A program made the translations under genes and the position numbers. Positions 1-52,606 of a stretch of DNA of 52,606 bases are shown here, piece after piece. Under the pieces are notes generated by a model. It saw only the letters and a list, made by a program, of their open reading frames with translations. It had not been told where the DNA came from and made no database searches. Source of the stretch: Clostridia bacterium (GTDB taxonomy: Bacteria; Bacillota; Clostridia; UBA1381; UBA9506); contig JAFQLU010000079.1 of NCBI GenBank assembly GCA_017396465.1, positions 1 to 52,606 of the forward strand. Reading direction: 5' to 3'. Every line of letters begins with the position of its first letter. The first letter of the stretch is position 1.

Positions 1-2607
1 ATAAGATATATCGGCACAATCCGACAAAATAATCGGAAGATAGGATGCAAAGTAAATCGCCAGCGGAATGATAACAAAGAACAAAACCGCCGCCAGAAGC
101 GTTTTTACCGTGTTGGGCACAAAGGTGCGGATGACTTTTTCGCTGTCTCCCACCAATCGTCCGTCCTTTGCCGCGCGGTACTCCGAAAACCGACGGAATA
201 AGGTGGCAAAAAACATCACGCACAAGCCGATGCCGGCATACACACCCTGCCATTTCACCGCAATGCCGATGCCGAAGAACAATCCGCTTAAAAACAGAGG
301 CAACAGCGTCTTTTTTACACCGGTCTGGTAAAAGTTCAGCCGGATGAACCGATACATGAAGCCGTACATCAGCATCACGAAAAACGCCGTGTAGGAATCA
401 ATGGTTGCAAGCCTTGTCTGCGCAAGGTGCATAAAGTCAAAGGTAAAAATCGCGCAGGCAAAAAACGCCCATTTGGTGGTTTTTAAAAGCTGTTTTGCCA
501 GCATATACACCGCCGGCACCATCAAAACGCCGCACAAGGTTCCGAAAAACCGCCAGCCAAAGGGATTCATGCCAAAGAGCATAATGCCAAGGCCTATAAT
601 CAGCTTGCCCAAAGGCGGATGCGTGTTTTCATAAGGCCACATACCATGGATATATTCATAAGCGGTACGGGGGTGATACACCTCGTCAAAATAGGTGCCG
701 TCGTACCATGTGTATTCATAAAGCGCGGTGTCGGGCTCATCGAATAAAGCCTGTGCCGTGTCATTTCCCTGATACACCGCTTTCGGCAGAAGTAATCTTT
801 GATTTTCATCGTAGCAGGCGATTTCTTCCATATAGAAATTTCCCTCGTCCACGGAAATCTTCAGATATCTGCCTGCTTCGTCTGCATAAAAGCCTGTCCA
901 GTCGAACACGGAATCTACCGTAAGCTCGGTTTCATCGCCAAATACAAGCTCTGTTCCACCGGTAATATCTGCATTTCCGCCAAAGGAAACCGCCAGATTC
1001 CGCTCTACTTCGCTGTCGGAATCCCGTCTGTCGATCCAGCCAAGGAAAAAATTGACGCGATGAAACATTTGCTCCTCGCCAAAATCCAGAATGACGCTTT
1101 CCTGCGGCTCCGTGGGGAACCATCCGGATTCCGGTGCCTTAAGTGAGCCTAAATGCCAGAATGCAGACACACCGTAAACCAAGGTCAGAACCAACATAAT
1201 AAATACATCTTTCCGGGTATACCGCACCGATTGTTTCGGCGGCTTGATGCACAGAATTTTAGGCGGAAGAGCTTCTGCATGTTTTCTTTCATCCCATATT
1301 ATCATGCGGAACCATATAGCCGCAAGATACACATAAAGCGCAATGTGTACCCAGGATACAGCAATAAACGCACCTTCGGAAAATGTGATAATTTCTTCGT
1401 TGTCCAAAAGCACCAGCCCCGTCTGCAAAAAGCTGATAACAGAGGTGGCACCGAATGCAAAGAGCATTCTTTTATCTTTCGTAATGATATACGTAATCAG
1501 CAAAATCAAAATCAGCGGAAACAGATACCGTTCATGCATCATATGAGCCGTCATATAAATGCTGATGACGGTGAATCCGCCGAGCATAAACACGGCAGAA
1601 CGGTTTTTGGAGAAAAGCACACCGCCGCCTACCGCCAGAGAAGTGAGAATAATTCCGATAAATCCCCAGCTTTTATAGGAGATTCCCAAAAAGGTGAGGG
1701 TTACATCCTCCCAGTTCAAGCCAAACGCACCGAAGAAGTTGGTTGCGTTTAAGGATGCGTAAGGGTACTGCCCTGCCGCATCGGTATACAGACTGAAAAA
1801 CCGTGGAAAGTCCAGCCCGAAAATGGGAACGGCGCTTAAAAATACTACCACCGCCGAAAGTCCTAATCCTGCCAAACAATGAAGAAGTGTTATTATTTTC
1901 TTCTCTTCCTTCATTTCTGTTATCACATCAAAAAGAGCGCAAAAACCCAGAAGCGGCAGGAAAATCAGCATCTGCGGTTTTGTGAGCATGCCCACCGTAA
2001 AAGCAAGCACGCCCTGCATGTACCGTTTCCGGTACACGGCATATAACAGCCAAAAAATAATTAAGGTATATAATCCGTCAATCTGTCCCCAGAAAACGGA
2101 GTTTAACACATATGCGGGATTTACCAGCATCAGAAGTCCTAAAATATTTGCCTGACGGGGTGTGGTTTCCCTGCTTGCTATGCGGTACACCAGCAGCACC
2201 GTAGCCGCGTCCGCTAAAATGGGCACCAGCTTAATCAGCGCAATGTATAAATCCGTGCCGTAAGTAATGTGGAATCTTCCGCAGAATCTGCCGATGATTG
2301 TCAGCACATACAAATAAAGCGGCGGATAATCCACATAATAATTAGCGCCCGTCTCCCCGTAAAACTCGGTAACGCTTTCGTACCGTCCTAAATCTGCCCA
2401 CGCCGTAAACAGGCTCATGTCGGAGGAATGACCGTAAAACTGCGGCGAAAGCCATATTTTAAAAGCCGTAACCAACAAAACAGCCGCAGCAAAAAAGAAC
2501 GGCTCCGATTTTCTGCCGTTTAAAAGAACATTTTCACTTTTTAGCACTCTGTTTGCTCCGAAAAGCAAAAGAACATAAAGAGCCGCGTAAATGGTTAAGT
2601 TGTTCAA
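1..2607 (-). CDS. Large membrane glycosyltransferase, GT-C type with C-terminal PMT (GT39) domain, partial
   Basis: The reading frame is open for 869 codons and runs off the window start, so the C-terminus is missing. It begins at TTG 2607, with GGAGG placed 7 bases upstream. The first ~450 residues form a polytopic membrane domain with an early acidic loop (SDMSLFTAWADLGRY, then YYVDYPPLY) typical of lipid-carrier-dependent GT-C transferases. Residues ~489-625 are hydrophilic and beta-rich, resembling a discoidin-like domain. From ~630 comes a PMT-family start (FDEVYHPRTAYEYIHG, THPPLGKLIIGLG) followed by membrane segments. By family, such enzymes move a sugar from a polyprenyl-phosphate donor to an acceptor outside the membrane. 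Two GT-C modules in one chain is the odd feature. It is last visible in the ddl-to-protease operon. Donor and acceptor are unknown. Confidence 0.85.
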   Translation of the reverse strand, partial: MNNLTIYAALYVLLLFGANRVLKSENVLLNGRKSEPFFFAAAVLLVTAFKIWLSPQFYGHSSDMSLFTAWADLGRYESVTEFYGETGANYYVDYPPLYLYVLTIIGRFCGRFHITYGTDLYIALIKLVPILADAATVLLVYRIASRETTPRQANILGLLMLVNPAYVLNSVFWGQIDGLYTLIIFWLLYAVYRKRYMQGVLAFTVGMLTKPQMLIFLPLLGFCALFDVITEMKEEKKIITLLHCLAGLGLSAVVVFLSAVPIFGLDFPRFFSLYTDAAGQYPYASLNATNFFGAFGLNWEDVTLTFLGISYKSWGFIGIILTSLAVGGGVLFSKNRSAVFMLGGFTVISIYMTAHMMHERYLFPLILILLITYIITKDKRMLFAFGATSVISFLQTGLVLLDNEEIITFSEGAFIAVSWVHIALYVYLAAIWFRMIIWDERKHAEALPPKILCIKPPKQSVRYTRKDVFIMLVLTLVYGVSAFWHLGSLKAPESGWFPTEPQESVILDFGEEQMFHRVNFFLGWIDRRDSDSEVERNLAVSFGGNADITGGTELVFGDETELTVDSVFDWTGFYADEAGRYLKISVDEGNFYMEEIACYDENQRLLLPKAVYQGNDTAQALFDEPDTALYEYTWYDGTYFDEVYHPRTAYEYIHGMWPYENTHPPLGKLIIGLGIMLFGMNPFGWRFFGTLCGVLMVPAVYMLAKQLLKTTKWAFFACAIFTFDFMHLAQTRLATIDSYTAFFVMLMYGFMYRFIRLNFYQTGVKKTLLPLFLSGLFFGIGIAVKWQGVYAGIGLCVMFFATLFRRFSEYRAAKDGRLVGDSEKVIRTFVPNTVKTLLAAVLFFVIIPLAIYFASYLPIILSDCADISY

Positions 2608-2630
2608 GCTGTTCCTCCGATAATGCGGGA

Positions 2631-2649
2631 GGGAGCCTTAAAAGCTCCC
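2631..2649 (-). other. Intercistronic hairpin
   Basis: GGGAGC and GCTCCC pair around a 7-base loop between the S41 protease stop and the glycosyltransferase start. No U-run follows it on the minus strand, so it looks more like an mRNA processing or stability element than a terminator. Confidence 0.35.
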
Positions 2650-2669
2650 TTTCCACATCTTTTATTTCT

Positions 2670-3851
2670 TTACTGCTTGATTTCATCGTACAGTGTTTCC
2701 ATCGCCGTGCGCAGCTGGTCATCCTGCGAAATCTCCAGCGATGAGATATCTGCTTTTAAGTCATCAGGCAGATCTACCTCAATATCAGGGGTAATGCCCT
2801 TTTTATCAATACAATCCCCCTTAGGCGTGTAGAACCTGGAGTCGGTAAGATAAATTGCCGTATCCTCCGAAAGCATATACGGTCTTTGTCCTACCGCTTT
2901 ACCATAGGTCTTCATTCCCACAATTTTCGCCACGCCCAGAGCCTGGGTACTGCCTGCCATCAGCTCTGATGCACTGGCTGTGCCTTCGTTGACCAGAATT
3001 ACCATAGGAATATTGATCCATTTGGCGTCGGAATAAAAATACTCCCGTTCGCCTTTGTTGTTCTCTAAATAAGCAATTGTGCCCTTGGGCAGAAGCTTAT
3101 CCGTCATGCGGATCACGCTGTCGGCATAGCCGCCGGGGTTGCTTCTTAAGTCGATAATCAGTCCTTTTGCCCCGTTTTGCAAAACATAGGACAACCCTTC
3201 GTCAAATTCGTCCACTGTTCCCATTTTAAAGGAAGAAATGCGGATATAGCCTACGTTATCATCCAGCATTTTGTGAGATACCGTATCCAGAGGGATAATA
3301 TCCCTTATAATGTCTATCTCCAGCTCTTTTCCGTTTCGTAAAATATACATCTTAACAGAGGAGCCTTTTTTTGCTTCATCTCCGCGAATGTGATCAATCA
3401 CGGCATCGTAGCTTTCCGCCGTAACCTTCAGATTGTCCACCTTAGTGATAACATCCCCCGGCAGAATTCCCGCTTTTTGTGCAGGAGATCCGTCGGTGGG
3501 TGCAATAACGACGAGCTGATCTGCCTCGGTATCATACGACACGGTTACGCCAACACCTATATACTCCTCTTCCATCGTTTCCGCATAAGAATCGAATGCG
3601 GTTTCGTTCAGGTAGGAGGAATAGGGATCCTCCAGGCTGGCAACCATGGCAGTGATGGCATAGTCCTCCATCTTTTTCTGTTGCTCTTCTGTCAAAGGGT
3701 CCACATAGCACTCCGAAATAATATCCCTTGCTATGGAAATTGTATCATAGTTGCCGTGCAAAGCCCAAACAATAAATCCGACACAAACACAGAGCAATGT
3801 GGCAAAAAAAGTTACAATTGCCGTCAGTATGATATGTTTTTTGCTAAACAA
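2670..3851 (-). CDS. S41 family C-terminal processing peptidase (CtpA-like)
   Basis: This 393-residue protein has one N-terminal membrane anchor (residues ~8-30), a PDZ domain (~100-185) and a tail-specific protease domain. The catalytic Ser is in NEGTASASELMAG and the general-base Lys in KTYGKAVGQ, so it should be active. Family members cleave exported proteins near their C-termini on the outer face of the membrane. It starts at TTG 3851, with AGGAG 11 bases upstream; no nearer Met fits. It lies 21 bases after the M23 gene, in the same operon as a second S41 protease, which suggests joint control of cell-wall hydrolysis. It lacks the peptidoglycan-binding tail of its paralogue. Confidence 0.92.
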   Translation of the reverse strand: MFSKKHIILTAIVTFFATLLCVCVGFIVWALHGNYDTISIARDIISECYVDPLTEEQQKKMEDYAITAMVASLEDPYSSYLNETAFDSYAETMEEEYIGVGVTVSYDTEADQLVVIAPTDGSPAQKAGILPGDVITKVDNLKVTAESYDAVIDHIRGDEAKKGSSVKMYILRNGKELEIDIIRDIIPLDTVSHKMLDDNVGYIRISSFKMGTVDEFDEGLSYVLQNGAKGLIIDLRSNPGGYADSVIRMTDKLLPKGTIAYLENNKGEREYFYSDAKWINIPMVILVNEGTASASELMAGSTQALGVAKIVGMKTYGKAVGQRPYMLSEDTAIYLTDSRFYTPKGDCIDKKGITPDIEVDLPDDLKADISSLEISQDDQLRTAMETLYDEIKQ

Positions 3852-3872
3852 CGTTTTTGCATCTCCTTCAAA

Positions 3873-5027
3873 CTATTTCAGGTATGCCATAGGATCAGTG
3901 GTTTTACCATTCAGGAGCACCTCAAAATGCAGATGGTTACCGGTGGAGTTACCGGTTGTACCGACTAAGGCAATAACCTGTCCGCGCGTTACCTTCTGCC
4001 CCTTGGTTACCAGAAGCTTTCTTGCATGACCATACAGCGTGGAAACACCGTTTCCGTGGTCGATGATAACGCAGTTACCGTAACCACCGTTCCAGGTTGC
4101 ACGGATAACCGTTCCAGCTTCTGCCGCCAAAATGTTGGTGCCGCCGGGCGCCGCCATATCCACACCGCTATGGAACTTCTTCGTTTTATAAATGGGATGG
4201 ATACGGTATCCGTAGGGAGAAGAAATTCTGGTGTAGCTGGGAGCCGGCCAACAGAACTTCCCACCGGTGTATTTTACCGTGGGAGTTGTGCTCTTGGAAA
4301 GCTCCGGTGCAACAGAGTTTTTCAGTTTTTCTTCCTCTGCACGCGCCGCTTCATATACTTTTTTGTACTTTTCAATATCTGCGTCCAGCGTTTTCGTCAA
4401 CGCTTCTTTTTCTTCCAGCTTGTCCTGCAGGGTATTTTCCTTATCAGCCGCAATCACTCTTGCTTCTTCCTGCTCGGCTTTTCTGGTTTCCACAACGGCT
4501 TTTGCCGCTTCTACACCGTTTTTCAGCTCCACCATTTCGTCGATAGCCGCCATGTCGTGCTGCGTGATTTCATGAATGGTTTCCAGATTAATCATAAATT
4601 CTGAAAAGCTTTTGGAGGACAAAAGAAGCTCCAGATAAGAAAGTGCAGAGGTTTCGTCCATAGAACGAAGCACCTGCTTGAAGGATTCGTCCTGCGCTTC
4701 GATATTCTTTTCGTATTCAGCAATTTCGTCCTCTTTGGTTTTAATTTCCGCATCCGCTTCTTCGATAATGGTGTCGATTTCGTAAATTTCTGTCTGGACA
4801 ATATCGATTTCGCGGTTTAACTGCTCACTCTGCGCCACCACATCGTCTTTCTGTTTTTCTGCCTGTTTGATTTTGTCCAGCGCTTCCTGCTTTTCCTTGC
4901 TGGCAGCTGTAATTTTTTCCTGAACGGTTGCAGCGAATACATGTCCTGCATCAAATCCTGTCAGACAGACAGGAGCGCACAGAACACACAGAAGCAATAC
5001 TGCAATCCATTTCTGTTTCATTTTCAT
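3873..5027 (-). CDS. EnvC/CwlO-like coiled-coil protein with M23 (LytM) peptidase domain
   Basis: A signal peptide (ending near AFA/GHVFAA, ~residue 33) is followed by a long coiled coil (~residues 35-240, heptads rich in Glu/Lys/Ala) and a C-terminal M23 domain with the zinc motifs HSGVDMAAPGG and HLHFEVLLNG. Known relatives cut peptide cross-links in peptidoglycan, or activate amidases, during septation and elongation, often under FtsEX control. ATG 5027 is 10 bases after AAAGGAG; TTG 5033 is an alternative start. It begins 8 bases after the stop of the upstream S41 gene and is followed by another S41 gene. No ftsE or ftsX is visible in the window. The zinc ligands look intact, so it is probably catalytic. 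Confidence 0.93.
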   Translation of the reverse strand: MKMKQKWIAVLLLCVLCAPVCLTGFDAGHVFAATVQEKITAASKEKQEALDKIKQAEKQKDDVVAQSEQLNREIDIVQTEIYEIDTIIEEADAEIKTKEDEIAEYEKNIEAQDESFKQVLRSMDETSALSYLELLLSSKSFSEFMINLETIHEITQHDMAAIDEMVELKNGVEAAKAVVETRKAEQEEARVIAADKENTLQDKLEEKEALTKTLDADIEKYKKVYEAARAEEEKLKNSVAPELSKSTTPTVKYTGGKFCWPAPSYTRISSPYGYRIHPIYKTKKFHSGVDMAAPGGTNILAAEAGTVIRATWNGGYGNCVIIDHGNGVSTLYGHARKLLVTKGQKVTRGQVIALVGTTGNSTGNHLHFEVLLNGKTTDPMAYLK

Positions 5028-5034
5028 AAACAAT

Positions 5035-6504
5035 CTACTCCTTTAAAAGCATCTCATAAGCCTTCTCGAACTGGCGGTCAACCTCCATCTCGGCTTTTGT
5101 GATTTCATTGTTCAGGGCATTTTGCGTTGTGTAGTCCATCACGCCGTACACAAACAATCCCACACTTTCCTGGAACTGCTCCGTTGCCTTTTGGGTTAAT
5201 GTATCAAACACGCCGTCCACCTTGCCGGGGAAATATCCTAAAACCTCCAGACGCTCCTCAATTGCCAGGACATCGTCAGCCCGGTCTCCCACAGAGTATC
5301 TGTCGCTGATGGTCATGGGCGTGAGATTGGATGCGTCATAAGGCACTATCGCATTTTTCACTCGAACATCCGGCGTGATGCCCACACCGTTGATTTTACC
5401 ACCGTCCGGTTTTGTAAACTCCGCAACGGAAAGCTTGATATCGCCCAAGGGCATTCCGGGAGGGCTGTTTAAAAGCATAAACTCCTGCATGCTTCCCTTA
5501 CCGAAGGTTTCTGTGCCAACCACCTTTGCCAGTCTTAAGTTCTGCATACAGCCTGCAAACAGCTCTGATGCGCTGGCACTGTTTTCATTGGCGAGAATGA
5601 TGATGTCGCGTTTCGGCTTTAAAGTAAAGCTCGCGTTGGACTTATATTCCATATTATAACGGGCATTGTTATACTCAATTTTGGTCAGCACTTTCCCCTT
5701 CGGAACAAACATGCTTAAAATATTGATAACGCTACTAAGCTCACCGCCGGGATTATCACGCACATCAATAATCATTTTTGTGATACCGCGTGTGCGGAAT
5801 TCTGCCAACACCTTTTCCATAGAATCAACGGTGCTGGAGGCAAAGTTACTGATATAAATATATCCCACATTGCCTTCTTCCACGGTATAACCCACAGTTT
5901 CCACGCCGATGGGGCGACGCACAATGGTCAGCGCAATCGCTTCCTCGCCGCGCAGAACCTTCAGGTTCACATGGGTTCCCGCTTCGCCTCGTACCATGGA
6001 GCTTACCTCATCGGTGTCTTTACCGACAATGTTTATGCCGTCTACCTCAAAGATAACATCCCCCACCTGCATGCCTGCTTCATACGCACTGCCGTCGGGA
6101 TTTACCTCTAAAACAGCAATGCCGTTTTCCGCCTGCTGGATGGTGACGCCGATGCCTACATAAATCTGGTCTACCGCATAAATGAACGCTTCCAGCTCTT
6201 CTCTGGTAAAATACTCGGAATATTTGTCCAACGTATCCGTTGCTGCGGTGATGGATCCTTCCAAAAGCTCGGGGTGTTCGCTCATCACATAGTCTAAAAC
6301 TGCCTCGTACATTGCTTCTTTGTCCGCGCCAAACCGATAATCCTTTGCAATCTGGTTAATAATTCCTTTTATGTAGCGCGCCGAAATTTTTCCGGCAATT
6401 TCATGCTCGGTCAGTTCGACTTCTTCCTCGGCAAAAGCCAATGCCGGAGTAACAAGCATCAGACCGGCAAGAAAAGCCGCTATGATTTTTTTCATTTTTT
6501 TCAC
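5035..6504 (-). CDS. S41 family peptidase with C-terminal peptidoglycan-binding domain
   Basis: This 489-residue exported protease starts at GTG 6504, 8 bases after an AAAGGAGG site. It has a signal peptide (KKIIAAFLAGLMLVTPALAFA), an alpha-helical N-terminal region, a PDZ domain (~120-205) and the S41 core with catalytic Ser in NENSASASELFAG and Lys in ETFGKGSMQ. The C-terminus (~395-470) carries a PG_binding_1 repeat (RLEVLGYFPGKVDGVFDTLT), which would hold it at the wall, as in Bacillus CtpA/CtpB-type proteases. Co-transcription with the M23 protein fits a role in limiting hydrolase activity, but that is inference. Confidence 0.93.
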   Translation of the reverse strand: MKKMKKIIAAFLAGLMLVTPALAFAEEEVELTEHEIAGKISARYIKGIINQIAKDYRFGADKEAMYEAVLDYVMSEHPELLEGSITAATDTLDKYSEYFTREELEAFIYAVDQIYVGIGVTIQQAENGIAVLEVNPDGSAYEAGMQVGDVIFEVDGINIVGKDTDEVSSMVRGEAGTHVNLKVLRGEEAIALTIVRRPIGVETVGYTVEEGNVGYIYISNFASSTVDSMEKVLAEFRTRGITKMIIDVRDNPGGELSSVINILSMFVPKGKVLTKIEYNNARYNMEYKSNASFTLKPKRDIIILANENSASASELFAGCMQNLRLAKVVGTETFGKGSMQEFMLLNSPPGMPLGDIKLSVAEFTKPDGGKINGVGITPDVRVKNAIVPYDASNLTPMTISDRYSVGDRADDVLAIEERLEVLGYFPGKVDGVFDTLTQKATEQFQESVGLFVYGVMDYTTQNALNNEITKAEMEVDRQFEKAYEMLLKE

Positions 6505-6540
6505 GATACAGCCTCCTTTCAAGGAATGCTTTTTTATTTC

Positions 6541-8232
6541 TTACATATGCTCCGGTGCGGCGATGCCCATTGCTGTCAGGGAGTTTTTGATAACCTGACC
6601 GCAGGATGCAACCAGCTTGAGGCGTGCTTCTGCCAAAGCCTTGTCCTCACAGTCTACCTTGCACGCACCGTAGAAGCCATGGAACGCAGATGCTAAATCC
6701 ATAGCATATTTTGTGATTTTGCTGGGTTCGCGGATGATAGCCGCCTGACGGATTTCTTCGGGGAATCTTGCGATTTCCTTCATCAGCTCGATTTCCTTGG
6801 GATCAGACAGTAAGGATGCGTCCAGCTCTTTAAAGGATTTTACGGTAACATCCTTGTTTGCCAGCATCTTGATAATACCGCAGATTCTTGCGTGTGCATA
6901 CTGCACATAGAATACCGGGTTATCGCTGGACTGGCTGACAGCCAGCTCCAAATCAAAGTCAAAATGGCTGTTTGCCTGACGGAGGTTAAAGAAGAATCTC
7001 GCCGCGTCCACGCCGATTTCTTCTAAAAGGTCACCTAAGGTGATAGCTTTACCGGTACGCTTGGACATTCTCACCGCCTCGCCGTCACGCACCAGACGCA
7101 CCAGCTGCATTAAGATGACTTCTAAACGGTCGGGTTCAACGCCCAGCGCCTGCATTGCAGCCTTAAGACGAGCCACATGACCGTGATGGTCTGCTCCCCA
7201 GATATCGATTGCGGTGTCAAAGCCGCGGTCAATCAGTTTGTTTTTATGGTATGCGATATCTGCCGCAAAGTAGGTTACAAATCCGTTTGCACGAACCAAA
7301 ACATCGTCTTTCTCCAGACCGAATTCCGTTGCCTTAAACCAGATAGCACCTTCTTTTTCGTAGGTGTAGCCGCGCTTTGTCAGCTCTTCCACGGTTTTCA
7401 TAACATCGTTTGCCTCGTGGAGCTTGCTTTCATGGAACCATACATCGTAGTTGATGCGGTATGCTTCCAGACCTGTTTTTAATGCATCGATATTTTTATA
7501 AAGTGTTTCTTCAATCAGCTTCTTCTTCAGCTCTTCATCGGGAGCATTCACATAAGCATCGCCGTGTTTTTCAGCAAACACCTTTGCATGTTCTTTTACA
7601 TCGTCGCCATGATAGCCGTCCTCGGGGAATTCCACGGCATCCTCGCCTAAAATCGCCTGACGGTATCTTGCCGCCAAAGACACAGCCAGCTTTTCAATCT
7701 GGTTGCCGGCATCGTTTACATAGAATTCTTTGGTCACTTCAAAGCCGGCTAAAGACATAATGTTAGCCAGGCAGTCGCCCAAAGCGCCGCCGCGGGCGTT
7801 ACCCATATGCATGGGGCCGGTGGGGTTTGCGCTGACGAATTCCACATTCACCTTTCTACCTGCGCCATAGTCGGTTCTGCCGAAATCTGCACCCTGCTCT
7901 TCCACCATTTCCAGAATACGGGTTACATATGCCGGGTCTAATTTGAAGTTGATAAAGCCTGCACCTGCCACAGATGCTTCCTTAATATAAGTACCCTCTG
8001 TTACCATCTCGGAAACAATGATATCCGCAATGGCTCTGGGTGCCATTCTTGCCTGTTTTGCCATCAGCATGGCTGTATTTACGGAAAAATCACCGAAGGA
8101 TTTTTCTCTGGGCTCTTCTATTGCATACGCAGGAATTTCTTCATAATTCAAGAGTCCCTTTTCTTTGGCAGAGGCTAAAGCATCCTCCGTCACTTTCTGA
8201 ATCAAGCCTTTGGTTTCTTCATATAATGTCAA
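6541..8232 (-). CDS. argS: Arginyl-tRNA synthetase
   Basis: ArgS (563 aa) attaches arginine to tRNA-Arg in the cytoplasm. It has the N-terminal Add-1 domain, a HIGH-type signature (ANPTGPMHMGNARGGALGD, ~residue 133), a KMSKS variant (VRMSKRTGKAI) and the DALR anticodon-binding C-terminus. Length is normal for the bacterial enzyme. It starts at TTG 8232 behind AAAGGTGG. It begins 2 bases after the DUF1934 stop, an arrangement also known in Bacillus (ywiB-argS), so the two are very probably cotranscribed and translationally coupled. Confidence 0.97.
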   Translation of the reverse strand: MTLYEETKGLIQKVTEDALASAKEKGLLNYEEIPAYAIEEPREKSFGDFSVNTAMLMAKQARMAPRAIADIIVSEMVTEGTYIKEASVAGAGFINFKLDPAYVTRILEMVEEQGADFGRTDYGAGRKVNVEFVSANPTGPMHMGNARGGALGDCLANIMSLAGFEVTKEFYVNDAGNQIEKLAVSLAARYRQAILGEDAVEFPEDGYHGDDVKEHAKVFAEKHGDAYVNAPDEELKKKLIEETLYKNIDALKTGLEAYRINYDVWFHESKLHEANDVMKTVEELTKRGYTYEKEGAIWFKATEFGLEKDDVLVRANGFVTYFAADIAYHKNKLIDRGFDTAIDIWGADHHGHVARLKAAMQALGVEPDRLEVILMQLVRLVRDGEAVRMSKRTGKAITLGDLLEEIGVDAARFFFNLRQANSHFDFDLELAVSQSSDNPVFYVQYAHARICGIIKMLANKDVTVKSFKELDASLLSDPKEIELMKEIARFPEEIRQAAIIREPSKITKYAMDLASAFHGFYGACKVDCEDKALAEARLKLVASCGQVIKNSLTAMGIAAPEHM

Positions 8233-8234
8233 GA

Positions 8235-8663
8235 TTAGTCCACCTTTCTTATGTATACATGCAAATTATTTCTTACCGGTTCTGTGCCGTTCAGCTGAAT
8301 AAAATAATCCAGCTCCACTTCACCGCCGTTTTCATCTATTTCCACACGCATATGGTTGGTGTAGATATCAATATTCAGGCTTCCGTGGGGCGTTCTGTAT
8401 ATCCCCGTATACTGCTTGCTTGGCGAAAATACCATCTGGGATGCCACATTTCCTTTGGCAAAACGAATCATGGATATCTGATCGTTTTTGATTTTTAAAG
8501 TGGTTGTGGTTTTGTCATATCCCGTGATTTCGCTGCCCTCATAAGACACATAGTATTTACCGCCCTGCATCGTATATTTTCCTGCAGTGGTCAACTCAAA
8601 GTTGTCACTCTCGCCGTCAATCATCTGTCTGCCCGACAGCGTGATCCATGCGTTGGTTTCCAT
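8235..8663 (-). CDS. DUF1934 (YwiB-like) beta-barrel protein
   Basis: A small 142-residue protein of the DUF1934/YwiB family, recognised by its pattern (ITLSGRQ near the start, YYVSYEGSEITGYDKTTTTL, then MVFSPSKQYTGIYRTPHGSL and a YFIQLNG end) and its position just upstream of argS. Family structures are calycin-like barrels; no biochemical role is established to my knowledge. ATG 8663 is 7 bases after GAGGAG, which overlaps the murI stop, so translation is coupled to murI. It has no signal peptide or membrane segment. Confidence 0.9.
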   Translation of the reverse strand: METNAWITLSGRQMIDGESDNFELTTAGKYTMQGGKYYVSYEGSEITGYDKTTTTLKIKNDQISMIRFAKGNVASQMVFSPSKQYTGIYRTPHGSLNIDIYTNHMRVEIDENGGEVELDYFIQLNGTEPVRNNLHVYIRKVD

Positions 8664-8674
8664 TGTGCTTCTCC

Positions 8675-9487
8675 TCACATATATTTCTCTATATCAATCT
8701 GCTCCACGCCACCGGGAATCGGGCGGTTCAAAAACGCCGAGCCCAATGTCATAAAGTCCTCCGGACAGTCGCTGACATAGAATCTGTGCCGATGAGGAAC
8801 CGCTTCCCTGCACAGAAGATTCTGCTCCGTCAGATAGTCCTTCACAAATCCTGCCGTTACCTGACCGGGATCAATCAAAGTCACACCGTCTCCCATCACG
8901 GAAGCAATGGTTTCCTTTAATAACGGATAGTGGGTGCAACCTAAAACCAATGTATCTACGCCGAAATCGCGGATGCTTTCCAAATATTCTTCCGCCGCAA
9001 GACGGGCAATTTCGCCGGTTGTGTGCCCCGTTTCCACCAAAGGTACAAATAAAGGACAGGCAACAGACACTGTTTCAATGGCAGAGTCCTCCTCCGCAAT
9101 CAGCCGCGCATAAGCGCCGGAGCGGATGGAACCGTTGGTTCCGATGATGCCCACCTTTTTGTTTTTTGTGGCTGCCGCCGCCGCTTTTGCCGCCGCACTC
9201 ACCACGCCGAAGATGGGAACAGGAACCGTGCCGTCCACATGGGGCAGTGCGATGGTGCTTGCCGTGCCGCAGGCAATCACAATCATTTTGAGGTCAAAGG
9301 TGTTTAAAAACGCAATATCACTTTTCGTATATTTAATAATGGTTTCGTTGGATTTGGTTCCGTAGGGTACGCGCCCCGTGTCGCCGAAATACACAATCGG
9401 TTCATCCGGCAAAAGCTGCATCAGCTCTTTCACCGCCGTGAGCCCCCCAAGACCGGAATCAAATATTCCGATATATCTTTCAGGCAA
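8675..9487 (-). CDS. murI: Glutamate racemase
   Basis: MurI (270 aa) interconverts L- and D-glutamate and supplies D-Glu for the peptidoglycan stem peptide. The first motif FDSGLGGLTAVKEL and both catalytic cysteines (VIACGTAST and VLGCTHYPLL) are present, so the enzyme should be active. The start is TTG 9487, inside the 3' end of ddl (8-base overlap), with GGAGGGG upstream. The frame stays open 12 codons further, but those lie deep in ddl. Coupling to ddl puts two wall-precursor enzymes under one promoter. Confidence 0.96.
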   Translation of the reverse strand: MPERYIGIFDSGLGGLTAVKELMQLLPDEPIVYFGDTGRVPYGTKSNETIIKYTKSDIAFLNTFDLKMIVIACGTASTIALPHVDGTVPVPIFGVVSAAAKAAAAATKNKKVGIIGTNGSIRSGAYARLIAEEDSAIETVSVACPLFVPLVETGHTTGEIARLAAEEYLESIRDFGVDTLVLGCTHYPLLKETIASVMGDGVTLIDPGQVTAGFVKDYLTEQNLLCREAVPHRHRFYVSDCPEDFMTLGSAFLNRPIPGGVEQIDIEKYM

Positions 9488-10556
9488 TGGATTCCCCTCC
9501 GAATTCTGCAATTGCAAGTGCAATCAGTTTATCTAAAAGCTCCTCTGTGGGCAGACCGCTTGCTTCCCACAGCTTGGGATACATACTGATATCCGTAAAG
9601 CCCGGCAATGTGTTAATTTCATTTAATGTAATGTTTCCTGTTTCTTTATCCACAAAGAAGTCCACTCTGGCAAGACCGGTGCAGTCTAAAGCCAGGAAGG
9701 TTTTCACCGCCAGCTCGCGGATCGTTTTGGTCTGCTCCTCGGTTAAAACAGAAGGAATCACCAGCTCGGAGGTATCGTCTACATACTTGGTTTCGTAGTC
9801 ATACATCGCTGTGGTTTTCACGATTTCGCCCAGGCAGGAAGCGTTTGCACTGTCATGGTTTCCCAGTACCGCACATTCCACTTCGCGAACATTCAGCATT
9901 TTTTCTATGAGGATTCGTCTGTCCTCTTTTGCCGCAACGGCTAAACCGTTTGCCAGCTCCTGCTCGTTTTCTACTAAAGTGATACCCACGGAGGAGCCTG
10001 CGTTTGCCGGCTTGATAACCACGGGATATCCGAAGGATTCACGAATGCGCGCATCCACTTCCTCGGCGGTTGCCGCAGAGAGCACATGGAAGCCTTCCGT
10101 TACGGGAACGCCTGCCTGAATCAGCACTTCCTTGGTGAGAATTTTATCCATGCAAAGCGCCGATGCCGCAACGCGGTTGCCCACATAGGGGACATTCCCC
10201 AGCTCGAACACACCCTGAATGGTGCCGTCCTCACCGTTCTTGCCGTGGAGAACGGGGAAATATACATCAACGGGTTCTATAAAATGGTCGCCGTTTTTGT
10301 TAAACACCAAAAGTCCCTTATGCTTGGGGTTGGGGGAAATCAGGCAAGCCTTGCCGGGATTTTCCTGCCAGCTGCCGTCTTTGATGTTTGCGATATCACC
10401 TGTATAAAGAAAGCTTTCGCCTTCCTTGGTGATGCCCACGGTATGTATGTGATACTTTTTCTTGTCCAGTTTTCTTAAAATGTTATATGCCGAGATACAG
10501 GATACCTCATGTTCCGACGATTTTCCGCCGAAAATTACGCATACTGAAAGTGCCAT
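9480..10556 (-). CDS. ddl: D-alanine--D-alanine ligase
   Basis: Ddl (358 aa) makes the D-Ala-D-Ala dipeptide of peptidoglycan using ATP. The N-terminal FGGKSSEHEVSCISA motif, the ATP-grasp region (YPVVIKPANAGSSVG), the omega-loop MYDYETKY and the C-terminal NEINTLPGFT are all visible. The tyrosine in the omega-loop matches D-Ala-D-Ala rather than D-Ala-D-Lac ligases, so no VanA-type resistance is suggested. ATG 10556 follows AAAGGA and is preferred over an in-frame ATG 30 bases upstream. It is the first gene of the long minus-strand operon, with a good promoter at 10607-10635. Confidence 0.96.
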   Translation of the reverse strand: MALSVCVIFGGKSSEHEVSCISAYNILRKLDKKKYHIHTVGITKEGESFLYTGDIANIKDGSWQENPGKACLISPNPKHKGLLVFNKNGDHFIEPVDVYFPVLHGKNGEDGTIQGVFELGNVPYVGNRVAASALCMDKILTKEVLIQAGVPVTEGFHVLSAATAEEVDARIRESFGYPVVIKPANAGSSVGITLVENEQELANGLAVAAKEDRRILIEKMLNVREVECAVLGNHDSANASCLGEIVKTTAMYDYETKYVDDTSELVIPSVLTEEQTKTIRELAVKTFLALDCTGLARVDFFVDKETGNITLNEINTLPGFTDISMYPKLWEASGLPTEELLDKLIALAIAEFGGESIA

Positions 10557-10606
10557 AATGTCCAGTCCTTTCCGTTTTATACTCATAATGATAACAATTC
10601 TATTAT

Positions 10607-10635
10607 ATTATAGTACACTTCCCTCTTTTATACAA
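10607..10635 (-). promoter_or_regulatory. Sigma-A promoter of the ddl operon
   Basis: On the minus strand, TTGTAT (10635-10630) and TATAAT (10612-10607) are separated by 17 bases. They lie about 50 bases upstream of the ddl start and point into the operon. Confidence 0.75.
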
Positions 10636-10757
10636 TGTTTTTTACGCATTTGTAGCACAAATTTAAAAAAAGCTTAATAAATATGCAATTTCACGGGTTT
10701 TAATCTGCCTGTAATCTTCCTGACAAATAAACTTAATATAATATGGAAATTAACATA

Positions 10758-10786
10758 TTGACATTTGGGTCTAAAGGGCATATAAT
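10758..10786 (+). promoter_or_regulatory. Perfect-consensus sigma-A promoter for the ABC exporter
   Basis: TTGACA at 10758-10763 and TATAAT at 10781-10786 are separated by exactly 17 bases, the full consensus. The likely transcription start is about 10793, giving a leader of roughly 60 bases before the ABC gene. The rest of the 299-base gap holds only the divergent ddl promoter and AT-rich sequence. Confidence 0.85.
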
Positions 10787-10855
10787 TACCATGAATCACA
10801 ATGTATAATAACAAAAACGAACTACAATGATTTTTAGAAAGCGTGCGTGATTGTT

Positions 10856-12655
10856 ATGAAAAAAAATCATGAAGAAACCCAAAAAATTCATTTCTGGAAA
10901 GCCATGTGGCCCTATATCCGCGAGCATAAGAAAAAGCTGATTTTCTGTATTATCAGCTCCCTTCTGGTGGGTATCTGCGTCGCAGTTCAACCATTAGTTA
11001 TCAAGTATATCGTGGACAGCGGTATTTCCAATCCCGATCTTGCGGATAACGAAAAAATCCGTTTCGTCGGAACACTTTGTACACTGTATATCATCCTTGC
11101 CGTGTCTCGTGTGTTTATCTGGCGCGCAGGTTTTTCGAAGATGTTCCGTACCCTGGAAGGTGCTTTATTTAATCTGCGTTCCAAATTTTTCTCACACGTT
11201 CAGCAGATGGGCATGAAGTTTTATGAAAACAACTCCGCAGGCGAATTGTTTAACTGCATCATGGGAACACCCATGGCAAACATCAAAAACTACATGAGCC
11301 AGATTTTTATGGGCGTGCCCTATCAGGTTGTTTCTCTGGTGATTTCTTTATCTGCTCTTTTATACTACGACTGGATTATGACTCTGATTCTTCTTGCCAC
11401 CGCCATGGTGATGGCTCTGTTCAATAAGCTGGCAAGAAGAAAAATGCGTTATCTGCACACCGAATATATCAAGAGTGAAGCAGAGGCCAGCAAATACCTG
11501 ACCGACACCTTAAATGGTATGGACGCCGTAAAGATCTATTCCATCGAAGATAAAACCTATCAGAATTTCCGTCAGGTTTTAACCAATATGTATGAAAAGG
11601 GCGTGGACGCTTCCACCTCGCAGCAAAAAGAATCCTTAAAACCGGAGCTGATTCAGTATATCGGTACGGCTGTGGTATATTTTGTCGGTGCAATTTCCTG
11701 TGTATACCGTCACGTTTCTGTGGGTGAGTTGTATGCATTCTTATCCAGTATGGCATCGATTTTAGGTATTATGATCACATGGCTCAACATCGGACTGCAG
11801 AAAAGCAGTGCCGAATCGGGTCTCCGCAAAATCGTTGCTGTGCTGAATACCAAATCCGCCACACCGGAAAAAGAAGAACACCGCCAAAGAAGCGTTGAAG
11901 TTGAGCGGGAAAGTGCTATGTCGAAGGGCAAGCCCTGCATTGAGTTCCAGAATATTAATTTCGCTTACGAAAACCGCAATATTTTTGAAGATTTCAGTTG
12001 TGCGATTCACTACGGTGAAAGCGTTGCCTTAGTTGGTGGAAGCGGCAGCGGTAAGAGTACGTTTTCCAAGCTTGCGATGCGTCTTTACGATGTGCAGGAA
12101 GGCTCTGTGCTGGTACACGGAAAAGATGTGCGTGATTACAGCATTCACGACCTGCGTGTTTCTTTTGGTATCGTACCGCAAAGCACCTTTATTTTCTACG
12201 GTTCTATCTGGGACAACATCAAGATTGCCCGTCCCGATGCTTCCAATAAGGACATTATCAACGCCATGGAAATTGCCCATGTGCACGAGTTTGTAAACGA
12301 TCTGGATAACGGCTGGAACACCATCGTCGGCGACGGCGGTTTAGACCTTTCCGGCGGTCAGAAGCAGAGAATCGCCATTGCGCGTGCCGTTTTAGGCAAC
12401 CCCGATGTGCTGATTTTCGACGAGGCTACCTCTGCTCTTGATAATATTTCCGAGCGTGCAATCCAGGATGCAATGGAAACCTTAATGAAATCCCACACGG
12501 TTATCATCATCGCTCACAGACTGTCCACCATCCGAAACGTTGACCGCATTTTAGTATTCGATCACGGTAAGGTTGTGGAAGAGGGTACATACGATGCCTT
12601 AAGCAAAAAAGAAGGCGGACATTTTGCAGAGCTTTTAAAAATTGCAGAATCTTAA
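10856..12655 (+). CDS. ABC transporter, fused permease/ATPase (exporter type)
   Basis: A 599-residue half-transporter with six membrane segments (~residues 20-300) and a C-terminal ATPase. Walker A is GGSGSGKSTF, the signature LSGGQKQRIAIARA, Walker B VLIFDEATSALD and the switch histidine in IIAHRLSTI. Such proteins work as dimers and export lipids, peptides or drugs; the substrate cannot be told. It stands alone between its promoter and a strong terminator, so it probably forms a homodimer. The start is uncertain: ATG 10856 or GTG 10847, neither with a good Shine-Dalgarno site, in contrast to its perfect promoter. Confidence 0.92.
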   Translation: MKKNHEETQKIHFWKAMWPYIREHKKKLIFCIISSLLVGICVAVQPLVIKYIVDSGISNPDLADNEKIRFVGTLCTLYIILAVSRVFIWRAGFSKMFRTLEGALFNLRSKFFSHVQQMGMKFYENNSAGELFNCIMGTPMANIKNYMSQIFMGVPYQVVSLVISLSALLYYDWIMTLILLATAMVMALFNKLARRKMRYLHTEYIKSEAEASKYLTDTLNGMDAVKIYSIEDKTYQNFRQVLTNMYEKGVDASTSQQKESLKPELIQYIGTAVVYFVGAISCVYRHVSVGELYAFLSSMASILGIMITWLNIGLQKSSAESGLRKIVAVLNTKSATPEKEEHRQRSVEVERESAMSKGKPCIEFQNINFAYENRNIFEDFSCAIHYGESVALVGGSGSGKSTFSKLAMRLYDVQEGSVLVHGKDVRDYSIHDLRVSFGIVPQSTFIFYGSIWDNIKIARPDASNKDIINAMEIAHVHEFVNDLDNGWNTIVGDGGLDLSGGQKQRIAIARAVLGNPDVLIFDEATSALDNISERAIQDAMETLMKSHTVIIIAHRLSTIRNVDRILVFDHGKVVEEGTYDALSKKEGGHFAELLKIAES

Positions 12656-12692
12656 ATCGCATTTTCAGTATTTCAAAATTCAGGAAACCTTT

Positions 12693-12727
12693 GACGGCTC
12701 CATAGCGGAGCCGTCTTTTTCTTTTTC
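12693..12727 (+). terminator. Rho-independent terminator after ABC exporter
   Basis: GACGGCTCC pairs perfectly with GGAGCCGTC around a 5-base loop, followed by TTTTTCTTTTTC. Confidence 0.92.
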
Positions 12728-12785
12728 AAAACCTTGAACAAATCTTTACGAAACCTTTACATATTGTGAAATCCGTCGATTTTGC

Positions 12786-12814
12786 TTGTTTTTTTCCTTG
12801 TATTGTGTTATAAT
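12786..12814 (+). promoter_or_regulatory. Sigma-A promoter of the 12853 gene cluster
   Basis: TTGTTT (12786-12791) and TATAAT (12809-12814) have a 17-base spacer, about 38 bases before the start codon. Confidence 0.65.
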
Positions 12815-12852
12815 ACATTCTGTATAATTATGTTCACTAAGAGGAATGTTTT

Positions 12853-14331
12853 ATGAAGCGGTCAAAGCTTATTTATCGGTGCGATCTCCTGTTCGGACTT
12901 ACACTGCTACTCAAAATATTCAGCGGCGGTATCACCTATTTTGCCACGCTGGACGACTACATACAATACGGCAGCTATCCCTTGTTTGACCCGAGCTATG
13001 TCTTTTTCGAGATCGGGACGGTGTCTGCCCGCCCGCTGGCATCTCTTTTAGACCCCACGCTCTGGGGCGCATTCCGGAATCACATGTGGGTGGCGCTTCT
13101 CCTCATTTCCGTTGTGTACTTCTTCGCTTGCTTACTGCTGGACAGAATTTTAACGGATGAGGGCATTAAAATCACACCGGTGCTGTATGCTGTATGCCTT
13201 CTGCTTCCCCTCACCTTTGAGGGAACCTACTGGATTTCTGCATCCTCCCGGGTTGTGGTGGGACTGTTTTTTGCCGTGCTTTCCGTACGGTTTTTGCAGA
13301 TGCACTTCAAGCATAAAAACAATTGGCTTCTGCTCCCCTATGCGATCAGCTGTTTTCTGTCCTTTGGCTTTTACGAATCCGTCATGATTTTCTCGGGCAT
13401 TTTGCAGCTTTTCGTGCTGGTGAAACACACCATAGAACAGAAAACATACCGAAAGCTTTGGCTGATGGCAATTCCCGCAGTCGGCGCCATATCGCTTTTG
13501 ATATACTATAAGCTTGCCTCGGAACTGGGTGCATTGGGAAGCCGTGCATCGGGCTTTTCCCTGTCCGGCTTGGGGTACCGTTTTGCAGATTTTCTCTCCC
13601 AGTTCGGATACATTTTTTCCGCAGGGCTGATTCGCACTACAGTGAACGGCTTTATCGACGGATTCCGCGTTCTGTTTGCGTCACCCGTTTGGGGACTCAG
13701 CATTTTAGCGGCGATTATTATCCTTTCCGCAGGCTGTGCGTACTTAAGCCGCAAGCACAAACTGCGCGCCAAAGTAAATCTTTGCGTGCCGCTGGGCTTG
13801 TGCCTCACCTTTTTGCCGCTTCTGCCCAATCTTTTAGTGCCGGATGTGTGGCTTACCTATCGGAGCATTGCCATCTGCATTCCCGGCCTTTGTGTGCTGC
13901 TTGCACCTCTGGCGGCGTATCTGCTTCAGAACCGATATGCAAGAATGGCGGTGATTTTCGCCATGGTATTTGTGTTTTCCGTGGGATGCGTAAACGAGGT
14001 TGCCACCTATAAAAAAGTGAACGAGCTGGATAACCGATTGCTGGACGAAGTGATTTCCCATTTAGATGAAGAAGTGCTTTCCGGCGAGAAAAACACCATT
14101 CTGGTTCTGCCCCACGAAATCGCCGCAGAGCAAACCAGCTATTATAAAGACCATGTAAAAAGCGTTTTCTACACCGATTGGTCCTTAACCGGCGCCGTCC
14201 GTGCGAAAACAAAGAACAACGCAGTAAAAAATATCACCCCCGTGTATCGCTTAGACGGCGTGGACACCGAGGGAAAACTGATTTTATATATGGACACTAC
14301 CTATCATGTAACGGAGGAACAATATGAGTAA
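12853..14331 (+). CDS. Polytopic membrane protein, possible GT-C type glycosyltransferase
   Basis: A 492-residue protein with about 10-12 membrane helices and a short C-terminal extracytoplasmic tail (~from 400). An acidic pair in the first loop (FATLDDYIQYG, ~residue 33) resembles the catalytic loop of GT-C glycosyltransferases, but I cannot place it in a named family. ATG 12853 follows AAGAGGA. It overlaps the TagA-type glycosyltransferase gene by 8 bases, so the two are coupled and probably serve the same envelope polymer. It might instead be a flippase or polymerase; function is unassigned. Confidence 0.75.
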   Translation: MKRSKLIYRCDLLFGLTLLLKIFSGGITYFATLDDYIQYGSYPLFDPSYVFFEIGTVSARPLASLLDPTLWGAFRNHMWVALLLISVVYFFACLLLDRILTDEGIKITPVLYAVCLLLPLTFEGTYWISASSRVVVGLFFAVLSVRFLQMHFKHKNNWLLLPYAISCFLSFGFYESVMIFSGILQLFVLVKHTIEQKTYRKLWLMAIPAVGAISLLIYYKLASELGALGSRASGFSLSGLGYRFADFLSQFGYIFSAGLIRTTVNGFIDGFRVLFASPVWGLSILAAIIILSAGCAYLSRKHKLRAKVNLCVPLGLCLTFLPLLPNLLVPDVWLTYRSIAICIPGLCVLLAPLAAYLLQNRYARMAVIFAMVFVFSVGCVNEVATYKKVNELDNRLLDEVISHLDEEVLSGEKNTILVLPHEIAAEQTSYYKDHVKSVFYTDWSLTGAVRAKTKNNAVKNITPVYRLDGVDTEGKLILYMDTTYHVTEEQYE

Positions 14332-15064
14332 CAAACGATTAAATGTATTGGGTGTCGGCGTAGACACCTGCAACATGGAAGAAGCAGCAAACATTTTAGT
14401 TTCCGCAATGGAAAAGGACGAACCTTTTTCCGTGTTCACCCCCAACTCCGAAATCATTCTTTATGCGTACAAAAACCCCGACTATCTGGAGATTTTAAAC
14501 CGCGGCAGCATGATAACGCCCGACGGTATCGGCGTGGTGCACGCCTCTAAAATCTTAAAGCGTCCCCTTCCCGAACGCGTTGGCGGCTTTGACCTTGCCA
14601 ATGTGGTGCTGAAAAAGATTGCAGGCACGGGAAGGAAAGTGTATCTCTTTGGCGGTAAGCCCGGCGTGGCAGAGGATGCGGCGAAAAAAATCTGCGAGCT
14701 TTACCCCGGCACCGAAATCTGCGGCACAGCCGACGGCTATTTTGACGCAGAAAAAGAACAACAGATTATTTCTGACATCCATGATAAAAAACCGGATCTT
14801 TTATTCGTATGTTTAGGCTTCCCCAAGCAGGAAACCTGGATTGATGCGCACAAAAACGAGCTGGGCGCCAAAGTCATGATGGGCATCGGCGGAAGCTTAG
14901 ACGTATTTGCCGGCACCGTAAAACGCGCACCGGTGGCATTTCAGAAATTAGGTCTTGAATGGCTTTACAGACTGCTCAAGCAGCCCTCCCGTTTTATCCG
15001 CATGCTGGCTCTGCCCAAATTCGGATTCACGGTTTTATTGCACGGTAAAAAATACTTAGATTGA
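14324..15064 (+). CDS. WecG/TagA/CpsF family glycosyltransferase
   Basis: This 246-residue cytoplasmic or membrane-associated enzyme matches the GT26 family throughout: VFTPNSEIILYAYKN, ITPDGIGVVHASKIL, ERVGGFDLA and LGFPKQETWI are recognisable blocks. Relatives transfer N-acetylmannosamine (TagA) or related sugars to a GlcNAc-undecaprenyl diphosphate, the committed step in wall teichoic acid or a secondary polymer. Which sugar is used here is not clear. The C-terminal basic tail (FIRMLALPKFG) is normal. ATG 14324 lies inside the preceding membrane-protein gene with GGAGG upstream; era follows 14 bases later. Confidence 0.92.
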   Translation: MSNKRLNVLGVGVDTCNMEEAANILVSAMEKDEPFSVFTPNSEIILYAYKNPDYLEILNRGSMITPDGIGVVHASKILKRPLPERVGGFDLANVVLKKIAGTGRKVYLFGGKPGVAEDAAKKICELYPGTEICGTADGYFDAEKEQQIISDIHDKKPDLLFVCLGFPKQETWIDAHKNELGAKVMMGIGGSLDVFAGTVKRAPVAFQKLGLEWLYRLLKQPSRFIRMLALPKFGFTVLLHGKKYLD

Positions 15065-15078
15065 GAGGATTCACATAT

Positions 15079-15969
15079 ATGCAGGAAGCATTCAAATCAG
15101 GGTTCGTCAGCATCATCGGCAGACCCAACGTAGGAAAATCCACATTGATTAACCGTCTGGTGGGCGAAAAAATTGCAATCATTTCCAGCAAACCCCAGAC
15201 CACCAGAAATAATATTTTAGGCATCTTGACCGAGGACAATATGCAGATTGTGTTTACCGACACCCCCGGCATCCATGAACCCTCCAGCATGCTGGCGGAA
15301 ATGATGGTAAAGTCTGCCAACGAAGCCATGAAGGATACCGATGCCATTCTGTTTTTGGTTGAGCCCATCCCCAATGTGGGACGGACAGAAGAAAAAATCA
15401 TCGAAAGCCTGAAAAAGCAGAAGGCTCCCGTGATTTTAATCATCAACAAGATCGACACGGTGCAGAAGGATATTCTGCTCTCCGTAATCAGTAAATACAC
15501 CGAAAAATACGATTTTGCGGCGGTGATTCCCATTTCCGCACGCCGTGCAGACGGAATTGACGCCGTAAAAGAAGAGCTGATTCCTTTCTTAAACGAAGGT
15601 CCCCAGTATTTCCCCGAGGATATGGTAACCGACCAGCCCGAACGGCAGATTGCGGCAGAAATCATCCGCGAAAAGCTTCTGCACACCTTAAACAAAGAGG
15701 TTCCCCACGGCATTGCCATTGAAATCTTCCAGATGGAAGAGGACGAAAACAAGGTGTCCATCGAAGCGAACATTTACTGCGAAAAACAGTCTCATAAAGG
15801 CATCATCATCGGCAAGGGCGGCGAAATGCTGAAGCGCGTGGGCACCAACGCACGCACCGAGCTGGAACGGATGTATGATAAAAAAGTATTTTTGTCCCTG
15901 TGGGTGAAGGTCAACGAGGATTGGCGAAACAAACGGGGCAAGATAGCAAACTTCGGATTTGATCTTTAA
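15079..15969 (+). CDS. era: GTPase Era
   Basis: Era (296 aa) is an essential GTPase that binds the 3' end of 16S rRNA and assists 30S assembly. It shows G1 GRPNVGKSTLINRL, G3 DTPGIHEP, G4 NKID, G5 SARR, and a C-terminal KH domain with IIGKGGEMLKRVG. ATG 15079 is used, with GAGAGGA 9 bases upstream; an earlier start at 15061 would overlap the previous stop codon. recO follows 15 bases later, the usual era-recO pairing in Firmicutes. Confidence 0.97.
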   Translation: MQEAFKSGFVSIIGRPNVGKSTLINRLVGEKIAIISSKPQTTRNNILGILTEDNMQIVFTDTPGIHEPSSMLAEMMVKSANEAMKDTDAILFLVEPIPNVGRTEEKIIESLKKQKAPVILIINKIDTVQKDILLSVISKYTEKYDFAAVIPISARRADGIDAVKEELIPFLNEGPQYFPEDMVTDQPERQIAAEIIREKLLHTLNKEVPHGIAIEIFQMEEDENKVSIEANIYCEKQSHKGIIIGKGGEMLKRVGTNARTELERMYDKKVFLSLWVKVNEDWRNKRGKIANFGFDL

Positions 15970-15984
15970 TTTGAGCGAGGTCAT

Positions 15985-16731
15985 ATGGATACAATAACAA
16001 CCGACGGCGTGGTTCTTGCCCGCACCTTCGTGGGAGAAAAGGACGCCATTATCAAGATTCTCACCACCGAGGCAGGTCTTGTGTCCGCCTCGGCAAAAGG
16101 AATTAAAAATATGAAAAGCAAGCTGGCGGCAGGCTGCGGCGTGTTCACCTTCAGCGAATTTCTCCTGCGGTATGACCGGGGAAAATACGTGGTGGCATCC
16201 GCCAAGCCAAAGGAAGGGTTTTACGGGCTTTCCGCCCACATTGAGCGTTTATCCTTTGCAACCTATATTGCAGAGCTCACCCGCACCTTTGCCCCCTCGG
16301 CAGAGGATGCAAAAATCATCCTGCCTCTGGTTTTAAACACCTTGTATCTGCTTGCCAACACCAATAAAAACATGAGCCTTGTGAAGTGCGTGTTTGAGCT
16401 TCGGCTTCTGTGCCTTTTGGGATACACGCCGGAGCTGGACTGCTGCAGCCTTTGCGGCGACACCGAACAGCTCTACTTTTTCAGCCCAACATCCGGCGGC
16501 ATTGTCTGCCGCAGCTGCGGCAAAGTTCCCGATGCCTGCATCGTCACACCCGATGCGTTGACCGCCATGCGATACGCCCAGGGAGCAGACGAGAAAAAAG
16601 CATTTTCCTTTGCTCTTTCCGCCAGCGACATTGACGAGTTTGAGCGGTGCACCGAATCCATGTGCGAATCCGTTCTGGGCAAGAAGCTTTCATCTCTGAC
16701 ATACCTGAAGCAAATCACAGGAAAAAAATAA
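15985..16731 (+). CDS. recO: DNA repair protein RecO
   Basis: RecO (248 aa) loads RecA on SSB-coated single-stranded DNA in the RecFOR pathway. The N-terminal OB fold begins TDGVVLARTFVGEKDAI. The central region has the zinc-finger cysteines in two pairs (CCSLCGD and CRSCGK, ~residues 152-177). Length and position directly after era are typical. ATG 15985 has GAGCGAGG upstream. Confidence 0.93.
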   Translation: MDTITTDGVVLARTFVGEKDAIIKILTTEAGLVSASAKGIKNMKSKLAAGCGVFTFSEFLLRYDRGKYVVASAKPKEGFYGLSAHIERLSFATYIAELTRTFAPSAEDAKIILPLVLNTLYLLANTNKNMSLVKCVFELRLLCLLGYTPELDCCSLCGDTEQLYFFSPTSGGIVCRSCGKVPDACIVTPDALTAMRYAQGADEKKAFSFALSASDIDEFERCTESMCESVLGKKLSSLTYLKQITGKK

Positions 16732-16747
16732 TTTTCCGGAGGAATTT

Positions 16748-18580
16748 ATGAATTTAGATACCATTTTAAAACATGTGGAAAAGCCTTCCCGCTATATCGG
16801 GAATGAATATAACAGCGTGCACAAAAACCCGGCGGATATGAACATCCGTTTCGGCTTCTGCTTTGCGGATGTGTACGAAATCGGCATGTCCCATCTGGGC
16901 ATGAAAATCCTGTATCATCTCTTAAACTCCGCCGATGATATCTACTGCGAGCGGTTTTTCACCCCCTGGGTGGACATGGAAGAGCAGATGAGAGCGCATA
17001 ACATCCCTCTGTTTTCTTTGGAAACCAAAACCCCTGCAAAGGAATTTGATTTCTTAGGCTTTACCCTGCAGTACGAAATGAGCTACACCAACATTTTAAA
17101 TATGCTGGATTTAGGCGGTATCCCTCTATACGCGAAAGACCGCACGGAGGAGGACCCCATCATCTGCGCCGGCGGCCCCTGCGCATATAATCCCGAGCCT
17201 TTGGCTGATTTTGTGGACTTTTTCATGCTGGGTGAAGGCGAAGAGCTGATGATGGAGGTAATGGATGTTTACCGCTTCTTCAAGAAAAACGGCGGCACAA
17301 AAGAAGATTTCTTAAAAGAAGCCGTGAAGCTTGAAGGCGTGTATGTTCCTGCGTTTTACGATGTTTCTTACAACGAAGACGGTACCATCCAAAGCTTTAC
17401 CAAAAACTACGACGACGCACCCGACAGAATCAAAAAACGCATCATCCGCGATTTTGATAAATGCTTTGCGCCGGATAATATCATCGTTCCCTTTATGGAA
17501 ATCGTGCACGACAGAATCATGCTGGAGGTGTTCCGCGGCTGTATCCGCGGTTGCCGTTTCTGCCAGGCAGGTATGATATACCGTCCCGTCAGAGAGCGTT
17601 CGCCCGAAACCCTTCTGGACCTGGCACAGCGCCTCATTAACAACACGGGCTATGAGGAAATTTCTCTTTCAAGCCTCAGCACCAGCGACTACACCAGATT
17701 AAAAGAATTAACCGACGGTCTGCTTGATATGACCGAGGACAAAAAAATCGGTTTGTCCCTGCCCTCCCTTCGTCTGGACAACTTCTCCATGGAGCTGATG
17801 CAGAAGGTGCAGAAGGTGCGTAAGTCCGGCCTCACCTTTGCCCCCGAGGCAGGTACGCAGAGACTGCGTGATGTGATTAATAAAAATATCACCGAGGAAG
17901 ACCTGCACAATGCGGCACAGATGGCATTTTCCGGCGGCTACGGCACCATCAAGCTGTACTTTATGATTGGTCTGCCCACTGAAACCGATGAAGATATTTT
18001 AGGCATTTCTCATTTAGCAGACGAGGTTGTGAGCATCTATAAACACACGGACAAGGAAATCCGCAACAAAAACCTTCGTGTTACGGTCAGCGTTTCCTCC
18101 TTTGTTCCCAAGCCCTTCACCCCCTTCCAGTGGGTGGGACAGAACACGCAGGAAACTCTTTTCCGCAAGCAGATGCTCTTAAAAGAAGCCATCCGCAACC
18201 GTTATGTATCCTATAACTGGCACGAATCCACCTTAAGCGTATTAGAGGGCGTGTTTGCCCGTGGCGACAGAAGACTGTCCAAGGTTTTGGTGGAAGCGCA
18301 CCGCCTGGGCGCAAAATTCGACAGCTGGCACGAATTTTTCCACATGGACACCTGGATGGAGGCTTTCAAAAACACAGATGTCGATCCTGATTTTTATAAC
18401 ATCCGTGAGCGTTCCTATGAGGAAATTCTTCCCTGGGATCACATTGACGTTGGTGTGACCAAAAAATTCTTAATAAACGAAAGCGAAAAGGCAAAACGGG
18501 GCGAAACCACAGGCAACTGTCGTGAAAAATGTTCCGGTTGCGGTGTAATCCCTGCATTCGGAGGTGATTTCTGTGGCTAA
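16748..18580 (+). CDS. TIGR03960-type B12-binding/radical SAM protein
   Basis: A 610-residue protein with an N-terminal B12-binding-like region (~20-170, including MSHLGMKILYHLL and CAGGPCAYNPEP) and a radical SAM core with the cluster motif CIRGCRFCQAG (~residues 261-268). A Cys-rich end (CREKCSGCG) may hold more metal. This family regularly pairs with the DUF2344 protein encoded next, and the two are thought to act together, perhaps on RNA; the exact reaction is not established to my knowledge. ATG 16748 follows CCGGAGGA. Its 3' end overlaps the next gene by 8 bases, so they are translationally coupled. Confidence 0.92.
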   Translation: MNLDTILKHVEKPSRYIGNEYNSVHKNPADMNIRFGFCFADVYEIGMSHLGMKILYHLLNSADDIYCERFFTPWVDMEEQMRAHNIPLFSLETKTPAKEFDFLGFTLQYEMSYTNILNMLDLGGIPLYAKDRTEEDPIICAGGPCAYNPEPLADFVDFFMLGEGEELMMEVMDVYRFFKKNGGTKEDFLKEAVKLEGVYVPAFYDVSYNEDGTIQSFTKNYDDAPDRIKKRIIRDFDKCFAPDNIIVPFMEIVHDRIMLEVFRGCIRGCRFCQAGMIYRPVRERSPETLLDLAQRLINNTGYEEISLSSLSTSDYTRLKELTDGLLDMTEDKKIGLSLPSLRLDNFSMELMQKVQKVRKSGLTFAPEAGTQRLRDVINKNITEEDLHNAAQMAFSGGYGTIKLYFMIGLPTETDEDILGISHLADEVVSIYKHTDKEIRNKNLRVTVSVSSFVPKPFTPFQWVGQNTQETLFRKQMLLKEAIRNRYVSYNWHESTLSVLEGVFARGDRRLSKVLVEAHRLGAKFDSWHEFFHMDTWMEAFKNTDVDPDFYNIRERSYEEILPWDHIDVGVTKKFLINESEKAKRGETTGNCREKCSGCGVIPAFGGDFCG

Positions 18581-19220
18581 ATTCCGTATTCAGTTTACCA
18601 AGTATGGCGACATGAAATATGTGTCTCATTTAGATTTAATCCGTCTGTTCACCCGTATTTTCCATCGGGCACAGCTCCCCGTGGCGTACTCGGAGGGTTT
18701 TAATCCCCATCCGAAAATGGCGGTGCTTCTGCCCCTTTCCGTAGGAACGGAAAGCTCCTGCGAATACATTGACGTGGACTTTGAAAAAGGCGTTGGCATG
18801 TTAGACTGCATGAAAAAGCTGAAGAGCGCGCTTCCCATCGGCATGGAAATTCCCCAGATCGGCGAGCTCAACGAAACCAGCGCAAAGCCCAAGGAAATCC
18901 GTTATGCGTCTTACGAAATCCGCACGGATTCGCCCGTCACAGAAGCACAGATGGATGCCTTTTTAGACCTTGACACCATTGAAATTATGAAAAAAACCAA
19001 GCGCTCCGAGGGTATCGTGGACATCAAGCCTGATATCATGCATATGGGGCTATTGGAGGATGGCGGTTTTACCGCTATCATTTCCGCCGGCAGCAACGCA
19101 AACTTAAAATGCGAGGTTCTGCTGGAGGCTATGAAAAAATATATCGACGGTTTTGCTCCCGAAGAGGTTACCATTTTAAGAACCGGCATCTTAAACGAAC
19201 GGGGCGAACCCTTGCTGTAA
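18573..19220 (+). CDS. TIGR03936/DUF2344 radical SAM-associated protein
   Basis: A 215-residue partner of the preceding radical SAM protein; in some bacteria the two are fused. It is recognised by FRIQFTKYGDMKYVSHLDLIR at the N-terminus and PVAYSEGFNPHPKMA. GTG 18573 is chosen because GGAGG ends 8 bases before it. The frame opens 3 codons earlier at another GTG that lies too close to the Shine-Dalgarno site. It has no cysteine cluster of its own, consistent with an accessory or substrate-binding role. Confidence 0.9.
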   Translation: MAKFRIQFTKYGDMKYVSHLDLIRLFTRIFHRAQLPVAYSEGFNPHPKMAVLLPLSVGTESSCEYIDVDFEKGVGMLDCMKKLKSALPIGMEIPQIGELNETSAKPKEIRYASYEIRTDSPVTEAQMDAFLDLDTIEIMKKTKRSEGIVDIKPDIMHMGLLEDGGFTAIISAGSNANLKCEVLLEAMKKYIDGFAPEEVTILRTGILNERGEPLL

Positions 19221-19261
19221 GGATTTTTCCTGCAGAATCAAAATATCAAAAGGAGACGCGT

Positions 19262-20602
19262 ATGACCGCAAGAGAAGCAGCCCTTCACATTCTGCATAAA
19301 ACAGAATCGAAAGAAGCCTACCTGAACCTGGTTTTTATGGAAACACTTCAGGCGGCAAAGCTTTCCCCTGCCGATGCCGCTTTTGCCAAAGAGCTGGTGT
19401 TTGGCGTGTACCGCGAAAAGCTGCTTTTAGATTTTGTCATCCGCAGTCATTCCTCTTTGCGTCTTAAAAAAATCGATCCGCAGATTCTCCAGCTTCTGCG
19501 CATGGGCGTGTATCAGATTTACCGTATGGACAAGGTGCCCGACCATGCCGCCGTTTCCGAAAGCGTTTCTTTAGCAAAAAAATGCGGAAAAGGCAAGGTG
19601 CCCGGTTTTGTAAACGCGGTGCTGCGCAGTGTGTTAAGAGAAAAGGACAAAAAGCAGGAAATAGACCTTTCCTCCATCCGTAAAGATAAGACAAAATACT
19701 TAAGCACAACATATTCCTATCCCGAACCTCTGGCAGAATTTTTCCTGAAAAACTTTGGCAGACGCGCAGAAGCGCTCCTTGCCGCAGGAAACAAAGCGCC
19801 CGACCTTTGCGTGCGTGTAAACCGCTTGAAAACCAATCGGGATGAATTGAAAAAACGACTTGCAGAAGCAGGTATTGATGCAAAAGATGCGCCGTTTACC
19901 GATTGCGGACTTTACCTGTTCGGTGCCGACGAAGGCAAACGAAAAGTCTTTTCAGCCGATTTTACCGTGCAGGACCAGAGCTCCCAGCTTGCCGCTCTTT
20001 CCCTTGCCCCCGAGCCGGGGGATGTGGTGATGGATTTATGCTCCGCACCCGGCGGCAAAACCACGCACCTGGCAGAGCTGATGGAAAACAGGGGCAGAAT
20101 TTACGCCTTTGATTTATACGAAAAGCGGCTTTCTTCCGTAGACGATGCGCAAAAGCGGCTGGGGCTTTCCATCATCGAAACCCGCGCACATGATGCAAGT
20201 GTTCTGATGGATGAGTTCGTGGAAAAAGCCGACAAGGTACTTTTGGACGTCCCCTGCTCCGGCTTGGGTATTATCCGCCGCAAGCCCGACATAAAATATA
20301 AAGAGGATATCACAGACTTTTCCTCGATTACCGAAATTCAGAAAAGCATTTTAGATACAGCGAAGCACTATGTAAAGTCCGGCGGTGTGCTGGTGTATTC
20401 CACCTGCACGGTAAACCCCGCCGAAAACAGGGACATGATTGGGTGGTTTTTAGAAAATAACCCCGATTTTCAGTTAAGCCCCATCACCACGCCGCATATT
20501 TCGGACGCATTATCCAATCGCACGAAAAGCGGCATATTAGATATATTCCCCGACACAGACGAAAGCGACGGCTTCTTCGTCTGCAGAATGCAGAAAGGCT
20601 GA
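19262..20602 (+). CDS. rsmB: 16S rRNA (cytosine-967-C5)-methyltransferase
   Basis: RsmB/Sun (446 aa) methylates C967 of 16S rRNA. Residues 1-130 are a NusB-like RNA-binding domain (AALHILHKTESKEAYLNLVF). The Rossmann methyltransferase follows, with SAM-binding DLCSAPGGKTTHLAEL and the two catalytic cysteines in DVPCSGLGIIRRKPDI and YSTCTVNPAEN. ATG 19262 is 4 bases after AAAAGGAGACG; the longer open frame upstream lies inside the DUF2344 gene and is ignored. rlmN follows after 4 bases, so this is an rRNA-modification pair. Confidence 0.95.
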   Translation: MTAREAALHILHKTESKEAYLNLVFMETLQAAKLSPADAAFAKELVFGVYREKLLLDFVIRSHSSLRLKKIDPQILQLLRMGVYQIYRMDKVPDHAAVSESVSLAKKCGKGKVPGFVNAVLRSVLREKDKKQEIDLSSIRKDKTKYLSTTYSYPEPLAEFFLKNFGRRAEALLAAGNKAPDLCVRVNRLKTNRDELKKRLAEAGIDAKDAPFTDCGLYLFGADEGKRKVFSADFTVQDQSSQLAALSLAPEPGDVVMDLCSAPGGKTTHLAELMENRGRIYAFDLYEKRLSSVDDAQKRLGLSIIETRAHDASVLMDEFVEKADKVLLDVPCSGLGIIRRKPDIKYKEDITDFSSITEIQKSILDTAKHYVKSGGVLVYSTCTVNPAENRDMIGWFLENNPDFQLSPITTPHISDALSNRTKSGILDIFPDTDESDGFFVCRMQKG

Positions 20603-20606
20603 AACC

Positions 20607-21647
20607 ATGGAAAAAACCGATTTACGAAACCTGACATTTGAAGAAACCAAAGAGCTGTGCATTTCCCTCGGTCAGGCACCCTTTCGTGCAAAGCAGATTT
20701 ATTCTTCTGTTTTTAAAGTCCGTTCCATTGACGAAATCACAACCCTTTCCAAAGACCTTCGGGCAAAGCTTTCCGAAACCCATTATATCGGGAATTTATC
20801 CTGCGCCCGGAAGCAGGTTTCCAAAAAGGACGGTACGGTGAAATTTCTGTTTGAGCTTGCAGACGGAAACTTCATCGAAAGCGTTTTTATGAAATATAAG
20901 CATGGCAACACCCTTTGTGTGTCTTCGCAGGTCGGCTGCGTTATGGGCTGCACCTTTTGCGCCTCCACCATCGGCGGCAAGGTGAGAAACCTGACGGCGG
21001 CAGAAATTTTAGAACAGATTATCGCTGCAGAAGCCGAAACAGGCCAGCGGATTTCCAACATTGTTATGATGGGCATCGGCGAGCCTTTGGATAACTTTGA
21101 TAACGTGGTAAAATTTTTAAAAATCGTGAATCATCCCGATTCCTTAAACATCGGCTATCGGCACATTTCCCTTTCCACCTGCGGAATTGTTCCGAAGATT
21201 TACGAGCTGGCGGAATTAAACTTTCCCATTACTCTTTCCGTTTCGCTTCATGCCCCCTTTGACGAAATGCGGACGGAGATGATGCCGGTAAATAAAGCCT
21301 ATCCTTTAGAAAGCTTAATCCGCGCCATGAAGGATTATGTGAAGAAAACCAACCGCAGAATCAGCATAGAATATGCTCTAATCCGCGACAAAAATGACAG
21401 CGCAGCCTGCGCAGACAAATTGGCATCCCAATTTTCCGGCGGGCTTTTCCATATCAATCTGATTCCCGTGAACAACGTGCGGGAAACGGGTTACAAAAAA
21501 ACAGACACCACTCATGTGCTTGCATTCCAGAACCGCCTGATAAAAAGAGGTCTGAATGCAACGGTCCGCCGTGAGCTGGGAAGCGATATTGATGCAGCTT
21601 GCGGACAGCTGCGCAAAAAAACACAGAATCTGCAGGAAGACAGATAA
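20607..21647 (+). CDS. rlmN: 23S rRNA (adenine-2503-C2)-methyltransferase, radical SAM
   Basis: RlmN (346 aa) makes m2A at position 2503 of 23S rRNA and at A37 of some tRNAs. The cluster motif CVMGCTFCAS (~residues 112-119) and the C-terminal methyl-carrying cysteine in DAACGQLRKK are both present. FVSSQ-type residues before the cluster and the SLHAPFDEMR block separate it poorly from Cfr by eye, but chromosomal position before stp-prkC is typical of rlmN. ATG 20607 is close to the rsmB stop, suggesting coupling. Confidence 0.94.
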   Translation: MEKTDLRNLTFEETKELCISLGQAPFRAKQIYSSVFKVRSIDEITTLSKDLRAKLSETHYIGNLSCARKQVSKKDGTVKFLFELADGNFIESVFMKYKHGNTLCVSSQVGCVMGCTFCASTIGGKVRNLTAAEILEQIIAAEAETGQRISNIVMMGIGEPLDNFDNVVKFLKIVNHPDSLNIGYRHISLSTCGIVPKIYELAELNFPITLSVSLHAPFDEMRTEMMPVNKAYPLESLIRAMKDYVKKTNRRISIEYALIRDKNDSAACADKLASQFSGGLFHINLIPVNNVRETGYKKTDTTHVLAFQNRLIKRGLNATVRRELGSDIDAACGQLRKKTQNLQEDR

Positions 21648-21666
21648 CGAGCAAGAGGTGATTTAT

Positions 21667-22383
21667 ATGAAAATCAGTTCAGCAACCAGCGTTGGTTGCA
21701 TCCGGCCTTTGAACGAAGATTCCTACTTTGTTTCCGAGCCTGATTCCGGAACGGTGCTTGCCGTTGTGGCAGACGGTATGGGCGGACACAACGCAGGCGA
21801 AGTGGCAAGTGGTGAAGCCGTTGGTATCATCCAGAAGGATGTGCTGGGAAAATCCGGCGAACCTGCCAAAGATGTTTTAGTGAAAGCCATTTCGGACGCA
21901 AACCGCGAAATCTATGAAATGAGCATAAAAAAACAAAAGCTTTCCGGTATGGGCACCACCATCACAGCGTGTCTTGCCGACGAAAAAAGCGTAACGGCGG
22001 TGCAGGTGGGCGACTCCCGTCTGTACTTAATCCGCAAGGACGAAATCACGCAGATCACCAAAGACCATTCTTTGGTGGAAATGCTGGTGGAAAGCGGCTC
22101 TATCACAAAGGAAGAAGCCAGAATCCATCCCCAGAGAAACGTGATTACCCGCGCGGTGGGAACAGACCGCACCGTAGACGCGGATGTTTATGAATTCGCA
22201 CCGGAGGAAAAGGATATCCTGCTCCTTTGCTCCGACGGATTGGTAAACATGGTAGAAGACGAATCCATTTTATCCATCATCCAAAGCGCAGAATCCCTGG
22301 ATGCCGCGGCAGCTTCCTTAGTTTCGGAAGCGGAACGCGCCGGCGGTACGGATAATATAACCGTAATTTTAATTCAGTATTAA
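21667..22383 (+). CDS. stp: PP2C-family protein serine/threonine phosphatase
   Basis: Stp/PrpC (238 aa) reverses phosphorylation by the PrkC kinase encoded 25 bases downstream. Metal-binding motifs of the PPM family are intact: RPLNEDSYFV near the N-terminus, VADGMGGHNAGEVAS, QVGDSRLYLI, LCSDGL and GGTDNITVI at the end. ATG 21667 is chosen with AAGAGGTG upstream, because the longer frame is buried in rlmN. The pair forms the standard Firmicutes signalling module for growth and dormancy. Confidence 0.95.
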   Translation: MKISSATSVGCIRPLNEDSYFVSEPDSGTVLAVVADGMGGHNAGEVASGEAVGIIQKDVLGKSGEPAKDVLVKAISDANREIYEMSIKKQKLSGMGTTITACLADEKSVTAVQVGDSRLYLIRKDEITQITKDHSLVEMLVESGSITKEEARIHPQRNVITRAVGTDRTVDADVYEFAPEEKDILLLCSDGLVNMVEDESILSIIQSAESLDAAAASLVSEAERAGGTDNITVILIQY

Positions 22384-22408
22384 ATTACAGAAACGGAGAT
22401 GACAAGCT

Positions 22409-24397
22409 ATGATGAACGGAAAAATTATCGATGGAAGATATGAAATTATAGAAGAAATCGGCCGCGGCGGAATGGCAATTGTATATCTGGCAAAATGTAT
22501 GGTTTTAAACAGATATGTCGGCATTAAGGTTTTGCGTCCCGAATACCGTGACGACGCAGAATTTATCAAGCGGTTTAAGATTGAAGCGCAATCTGCAGGC
22601 AGTCTGTCTCATCCCAACATTGTTTCTATCTACGACGTTGGCAATGAAGACGATATCGAATATATTGTTATGGAATATGTGGAAGGTATTACCTTAAAGC
22701 AGTACCTGTCCACCAAAGGCGTGCTGCCCTGGAAAGAGGCAGTAGACTTTGCATCCCAGATCAGTTCCGGCTTGGAGCACGCTCACAAAAAGGGTATCGT
22801 GCATAAGGATATCAAACCGGAAAACATCATTATCACAAAAGAAGGTATTTTAAAGATTACCGATTTTGGTATTGCAAAGGCATTAAATCAGGGCACCATT
22901 GCCACCGGCGGTCTCACCATGGGCAGTGTGCACTATTTCTCCCCCGAGCAGGCAAGAGGCGGCTTTACCGACGCAAAAACCGACCTGTATTCTTTGGGCA
23001 TTCTGCTATATGAAATGGTAACAGGTAAGCTTCCCTTTGAGGGTGATTCCGCTATCAGCGTTGCCATGCAGCATCTGGAGAAACCGCCTGTGCGTCCCTC
23101 GATTTATAATCCTTCTATCCCCCGCGGTTTAGAAGCGGTTATCTTAAAAGCAATGAAGAAAGAACAGTCCGAGCGGTACCAGTCTGCAACACAGATGCTG
23201 ATAGACCTGAAAAAAGTTTATGTCGGCACAGAGGTTCGTTATGAAGACGATGCCGGCTATACAAAAAAATTCACCCCTGTAACACCCTCCAACGGAAAAC
23301 GCCCCAACGGTGCAAACGGCGGCCGCCCGGGAGCAAACGGTGGCAGACCCGGTGCAAACGGCTCACGTCCCGGCTCGAACGGCACGCGTCCCGGTGCAAA
23401 CGGCGGAAAGCCCATTCCCGGCAATCCCCGCCCCAATCCCAACGCACCCAAGCGTAAACCTACAGAAGAAGAGCTCAAGCAGATGAAAAAGAAAAATAAG
23501 AAGGGCGATGCTTTAGGCATTGTTGCCGGCATAATGGCGGCAATCGCTGTTCTGGCAGTTATCTTTGTTGTCGGCTCCTTTATGATGGGCGGCTCTAAAA
23601 ACGAAGTAGAATGTCCCGAACTGGTGAACTTAACCTGCGAAGAGGCTTTAGCGCTGGTTGAAGGCACCAAGCTGAAAATCGTTGTTGAAGGCGGCGGACA
23701 GATTACAGCAGAAGACGAAGGCATCATTGTAACACAAAACCCCAAGAGCGGACGCAAAATCAAAAATAATGCAAAAATCACTGTAACCTTAGGCGACGAA
23801 CCGGCTGAAACAGAAAAAGTTCCCTCGGTTTCCGGCATGAGCGAATCTGATGCTACTAACGCACTTCGCGCACGCGGCTTTGACGTTCGTATAGAGCAGC
23901 AGGATAACGGAAGTGTTGCAGCAGGCCGTGTTATCGGCACAAGCCCCTCCTCCGGCACCGCGATTTCCCAGGGCGCAACCGTAACCGTTTATGTGAGCAC
24001 CGGTAACGCCGACAACGATGATGAATACACCATCGTTCCCAACTTAATCGGCAAAACCGAATCGGAAGCAAAGCAGATTTTAGAGCGCGCTAACTTAGAG
24101 CTTGGTGAGGTTCAGCAGATTTCCAGCAGCAAGGAAAAAGGCACTATCGTGCGCCAGTCCGAAGCAGAAGGAAACCGCGTAAAGAAAAATAAGGCTGTGG
24201 ATATCAGAATCAGCTCCGGAACGTCTTCTTCCGTAGCAACACCCACACCTTCTGATGACGATTCCGAAACCTCAAAGCCCTCGGCAAGTGCAAAACCCAC
24301 TTCCACCTCAAAGCCCTCGGCAACGCCCACGCCCGAAAGCAGCGACAGCGGAAATGGCTCTGAATCAGAGGGAGACGGCTCTGAATCGGAAGAATAA
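22409..24397 (+). CDS. prkC: PASTA-domain Ser/Thr protein kinase (PrkC/StkP type)
   Basis: A 662-residue transmembrane kinase. The kinase domain (~11-275) has the glycine loop IGRGGMAIVYLAK, catalytic Lys40 (GIKVL), HKDIKPENI and DFGIAK. A Gly/Pro/Asn/Arg-rich linker follows (~300-345), then one membrane helix (~370-391) and three PASTA domains (starting at PELVN, PSVSG and VPNLIG) that bind muropeptides or lipid II outside the cell. The chain ends in a Ser/Thr/Pro/Glu-rich tail. ATG 22409 follows CGGAGATG; the second codon is also ATG. The role in wall synthesis and spore germination is known for the family. Confidence 0.96.
   Translation: MMNGKIIDGRYEIIEEIGRGGMAIVYLAKCMVLNRYVGIKVLRPEYRDDAEFIKRFKIEAQSAGSLSHPNIVSIYDVGNEDDIEYIVMEYVEGITLKQYLSTKGVLPWKEAVDFASQISSGLEHAHKKGIVHKDIKPENIIITKEGILKITDFGIAKALNQGTIATGGLTMGSVHYFSPEQARGGFTDAKTDLYSLGILLYEMVTGKLPFEGDSAISVAMQHLEKPPVRPSIYNPSIPRGLEAVILKAMKKEQSERYQSATQMLIDLKKVYVGTEVRYEDDAGYTKKFTPVTPSNGKRPNGANGGRPGANGGRPGANGSRPGSNGTRPGANGGKPIPGNPRPNPNAPKRKPTEEELKQMKKKNKKGDALGIVAGIMAAIAVLAVIFVVGSFMMGGSKNEVECPELVNLTCEEALALVEGTKLKIVVEGGGQITAEDEGIIVTQNPKSGRKIKNNAKITVTLGDEPAETEKVPSVSGMSESDATNALRARGFDVRIEQQDNGSVAAGRVIGTSPSSGTAISQGATVTVYVSTGNADNDDEYTIVPNLIGKTESEAKQILERANLELGEVQQISSSKEKGTIVRQSEAEGNRVKKNKAVDIRISSGTSSSVATPTPSDDDSETSKPSASAKPTSTSKPSATPTPESSDSGNGSESEGDGSESEE
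23315..23413 (+). repeat. 21-bp tandem repeats coding for the PrkC linker
   Basis: Four to five copies of a 7-residue unit NG-x-RPG-(A/S) lie between the kinase domain and the membrane helix. Units begin at 23315, 23336, 23357, 23378 and 23399. The first two are identical in protein sequence and the last is partial. Confidence 0.85.
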
Positions 24398-24471
24398 TTT
24401 CTGAACTATTTGATAAAAAAGCACCTCTTCCAATGACAAAGGAAGACCGTTCTTTTAACTTGTAAAAACGC

Positions 24472-24500
24472 AAGAATCCCTGCTCTGTAGGGACTCTTTT
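24472..24500 (+). terminator. Weak terminator or attenuator between prkC and rsgA
   Basis: A 10-bp stem (AAGAATCCCT / AGGGACTCTT, one A/C mismatch) with a 7-base loop ends in a short run of four T. The short U-run suggests partial read-through into rsgA. Confidence 0.5.
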
Positions 24501-24523
24501 CCCAAAAGAAAGGCGGCATATTT

Positions 24524-25411
24524 TTGATTGACGGAACCATTATGAAGGGAATCGGCGGATTCTACTATGTAAAATGCGCAGCAGACGGAAATGTATATTC
24601 CTGCCGTGCCCGTGGAAAATTCCGGAAAGACGGTCTTGTTCCCGTGGTAGGCGACCATGTGAAGATTGATGTGACGGACACGGAAAAGCTGGAGGGCTAT
24701 GTAACAGAAATTTTCCCTCGCAGAAACGCATTTTTCCGTCCGCCCGTTTCCAATATTGATTTGCTTTTGGTAACCTTTGCGGCAAAAGACCCCGAGCCCG
24801 CTTTAGACCTGATTGACAAATTAACCGTAACGGCGGTGGCGCAAGGCGTTGCCTGCGCCATCTGCATCAACAAAGCGGATTTAGACCCGGGCTTTGCTGA
24901 AAAGCTGGCAGAGGAATACCGACCCACAGGCTTTCCCGTGCTGATTTGTTCCGCAAAAGAACAAAAAGGCATTGCAGAGTTAAAGGCTCTGCTTCAGGGA
25001 AAAATCACAGCGTTAGCCGGAAGCTCCGGCGTCGGAAAATCCAGTCTGCTTAACGCCATGGGCGAAAGCTTCACTTTAGAAACCGGCTCTGTCAGCGAAA
25101 AAATCAAGCGCGGAAAGCACACCACAAGACACACGGAGCTTTTTCCGTTATCCTTCGGCGGTTTTGTGTTCGACACGCCTGGCTTCGGCTCTTTTGAGGT
25201 GGAAAAACGCAAAGCCCAGGATTTATCGGCGCTGTTTCCCGAAATTGAAGCACACGAAGGCGGTTGTCGCTTTCCCGGCTGTAGCCACATTTCCGAGCCG
25301 GATTGCAGCGTAAAAGACGCTTTAGAAGAAGGCAAAATCGGCAAAAGCCGCTATGATAGCTACTGCTCTCTTTACGAATCCTTAAAGGACGTAAAGGACT
25401 GGCAGATTTAA
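24524..25411 (+). CDS. rsgA: Ribosome small-subunit GTPase RsgA
   Basis: RsgA/YloQ (295 aa) is a circularly permuted GTPase that helps mature the 30S subunit. It has an N-terminal OB fold (VYSCRARGKFRKDG), the permuted order G4 (NKAD) before G1 (GSSGVGKSSLLNAM), and a C-terminal zinc knuckle (CRFPGCSHISEPDC). TTG 24524 is preferred over ATG 24542 because AAAGGCGG sits 7-8 bases before the TTG and the extra residues match other RsgA N-termini. It lies in the conserved prkC-rsgA-rpe-thiN order. Confidence 0.95.
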   Translation: MIDGTIMKGIGGFYYVKCAADGNVYSCRARGKFRKDGLVPVVGDHVKIDVTDTEKLEGYVTEIFPRRNAFFRPPVSNIDLLLVTFAAKDPEPALDLIDKLTVTAVAQGVACAICINKADLDPGFAEKLAEEYRPTGFPVLICSAKEQKGIAELKALLQGKITALAGSSGVGKSSLLNAMGESFTLETGSVSEKIKRGKHTTRHTELFPLSFGGFVFDTPGFGSFEVEKRKAQDLSALFPEIEAHEGGCRFPGCSHISEPDCSVKDALEEGKIGKSRYDSYCSLYESLKDVKDWQI

Positions 25412-25434
25412 CCCACAAACAGGAGGTACTTCCC

Positions 25435-26070
25435 ATGATTTTAGCACCCTCAATTTTATCCGCAGATTTTTCCCACCTGAGAGAAGATGTTGCGGCGGTG
25501 GAGCAGGCAGGCGCACAGTACCTGCACATCGATGTGATGGATGGACACTTTGTGCCCAACATTTCCTTCGGTGCACCGATTATCACTTCCATCCGCAAGC
25601 AAAGCAACATGGTATTTGATGTTCACCTGATGATTTCGGACCCCTTACGCTATATTGACGATTTTGCCAAGGCTGGCGCCGATATCATCACCTTCCACAT
25701 CGGCTGCGACAGCGATGTGGACAAGACCTTAGACGCCATCCGCGCTCACGGCATCCGTGCCGGTCTTGCCGTGAACCCCGATGTTCCGGTGGAAACCATG
25801 TTCCCCTATAAAGATAAAATTGATATGGCACTGATAATGTCTGTCTATGCAGGCTTCGGCGGTCAGAGCTATATTCCCGAAGTAAACGAAAAAATCCGTG
25901 CCGCACGCGACTTTTTCGGTCCCGATTTTGATGTGGAAGTTGACGGCGGTATCAAGCCCGACAACAAGCATATCCCCCTGTCTTTCGGCGCAAATGTGCT
26001 GGTGGCAGGCTCTGCCGTGTTTGGCGCACCTGATATCACAGCGGCGGCAAAGGCTTTTTTAGCCGAATAA
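25435..26070 (+). CDS. rpe: Ribulose-phosphate 3-epimerase
   Basis: Rpe (211 aa) interconverts ribulose-5-phosphate and xylulose-5-phosphate in the pentose phosphate pathway. It is a TIM barrel with metal-binding residues visible in LHIDVMDGHFVPN (His, Asp) and DVHLMI, the loop YAGFGGQSYIPE and the C-terminal DGGI motif VDGGIKPDN. The usual length is about 215-220 residues. ATG 25435 follows AGGAGG; thiN starts 4 bases after its stop. Confidence 0.96.
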   Translation: MILAPSILSADFSHLREDVAAVEQAGAQYLHIDVMDGHFVPNISFGAPIITSIRKQSNMVFDVHLMISDPLRYIDDFAKAGADIITFHIGCDSDVDKTLDAIRAHGIRAGLAVNPDVPVETMFPYKDKIDMALIMSVYAGFGGQSYIPEVNEKIRAARDFFGPDFDVEVDGGIKPDNKHIPLSFGANVLVAGSAVFGAPDITAAAKAFLAE

Positions 26071-26074
26071 CATT

Positions 26075-26695
26075 ATGAAAGCACTGATATTTTCCGGCGG
26101 TGAATTTTCGGGGCTTCCCGAAGATTTCACCCCACAGGATTTTGATTGCATTCTTGCGGCAGACAAAGGATATCTCTATGCAAAGTCGCTGGGAATCGTG
26201 CCTCACATTTTTGTGGGCGACCGTGATTCTCTGCCCGACGATGTGGAGATTTCTTCGGGGGAAACCGTTCTGCTTACCCCCATTAAGGACATGACAGATA
26301 CGCAGGAGGCCATTGACATTGCCATTTCCCGCGGGGCAACAGAAATTTCCATTGTTGCCGCGCTGGGCGGAAGGGCTGATCACGCCCTTGCTAACCTGCA
26401 CCTTTTAAAGTACGGAAAAGACCGGGGAGCAACCGTTTCTCTGACAGATAAAAACAGCTTTATCACGCTGATTGACTCTCCTGCATCCTTTCCGCGCAAG
26501 GAAGGCTTCTGCCTTTCTTTAATTCCGCTGACCCATTGTGAGCATGTTTCCGTTTCCGGCGTATTTTATCCTTTGTCCGATGCCATTATGGCGCTGGGTC
26601 ACCCTTATGGCGTCAGCAACGAATTCACAGAGGATGTTGCGTATGTCAACCCCGGAACCGGCGAACTCTTTGTGATGATTTGCAAATCCATTTGA
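26075..26695 (+). CDS. thiN: Thiamine pyrophosphokinase
   Basis: ThiN (206 aa) transfers pyrophosphate from ATP to thiamine to give thiamine diphosphate. The family blocks are ILAADKGYLYAKSLGI, FVGDRDSL, PIKDMTDTQEAI and LGGRADHALANLHLL, the acidic residues binding metal and ATP. A C-terminal substrate-binding domain follows. It is translationally linked to rpe (4-base gap), a pairing common in Firmicutes. ATG 26075 is the only sensible start. Confidence 0.94.
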   Translation: MKALIFSGGEFSGLPEDFTPQDFDCILAADKGYLYAKSLGIVPHIFVGDRDSLPDDVEISSGETVLLTPIKDMTDTQEAIDIAISRGATEISIVAALGGRADHALANLHLLKYGKDRGATVSLTDKNSFITLIDSPASFPRKEGFCLSLIPLTHCEHVSVSGVFYPLSDAIMALGHPYGVSNEFTEDVAYVNPGTGELFVMICKSI

Positions 26696-26720
26696 ACATT
26701 TTTCTTGTGAGGTCTTTCTA

Positions 26721-27788
26721 TTGAGTATGACACCCGTTGTAAAAAGAGAGAAATTATTAAGCTTCAGCGCTGTTTTAAGCATCCTCGTTGTGCTGATTCA
26801 CACGCAGAACACCGGGCTCTACGGCATCCGTCCCGACGGAACGCTTTTGGAAAAAATCGTGTTTTATCTGGAGGAGCTGATATCCGGCGATATCGCCCGT
26901 GTTGGCGTTCCTGCGTTTTTTATGGTTTCGGGACTTCTCTTCTACAGGGACTTTGACTTTTCCAGATACCCTTCCAAAATGAAGAGCCGTTTTTTCTCAT
27001 TGATTGTCCCCTATCTTCTGTGGAACTTGTTTCGGTTTGTCTTGTTTTATGTTCTGGGAAAAGTCAGTCCGGAGGGCAGCTCTCTTCATCAGACCCGTGT
27101 GGTTTTCACAATTCCCAACTTCCTGGAGGGGCTGTTTTTCTATAAATACAACTTAGGATACTGGTTCATGTATCAGCTGATTTTATATACGATTTTGTGC
27201 CCCTTGATATATCTTCTGCTGAAAAAAAAGCCGATTGCTCTTTTAGCCCTTTTGACTCTGTTTATCCTGTTCTGTACAGATGCATTGGGCGAGCTTTCTC
27301 TTCATGTTTTTCACAAGAAATTCATCCAGATTGACGGATTGTTTTATTATATGCTGGGAGCTTTTGTCGGCATGCACTATTTTGGCGTTGTAAACGCAAA
27401 CTCTGCTCTGACGCGTCGACTTGCTGTATTGGGCATTTTAACCGGACAGCTCTGTTTTGTGCTATTTAAAGTGACAGATTTCCTGTTTTTTCACATCATG
27501 TTCTGTACCCTTTCGGCAATCTCTTTCTGGTACTTATTTGACATCATCGGGAAAAAAACACTTCCCATGGCAATAACAACCATCACATTTTTTATTTATT
27601 CCGCACACGGAACCGTGCTGGAGCTTTTTCAGCACATTCATCACATACTGTTGCCTCATCACGCGGTAACAGCGCTTGTAGAATACCTTCTTCTGCCTGT
27701 TATAACCATAATGATTTTAGTGTTTGCGGCAAAGGTTTTAAAACGGTTCGCACCACACCTTTGGAAACTGGTAAATGGCGGAAGATAG
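26721..27788 (+). CDS. Acyltransferase family 3 membrane protein
   Basis: A 355-residue membrane protein with about ten helices and the opening pattern of the acyltransferase_3 family (SFSAVLSILVVLIHTQ; the His is the likely catalytic base). Family members O-acetylate or O-succinylate surface sugars or peptidoglycan; the substrate here is unknown. No SGNH domain is attached. TTG 26721 lies 8 bases after GTGAGG; ATG 26727 is an alternative. It precedes a polysaccharide deacetylase by 25 bases, so the pair may jointly adjust acyl groups on a wall polymer. Confidence 0.85.
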   Translation: MSMTPVVKREKLLSFSAVLSILVVLIHTQNTGLYGIRPDGTLLEKIVFYLEELISGDIARVGVPAFFMVSGLLFYRDFDFSRYPSKMKSRFFSLIVPYLLWNLFRFVLFYVLGKVSPEGSSLHQTRVVFTIPNFLEGLFFYKYNLGYWFMYQLILYTILCPLIYLLLKKKPIALLALLTLFILFCTDALGELSLHVFHKKFIQIDGLFYYMLGAFVGMHYFGVVNANSALTRRLAVLGILTGQLCFVLFKVTDFLFFHIMFCTLSAISFWYLFDIIGKKTLPMAITTITFFIYSAHGTVLELFQHIHHILLPHHAVTALVEYLLLPVITIMILVFAAKVLKRFAPHLWKLVNGGR

Positions 27789-27813
27789 TTTTTCCTGCAA
27801 AGGAGGAAACCCT

Positions 27814-29124
27814 ATGAAACAGAAGAAAAAAGGATTTATTTCCCTGTTACATATTTTGATATCTGCGGCAATCTGCCTGATGGTATGTGCCGCCGCACCA
27901 ACGGACAAGCTTCAGCTTGCCGGAAAAAGCTTCTTATATGAGGGTGCAGAATCCATCGAAATGTACGCGCCCGACGGCAGAACCATAACGGTTCCCGTCT
28001 CCGAAACAGAAACTTACGAAAATGTAGGCTGGTTCACCATGCCGGTCCGCACCATGTTTGCCGCCGACGGGAGAACGCTGGTGATTCCCACCGCTGAAAC
28101 GGACGCCTACGAAAATGTGGGTTGGTTCACAGAGCCGCCTGTTATCATGTTTGCAGCAGATGGGAGAACACTTGCTGTAAAGCAAAACGAAGTCACACTA
28201 TACGAAAATGTGGGCTGGTTCACAGAGCCACCTGTTATCATGTTTGCAGCAGATGGGAGAACACTTGCTGTAAAACAAAACGAAGTCACACTATACGAAA
28301 ATGTGGGTTGGTTCACAGAACCGCCCGTTATCATGTATGCGGCAGACGGAAGAACACTTACCGTAAAGAAAAGTGAAGTCAAAGCATATGAAAAGGTGGG
28401 CTGGTTCACAGAGCCGCCCGTCCGTGTATATGCCGTGGATGGAAGAACCTTAGACATCAAAAAAAGTGAGCTTGATGCATACCTTCAGGTCGGTTGGTAC
28501 CGCTCTCCTGCGGATTTCCCCAAAACAGGTGCCATGGTTGCCTTAACCTTTGATGACGGTCCCAGCAAGCACACGAACCGCATTTTAGATTGCCTGGCAA
28601 AATACAACGCCAAAGCCACCTTCTTCGTGGTGGGTAACAGCGTTTCTGCATATCCCAATGTGCTGAAACGGGCATACGATATGGGCATGGAAATCGGAAA
28701 CCACACCATGACCCATCCCAACTTAAAAACCCTTTCTGCCGACGGCGTTTCCCGCGAGCTGAATAATGTGGCAAACAAGGTTTCTGCCATCACGGGCGCA
28801 AAACCGAAGCTGCTCCGCCCGCCCTACGGAAACTATAACAGCACCGTATCCTCGGTTGCCGGCATGCCGCTGATTCTCTGGTCCATCGACACCTTGGACT
28901 GGAAAACCAGAAACGCAGACAAAACCGTTTCCTGCGTGCTGAATGAGGTAAAAGACGGTTCTATCATCTTAATGCACGATTTATATGAGCCTACGGCTTC
29001 TGCCGCAGAGCGTATCATTCCCGAGCTGATAAAGCGCGGCTATAAGCTGGTTACCGTCAGCGAGCTGGCACAGGCAAAGGGCTATACCTTAACCAACGGA
29101 AAAGCATATAGTTCATTGAAATAA
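27814..29124 (+). CDS. Polysaccharide deacetylase (CE4/NodB) with N-terminal VGWF repeats
   Basis: A 436-residue exported protein. A signal peptide or anchor (residues ~9-30) precedes six 31-residue repeats (residues 50-235, unit pattern ADGRT...YENVGWFTEPPV). The NodB domain follows (~240-425): TFDDGPSKHT holds the catalytic base and metal Asp, HTMTH the metal histidines, then RPPYG, and a DTLDW block. Known family action is removal of N- or O-acetyl groups from peptidoglycan or other glycans. ATG 27814 follows AAGGAGG; the frame extends upstream into the acyltransferase and is ignored. A terminator follows, ending the long plus-strand cluster. Confidence 0.93.
   Translation: MKQKKKGFISLLHILISAAICLMVCAAAPTDKLQLAGKSFLYEGAESIEMYAPDGRTITVPVSETETYENVGWFTMPVRTMFAADGRTLVIPTAETDAYENVGWFTEPPVIMFAADGRTLAVKQNEVTLYENVGWFTEPPVIMFAADGRTLAVKQNEVTLYENVGWFTEPPVIMYAADGRTLTVKKSEVKAYEKVGWFTEPPVRVYAVDGRTLDIKKSELDAYLQVGWYRSPADFPKTGAMVALTFDDGPSKHTNRILDCLAKYNAKATFFVVGNSVSAYPNVLKRAYDMGMEIGNHTMTHPNLKTLSADGVSRELNNVANKVSAITGAKPKLLRPPYGNYNSTVSSVAGMPLILWSIDTLDWKTRNADKTVSCVLNEVKDGSIILMHDLYEPTASAAERIIPELIKRGYKLVTVSELAQAKGYTLTNGKAYSSLK
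27961..28518 (+). repeat. Six tandem 93-bp coding repeats
   Basis: Units of 93 bases (31 codons) start at 27961, 28054, 28147, 28240, 28333 and 28426. Units 3 and 4 are identical in protein and differ at only about three bases, which points to a recent duplication. Unit 6 is degenerate and ends in VGWY. Confidence 0.92.
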
Positions 29125-29165
29125 GGAAAAGCGGCACAACATCATGCACGCCACATAAAACAAAT

Positions 29166-29203
29166 AAGCGGTGAGAACGAAAAATCCTCACCGCTTTTTT
29201 TGC
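29166..29203 (+). terminator. Rho-independent terminator after deacetylase
   Basis: AAGCGGTGAG pairs with CTCACCGCTT around an 11-base loop and is followed by a long T-run on the plus strand. On the minus strand only TTATTT follows, so termination of the convergent C1A peptidase gene here would be weaker. Confidence 0.9.
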
Positions 29204-29214
29204 TTTTTTTGCTT

Positions 29215-31659
29215 TTATTCCCCCACATACACCTGCGTGCAGGGCGTAATCATATCTTTCTGAAGAAGGGTGAAAATCTTCACCCGATGCCCGTTATCCT
29301 TGTAGATAAAACTACTGCTGATTATCGCCGTATTTTTTGCTGTGACGGACAGGAGTCTTCCGAAAGCATCGTATTCGGCATACACGTTCACCGTTTTGAT
29401 TCCGCTGACATTGTTCCGCACGTTTACGCGGTAGTATCCGCCGCTTTTCGTAACCTCTTGTGTCACGCGCAAAAGCTCCCCATCGTACAGAAACCGGAAA
29501 TATCTTCCCGAAACGGCATCCAGTACCAAAATATCGCACACCAGATATCCGTTTTCCCGCTCTGTTGCGTAGGTCACGTCATAGGTGTTCACATAAATCT
29601 CGCCGCCGATAGCAAGATTGCTTGCGATCAAATTCACCACATAGCTTTCCGTTACCGCAGAGGTGGGATTCACAATGGCCGCGTGAATCGGCGCATACAC
29701 CGGCGAAAACGAGTTTTTTGTAAAACACACGGTCACACTTTCTCTTGTTATTTCCTCTCCATTCTCATCCCGAAATACAACGATAAGCTCTGCCCATTCT
29801 TTCCCCTGCTCAATCAATGGCACCAGAAATGCTCTTAAAATCCGAAGCGTTGAGCCCGACTCCGTTACCTGCTCTATCTCCGCATCCTCATACAGCACCG
29901 AAACCTGCGATGCACACCCTTTTTCAAAGGGAATCGACACATATTCTGCCGGAATGAGGTTGGCGCGATAAGACACCTCTTTGGTTTTTAGATACGGCAT
30001 ATCCGATTCTTCTGTTTTTACATAATCTGTTATCTCCACTGCCAGAGGCGTTTCGCCGTCTACCGTGAAGCTTCCCGTTGCCACGCCCAGCAATGCGTTT
30101 ACCGCCTCGTACCGATATGTTCCTTTGTTTAAAACAGCCGTTCCCTCCGGCTGAAGTCTTATACTTCTTCCGCTTTCGTCAAATACGGAAACATAGGTTT
30201 TTTCACTTTTCACGAAAGACACCACAGACTGCGGTGATTCATTCACCGTGTAGGCAAAAATGCCGATGGCTTCCTCCCACGTTGCCGTATCCTCCCAGGT
30301 CACGCCGTCCGGCGAAAGGAAGGACACGCCTTCCCGGATTTGGGGGCAATAAGGCGGTATATGCACCGGAACACCATAGGTGTATCCCGGTGTGTGATAT
30401 TTCACAATCACCGCAAATTCCGTTCCCGTCAGCGCCACCGGTTCGGGAAGCGAAACCGTTACAAAGCCCATATGGTACTCTGTTCCCTTTGCCGCAAAAA
30501 CGGCGTGTTCCATGGAAAGCTCTTTTGCATCCGGCACCACATAGATTTCATATTCCGTGTAACCTCGGATATCAAGGCTCACATCTGTTAAAAATTCGCA
30601 AGCCGCCTGCTTTTCATACACATTGGCGGCATAGGCAACATGTTCGTTATTTTCGTATCCCGTGCCGTATGCCCATGTGCCGGAGGTGGTTCCGTATACA
30701 CGCTCATATAACACCTCGCTTTCCGCATCCGTTACCGATGCGCACATGTAATAAGTATCTGTATTGGCATAGGACAAATAGAAATATCCGCCGTCATGTC
30801 GGTCTGTCCCGGCAGAGTTCTGCACAATCCACGCACCGTCTCCTGCCGGCTTTTCTGCACCGAAGTTTTCGCGGCTATAGGTATCGTCCCAGCCGATTAA
30901 GGTAATGGCATGGTCTGCAGTTTTCGTGTTTTCCGCAGAATAATACGCCGTTTCATCGCTATTCCAGGTGCCGCTTGCCGTATTCATCACCGCGGCAACA
31001 CCGCCGTTTGTGTAAATCTCTTCTTTGATGGAGCCAATCAGCTCCAGGAAGTTGTAATCAAAGATTCCTGTTTCCAGACGGGGAAAATACCGCATACCGC
31101 GCACCTGCGCCACCGGTTTTTTCCGGATTTCGCCACGGCTCAGCATAGAAGTTGATTGGGAAAAGGGCATATCCTCTTCCGCCACGGGACCTAAACCGTT
31201 CTGAAAATATCCTGCCGCCGAAATCACATTTCCGCCGCCGTTCACACTTCTGCCCGTGATGGCATAAGGATTTGTTCCGTCCTCCATCTTGGCGTAAGAT
31301 GCGTGCTCCATATGCCGCTCGGAAAAATCGTAATCTACGATTTCGCCCGTTTTTGCAAAGGTTTGCTTCCGCAAGAAATTTTCTGCACAGGCAAGAGCGG
31401 TAAATGCCCAGCAGGAGTTGGTGATTCCCTGATCGCGCACCTCTCCCGTCATCGCACCGTTTTCCGTGCTCCGCAGGTCAAATTTTTCGGGAAGGCCGCC
31501 AAAGAGGCTCATTCCACCGTCATAGCTTTTGGCAGAAAGCACGCCGTTTTCCGTAATCTGCACCGCTTCCCTCACACGGGAAGGCTCTGCCGAAACCGGA
31601 ATCGTGAGACCAAATATCCATATAAAAATCAAAAGTAAACTCATGCACTTTTTCATCAT
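29215..31659 (-). CDS. Secreted C1A (papain-like) cysteine peptidase with lectin-like domain
   Basis: An 814-residue exported protein: signal peptide (LLLIFIWIFGLTIPVSAE), papain-like domain (~residues 55-300) and lectin-like and beta-rich C-terminal regions. Catalytic residues are visible: QGITNSCWAF (Gln and Cys), TADHAITLIGWDD (His) and WIVQNSAG (Asn). After the peptidase comes the beta-sandwich typical of 'lectin-like' C1 peptidases (YGVPVHIPPYC, SPDGVTWED). The remainder (~470-814) is repeat-poor beta structure of unknown role. Three ATGs lie at 31662-31656 behind AAAGGA; 31659 gives good spacing. It is divergent from the GH38 gene. Likely surface or extracellular protein degradation. 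Confidence 0.9.
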   Translation of the reverse strand: MMKKCMSLLLIFIWIFGLTIPVSAEPSRVREAVQITENGVLSAKSYDGGMSLFGGLPEKFDLRSTENGAMTGEVRDQGITNSCWAFTALACAENFLRKQTFAKTGEIVDYDFSERHMEHASYAKMEDGTNPYAITGRSVNGGGNVISAAGYFQNGLGPVAEEDMPFSQSTSMLSRGEIRKKPVAQVRGMRYFPRLETGIFDYNFLELIGSIKEEIYTNGGVAAVMNTASGTWNSDETAYYSAENTKTADHAITLIGWDDTYSRENFGAEKPAGDGAWIVQNSAGTDRHDGGYFYLSYANTDTYYMCASVTDAESEVLYERVYGTTSGTWAYGTGYENNEHVAYAANVYEKQAACEFLTDVSLDIRGYTEYEIYVVPDAKELSMEHAVFAAKGTEYHMGFVTVSLPEPVALTGTEFAVIVKYHTPGYTYGVPVHIPPYCPQIREGVSFLSPDGVTWEDTATWEEAIGIFAYTVNESPQSVVSFVKSEKTYVSVFDESGRSIRLQPEGTAVLNKGTYRYEAVNALLGVATGSFTVDGETPLAVEITDYVKTEESDMPYLKTKEVSYRANLIPAEYVSIPFEKGCASQVSVLYEDAEIEQVTESGSTLRILRAFLVPLIEQGKEWAELIVVFRDENGEEITRESVTVCFTKNSFSPVYAPIHAAIVNPTSAVTESYVVNLIASNLAIGGEIYVNTYDVTYATERENGYLVCDILVLDAVSGRYFRFLYDGELLRVTQEVTKSGGYYRVNVRNNVSGIKTVNVYAEYDAFGRLLSVTAKNTAIISSSFIYKDNGHRVKIFTLLQKDMITPCTQVYVGE

Positions 31660-31678
31660 CATCGTTCCTTTCTCTTTC

Positions 31679-31707
31679 ATCATACCATAAATCTCGATTT
31701 TTTCCAA
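31679..31707 (-). promoter_or_regulatory. Promoter of the C1A peptidase gene
   Basis: On the minus strand, TTGGAA (31707-31702) and TATGAT (31684-31679) have a 17-base spacer. The predicted RNA start lies only about a dozen bases before the start codon, so the leader is very short. Confidence 0.65.
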
Positions 31708-31725
31708 GAAGATTCCGAAAAAAGG

Positions 31726-31754
31726 TTGAAAAAAAGTTCTGTTTGTGGTATAAA
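31726..31754 (+). promoter_or_regulatory. Promoter of the GH38 mannosidase gene
   Basis: TTGAAA (31726-31731) and TATAAA (31749-31754) are 17 bases apart, 29 bases before the ATG. It is back to back with the C1A promoter, the -35 boxes being 18 bases apart. Confidence 0.65.
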
Positions 31755-31783
31755 GAACATAGAAACTTAAAGGAGAAAATCAC

Positions 31784-34204
31784 ATGAAACAAAAACTTCA
31801 TCTTTTATGTAACGCACATTTAGATCCTGTCTGGCTGTGGCAGTGGAAGGAAGGCGCCGCAGAAGCGATTTCCACCTTCCGTGTTGCGGCAGATTTTTGC
31901 GAGGAATATGACGGTTTTGTGTTTAACCACAACGAAGCCGTGTTATATCAGTGGGTTGAAGAATATGAACCGGAGCTTTTTCGCCGCATCCAGAAGCTGG
32001 TTGCCGAAAAGAAGTGGCACATTATGGGTGGCTGGTATCTGCAGCCCGACTGCGTGATGACCTCCGGCGAAAGCATTTTAAACCAGATTGATTTAGGACA
32101 AAGCTATTTCAAAGAAAAGTTCGGCGCTTCCTTTGAAACCGCCATTAACTTTGACCCCTTCGGACATTCCAGAGGTCTGGTGCAGATTCTGGCGAAAAAG
32201 GGCTATAAAAACTATATCTATATGCGTCCCAGCGAAGAAGAAACCTTCGATTTTAACTGGGTCGGCTTTGACGGAAGCAAAATCTGTGCCCATAATATTT
32301 TCGGCGGTTATGCAACGCTTAAGGGCAACGCGAGAGAGAAAATTGAAGATTACCTCAAAAAATATCCCGGTAAGGAAAACGGCCTGATTCTGTGGGGCAT
32401 CGGAAACCACGGTGGCGGCCCTTCCCGCATCGATATGGAAAATATCGCGGCGATCCGGGAAGAACTGAAAGATACTTGCGATATTGTGCATTCCGATACC
32501 GACAGCTATTTTGCTACGGTAGATAAAGAGAACCTGCCGGAGAGAAAAGCCTCTTTAGGACCTACTATGGTCGGTTGCTACACCTCCCAGGTCAGAATCA
32601 AGCAGGCGCACAGAGCTTTAGAGAACAAGCTGATGCAAACCGAAAAAATCGTGGCTTGCGCCAAGCTTTCCAAGGGTGCGGATTTCGACGCGGATACCAT
32701 ATTCCGCGCGCGCAAAGACCTTGCCTTTTCCCAGTTCCACGATATTCTCCCCGGCTCTGCCATCAAGCCCGTTGAGGAGGACAGCCTGCGCCTGTTCCAT
32801 CATGCAGAAGAAGATTTGGACCGCGTATTTGCAAAGGCGTTTTTCACGCTTTGCGACGGTCAGCCCAAGCCGCAGGATAAGCAGATTCCCGTGATGGTTT
32901 ATAACCCCCATCCTTACGCGGTGGAGGGTGATTTCGAGGTGGAATTTTTGCTGGAAAACCAGAACTGGAACGATGGTGAACAGACCGTTGCCACCGTATT
33001 TGACGAAAACGGAACCCCCGTTCCCTGCCAGAATGAAAAGCCGGCTTGCACCTTTAATCTGGACTGGATTCAGAAGGTATCCTTCCATGGCACCGCAAAG
33101 CCCTCCGGCATCACACGGTTTAACTGCGCACTCCGCGTAGAAAAAGACTATACCATGCCGGCATATACGGAAAACGAAGACACCATTTTCGTAAAAAACG
33201 AGACGGCTTCTGTTGCTATCAGCAAAAAAACCGGTCTCATCGCGTCCTATGTAGTAAACGGCAAGAGCCTTTTAAAATCGCAGACCGGCGTTCTGGAGGT
33301 ATACCGCGACGACGAAGACCCCTGGGCAATGCGGGTTTCCGCTTTCCCCGAAAAAATCGGCGAGTTTTCTTTGATTTCCGATGAAGATACCTCCGATTTC
33401 ATCGGCTACGAGGGCGAAATCGTTCCCGGCGTCCGCGTGATTGAAAACGGCGACCTGCGCACCGTTGTGCAGGCAATTTTCCGCTATGACAAAACCTACG
33501 CCGTAACAGAATACACTCTGCCCAAGCACGGCGCATATTTAGACGTGCACCACAGACTGTTCTCTGCCAACGCCAACAAGATGATTAAATACCGTTTAGA
33601 CACCACCATGCCAAACGGTGTGCCGGTAGGACAGACGGCGTTTGGCGTGCAGGAGCTTTTAAATGACGGCTCCGAGGATTGCTATCAGAAATGGTGCGGT
33701 ATCCAAAAAGACGGCACCTGCCTTGCTGTTTTAAACCGCGGTACCTACGGCGGCTCTTTCAGCGGCGGCTCTATGTTCCTGTCTCTTTTAAGAACACCGC
33801 TTTACTCTGCGTTTCCCATTTTAGACCGTCAGGTAGCACCTCATAACCGATACCTGGACCATATCGATATGGGTATGCGCGAATTTTCCTTCCGCATCAC
33901 GGCGACAAGCCACACCGATGCAGAAGCGGCTGTTTACAACGAACCGCCTTTTGTGATTTCCTTCTTCCCCTCGGGCGAAGGCACCATGTGCGATTCTACC
34001 GTTCTGTGCGACAGTCGGGATGTTTTGATTTCATCCTACAAAACGGATGCGGCAGGCAACATGTCGGTACACATGCACAACACAACCGATAAGACACAGT
34101 CCGTGATCGTGAATATTCCTGCAAAGGGTATTTCGCAGGAGCTCACCTTTGCGCCCTTTGAGCTGAAGCTTTTAAAGGAGCAGGGCAAAACACTGTGCGA
34201 GTAA
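31784..34204 (+). CDS. Alpha-mannosidase, glycoside hydrolase family 38
   Basis: An 806-residue cytoplasmic enzyme (no signal peptide) that removes alpha-mannosyl residues. The N-terminal GH38 domain has the zinc-binding CNAHLDPVWLWQWKEG, and the nucleophile Asp is in NFDPFGHSRG; the HDILPGSAI block (~residue 325) is also typical. A middle domain and C-terminal beta-sandwich domains (~from 380) complete the usual length. ATG 31784 follows AAAGGAG. It could act on imported mannosides from host glycans or yeast mannan, but no transporter is next to it. Two LCP genes follow 135 bases later. Confidence 0.93.
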   Translation: MKQKLHLLCNAHLDPVWLWQWKEGAAEAISTFRVAADFCEEYDGFVFNHNEAVLYQWVEEYEPELFRRIQKLVAEKKWHIMGGWYLQPDCVMTSGESILNQIDLGQSYFKEKFGASFETAINFDPFGHSRGLVQILAKKGYKNYIYMRPSEEETFDFNWVGFDGSKICAHNIFGGYATLKGNAREKIEDYLKKYPGKENGLILWGIGNHGGGPSRIDMENIAAIREELKDTCDIVHSDTDSYFATVDKENLPERKASLGPTMVGCYTSQVRIKQAHRALENKLMQTEKIVACAKLSKGADFDADTIFRARKDLAFSQFHDILPGSAIKPVEEDSLRLFHHAEEDLDRVFAKAFFTLCDGQPKPQDKQIPVMVYNPHPYAVEGDFEVEFLLENQNWNDGEQTVATVFDENGTPVPCQNEKPACTFNLDWIQKVSFHGTAKPSGITRFNCALRVEKDYTMPAYTENEDTIFVKNETASVAISKKTGLIASYVVNGKSLLKSQTGVLEVYRDDEDPWAMRVSAFPEKIGEFSLISDEDTSDFIGYEGEIVPGVRVIENGDLRTVVQAIFRYDKTYAVTEYTLPKHGAYLDVHHRLFSANANKMIKYRLDTTMPNGVPVGQTAFGVQELLNDGSEDCYQKWCGIQKDGTCLAVLNRGTYGGSFSGGSMFLSLLRTPLYSAFPILDRQVAPHNRYLDHIDMGMREFSFRITATSHTDAEAAVYNEPPFVISFFPSGEGTMCDSTVLCDSRDVLISSYKTDAAGNMSVHMHNTTDKTQSVIVNIPAKGISQELTFAPFELKLLKEQGKTLCE

Positions 34205-34278
34205 GGTGCAAAAAAACACAAAAAACGCCAAAATCTCCAACGAAATCAATAATTAATACTCTGTTCATATATTTTTAA

Positions 34279-34295
34279 TATAATTATAGTATAAT
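34279..34295 (+). promoter_or_regulatory. Possible promoter(s) of the LCP gene pair
   Basis: Two TATAAT boxes (34279-34284 and 34290-34295) lie 45-60 bases before the first LCP start in a very AT-rich stretch. No good -35 box is correctly spaced, so this is weak. Confidence 0.35.
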
Positions 34296-34338
34296 AAAGT
34301 GTCGAAATATACATGAAGTTATACCGGAAAGGGTTTGA

Positions 34339-35514
34339 GTGATACAGATGAAACGATTGACAGTGAAAAAAGTTATCTTAATATTGGTAGTTGCATTTTT
34401 TGCATTTCTGTCTATCAACCTTGGCGTGCAGTATGCCAAGCTGAATCATATGACAACGCTGGACACCGGTGTAACCGAAGTGCTGGATGAGCCGCCCCTC
34501 CGCGGAAAGATGAACATGCTTCTTTTAGGCGTGGACGAAGGCGGTCACCGTTCCGACACTATGATGGTTGTCAGCGTGGATAATGTGAAGAACGAAATCA
34601 AGCTGCTCTCCATTCCCCGTGATACCAAAATCACATTAAGCAACGGTCAGGTCGTGAAAGCCAATGCTCTGATTGGCTTCGAACGTCGGGAAGAGCTTGT
34701 GATTGAGACCATCAAAGCTATGACAGGTATGCCCATTCATTATTACTGCGAGGTGGACTTTGACGGCTTTATTGAAATCATTGATGTGTTAGGTGGCGTG
34801 GACTATAACGTGCCTCACGATATGAACTATGACGACCCTGTGCAGGATCTGCATATTCACTTAAAAGCCGGTCCCCAGCATTTAGACGGTCAGGCGGCGC
34901 ACGACTTTGTCCGCTTCCGTCACAACAACAAGAGCGAAGATGTTTACGCACCCGGCGAATACTATAAGGGCGACATCGGCAGAATCGGTGCACAGCAGGA
35001 TTTCTTAGCTGAGCTGTTCCGCCAGAAGATGCAGCCGCAGTATATCTTAAAAGCTTCCGAGCTTTTGGATACCGCTTCAAAATATGTGCGTACCAACTTC
35101 ACCATCTCCTCTGCGCTGGATTTTATTTCTATGTTAAAATCCACCAATTCCACAGATTTAGAATCTTTCATTCTGCCCGGAACGGACAGATATGAAAACA
35201 ACATTTCGTATTATATCTACAGTCCTTCCGAAACCAAAAAGCTGGTTTTAGAAGAGTTCGGCTACCCCGAGGACGAGGCGAAAAAATTAGAGGAAAGCAA
35301 AAAAACCGCTTCTGCATCTCCCTCCGCGGAATCAGAGGCAACTTCTGATGCTACAGACGGAGAAGACGAAGAAACCGTTTCTTCTGCTGATGCTTCTGCA
35401 AAAGCATCCTCCACGCCCTCTGCAAAAGCCTCCTCTTCCGCAAAAGCTTCTGCGGACAGCGACACCTCGAAGGAACCGGAAAACACAAGAGTGCCCGTTT
35501 CTTCCATCGATTAA
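34339..35514 (+). CDS. LytR-CpsA-Psr (LCP) family protein 1
   Basis: A 391-residue membrane-anchored protein: one N-terminal helix (~residues 12-30) and the extracellular LCP domain (~55-300). The domain is marked by LLGVDEGGHRSDTMMV, LSIPRDTKI, and the Arg-rich GPQHLDGQAAHDFVRFRH and GDIGRIGAQQDFL blocks that bind the lipid pyrophosphate. Family members attach teichoic acids or capsule from undecaprenyl carriers to peptidoglycan. A Ser/Ala/Thr/Glu tail of ~65 residues is low complexity. GTG 34339 follows AAAGG by 6 bases; ATG 34348 is possible. A shorter paralogue follows 24 bases later. Confidence 0.93.
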   Translation: MIQMKRLTVKKVILILVVAFFAFLSINLGVQYAKLNHMTTLDTGVTEVLDEPPLRGKMNMLLLGVDEGGHRSDTMMVVSVDNVKNEIKLLSIPRDTKITLSNGQVVKANALIGFERREELVIETIKAMTGMPIHYYCEVDFDGFIEIIDVLGGVDYNVPHDMNYDDPVQDLHIHLKAGPQHLDGQAAHDFVRFRHNNKSEDVYAPGEYYKGDIGRIGAQQDFLAELFRQKMQPQYILKASELLDTASKYVRTNFTISSALDFISMLKSTNSTDLESFILPGTDRYENNISYYIYSPSETKKLVLEEFGYPEDEAKKLEESKKTASASPSAESEATSDATDGEDEETVSSADASAKASSTPSAKASSSAKASADSDTSKEPENTRVPVSSID

Positions 35515-35538
35515 GAAACGCACCCGGAGGTGTATCAT

Positions 35539-36453
35539 TTGAACAAAAGAAAATTTATTTTATCCATGGTTATCACCATGGCAATCCTAGTGATTGTGTA
35601 CTGCGTGTTTGTCATGTTTTCCACAAATTCTGACTTCCGCGACGCTTTAGATACCGGTACCGCCGGCAAAACCAATGTGTTAGTCGTAGGCGTGGATAAA
35701 GACGGCAAGCGTTCCGACGTGAATATGCTGTTTTCCGTAGACTCGAAAAACAAAACCATCAAGCTGCTCTCCATTCCCCGTGATACGAGAGTGAAGCTTC
35801 CCGACGGCTCCCATGTGAAAATCAACGCCTGCATCGGCAAGGAAAACGGCGAAGAGCTTTTAATTGAAACCGTAAAAGAACTGACAGGGCTTCCCGTGAA
35901 CGATTTCTGCAAGGTGAACTTTGTTGCTTTAAGAAACATCATTGATATTTTAGGCGGTGTGGAATTCGATGTTCCCATCGACATGGACTACGATGACCCT
36001 GCGCAGGATCTGCACATTCATTTAAAAGCCGGACCCCAGGTATTAAACGGCGAGGATGCAGAAGGTCTTCTTCGATTCCGTTCCGGATATGCTAACGCAG
36101 ACCTTGGCAGAATCAACACACAGCAGGCATTTTTAAAAGAGCTGATTAACCAGAAAATGCGTCCGAAATATATTTTCAAGGCATTTCCCGTTGTGAAGGA
36201 AATCACCAAAAATCTGGAAACGGATATGTCCGCCATGTATATCATGCAATACGCATGGAAGTTCCGCGACAGTGAAAAGACGCAGTTTGATTCCTATACC
36301 CTGCCCGGTGCTCCCAAGACGATAAACGGCGCCTCCTATTACATTTGCGACGAAGCCGCAACCGAAACGCTGGTACGAACCGAGTTCGGCTATGTAGACG
36401 GCGAAGAAGCCACCGATGCAGACTATTCTATCAACGAAAAAGTGATAGATTAA
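35539..36453 (+). CDS. LytR-CpsA-Psr (LCP) family protein 2
   Basis: A 304-residue paralogue of the preceding gene, with membrane anchor (~7-28) and LCP domain: VVGVDKDGKRSDVNMLF, LLSIPRDTRV, KAGPQVLNGEDAEGLLRFRSG and ADLGRINTQQAFL. Catalytic Arg and Asp positions match the first copy. It lacks the low-complexity tail. TTG 35539 is chosen because GGAGG ends 8 bases earlier; a GTG three codons upstream overlaps the Shine-Dalgarno site. The pair probably arose by tandem duplication and may act on different polymers. Confidence 0.93.
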   Translation: MNKRKFILSMVITMAILVIVYCVFVMFSTNSDFRDALDTGTAGKTNVLVVGVDKDGKRSDVNMLFSVDSKNKTIKLLSIPRDTRVKLPDGSHVKINACIGKENGEELLIETVKELTGLPVNDFCKVNFVALRNIIDILGGVEFDVPIDMDYDDPAQDLHIHLKAGPQVLNGEDAEGLLRFRSGYANADLGRINTQQAFLKELINQKMRPKYIFKAFPVVKEITKNLETDMSAMYIMQYAWKFRDSEKTQFDSYTLPGAPKTINGASYYICDEAATETLVRTEFGYVDGEEATDADYSINEKVID

Positions 36454-36531
36454 TATGGTTTTTAAGATTTTTTAAATCTTTAACATTTACAGGCTTTTGC
36501 CTGATACCTTATAAGAGGAGGTGTAATCACA

Positions 36532-36702
36532 ATGGCATACATCATTTCTGAAGATTGCATCAGCTGCGGCGTTTGCGCATCTGAATGTCCCGTATCCTGC
36601 ATCGCAGAAGGCGACGGCAAATACGAAATCGACGCTTCCGCTTGCATCGACTGCGGTAACTGCGCTAACGTTTGCCCCGTTGACGCTCCCAAAGCAGAAT
36701 AA
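36532..36702 (+). CDS. 2[4Fe-4S] ferredoxin, clostridial type
   Basis: A 56-residue electron carrier. Two CxxCxxCxxxCP motifs are visible: CISCGVCASECPVSC near the N-terminus and CIDCGNCANVCPVDA near the C-terminus, each ligating one [4Fe-4S] cluster. Size and spacing match the small clostridial ferredoxins that accept electrons from pyruvate:ferredoxin oxidoreductase and feed hydrogenase and other anaerobic enzymes. ATG 36532 is 7-8 bases after GAGGAGG. It is followed at once by a strong terminator and is probably monocistronic, although I cannot identify its promoter with confidence. An extra Cys follows the first motif. Confidence 0.96.
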   Translation: MAYIISEDCISCGVCASECPVSCIAEGDGKYEIDASACIDCGNCANVCPVDAPKAE

Positions 36703-36720
36703 TTTCAGCTAAAACAAGAA

Positions 36721-36752
36721 ACCGTGAGGAACGCCTCACGGTTTTTTGTTTT
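36721..36752 (+). terminator. Terminator after ferredoxin
   Basis: ACCGTGAGG and CCTCACGGT form a perfect 9-bp stem with an AACG tetraloop, followed by TTTTTTGTTTTT. Confidence 0.93.
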
Positions 36753-36822
36753 TGATAAAAACAGAGCAAACATCTTCGCCACGGACGAAAACAAAATTAC
36801 ACGCTCTGCATACAAAACATTT

Positions 36823-36888
36823 TTACGGCACAAAATGTTTCGGAGAATAGCCCGTGTATTTTTTTAAAAGCCTGGATTTCCATACATT
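36823..36888 (-). pseudogene. Possible remnant of an AraC-family regulator C-terminus
   Basis: On the minus strand, about 20 codons before a TAA read SRLLKKYTGYSPKHF, which resembles the end of the second helix-turn-helix of AraC-type regulators (FSRLFKKYTGYSP...). Upstream codons show no further similarity. It lies in a 359-base gap otherwise holding two terminators and the metallophosphoesterase promoter. A chance match is possible. Confidence 0.3.
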
Positions 36889-36935
36889 CATAACTTCAGA
36901 AACAGGGATTACAAAAAAGTCCAAAGCCCAAAAAC

Positions 36936-36970
36936 AGACGGGAAAACACCATGTTTTCCCGTCTTCTTTA
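36936..36970 (+). terminator. Long perfect hairpin terminator
   Basis: A 13-bp perfect stem (AGACGGGAAAACA with its complement, 3-base loop) is followed on the plus strand by TCTTTATT. It sits directly before the next promoter and would block read-through into it. On the minus strand it could serve a transcript coming from the right. Confidence 0.75.
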
Positions 36971-36999
36971 TTGACTTTTTCAAAGGTCTGTGCTATGAT
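36971..36999 (+). promoter_or_regulatory. Promoter of the metallophosphoesterase gene
   Basis: TTGACT (36971-36976) and TATGAT (36994-36999) have a 17-base spacer with TGC just before the -10 (extended -10). It is 62 bases before the start codon. Confidence 0.75.
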
Positions 37000-37061
37000 T
37001 ACAATAAGAGCCTGCCCGAATTTTTTGCAGGCAAAATGCATCCCCGAAAGGAGAATTTCCA

Positions 37062-38300
37062 ATGGCAAAACCGGACCTTCGAATCAGCGTGATTTCCGAT
37101 GTACATGTTACCCATTTCGGTGCAGGAGAAGAGGCATTTGACAGAGCGCTTCAGTTTCACTCGGAGAAGCTGCCGGAAAGCGATTTGTATCTTTTCACCG
37201 GCGACATTATCTATCAGCTGGACAGCTCCGATGAAAGCACCTGCAACAACGTATACGAATCCAACTACGATTTCGTGATGGAAACCGTAAACAAATATAT
37301 TCCCGATATTCCGAAAATCTTCGTTGTGGGAAACCATGAGTTTCCGCAGAATAATACCGACCCCGAGCTGACGAAAAAATCGCTGGAGGTGTGGCAGCGC
37401 AAAACAGGGCAGCCCATCATGGAGCATGTGATTTTAAACGATTATCACTTCATTAAGGCACCCATCCGTTCCTGGGCAATGGAAAGCTCTCACGACCAGG
37501 AAATGTGGCTGAAAAACGAGCTGAAAAACGCCCTTTCCGACGGAGATCGTCCCGTGTTTTTCCTGTCGCACACATCTTTGCACCGCACCATTGGATGCTC
37601 TCCGAAAACGCCCGGATCCTTTTCAGAGGATTTCCGCACATTTTTAACCGAAAACCCCAGAATTATCCACATTTCGGGGCATATGCATAACCATATTTTA
37701 GATGAAAAATGTATTTATCAGGAAGGATTCACCTCCTTAAGCGCACCGGTTTGCGGCGTGGGATACATCTGCATGGGCGGATGTAACTACCTAAATCCCC
37801 CGGTTTTTGATTTTTCGCAAAGCTTGTTTTTAGAGGTTTCCGGCAACATCGTTAAGGTATACCGCGTGGATTTGGTTTCCCAAAAAATCATCGGTTCTCC
37901 ATGGATAATTGACACCAGTGAAACCGCAAAAGGCGTATTCCGTTACGGGAAAGACCGCACCGAGACCGCAAAACGCCCTGCATTTGCGCCGGATGCAGCG
38001 GTTTCTGCCGTGGTAGAGGAGAGCCATGTATTTGCCGATGTGGCGCAGAAATTCAAAACCTTTGATGTTATCGTGGCATACTATAAGATATCCGTCACAA
38101 ACGAAGCAGGCGAAACGGTGATAGACCGCGCAGAGCATACGGATTTTTATAATCTTTCTTTAGGCAAAACCTATGCTGATACCTTCCGCCTGGATTTGGG
38201 CGAATTTGCGCCCGGTGCATATACCTTAAAGGTCTATGCCGCCAATAGCTTTTTTGCCCATGACGGCAATGCCATAGAGTGCGCCTTTACCGTAAAATAA
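37062..38300 (+). CDS. Calcineurin-like metallophosphoesterase
   Basis: A 412-residue protein with no signal peptide. The five metallophosphoesterase motifs are visible in order: SDVHVTHFG, TGDII, VVGNHEF, LSHTSLH and SGHMHNH, supplying the dinuclear metal site. A C-terminal beta-rich region (~260-412) follows the catalytic domain. Substrates in this family vary widely (nucleotides, phosphodiesters, phosphoproteins) and cannot be assigned. ATG 37062 follows AAAGGAG and has its own promoter. The DUF2508-bofA pair follows 61 bases later. Confidence 0.88.
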   Translation: MAKPDLRISVISDVHVTHFGAGEEAFDRALQFHSEKLPESDLYLFTGDIIYQLDSSDESTCNNVYESNYDFVMETVNKYIPDIPKIFVVGNHEFPQNNTDPELTKKSLEVWQRKTGQPIMEHVILNDYHFIKAPIRSWAMESSHDQEMWLKNELKNALSDGDRPVFFLSHTSLHRTIGCSPKTPGSFSEDFRTFLTENPRIIHISGHMHNHILDEKCIYQEGFTSLSAPVCGVGYICMGGCNYLNPPVFDFSQSLFLEVSGNIVKVYRVDLVSQKIIGSPWIIDTSETAKGVFRYGKDRTETAKRPAFAPDAAVSAVVEESHVFADVAQKFKTFDVIVAYYKISVTNEAGETVIDRAEHTDFYNLSLGKTYADTFRLDLGEFAPGAYTLKVYAANSFFAHDGNAIECAFTVK

Positions 38301-38361
38301 CATTTCCAAAACATATTTTTCCTTTTCTTTGCGTACAATAACAGCAAAGGGAGGAATCCAT

Positions 38362-38688
38362 ATGCAACACATTGAAAAAACATCAACCAACGCCGGACAA
38401 GTCTCCGGCAAAAAAATGTATTTTCCGGAGCGGCTGATGCAATTTGCAAAACGCATCCGGGAAGAAACTGCAAAAAAACAAGCGGAGACCGACATGCTTC
38501 TGGCGCTCGATACAATCCGCACCCGTCGGGATACCATTTCAGAGAACCTGAACTTTATCACGGACACCGACTGCGCCGAAATCTGCATGTATCAACTGAA
38601 GGCCGCGGATTTAGACTACAATCGCCACATCCGCATGGCAAAGGAAACCGCTATGAAGGATGCGCGCACACGGGAGGAATCTGTATGA
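38362..38688 (+). CDS. DUF2508 (YaaL-like) protein
   Basis: A 108-residue, mainly helical, charged cytoplasmic protein. The C-terminal half (LLALDTIRTRRDTISENLNF, then AEICMYQLKAADLDYNRHI) resembles DUF2508/YaaL, whose gene sits beside bofA in Bacillus and clostridia. The N-terminal ~35 residues are an extension not typical of YaaL. ATG 38362 follows GGGAGG; its TGA overlaps the bofA ATG by two bases. Function is unknown. Confidence 0.7.
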   Translation: MQHIEKTSTNAGQVSGKKMYFPERLMQFAKRIREETAKKQAETDMLLALDTIRTRRDTISENLNFITDTDCAEICMYQLKAADLDYNRHIRMAKETAMKDARTREESV

Positions 38689-38942
38689 ACACCGTTCTTT
38701 TCGTGATTGCCGCCGTCAGCCTTCTGGTGCTTCTGATGCTGTCTTTCATGCTTCGGTCTGTCAGAAGACTTTGGCTTTTATTTCTCCACTCTGCCGCCGG
38801 CTGGGTGGGACTATACATATGGAACAGCCTCTTTCCGGCGCTTATGCTCGGTATCAACATTGCCTCTGCCACCATTTTGGGCATATTAGGCATTCCGGGG
38901 CTTTTCCTGATGCTTGCGGCAAAGCTTTTATTCAAACTATAA
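38685..38942 (+). CDS. BofA-like pro-sigma-K processing inhibitor family protein
   Basis: An 85-residue integral membrane protein with two or three helices. The C-terminal block GINIASATILGILGIPGLFLML matches the BofA signature, and length is typical. In Bacillus BofA holds the SpoIVFB protease inactive in the forespore outer membrane until pro-sigma-K should be cleaved, so its presence suggests a spore former. ATG 38685 follows GGGAGG and is coupled to the DUF2508 gene. recR, the usual upstream neighbour, is not here; the next genes are carbohydrate-related. Confidence 0.8.
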   Translation: MNTVLFVIAAVSLLVLLMLSFMLRSVRRLWLLFLHSAAGWVGLYIWNSLFPALMLGINIASATILGILGIPGLFLMLAAKLLFKL

Positions 38943-38960
38943 AGAAAGAAGGACAAACAC

Positions 38961-39692
38961 ATGATAAATGTACTTGCAATCGGTAACAGCTTTTCTCAAG
39001 ATGCTACCCGGTATCTGCGCAAGGTTGCGCAGGCGGCAGGCGATGATATCAAGGTAGTAAACCTCTACATCGGCGGCTGTCCCCTTTGGCGGCACTATAA
39101 AAACATCTGTGAAGATGCTCCTGCATACAGCCTGGAAATCGACGGCGAAAGCACCGGATTTTTCGTTTCCATCCGCCAGGCGCTCCTGACCCGGGAATGG
39201 GATTTTGTCACCATGCAGCAGGTGAGCAATCAGTCTCCCGACTACGATACATATCAGCCTTACTTGGATGCCCTTTCCGACTATGTGCTGACCTATTCCC
39301 CAAAGGCAAAGCAGGTGATTCACCAGACCTGGGCATATGAAAACGGCTCGGCGCGTCTTTGTGAGGAATTAGGCTATCAGGCCGATGCAGAAATGTTTGA
39401 AAAGGTACGCCAATCTTACGCGCAGGCGGCAGACGATATCTCTGCAGACCTGATTATTCCCTCGGGCGAAGCAATGCTTCTTGCCGCAAATCAGGGCTTT
39501 TCTATGCACCGTGACACCTTCCATGCCTCCTACGGCATCGGACGGTATCTGCTGGCGGCAACATGGTACGAAGCCTTAACCGGAAAATCCACCATCGGAA
39601 CACCTCTGTTCCCCCTGGATATTTTTGCTGACGAAAATGAGCTTATCACAATGCAGGAAATTGCACACAGCACTGTGGCAAGCTACAAATAA
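38961..39692 (+). CDS. DUF4886 protein, SGNH-hydrolase-like
   Basis: A 243-residue protein that starts with the SGNH-type motif LAIGNSFSQDATRYL (Ser as nucleophile), has VTMQQVSNQS and ends with HASYGIGRYLLAATWYEAL, the pattern of DUF4886. No signal peptide, so it is probably cytoplasmic. Related enzymes are esterases acting on acylated sugars, but this family is not characterised as far as I know. It precedes a GH43 gene by 16 bases and shares a small operon with it, which supports a role in glycan breakdown. Confidence 0.82.
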   Translation: MINVLAIGNSFSQDATRYLRKVAQAAGDDIKVVNLYIGGCPLWRHYKNICEDAPAYSLEIDGESTGFFVSIRQALLTREWDFVTMQQVSNQSPDYDTYQPYLDALSDYVLTYSPKAKQVIHQTWAYENGSARLCEELGYQADAEMFEKVRQSYAQAADDISADLIIPSGEAMLLAANQGFSMHRDTFHASYGIGRYLLAATWYEALTGKSTIGTPLFPLDIFADENELITMQEIAHSTVASYK

Positions 39693-39708
39693 AAAGGAGT
39701 GTATACAT

Positions 39709-40593
39709 ATGAAATTTCAGGACATCCACTTAAGAGACCCCTTTATTATGCCCTACGGCGGCAAATACTACTTATACGGCACAAGAGGCAGAAATGCCTG
39801 GGAAACCTGGGGTTCTTTAGGGTTTGATGTTTATATCAGCGAGGACCTCATAAACTGGTCTGACCCCATTTCTGTTTTTGAGGAATTTCCCGGCTTCTGG
39901 GGCACCATGAACCACTGGGCACCGGAAGTACACGAATACAAAGGCAAATTTTACATGTTTGCCTCATTTAAAAACGAAAATTGTTGCCGTGGCACACAGA
40001 TTTTAATTGCAGATACACCGATGGGACCTTTTGTGCCCCACTCGGACGATGCCATCACGCCTCACGACTGGGAATGCTTAGACGGCACATTTTATATTGC
40101 AAAAGATGGCAAGCCCTATATCGTGTTCTGCCATGAATGGACGCAGATTGGAAACGGCGAAATATGCGCTCTGCAATTAACCGAGGATTTAAAACACGCC
40201 GTGGGCGAACCCCGTCTTTTATTCCGTGCCCATGACCCTGCGTGGAGCATTCTGCCTGATTGGGCAGCAGAAAACAATCTGATTGCCTATGTTACCGACG
40301 GTCCCTTCCTTTATCGCGGCGAAACCGGAAAGCTTTATATGCTCTGGTCCAGCTTTGCGGAAACCGGATATGTGCAGGCGGTTGCTGTTTCCGATAACGA
40401 TGATATCGACGGAAACTGGAGCCATGAGCATCCCCTTCTGATGGAAAAAGACGGCGGACATGGCATGCTCTTTACGGATTACAGCGGTCAGCTCCATTTA
40501 ACTTTACATGCTCCCAACAAACGTCCCATGGAACGCCCTGTTTTATATGACATAACGGAAGAAAATGGTGTGCTGAAACGGATAAAGGCGTAA
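39709..40593 (+). CDS. Glycoside hydrolase family 43-like protein
   Basis: A 294-residue five-bladed beta-propeller enzyme. The first blade has the GH43 signature LRDPFIMPYGGKYYLYGT with the general-base Asp; WAPEVHEYKGKFYMF and LDGTFYIAKDGKPYIVFCHEW follow, and WSILPDW lies later. Length and lack of signal peptide suggest an intracellular enzyme on arabino- or xylo-oligosaccharides, although the specificity is unknown. ATG 39709 follows AAAAGGAG; the frame continues upstream into DUF4886 and that part is ignored. Confidence 0.85.
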   Translation: MKFQDIHLRDPFIMPYGGKYYLYGTRGRNAWETWGSLGFDVYISEDLINWSDPISVFEEFPGFWGTMNHWAPEVHEYKGKFYMFASFKNENCCRGTQILIADTPMGPFVPHSDDAITPHDWECLDGTFYIAKDGKPYIVFCHEWTQIGNGEICALQLTEDLKHAVGEPRLLFRAHDPAWSILPDWAAENNLIAYVTDGPFLYRGETGKLYMLWSSFAETGYVQAVAVSDNDDIDGNWSHEHPLLMEKDGGHGMLFTDYSGQLHLTLHAPNKRPMERPVLYDITEENGVLKRIKA

Positions 40594-40595
40594 CT

Positions 40596-40934
40596 ATGAA
40601 CAATGTAGAATTTAACCACTATCATAACCTGAAATTATGCGACAGCCATTGGCATCTTTCCATGCCCCATGCGCTACAGGATACGGTTCGTACCTTTCGG
40701 GAAATGATGGCATATTTTGTGCTGGATCGCGTGGGCCTCATGACCTTGGTCAACACATCCAACCGCTATGACCCTGCCGCAAATCTGAAGGCATTTTATA
40801 TAAAGGATGTACTGAATCACGAAAAAGCGGACAGCGTGTTTGCATACGGTTGCCTGAATCAGACTTATGACGCACGGGATACAGAAGAGGGGTTTTTGAC
40901 ACAAGTCAAAACGCTCTGCACCATATCCGAATAA
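40596..40934 (+). pseudogene. Truncated amidohydrolase (metal-dependent hydrolase) gene
   Basis: Only 112 codons remain of what is normally a ~270-300-residue TIM-barrel hydrolase. The metal-binding start CDSHWHLSMP (D-x-H-x-H) and a FAYGCLN strand are present, and the end EEGFLTQVKTLC matches the start of the next helix, after which the frame reads ISE and stops. No continuation is visible in the other frames; a terminator follows within 30 bases. The later metal ligands are missing, so activity is not expected. It starts 2 bases after the GH43 stop. Confidence 0.7.
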
Positions 40935-40964
40935 GCTCTGCTTTTTGACGATATAATAAAACAC

Positions 40965-40998
40965 ATACCGGCAGGTATCTTTGCCTGCCGGTATTTTC
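40965..40998 (+). terminator. Terminator between the amidohydrolase remnant and DMT gene
   Basis: ATACCGGCAGG and CCTGCCGGTAT form a perfect 11-bp stem with an 8-base loop, followed by TTTTCAC. The short U-run may allow read-through into the DMT gene, whose start lies 17 bases on. Confidence 0.75.
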
Positions 40999-41014
40999 AC
41001 CAAGGAGAATGACG

Positions 41015-41440
41015 ATGCTTCATATGCTTATGCCCATTATATTGGTTGTGTTTTCCAATGTATTTTATAATCTATCCACCAAATACACCCCCTCCGGTGC
41101 GAACCCATTTTTGTCGCTGACGGTAACCTATGTCACCGCCGCGGTGCTGTCTTTTCTTATCTTTCTCACCTCGGGAAAGGGGATGCAGCTTCCCGCCGAG
41201 GTTTCCAAGCTGAACTGGACAGCGCTCATTCTGGGCATTTCCATTGTGGGGCTGGAGCTCGGCTATATCTACATATACCGGGTAGGCTGGAAAATGGGGA
41301 TCGGCTCTTTGGTGGCAAACATTGCTCTCGCCTGTATTTTGCTTCTAATTGGCGCTTTATTCTTAAAAGAATCCATATCCATCCGTCAGCTCATCGGCGT
41401 TTTTGTGTGCATGGCAGGGCTTATTTTAGTTACAAAGTAA
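41015..41440 (+). CDS. Small DMT/EamA-type transporter
   Basis: A 141-residue membrane protein with about four to five helices, half the size of usual EamA transporters, so it should act as a dimer. The C-terminal stretch GSLVANIALACILLLIGAL, then FLKESISIRQLIGVFVCMAG, is the typical EamA repeat end. ATG 41015 is 7 bases after AAGGAG; ATG 41009 lies too close to it. No promoter is evident, so expression may come through the leaky terminator upstream. The substrate is unknown. Confidence 0.8.
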   Translation: MLHMLMPIILVVFSNVFYNLSTKYTPSGANPFLSLTVTYVTAAVLSFLIFLTSGKGMQLPAEVSKLNWTALILGISIVGLELGYIYIYRVGWKMGIGSLVANIALACILLLIGALFLKESISIRQLIGVFVCMAGLILVTK

Positions 41441-41450
41441 CGCACCGTAC

Positions 41451-41473
41451 GGTGTGATGCACCACTTTTTTAT
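41451..41473 (+). terminator. Weak terminator after DMT gene
   Basis: GGTG and CACC form a short stem around TGATG, followed by AC and six T. A perfect 12-bp palindrome CACCGTACGGTG at 41443-41454 overlaps it and could form an alternative fold. Confidence 0.4.
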
Positions 41474-41487
41474 TGTCATATGTAAAG

Positions 41488-41527
41488 AAAAAAATAGCGC
41501 TATTGTTGCAAATGCAACAACAGCGCT
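41488..41527 (-). terminator. Terminator of the nrdD-nrdG-dut operon, containing the Crp-type palindrome
   Basis: On the minus strand AGCGCTGTTGTTGCA pairs with TGCAACAATAGCGCT (15 bp, one G/T) around TT, followed by A and seven T. The stem includes GTTGCATTTGCAAC (41505-41518), the same 14-mer found upstream of nrdD. Confidence 0.88.
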
Positions 41528-41538
41528 TTCTTGTATTT

Positions 41539-41985
41539 TTATTTTGTTCCTGTGGAGCCGAAGCCACCTTCGCCTCTGACGGTATCTGTCAGGCTTTCTG
41601 TTTCGGTGTAATTTGCAAACACGTAAGGTGCAATGACCATCTGTGCAATACGCTCGCCATGTTCAATGGTTTGTGCTTCCTGCGAGTGATTATGAAGCGC
41701 CACCATGATTTCGCCGCGGTAGTCGCTGTCAATCACGCCTACGCAGTTTGCAGGTGCCAGGCCTCTTTTGGATGCCAGACCGCTTCTTGCGTATACCAGG
41801 CCAACCAAGCCTTCCGGAATTTCCATTGCGATTCCGGTGTGCATCAGAAGCGTTTTCCCCGGTTCAATGGTAACAGGCTCATCTAAAACAGCTCTTAAAT
41901 CTGCGCCTGCGGCAAACTGTGTGCCATAGGTGGGCGCAACTGCGCGGGAATCTAATTTTATGAATCGTACCGTTTTCTGCTCCAT
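41539..41985 (-). CDS. dut: dUTP diphosphatase (dUTPase)
   Basis: Dut (148 aa) hydrolyses dUTP to dUMP, keeping uracil out of DNA and feeding dTMP synthesis. The five motifs of trimeric dUTPases are intact: AGADLRA, ARSGLASKRGL, GVIDSDYRGEI, GERIAQMVI and the C-terminal RGEGGFGSTGTK. Its start overlaps the nrdG stop region (1-base gap), giving a nucleotide-supply operon with the ribonucleotide reductase. Confidence 0.96.
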   Translation of the reverse strand: MEQKTVRFIKLDSRAVAPTYGTQFAAGADLRAVLDEPVTIEPGKTLLMHTGIAMEIPEGLVGLVYARSGLASKRGLAPANCVGVIDSDYRGEIMVALHNHSQEAQTIEHGERIAQMVIAPYVFANYTETESLTDTVRGEGGFGSTGTK

Positions 41986-41986
41986 C

Positions 41987-42532
41987 TTATTTTTCCTTCC
42001 ACTTCTCGTAGTATTCCTCGGCAGGAATAATCTGTCCCCGCTTTAAGGTTTCCTTCAGGTCGATAATCCGCTGATTGGTACTGCCACGGAAGCGAAGATT
42101 CAAATCCTTTTGTTCTGCCACGAACTCGCCGTCAACCAAAATATCGATATAAGAAAGCATTTCGTCGGTAACCTCGCATCTTGCGCGGCTGTCTTTTAAA
42201 AGCTCTCTGTCTAACAGATATCCTGTGTAGCACCAGATGGTTTTTTCCGGATAGGTTTCCTTGATTTTTTTAAGAAGCGGCACCAAAGCCAGCTGGTTTA
42301 CCGGCTCAAAGGGTTCGCCGCCCAGCAGGGAAAAGCCCTTGATAAAGCTGGGGGAAAGCGCTTCTATAATCTTTTTTTCCTGCTCACAGGTAAAAGGCTC
42401 ACCGGCATTAAAGTCCCACGTTTCGGGGTTGAAGCACTCCTTACAGTGATGGGTGCATCCGCTGACATACAGCGACACTCTTACGCCGATTCCGTTTGCC
42501 ACATCGTGCGTTTTAATTGCGGAAAAGTTCAT
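41987..42532 (-). CDS. nrdG: Anaerobic ribonucleoside-triphosphate reductase activating protein
   Basis: NrdG (181 aa) is the radical SAM enzyme that puts the glycyl radical on NrdD. The cluster motif CTHHCKECFN (CxxxCxxC) is near residue 27-34, followed by the SAM-binding LLGGEPFEP. It lies 24 bases downstream of nrdD. ATG 42532 has only a weak ribosome site (GGAACG), which suggests lower expression than nrdD. Confidence 0.95.
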   Translation of the reverse strand: MNFSAIKTHDVANGIGVRVSLYVSGCTHHCKECFNPETWDFNAGEPFTCEQEKKIIEALSPSFIKGFSLLGGEPFEPVNQLALVPLLKKIKETYPEKTIWCYTGYLLDRELLKDSRARCEVTDEMLSYIDILVDGEFVAEQKDLNLRFRGSTNQRIIDLKETLKRGQIIPAEEYYEKWKEK

Positions 42533-42556
42533 GGTTATCGTTCCTTTATCGTAGAA

Positions 42557-44683
42557 TTACAGATGCAATACTCTTGCTTTGATTTCCTTGGTTTTGCCCA
42601 CATTCCAGAAGTTTTCGCCTAAGTAACCGCAGGTTCTTCTGGTTACGTTCATTTTTGCATGGTCTTTGTTATGACACTGGGGGCATTCCCACTCGTTTTC
42701 GTCATTGATTTCGATTTCGCCGTCGAAACCGCAAACATGGCAGTAGTCACTCTTGGTGTTGAATTCGGCATACTGGATATTGTCATAGATGAATCGGACA
42801 ACATCTTCAATTGCATCGGGATTGTGACGCATGTTGGGGATTTCAACATAGGAAATCGCACCACCGGAGGAAATCTTCTGGAACTGGCTTTCGAACTCGA
42901 ATTTTGTGAAAGCGTCGATGTCCTCACGAACGTCTACATGGTAGGAGTTGGTGTAGTAACCCTTATCGGTTACGTCTTCCACGCTACCGAATTTCAGCTT
43001 ATCAATTTTTGCGAATTTATAGCACAGAGATTCTGCAGGTGTACCGTAAAGCGCAAAACCGATACCGGTTTCTTTTCTCCATTTATCGGTAGCCGCACGC
43101 AGATGGTTCATAACTCTCAGTGCAAATTCCTGGCCCTCCGGCGTTGTGTGAGATACGCCACGCATTACCTTGGTCACCTCGTAAAGACCGATGTAACCCA
43201 AAGAAATGGAGGAATAACCGTCAAACAGATAGTCGTCAATCACTTCACCCTTATCCAGTCTTGCGATTGCGCCATACTGCCAATGCACGGGGCTGACATC
43301 AGACTTGGTACCTAACAGTGCACGGTGGCGGCACATGAGCGCTTCAAAGCACAGCTCCAGTCTTTCGTCGAACAGCTGCCAGAAGCGGTCTTCGTCGCCC
43401 TTTGCAGCAAGACCGATCTGGGGCAGGTTGAGGCTGACTACGCCCTGGTTGAAGCGGCCTTCGAATTTATAGTTTCCGTTTTCATCCTTCCAGGGAGACA
43501 AAAAGCTTCTGCAACCCATGGGACTGAATACGTTACCTTCATAGTTTTCACGCATTTTTTTAGCGGAAATATAGTCGGGATACATTCTCTTGATGGAGCA
43601 CTGAACTGCCAGCTTGGTGATATAGTCATATTCGCCGCCCTGCAGACTGTTATGCTCGTCTAAAACGTATACCAGCTTGGGGAATGCAGGTGTTACATAA
43701 ACGCCTGCTTCGTTTTTGATACCTTCTAAACGCTGACGGAGAATTTCTTCCACAATCATTGCGTTTTCTTTTAAGTATTCATCTTCTTTATCCAGATTTA
43801 AGAACAAGGTAACAAAGGGAGACTGACCGTTGGTGGTCATTAAGGTGTTAATCTGATACTGAATGGTCTGCACACCGGAGCGGAGCTCGTCTTTTGTGCG
43901 GCCCATAGCCAGTTTTTCCACCATTTCTTCCGATAATTCCTCACCGGCAACTTTGCGGATGCTCTCTTTGAATTTTTCGTTGCTCTTTCTTAAGTATTTG
44001 CCCAGATGACGGATGTCCACAGACTGTCCACCGTACTGGCTGCTGGCAACTGCCGCGATAATCTGGGTTACGATAGTGCAGGCAACCTGGAAGCTCTTGG
44101 GTGTTTCAATCAGCTTACCGTTCATAACGGTGCCGTTATCCAGCATATTTCCGATATCAATCAGACAGCAGTTGAAAATCGGCTGTACGAAATAGTCTGC
44201 ATCGTGGAAATGCAGAACGCCGTCTTCATGTGCCTTGGAGATTTTTTCGGGAAGCAGGATTCGCTTTGTTAAATCCTTGGAAACCTCACCGGCAATCAGG
44301 TCACGCTGTGTGGATGCCGCAACTGCGTTTTTGTTGGAGTTTTCTTCCATAACATCTTTATTGGAGTTTTTAATCAGGCTCAGGATAGACTCGTCCGTTG
44401 TGTTCGCTTTTCTTACCAAAGCGCGGGAGTAACGGTAAATAATATAGGTCTTACCCAGCTCGAAATGATTCATCTGCATCAGCTTCTGCTCGATGATATC
44501 CTGAATATCCTCAACAAGCATACGCTTGCATTTTTTCGCTTCAATAAAGGCCAGAATAGACTCGATTTCTTCGTCGGTTGCACGCTCCTGCTCTTCCACC
44601 TCAGCATTTGCCTTGCGGATTGCCACTTCAATCTTCGCTCTGTCGAAATCGACGGTTCTTCCGTCCCTTTTTATTACCAACAT
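42557..44683 (-). CDS. nrdD: Anaerobic (class III) ribonucleoside-triphosphate reductase
   Basis: NrdD (708 aa) reduces ribonucleotides to deoxyribonucleotides without oxygen. It has an N-terminal ATP-cone (VIKRDGRTVDFDRAKIE, ~1-90), the glycyl-radical enzyme barrel, a zinc site of two CxxC pairs (CHVCGFDG and CPQCHNK), and the radical glycine in RRTCGYLGENFW near the C-terminus. ATG 44683 follows GAGGAGTG. Oxygen sensitivity of this enzyme fits an anaerobe. A sigma-A promoter and a Crp/Fnr-type palindrome lie directly upstream, shared with a divergent Crp-family gene. Confidence 0.97.
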   Translation of the reverse strand: MLVIKRDGRTVDFDRAKIEVAIRKANAEVEEQERATDEEIESILAFIEAKKCKRMLVEDIQDIIEQKLMQMNHFELGKTYIIYRYSRALVRKANTTDESILSLIKNSNKDVMEENSNKNAVAASTQRDLIAGEVSKDLTKRILLPEKISKAHEDGVLHFHDADYFVQPIFNCCLIDIGNMLDNGTVMNGKLIETPKSFQVACTIVTQIIAAVASSQYGGQSVDIRHLGKYLRKSNEKFKESIRKVAGEELSEEMVEKLAMGRTKDELRSGVQTIQYQINTLMTTNGQSPFVTLFLNLDKEDEYLKENAMIVEEILRQRLEGIKNEAGVYVTPAFPKLVYVLDEHNSLQGGEYDYITKLAVQCSIKRMYPDYISAKKMRENYEGNVFSPMGCRSFLSPWKDENGNYKFEGRFNQGVVSLNLPQIGLAAKGDEDRFWQLFDERLELCFEALMCRHRALLGTKSDVSPVHWQYGAIARLDKGEVIDDYLFDGYSSISLGYIGLYEVTKVMRGVSHTTPEGQEFALRVMNHLRAATDKWRKETGIGFALYGTPAESLCYKFAKIDKLKFGSVEDVTDKGYYTNSYHVDVREDIDAFTKFEFESQFQKISSGGAISYVEIPNMRHNPDAIEDVVRFIYDNIQYAEFNTKSDYCHVCGFDGEIEINDENEWECPQCHNKDHAKMNVTRRTCGYLGENFWNVGKTKEIKARVLHL

Positions 44684-44741
44684 TTTACATTACACTCCTC
44701 TTTTTTTCTATCGTTGTTACATTGTGTCGAAAGTATTTACC

Positions 44742-44770
44742 ATTATACAATAAAAAAATTGAAAAAACAA
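44742..44770 (-). promoter_or_regulatory. Promoter of the nrdD operon
   Basis: On the minus strand, TTGTTT (44770-44765) and TATAAT (44747-44742) have a 17-base spacer. The predicted start is about 44735. The -35 box directly abuts the 14-bp palindrome. Confidence 0.8.
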
Positions 44771-44784
44771 GTTGCATTTGCAAC
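44771..44784. promoter_or_regulatory. Palindromic operator, probably for the Crp/Fnr-family regulator
   Basis: GTTGCATTTGCAAC is a perfect inverted repeat (GTTGCA, TT, TGCAAC). Its centre is about -42 from the predicted nrdD start, where Crp/Fnr class II activators bind, and it covers the -35 (TTGCAT, 44772-44777) of the divergent regulator promoter, a position for self-repression. Binding by the neighbouring protein is inferred. Confidence 0.65.
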
Positions 44785-44800
44785 ACTTTTGTGGTATAAT
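44772..44800 (+). promoter_or_regulatory. Promoter of the Crp/Fnr-family gene
   Basis: TTGCAT (44772-44777) and TATAAT (44795-44800) have a 17-base spacer, with TGG before the -10 (extended -10). The predicted start is about 44807. Confidence 0.75.
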
Positions 44801-44855
44801 ACAAAATGTAGGTGCAAAGTGAATATATGCACACTATATACAGGAGGCTATGAAT

Positions 44856-45491
44856 ATGCTCAAAACGGCTATGTTTCGCGGTTTGTCGGCATCTGATGTC
44901 CAGAAAATCGCGAACTGCCTTAGTATAAAAAAAGAAAAATTTAACACAAATGAAACAATAATGTCATATAACGGAAACAGTACCAGAATTGGCATTGTGG
45001 TATCAGGTTCGGCGGACCTTGTGTCCGACAGTTACGACGGAAGCCGCACCATTTTGGAGCGGTATTACGAGAACACCTTATTCGGCGAGCTGTTTGCACC
45101 GTACACCGGTGCCGATGACCCCGTGGTGATTGCATCCTCCCCTTGTGAGGTGCTTATGTTCCAGTCGAAGAACCTGATGTCACCCTGCAAGCACGCCTGT
45201 GATTTCCATGACATTTTCCTGACTAATATCATCCATCTGCTTATGCAGAAAACGCGGCTTCAGTCCCAGCGCATTGAGGTGCTGAGCTGTCGCTCTCTTC
45301 GCGCAAAGCTGATGCGATTCTTCGAGCTTCAGGCAAAGGATGCAGGTTCTAACAGTTTCATTCTCCCCTTTTCTCTGTATGCCCTGGCAGACTATCTCTG
45401 CATAGACCGCTGTGCCATGCAGCGCGAAATGAAAAAAATGCGGGAGGACGGGCTGATTGCCTCCAAGGACAAAAAAATCGAGCTGCTTTAG
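44856..45491 (+). CDS. Crp/Fnr family transcriptional regulator
   Basis: A 211-residue regulator: cyclic-nucleotide-binding-type beta-barrel (~15-110, with GIVVSGSADLVS and LFGELFAPY), a dimerisation helix, and a C-terminal winged helix (YALADYLCIDRCAMQREMKK). It lacks the N-terminal cysteine cluster of FNR and the cAMP-binding Arg/Ser set of CRP. Cysteines in SPCEV and SPCKHACDFH could bind metal or sense redox or oxygen, but this is unproven. ATG 44856 is 8 bases after AGGAGG; ATG 44850 is too close. It is divergent from nrdD with a shared palindrome, so nrdD is its likely target. Confidence 0.9.
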   Translation: MLKTAMFRGLSASDVQKIANCLSIKKEKFNTNETIMSYNGNSTRIGIVVSGSADLVSDSYDGSRTILERYYENTLFGELFAPYTGADDPVVIASSPCEVLMFQSKNLMSPCKHACDFHDIFLTNIIHLLMQKTRLQSQRIEVLSCRSLRAKLMRFFELQAKDAGSNSFILPFSLYALADYLCIDRCAMQREMKKMREDGLIASKDKKIELL

Positions 45492-45572
45492 CCTATAACG
45501 CAGTTTGATTGACACCTAACTTTGAACGACACGCATCATATAGATCATTTTTTCTCAAATTTCCCCTATACG

Positions 45573-45609
45573 AAACGGCACCCATGGAGCAATCCATTGG
45601 TGCCGTTTT
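45573..45609 (+). terminator. Terminator after the Crp/Fnr-family gene
   Basis: AACGGCACCCATGG pairs with CCATTGGTGCCGTT (one mismatch) around a 6-base loop, followed by TTG. It lies 80 bases after the stop codon. Confidence 0.75.
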
Positions 45610-45655
45610 GCCGCTTTGTAATTCTTTTTTAAAGCACAAGCCGTTTCCGGGAGAA

Positions 45656-45682
45656 ACCGTAAATCACTTTTGTGATTTATCG
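45656..45682 (-). terminator. Weak terminator at the end of the GNAT gene
   Basis: On the minus strand TAAATCAC and GTGATTTA form an 8-bp stem with an AAAA loop, flanked by CCG/CGG. It overlaps the GNAT stop codon and has a poor U-run. Confidence 0.4.
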
Positions 45683-46444
45683 GTTCATTTCCGCCACGAA
45701 GGAAACGGGCTTCGCCGTCAGCTCCACCCACGCCGGATAAAATCCACAGGCAAGTGCCGTTTTCACCGAAGGCAGATTCGACCACGCCGCGCAGTAAAAA
45801 GGAACCTTGCCCAACCGGAAGGTTTCCTGCGTGATACGGGATACCAACGCCTTGGCAATTCCCTTTTTCCGATAGGCAGGCAGCACATCAATTCCAATCT
45901 GATACATGGTGTCGCAATCTGCCGAAACGCCTGCCATGCCGATTAAATTTCCACCGTCATACGCCCCTATTGCCAGCATATCCAGATGCTTTCGTTTCTC
46001 GCAAAGGGCATTGCTCCACTGCGGCAGATACAGGCCTTCAAAATCGGGAGGTGTAAGCACCCGCAGTTCGTAATCGCAGGATGTCTCTTTCGCCTTCAAA
46101 ACATCGGGCAGAAAGTATTCCGCCATAAAACACAGCTCGTAACCTTCCCGTTTTAATGCGTCGTTTAAAACATGCAAATTGGGCGTTTCAAAGCAGTGCT
46201 CCGTCGGATACTTCCGGATATAATTTTCCACAACCTCTGCCACCGATTCGTGTACCGATGCCACCACATTGCTTCCGTAGGAAATCAGGTTGCAGAAAAA
46301 GGGGAGAGACAAGTATTTTCTTGCTTTTTCGTTTTTTTCAGACAACACGACCTTTGGTTTTCCTGCCGTAAAATTCTCCGGTCGGCAACCGACGTCAATT
46401 GCCGATTGCTCCATGGCAATTCTTAACACATCTGCGTTTGTCAC
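45677..46444 (-). CDS. GNAT family N-acetyltransferase
   Basis: A 255-residue cytoplasmic protein. The C-terminal ~120 residues hold the GNAT fold with the acetyl-CoA loop QIGIDVLPAYRKKGIAKALV (motif A) and a SNLPSVKTALACGFYPAW end. The N-terminal half (~1-130) is divergent and unassigned, as in several two-lobed clostridial GNAT proteins. GTG 46444 is 8 bases after GGAGG; an ATG ten codons upstream has no good site. The substrate is unknown. It lies downstream of the oad operon beyond a terminator. Confidence 0.85.
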   Translation of the reverse strand: MTNADVLRIAMEQSAIDVGCRPENFTAGKPKVVLSEKNEKARKYLSLPFFCNLISYGSNVVASVHESVAEVVENYIRKYPTEHCFETPNLHVLNDALKREGYELCFMAEYFLPDVLKAKETSCDYELRVLTPPDFEGLYLPQWSNALCEKRKHLDMLAIGAYDGGNLIGMAGVSADCDTMYQIGIDVLPAYRKKGIAKALVSRITQETFRLGKVPFYCAAWSNLPSVKTALACGFYPAWVELTAKPVSFVAEMNR

Positions 46445-46480
46445 AGTATTCACCTCCATTAAGAAATTTCCCATAAGGTA

Positions 46481-46508
46481 AAAACAGCGAGGGCTGTTAC
46501 GCCCTCGC
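46481..46508 (-). terminator. Terminator of the oad operon
   Basis: GCGAGGGC and GCCCTCGC form a perfect 8-bp stem with a 6-base loop; on the minus strand TGTTTTT follows. It lies 23 bases after the oadA stop. Confidence 0.85.
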
Positions 46509-46530
46509 CGCTATATTTACAAGATTCAAA

Positions 46531-47952
46531 TTAAGAAAGGTCTTCTACATAAAGAACTCTTGCGCCGTTTGCATCTACCTTGGCAGCCGCCTTGGGAGCA
46601 GCTTCTTCGGGAGCTTTGCCACGGGTTTCAAAGAATTTCTGTGCAACCTGCGGGAACAGAGCGTAGCTTAAAACGTCTTCTTCGCATTTTGCAATATCTT
46701 TGGTTTCTTCTCTGTATTTTTCCAGTTCGGGCTCTAAGAGGTCTGCAAGACGGCGGGTGATCACTTCATCGTCACCAATTGCAATCTTTCTTACCTCTTC
46801 GTTCACCTTACCGGGCAGCTGACCGTATTCACCGCGCAGAAGTCCCTTGGATTCTTTAGAAACCATTTTGTATCTGCCCATCAGTACGTTTAAAACAGCC
46901 TGTGTACCAACGATCTGGCTGGTAGGTGTTACCAGGGGAGGATAACCGAAATCCTCTCTTACGCGCGGCACTTCTGCCAGAACTTCGTAGTATTTATCTT
47001 CTGCGTTTGCCTGCTTCAGCTGAGAAATCAGGTTAGAAAGCATACCGCCGGGAACCTGGTACAGAAGAGCGTTGGGGTCAACGTTTAATACCTTGGGATC
47101 CAGTGTACCTTCTGCTTTCATCTTATCTGCAACTTTTCTGAAGTGCGCCGCAGCATCGCTTAATTTCTTAAGGTCTAAGCCGGTATCTCTTTCTGTGCCC
47201 TGCATGGTAGCAACCATTGCCTCTGTGGAGGGGTTTGCTGTACCGTTTGCCAAGGGAGACAGTGCGCAGTCAACGATATCCACACCTGCTTCTGCAGCCA
47301 TGAGGTTTGTCATGTCGCCGGTACCTGCGGTGTTGTGGGTGTGCAGATGAATCGGCACGCCAACGTTTTCCTTCAGCTTCTTCACCAGCTTATATGCATC
47401 ATAAGGCAGCAGCAGATTTGCCATATCCTTGATACAGATGGTGTCTGCACCCATTTTTTCTAAATCGCAAGCTAAACGCACGAAGTAATCGATATCGTGC
47501 ACGGGGCTTACGGTGTAAGAAAGAGCAGGTTCACACATACCGCCATACTGTTTTACGAACTTAATCGCTGCTTCTAAGTTTCTGGTATCGTTCAATGCGT
47601 CGAACACACGAACAACATCGATACCGTTTTCAATAGACTTTTTGCAGAATGCTTCAACAACATCGTCTGCATAGTGCTTGTAGCCTAAGATGTTCTGACC
47701 GCGGAACAGCATCTGAAGCTTCGTGTTGGGCATAGCCTTTTTGATAGCACGAAGGCGCTCCCAGGGGTCTTCGTTTAAGAAACGCATACAAGCATCGAAG
47801 GTAGCACCGCCCCAACATTCAACGGACCAGTAGCCAACGCTGTCTAAAATTTCCAGAGCGGGAAGCATATCTTCGATTTTCATTCTGGTAGCCGCCTGAG
47901 ACTGATGGGCATCACGCAGAATGGTATCTGTAATAAATAATTTATTCGCCAT
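46531..47952 (-). CDS. oadA: Oxaloacetate decarboxylase alpha subunit / carboxyltransferase
   Basis: This 473-residue cytoplasmic subunit moves the carboxyl group from a carboxylated substrate (oxaloacetate is the usual one) to biotin. It has the HMGL-like TIM barrel with DTILRDAHQSQAATRM (metal-binding Asp), the carboxylated-Lys region CIKDMANLL, and HLHTHNTAG (metal histidines). The conserved carboxylase domain follows (~290-450). There is no biotin domain at its C-terminus; biotin is carried by the separate protein encoded upstream. ATG 47952 follows AAAGGAAC. It is last in oadG-carrier-oadB-oadA. Pyruvate carboxylase subunit B is a less likely reading. Confidence 0.94.
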   Translation of the reverse strand: MANKLFITDTILRDAHQSQAATRMKIEDMLPALEILDSVGYWSVECWGGATFDACMRFLNEDPWERLRAIKKAMPNTKLQMLFRGQNILGYKHYADDVVEAFCKKSIENGIDVVRVFDALNDTRNLEAAIKFVKQYGGMCEPALSYTVSPVHDIDYFVRLACDLEKMGADTICIKDMANLLLPYDAYKLVKKLKENVGVPIHLHTHNTAGTGDMTNLMAAEAGVDIVDCALSPLANGTANPSTEAMVATMQGTERDTGLDLKKLSDAAAHFRKVADKMKAEGTLDPKVLNVDPNALLYQVPGGMLSNLISQLKQANAEDKYYEVLAEVPRVREDFGYPPLVTPTSQIVGTQAVLNVLMGRYKMVSKESKGLLRGEYGQLPGKVNEEVRKIAIGDDEVITRRLADLLEPELEKYREETKDIAKCEEDVLSYALFPQVAQKFFETRGKAPEEAAPKAAAKVDANGARVLYVEDLS

Positions 47953-47969
47953 ATCTTTTTGTTCCTTTC

Positions 47970-47991
47970 TTCTGCAGTTTTATCTGCAGAA
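47970..47991 (-). other. Hairpin directly before the oadA ribosome binding site
   Basis: TTCTGCAG and CTGCAGAA form a perfect 8-bp stem with a 6-base loop in the oadB-oadA gap, a few bases before the AAAGGA site. No U-run follows. Confidence 0.6.
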
Positions 47992-48002
47992 ACAGTAGGG
48001 CT

Positions 48003-48029
48003 TATGCCCCTGCAGGTCGCAGGAGCATA
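48003..48029 (-). other. Second hairpin in the oadB-oadA gap
   Basis: An 11-bp stem (TATGCTCCTGC with GCAGGGGCATA) whose single imperfect pair is U-G on the minus-strand RNA but C/A on the plus strand, so it folds best in the oad transcript. Confidence 0.55.
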
Positions 48030-48042
48030 CCCTCAAAGATTC

Positions 48043-49764
48043 TTATTTCATGAACAGAGTCAGGAATGCACCTGCCGCAATTGCAGAACCGATAACGCCT
48101 GCAACGTTGGGACCCATAGCGTGCATGAGCAGGAAGTTTTTCGGATTTTCTTTCTGTCCCACAGTCTGGGATACACGTGCCGCCATAGGAACTGCGGAAA
48201 CGCCGGCAGAACCAATCAGAGGATTGATCTTGTTCTTGGTGAACAGGTTCATCAGTTTTGCAAATAATACACCGCCTGCTGTACCAAAGCCGAATGCTAC
48301 GATACCCATGCAGATGATTGCCAATGTTTTTCCGGTTAAGAATACGTCTGCTGTTGCAGTTGCACCAACGGAAATACCCAGGAAAATGGTAACGATGTTC
48401 ATCAGCTCGTTCTGAACGGTTTTGCTCAGACGTTCTGTTACGCCGCATTCTGTCAGCAGGTTACCCAGCATTAAGCAGCCGATTAAGGGAGCTGCAGAAG
48501 GCAGAAGCAGAGCAACAAATGTGGTTACCACGATGGGGAAAATAATCTTTTCTGTTTTGGAAACAGGACGAAGCTGTTTCATCACAATCTGACGTTCTTT
48601 CTTTGTGGTGAGAAGCTTCATGATGGGGGGCTGGATAACAGGAACCAGCGCCATGTAGGAATACGCCGCAACGGCGATAGGACCTAACAGGTCGGGAGCC
48701 AGCTTCGAGGTTACGAAGATAGCTGTGGGGCCGTCAGCACCGCCGATGATACCGGTGGAAGCCGCTTCAAAGGGAGTGAAGCCGAACAGCAGTCTGGTAC
48801 CGAAGAATGTCAGGAAAATACCAAACTGTGCCGCTGCACCTAATAATAAGCTCTTGGGGTTAGCAATCAGGGGACCGAAGTCTGTCATTGCACCAACGCC
48901 TATGAAGATTAAGCAGGGATAGATACCCAGCTTAACGCCTAAATACAAATAGTCAATCAAACCGGGAGTGATTGCTCCTTTTCCGCCGAAAGCATCCCAA
49001 TGCACATGACCGCCGGAGAACAGTTCTGTGTGATACATTTCTGCACCGGGCAGGTTTGTCAGCAGCATACCGAATGCGATAGGCAGAAGCAGCAGGGGCT
49101 CAAACTTCTTCACGATTGCAAGATACATCAGAACGAAGGAAATCAGAATCATGATGAGAACCTTCCAGTTCTTTGCAATCATCGCAAAGCCCATGTCGCC
49201 TAAAAAGTTTTTGAATGCATCCACCAAGGATACTTTTTCGCCGCCTGCGCCGCCTGCGTTAAAGATATCGGGGATGTTCACCATTTTAATAGCGTTCGCA
49301 TCTGCGATTGTCATGTCAATCACGCCTTCTTCGCCGCCTGCGATGTACTGAATCATCGCGCCGACAGCAGGCATTGCGCCTGTAGGCTGAGCGGAAAGAA
49401 TCACGTCAACCTCGCTACCTGCATCGATAGCACCGGTCTGGATGTAGCCCTGATAGTTCTGGATAGTTAAAGCCTGCGTGTCAAAATCCAGAGCCATGAT
49501 AGAATCGGCGATGTCTTTTTCGCCTGTATTTTTTACGGTAAATGTTAATGTTTTTGCTTCTTCATCAAACTTTGCATCGGAAACAACCACCGTACCGGAG
49601 GTGTCTTCTTCAGGCATGTTCATGATGGCTTCTGCCGGTACTTCTACCGGAGCTTCTTCTACAGCCTCTGCATCAGCGGGAGCAGCTTCTGTGCAGAAAG
49701 CAGTCATTGTGCATGAAAAAACAACCAGAAGCATAAGCAAAAGGGATGTCAGTTTTTTGCTCAT
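48043..49764 (-). CDS. oadB: Sodium-translocating decarboxylase beta subunit with secreted N-terminal domain
   Basis: A 573-residue subunit. The C-terminal ~390 residues are the OadB sodium channel, which decarboxylates carboxybiotin and pumps Na+ outwards; [11 protein letters not shown] (key Asp), [10 protein letters not shown] and [14 protein letters not shown] are conserved. Unusually, it starts with a signal peptide ([17 protein letters not shown]) and ~150 extracytoplasmic residues: an Ala/Glu/Pro stretch and a beta-rich domain ([20 protein letters not shown]). Usual OadB is ~370-430 residues. ATG 49764 is 9 bases after AGGAGG; the frame is open further upstream, into the carrier gene. 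Confidence 0.93.
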
Positions 49765-49784
49765 GTCTATAATCCTCCTAAAAC

Positions 49785-50135
49785 TTACGCGATGGTGCAC
49801 AGCAGAGCGCCGCTTTCAACAGTTGCACCCTTTGTAACGTTTACGGATGTTACCTTACCTGCGCAAGGAGCCATGATTTCGTTTTCCATTTTCATAGCTT
49901 CTAATACCATCAGAACCTGACCTTCGGAAACGGTGTCACCAACGTTTACGTTTACAGCCAGGATAGAGCCGGGCATGGGGCATGTAACCTGTTCGCCTGC
50001 ACCTGCGGGGGCGGGAGCTGCTGCGGGAGCCGGTGCGGCTGCAGGAGCAGGAGCTGCTGCGGGAGCATTTGCGTCCATCAGTTCGATTGTGATTTCATAG
50101 TCTGTACCGTTTACGTTTACTTTATACTTGTTCAT
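49785..50135 (-). CDS. Biotin carrier protein of the decarboxylase
   Basis: A 116-residue biotinyl protein. Residues 1-25 form a short domain ([18 protein letters not shown]), followed by an Ala/Pro linker (~25-47) and a biotinyl domain with the biotinylated Lys in [11 protein letters not shown]. It carries CO2 between the alpha subunit and the membrane beta subunit, replacing the C-terminal biotin domain missing from OadA; similar to GcdC/MmdC. ATG 50135 follows GAAAGGAAG. It lies between oadG and oadB. Confidence 0.95.
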
Positions 50136-50178
50136 TTTTTTCTTCCTTTCTTTTTTGAATCCTTGTTTTATTCTTGAA

Positions 50179-50487
50179 TTACAGTTTTTTGATAGAGAGA
50201 ATGCGGATACCGGTTACGTCCGTTCCCAATTCCTCTGCCAGTGCTGCGGATACCGCCGCAACAAATTCGCCTTTGTTGGCAATTCCGTTATCTGCCGGTG
50301 CTGCCGCAGGTGCTGTTGCCGGAACCTGTGCGGGCTTTTTCTCTTCCTTGATAAAAGCCTTGCAAATTGAGCCGACAATACTGCAGATTGCGATGATACA
50401 GATAAGACCTACAAATACCAGTCCGAAACCAAAACCGAATACGGTTACGTTTCCGATTTGTTCTGCTGCCTGTAATGAAATTGTCAT
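50179..50487 (-). CDS. oadG: OadG family (gamma/delta) subunit
   Basis: A 102-residue membrane subunit with one helix (VFGFGFGLVFVGLICIIAIC, residues ~15-38), an Ala/Pro linker and a small cytoplasmic C-terminal domain (FVAAVSAALAEELGTDVTGI) typical of clostridial OadG/MmdD proteins, which assemble and stabilise the decarboxylase. ATG 50487 is 9 bases after GGGAGG. It is the first gene of the operon, with a promoter at 50602-50630. Confidence 0.88.
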   Translation of the reverse strand: MTISLQAAEQIGNVTVFGFGFGLVFVGLICIIAICSIVGSICKAFIKEEKKPAQVPATAPAAAPADNGIANKGEFVAAVSAALAEELGTDVTGIRILSIKKL

Positions 50488-50598
50488 TCCATGCTGCCTC
50501 CCTTCCTAGATTTCCGTTCTTATAATATCTATGCGTAAAGCTTGGTTTCCCGGAAGCAAAACTACATAATTCCGAAAAAAGCCAATCCTATGCCACAT

Positions 50599-50617
50599 AT
50601 CATTTTATCAAAATGAT
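50599..50617. promoter_or_regulatory. Palindrome over the oadG promoter -10
   Basis: ATCATTTTATCAAAATGAT has perfect 8-base arms around a 3-base centre and covers the -10 box of the oadG promoter, the position of a repressor site. The neighbouring RpiR regulator is the natural candidate. Confidence 0.55.
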
Positions 50618-50630
50618 AAAAAAATATCAA
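50602..50630 (-). promoter_or_regulatory. Promoter of the oad operon
   Basis: On the minus strand, TTGATA (50630-50625) and TAAAAT (50607-50602) have a 17-base spacer. The leader to oadG is about 107 bases. Confidence 0.6.
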
Positions 50631-50699
50631 TATCAAAATGCAATTTTTCTTAAATTTAACAAAAAAAACGAAAAAAATCAAAAAAAACCATTTCCCCTA

Positions 50700-50728
50700 T
50701 TGTATTTTTACTAAAAAAACAGTATGAT
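50700..50728 (+). promoter_or_regulatory. Promoter of the RpiR regulator gene
   Basis: TTGTAT (50700-50705) and TATGAT (50723-50728) have a 17-base spacer, 47 bases before the ATG. Confidence 0.65.
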
Positions 50729-50740
50729 ATATATATCATA
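50723..50740. promoter_or_regulatory. Palindrome over the RpiR gene -10
   Basis: TATGATATATATATCATA is a perfect 18-bp palindrome that contains the -10 box, fitting self-repression. AT-rich palindromes arise easily, so this is tentative. Confidence 0.45.
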
Positions 50741-50774
50741 AAATGTGGAATGTTGCAGGAAAAGGATTGTGTGT

Positions 50775-51629
50775 ATGGATATTATCAGTCAGATCAATAA
50801 AACCTACGAAAATATGAGCAAGCGGCATAAGCTTCTTGCGGAGTTTATCCGTGAAAATTTCGATAAAGCCGCCTACATGAACGTAGAGCAGTTATCCAAT
50901 GCTGTCGGTGTCAGCGAAGCAACCGTTGTTCGGTTTTCTGCCGAGCTGGGATATGGTAAGTTTCAGCATCTTCAGCGTGCCCTGCAAGACTATGCCAAAT
51001 CGCGGCTTACCAGCGTTCAGCGAATGGACCGGGCATATGACCTGTATCAGGGAACCGATATTTTAACCTCAGTGCTGAATGCAGATATTGAAAAAATCAA
51101 AGCCACCTTATCGGGCATCGACCGGGAAGCCTTTTCCGGTGCCATCGACAAAATCCTGAACGCAGAAAACATTTATATCATCGGTCTTCGAAGCGCTTCC
51201 TCGCTGGCAGGCTTTTTGGGGTATTATTTAAACCATATGTTCTCCAATGTGAAGGTTGTAAATTCGGCAAGTGCCGGTGAAATGTTTGAGCAGATTTTCC
51301 GCGTCGGGCCAAACGATGCCGTGATTGGCATCAGCTTTCCGCGGTATTCTCTCCGAACGGTGCGCGCCTTGAAGTATGCCAAAAAGATGGGGGCTTCTGT
51401 TATCGGTATTACCGACGGCGAAAACTCTCCGATTTTGGCTATCTCCGACCACACACTACTTGCCAAAAGTGACATGGAATTCTTCGTGGATTCTCTGGTT
51501 GCTCCTCTTTCCGTTATCAACGCATTGGTGGTTGCATTAGGCATGAAGCGAAAGGACGAGGTCAGCGACACGCTGCAGAAGCTGGAAAACATCTGGCAGG
51601 ATAACGATGTGTATGACAACGGGAAATAA
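50775..51629 (+). CDS. MurR/RpiR family transcriptional regulator
   Basis: A 284-residue regulator: N-terminal HTH_6 domain (~1-77, with VEQLSNAVGVSEATVVRFSAEL) and C-terminal SIS sugar-phosphate-binding domain (~125-260, IYIIGLRSASSLAGFL and ISFPRYSLRT). Members sense phosphosugars and control sugar catabolism; the ligand here is unknown. ATG 50775 is 8 bases after AAAAGGA; a longer frame upstream has no site. It is divergent from the oad operon across 287 bases with palindromes at both promoters. A 41-bp tandem repeat array starts 30 bases after its stop. Confidence 0.92.
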   Translation: MDIISQINKTYENMSKRHKLLAEFIRENFDKAAYMNVEQLSNAVGVSEATVVRFSAELGYGKFQHLQRALQDYAKSRLTSVQRMDRAYDLYQGTDILTSVLNADIEKIKATLSGIDREAFSGAIDKILNAENIYIIGLRSASSLAGFLGYYLNHMFSNVKVVNSASAGEMFEQIFRVGPNDAVIGISFPRYSLRTVRALKYAKKMGASVIGITDGENSPILAISDHTLLAKSDMEFFVDSLVAPLSVINALVVALGMKRKDEVSDTLQKLENIWQDNDVYDNGK

Positions 51630-51658
51630 AGTGTCCGGTGATAGACAGATGCACTTTT

Positions 51659-51944
51659 GAGAAAATAAAATGCTTCGATAGGAAGCGGATGGTTTTTTCG
51701 GAAAAATAAAATTTTTTCATAATAAGTAATTACACTTACTGTGAAGATATCATGCTTTGGCAACAAGCAGGTCGCTTGTTGTGAAAATATAATGCTCTGA
51801 CTGCATGCAAATGTACTTATTATGAAAATATGACGCTTTGACTGCATGCAAATATACTTATTGTGAAAATATGACGCTTTGACTACACATAAATGTACTC
51901 TCTGCAAAAAGATATCTTCTCCCAAAAACGAAGATCTCCAACGA
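51659..51944. repeat. 41-bp tandem repeat array (about seven units)
   Basis: Units begin at 51659, 51700, 51741, 51781, 51822, 51863 and 51904, a period of 41 (once 40). The best-conserved units (51781-51903) read GTGAAAATATGACGCTTTGA, then CTGCATGCAAATGTACTTATT. Outer units are degenerate and a further decayed unit may overlap the regulator's end. I see no gene in this 468-base gap; the rest is AT-rich sequence before queA. Confidence 0.85.
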
Positions 51945-51993
51945 AAAACCACACAACAAACAGCAAAGCGGTTCCTTGCAGTTATCCGATGTA

Positions 51994-52021
51994 TTGCACA
52001 AGGTTTTACAAAAAATATCAT
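51994..52021 (+). promoter_or_regulatory. Possible promoter of queA
   Basis: TTGCAC (51994-51999) and TATCAT (52016-52021) have a 16-base spacer, about 76 bases before the queA start. Confidence 0.4.
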
Positions 52022-52031
52022 AATCAATAAA

Positions 52032-52058
52032 GGACAGGCACTGTCAGTGCCGTAGTCC
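52032..52058 (+). other. Hairpin in the queA leader
   Basis: GGCACT/AGTGCC around GTC, extended by GGAC/GTCC with an internal loop. There is no U-run. It lies 40 bases before the queA ATG and could be a regulatory leader fold. Confidence 0.4.
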
Positions 52059-52097
52059 ACTTCAGAATCAATTCAAGATAAAACGAGGTATTAACCA

Positions 52098-52606
52098 ATG
52101 GAAAATAAAGAAATGATGGTAACAGATTTTGATTACGACCTGCCGGAGGAGCTGATTGCACAAACCCCTCTTTCCGATAGACCGGCATCAAGACTTTTAG
52201 TTTTAAATAAGGAAAACGGTGAAATCAAGCACGGCCATTTCCGTGATATTTTAGATTTGCTTCACCCCGGCGATTGTTTGGTTCTTAACGATACAAAAGT
52301 TATCCCTGCAAGGCTCTACGGCGAGCGGGAGGATACAGGTGCGCCGGTAGAATTTCTTTTGTTAGAGCAGCAAAATGACGATGTATGGAACGTGATTTTA
52401 AAGCCGGGAAAGAAATGTAAGCCCGGTCATATTATCTCATTCGGCGGCGGAAAGTTGAAGGCTGAGATTATAGAAATTACCGAAGGTGGAAACCGTTTGG
52501 TAAAATTCCTGTATGACGGCATTTTCAACGAAATCCTATCAGAATTAGGCGAAATGCCCCTGCCGCCATACATTCATGAAAAGCTTTCCGACCGTGACCG
52601 GTACCA
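52098..52606 (+). CDS. queA: tRNA preQ1(34) S-adenosylmethionine ribosyltransferase-isomerase, partial
   Basis: The first ~169 codons of QueA, which transfers the ribosyl part of SAM to preQ1 in tRNA to form epoxyqueuosine. Recognised by [25 protein letters not shown] near the N-terminus ([12 protein letters not shown]), then [16 protein letters not shown] and MPLPPYIHE. The window ends inside the gene; the usual length is ~340 residues. ATG 52098 is 10 bases after CGAGG. The start of the protein has a short charged extension. Confidence 0.95.

Follow-up and report, generated by a model that had tools for sequence, protein, structure and literature searches.

NrdR is usually regarded as the controller of ribonucleotide reductase (RNR) genes in nearly all bacteria, and FNR as a controller of nrdD. 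At the class II promoters of CRP and FNR, the operator is centred near -41.5 and the -35 element is missing. HcpR of P. gingivalis senses NO by means of heme and Met68. NrdR acts as a general RNR repressor and controls nrdDG in Firmicutes (PMC12051234, PMC4009431). According to work cited in PMC4009431, FNR activates nrdDG in E. coli. In the literature that we searched, which did not extend to subscription papers or RegPrecise, we found no description of an nrdD-crp switch of the kind reported below and none that links HcpR to the control of nrdD.

The window analysed here is the whole 52,606 nt stretch of DNA from a Clostridia bacterium. Within it, a 166 bp intergenic gap separates nrdD from a divergently oriented gene for a Crp/Fnr-family regulator (hereafter crp). 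The gap holds GTTGCATTTGCAAC at positions 44771-44784, a perfect 6+2+6 palindrome (GTTGCA-TT-TGCAAC, no strand assigned) that is common to the two divergent promoters. The nrdD gene (42557-44683, minus strand) encodes a class III (anaerobic) RNR with an ATP cone and a glycine radical domain. On the same strand lie nrdG (41987-42532), whose product is the radical-SAM activase of NrdD, and dut (41539-41985), which encodes a dUTP diphosphatase. These are the middle and final genes of an apparent nrdD-nrdG-dut operon, which has a strong intrinsic terminator hairpin at 41496-41527 (minus strand). The regulator gene (44850-45491, plus strand) encodes a protein of 213 amino acids with the recognition helix DRCAMQRE, in which Arg192 occupies the position of CRP Arg185, and with a set of residues formed by Cys23, Cys113, Cys117 and His120. 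No riboswitch or other Rfam RNA was found in the locus.

A sequence-only reading of the window had described this palindrome between the divergent genes as abutting the nrdD -35 region with its centre near -42, and as covering the -35 region of an extended -10 promoter of the regulator gene. Each of these features is present. On the nrdD side (minus strand), a TATAAT -10 element at 44742-44747 lies 23 nt from the palindrome and predicts a start near 44735. The weak -35-like TTGTTT (44765-44770, minus strand), which matches TTGACA at three of six positions, directly abuts the palindrome and is separated from the -10 element by a 17 bp spacer. On the crp side (plus strand), the -35-like TTGCAT (44772-44777) is contained within the palindrome and lies 17 bp from the extended -10 element TGGTATAAT (44792-44800). 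In this element TGG precedes a TATAAT (44795-44800) that is 10 nt from the palindrome, and the predicted start is near 44807. Relative to these starts, which are predicted on the basis of the -10 elements, the centre of the palindrome falls at about -42 on the nrdD side and at about -30 on the crp side.

Judged from the window alone, the palindrome is barely beyond chance. A perfect 6-2-6 repeat is expected in a gap of such size with P ~0.04, and the window contains 19 repeats of this type where ~13 are expected. Because these statistics are weak, the case for the palindrome rests on conservation. The same P value could be taken to favour a reading of the palindrome as a terminator or attenuator hairpin or as a repeat that arose by chance, and so could the two other perfect copies of the 14-mer in the genome, at 41505-41518 and C26:19448, both of which are terminator stems and were rejected as further operators. 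The palindrome in the gap, however, lies upstream of both predicted starts and shows no special RNA fold (z -0.2). In addition, the site and its spacing are kept across genera and orders, as described below, so that the hairpin or chance reading is largely refuted and in our view scarcely credible. The copy at 41505-41518, which is absent from the sequence-only reading, is the loop-proximal stem of the intrinsic terminator of the nrdD operon and not an operator. As a separate observation, a core TATTGTTGCAAATGCAACAA that contains the operator 14-mer exactly is common to two intrinsic terminators, that of the window (41496-41527) and one at L233 (1443-1474); this may be coincidence or a recurring terminator module.

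Protein searches gave five nrdD-crp loci: that of the window, two from genomes of its genus, and two from another family of the order, in the last of which a contig end cuts the regulator gene. The 14-mer is letter-identical in all five, as is the crp-side gap of 10 nt. The nrdD-side gap is 23 nt in the window and 22 nt in the other four. When nrdD upstream regions in the order were taken without regard to their DNA, the palindrome was present in all four that have crp next to nrdD and in none of the 40 that do not (Fisher 7e-6); one further palindrome upstream of nrdD lies where a contig ends. The palindrome is a widely conserved site, and it is very probably the docking site of the adjacent regulator. 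A check proposed with the sequence-only reading was to look in related genomes for GTTGCA-N2-TGCAAC ahead of nrdD and crp-like genes. Its conservation there is borne out by this co-occurrence of site and genes with two-sided spacing kept, by half-sites that vary in step with the recognition helix, and by the repetition of the same polarity in another order.

The polarity emerged from searches of a wider scope. The pattern ANNNTA-N22-GTTGCANNTGCAAC-N10-TANNNT, which uses no gene information, was run on 84,980 genomes and gave at least 121 matches in at least 120 stretches, counts that are to be read as a sample. Among the 121 matches listed, 62 flank nrdD, where ~0.01 would be expected by a rough estimate, and 86 flank a crp homologue. 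Other crp-side partners among the matches listed are hcp, an frdX-like ferredoxin, a flavodiiron protein and a NuoE-like hydrogenase subunit, together with a DUF438-like protein and an NrdG-like activase. Apart from nrdD and crp, the partners were named from their sequences and not from family scans. Several loci have features of their own. At L076 and L141 (Megasphaera) the two-promoter pattern lies upstream of a flavodoxin-like gene with no crp gene adjacent. The hcp-crp locus L128, labelled Aeriscardovia (Actinomycetota), nests among Lachnospiraceae and is probably a mis-binned contig. In both genomes of genus g15 (L013, L199), the crp -10 element is closely followed by a second inverted repeat, ATATTGTGTTACAATAT.

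Since this pattern imposes the spacing, gaps were measured separately in an open-spacing search (GTTGCANNTGCAAC-N4..34-TATAAT) of 391 genomes of the class. Among the 60 gaps obtained, those of 22 nt (19 cases), 10 nt (12) and 21 nt (7) stand out, and a reversed-pattern control gave no matches in the same 391 genomes. Where spacing is likewise left open in the order of L067, sites with gaps of 10 or 16 nt face crp in 18 of 18 cases, and sites with gaps of 22 to 24 nt face nrdD in 13 of 15, the rest including pyruvate formate-lyase and an NrdG-like activase. Throughout this order, the enzyme gene takes the activator position and the regulator gene takes the promoter-covering position. Sites of the form GTTGCANNTGCAAC were also seen upstream of pyruvate formate-lyase-like genes at L239, L253, L265, L150 and L153 (reduced-genome Bacilli-like MAGs), with a 22 nt activator gap at L265, and may represent a glycyl-radical-enzyme regulon.

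The link between the site and the regulator was examined in 21 relatives that were picked by protein and whose site could be recognised. Five of them carry Arg at the CRP-185 position, and all five have the half-site GTTGCA. This half-site is found in none of the other 16, which carry Ala, Asn, Ser, Thr, Val or Lys there; theirs are GTTGAA, GTTGTT, GTTGTA or GTTGGA, in a few cases with a single mismatch. In a further two relatives of the Arg type (L010, L018), no site could be recognised. Among loci selected by GTTGCA, Arg is found in nearly all with a readable helix. Shared ancestry accounts for part of the Arg/GTTGCA pairing. The base after GTTG tracks the residue equivalent to CRP Arg185, which ties the nrdD-adjacent regulator to its palindrome.

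The same genome provides a second case. A paralogue (L022, G000:C111:19166-19795), encoded divergently from a ferredoxin gene, has the helix RSGLSAEI with Ala at the CRP-185 position, and its site is GTTGAAATTTCAAC (half-site GTTGAA). Its existence makes it conceivable that another Crp/Fnr protein, such as this one, uses the palindrome of the window while the nrdD-adjacent gene merely shares the promoter region. We consider this very unlikely, given that the paralogue carries Ala and not Arg at the specificity position and has a site of its own, and given that GTTGCA accompanies no regulator of the non-Arg type in the protein-selected set. Two helix/half-site pairs in one genome are what would be expected of two proteins that each recognise a palindrome of their own, and the two regulons with their separate half-sites appear to be insulated. 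A readable protein-DNA code of this kind (Arg at CRP-185 with GTTGCA) would allow two paralogues within the same cell to retain distinct targets.

The regulator belongs to the Crp/Fnr superfamily, with matches to PF00027 (cNMP-binding fold, 1.3e-7) and PF13545 (Crp-type helix-turn-helix, 1.1e-6). Its structure model (pLDDT 91) matches NtcA, Clr and CRP, and its relatives with solved structures are Lmo0753 (7T8O) and HcpR of P. gingivalis (9DAY). A search of the genome collection with the window regulator alone gave no matches. Assignment to FNR was rejected, as Cys23 is the only cysteine in the first 90 residues, there is no N-terminal cysteine cluster, and the site differs from TTGAT-N4-ATCAA, a point that the sequence-only reading had made correctly. 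Assignment to NrdR was rejected because the protein is of the Crp/Fnr type and lacks the architecture of a Zn ribbon plus ATP cone. The operator is of the GTTG-N6-CAAC kind that is common with hcp/frdX relatives. The gene context, by comparison, is not that of HcpR: the window regulator stands beside nrdD rather than hcp or frdX, and it is the paralogue on C111 that lies beside a ferredoxin gene. A tree of 121 relatives places the hcp/frdX-adjacent proteins in a single group (99/95) that does not include the window protein. The nrdD-adjacent proteins fall mainly into two groups outside that clade, and the window protein groups with such proteins at 93/64 only. The position equivalent to CRP 181 is Ser in most relatives and Cys in the window protein; variant motifs have been noted for this position in HcpR2 of C. 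difficile and C. thermocellum (PMC1274295). By its operator kind and partner genes the regulator appears to be HcpR-like, but it lies outside the hcp/ferredoxin clade and we do not file it as HcpR. Its site is a member of a wider HcpR-like operator family, GTTG-N6-CAAC, whose partners include hcp, ferredoxin, flavodiiron protein and pyruvate formate-lyase.

The arrangement of the promoters is informative with regard to the direction of control. The -35 regions on the nrdD side score 2.84 of 6 in the family, hardly better than the 2.64 in shuffled spacers, and in crp promoters TTGCA from the palindrome is always placed at 17 bp. With starts predicted, the operator near -41.5 and the weak or absent -35 are those of a class II promoter. 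The weak nrdD -35, the gap held at 22-23 nt and the TTGCA within crp promoters together fit a model in which nrdD is activated in the class II manner and the crp promoter is occluded. We assign a probability of about 0.73 to the reading in which the palindrome is the operator of the HcpR-like regulator, one dimer activates nrdD and lowers its own synthesis, and an oxidant or NO signal acts via a metal cofactor. Specifically, a dimer on the palindrome would sit at about -41.5 to -42.5 of the nrdD-nrdG-dut promoter, where a good -35 is missing, and would recruit RNA polymerase to nrdD in the manner of a class II activator. In this position it would also cover the crp -35 and reduce its own synthesis. 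Binding is a prediction, and both effects are predicted from the geometry. The two-promoter switch put forward in the sequence-only reading is supported. The nrdD gap of 23 nt in the window, where 22 nt is usual, counts against the activator reading, but four other nrdD promoters, in the order of L067, have a 23 nt gap.

A protein at the position of the palindrome could instead repress nrdD. The regulator would then repress both promoters from one site, blocking the nrdD and crp -35 regions until a signal such as cluster loss releases it. The site does touch both -35 regions, and strong conservation would be expected in this case too. A repressor site need not keep its spacing, however, whereas the nrdD gap is held at 22-23 nt; furthermore, nrdD lacks a -35 as activator-dependent promoters do, and the placement of the site differs throughout between the enzyme side and the regulator side. 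For these reasons we regard repression of both promoters as unlikely, and favour activation of nrdD with autorepression of crp.

The putative signal was approached through the regulator itself. Of 121 proteins, 84 have all of Cys23, Cys113, Cys117 and His120, and 25 have none of them. The four residues also vary jointly on independent branches: Cys23 changes with Cys113 in 9.5 of 11 pairs, and none change in the opposite direction. Cys99 does not follow the four-residue set; the window protein has all four residues and Cys99 as well. The gain and loss of these residues as a unit suggests a metal sensor, with the Cys/Cys/Cys/His set as candidate metal or Fe-S ligands. NO or oxidants are suggested by the partner genes (hcp, flavodiiron protein, ferredoxin, glycyl-radical enzymes). 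Taken with the coordinated gain and loss, these genes suggest that the activator would probably respond to oxidant or NO damage and would sense it by means of a metal cofactor on the four residues. In an obligate anaerobe, such a signal is more likely than FNR-like anaerobic induction. The outcome would be more NrdD when the oxygen-labile glycyl-radical enzyme is being lost.

NrdR was detected in 37 of 41 relatives. It was not found in any of the three genomes of the window's genus (55-85% complete), and is missing in one of 17 across the rest of the family. Among 34 genomes with the nrdD switch, one of which has its NrdG-type variant, 18 lack NrdR, compared with none of 16 in which the regulator has other partners. 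In the order of L067 and G469 (small Bacilli-like genomes), where the nrdD-crp switch is common, no NrdR was found over the cut-off in 117 genomes. Many of the losses fall in lineages that are NrdR-less throughout, so cause and effect are inseparable, and loss of NrdR as a consequence of the switch was rejected. It is possible that the switch replaced NrdR in some lineages; most Ruminococcus-like genomes keep both. Class I or II RNR was not detected in 38 of 39 nrdD-crp genomes. This was rejected as a special feature of these genomes because 43 of 44 order relatives without the switch match them, which makes it a lineage trait. More tentatively, and with rather more doubt than confidence, we suggest that in several anaerobic Firmicutes lineages control of the sole RNR passed from NrdR to a Crp/Fnr regulator whose Cys3-His set is an unrecognised site for a metal, possibly Fe-S, and that in some cases this regulator controls pyruvate formate-lyase too. 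Oxidant or NO damage would in this way be coupled to the supply of DNA precursors and to other glycyl-radical enzymes.

The nrdD-crp switch would be a compact alternative to control by NrdR or FNR, one that recurs in anaerobic gut and rumen Firmicutes, including an NrdR-less order, and that brings a candidate metal sensor site. Compared with NrdR, which uses paired boxes, the regulator here is an unrelated protein. The arrangement resembles FNR and nrdDG of E. coli in that a Crp/Fnr-family protein acts, or is predicted to act, on a class III RNR operon. It differs in having no FNR box and no N-terminal cysteine cluster, in the adjacent regulator gene and shared operator, and in its occurrence in apparently obligate anaerobes with NrdD as the only RNR detected. 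Like class II CRP promoters, the nrdD promoter has an operator near -41.5 and no good -35; its half-site is TGTTG and not TGTGA, and one site serves two divergent promoters. HcpR and HcpR2 (PMC1274295, PMC12915319, PMC12750200) share with the window regulator the Crp/Fnr family, the GTTG-N6-CAAC operator and the same two-promoter arrangement, which we found beside hcp and frdX-like ferredoxin genes. In contrast to these proteins, the window regulator is partnered with nrdD rather than hcp, and the nrdD-adjacent proteins lie outside the well-supported hcp/frdX clade.
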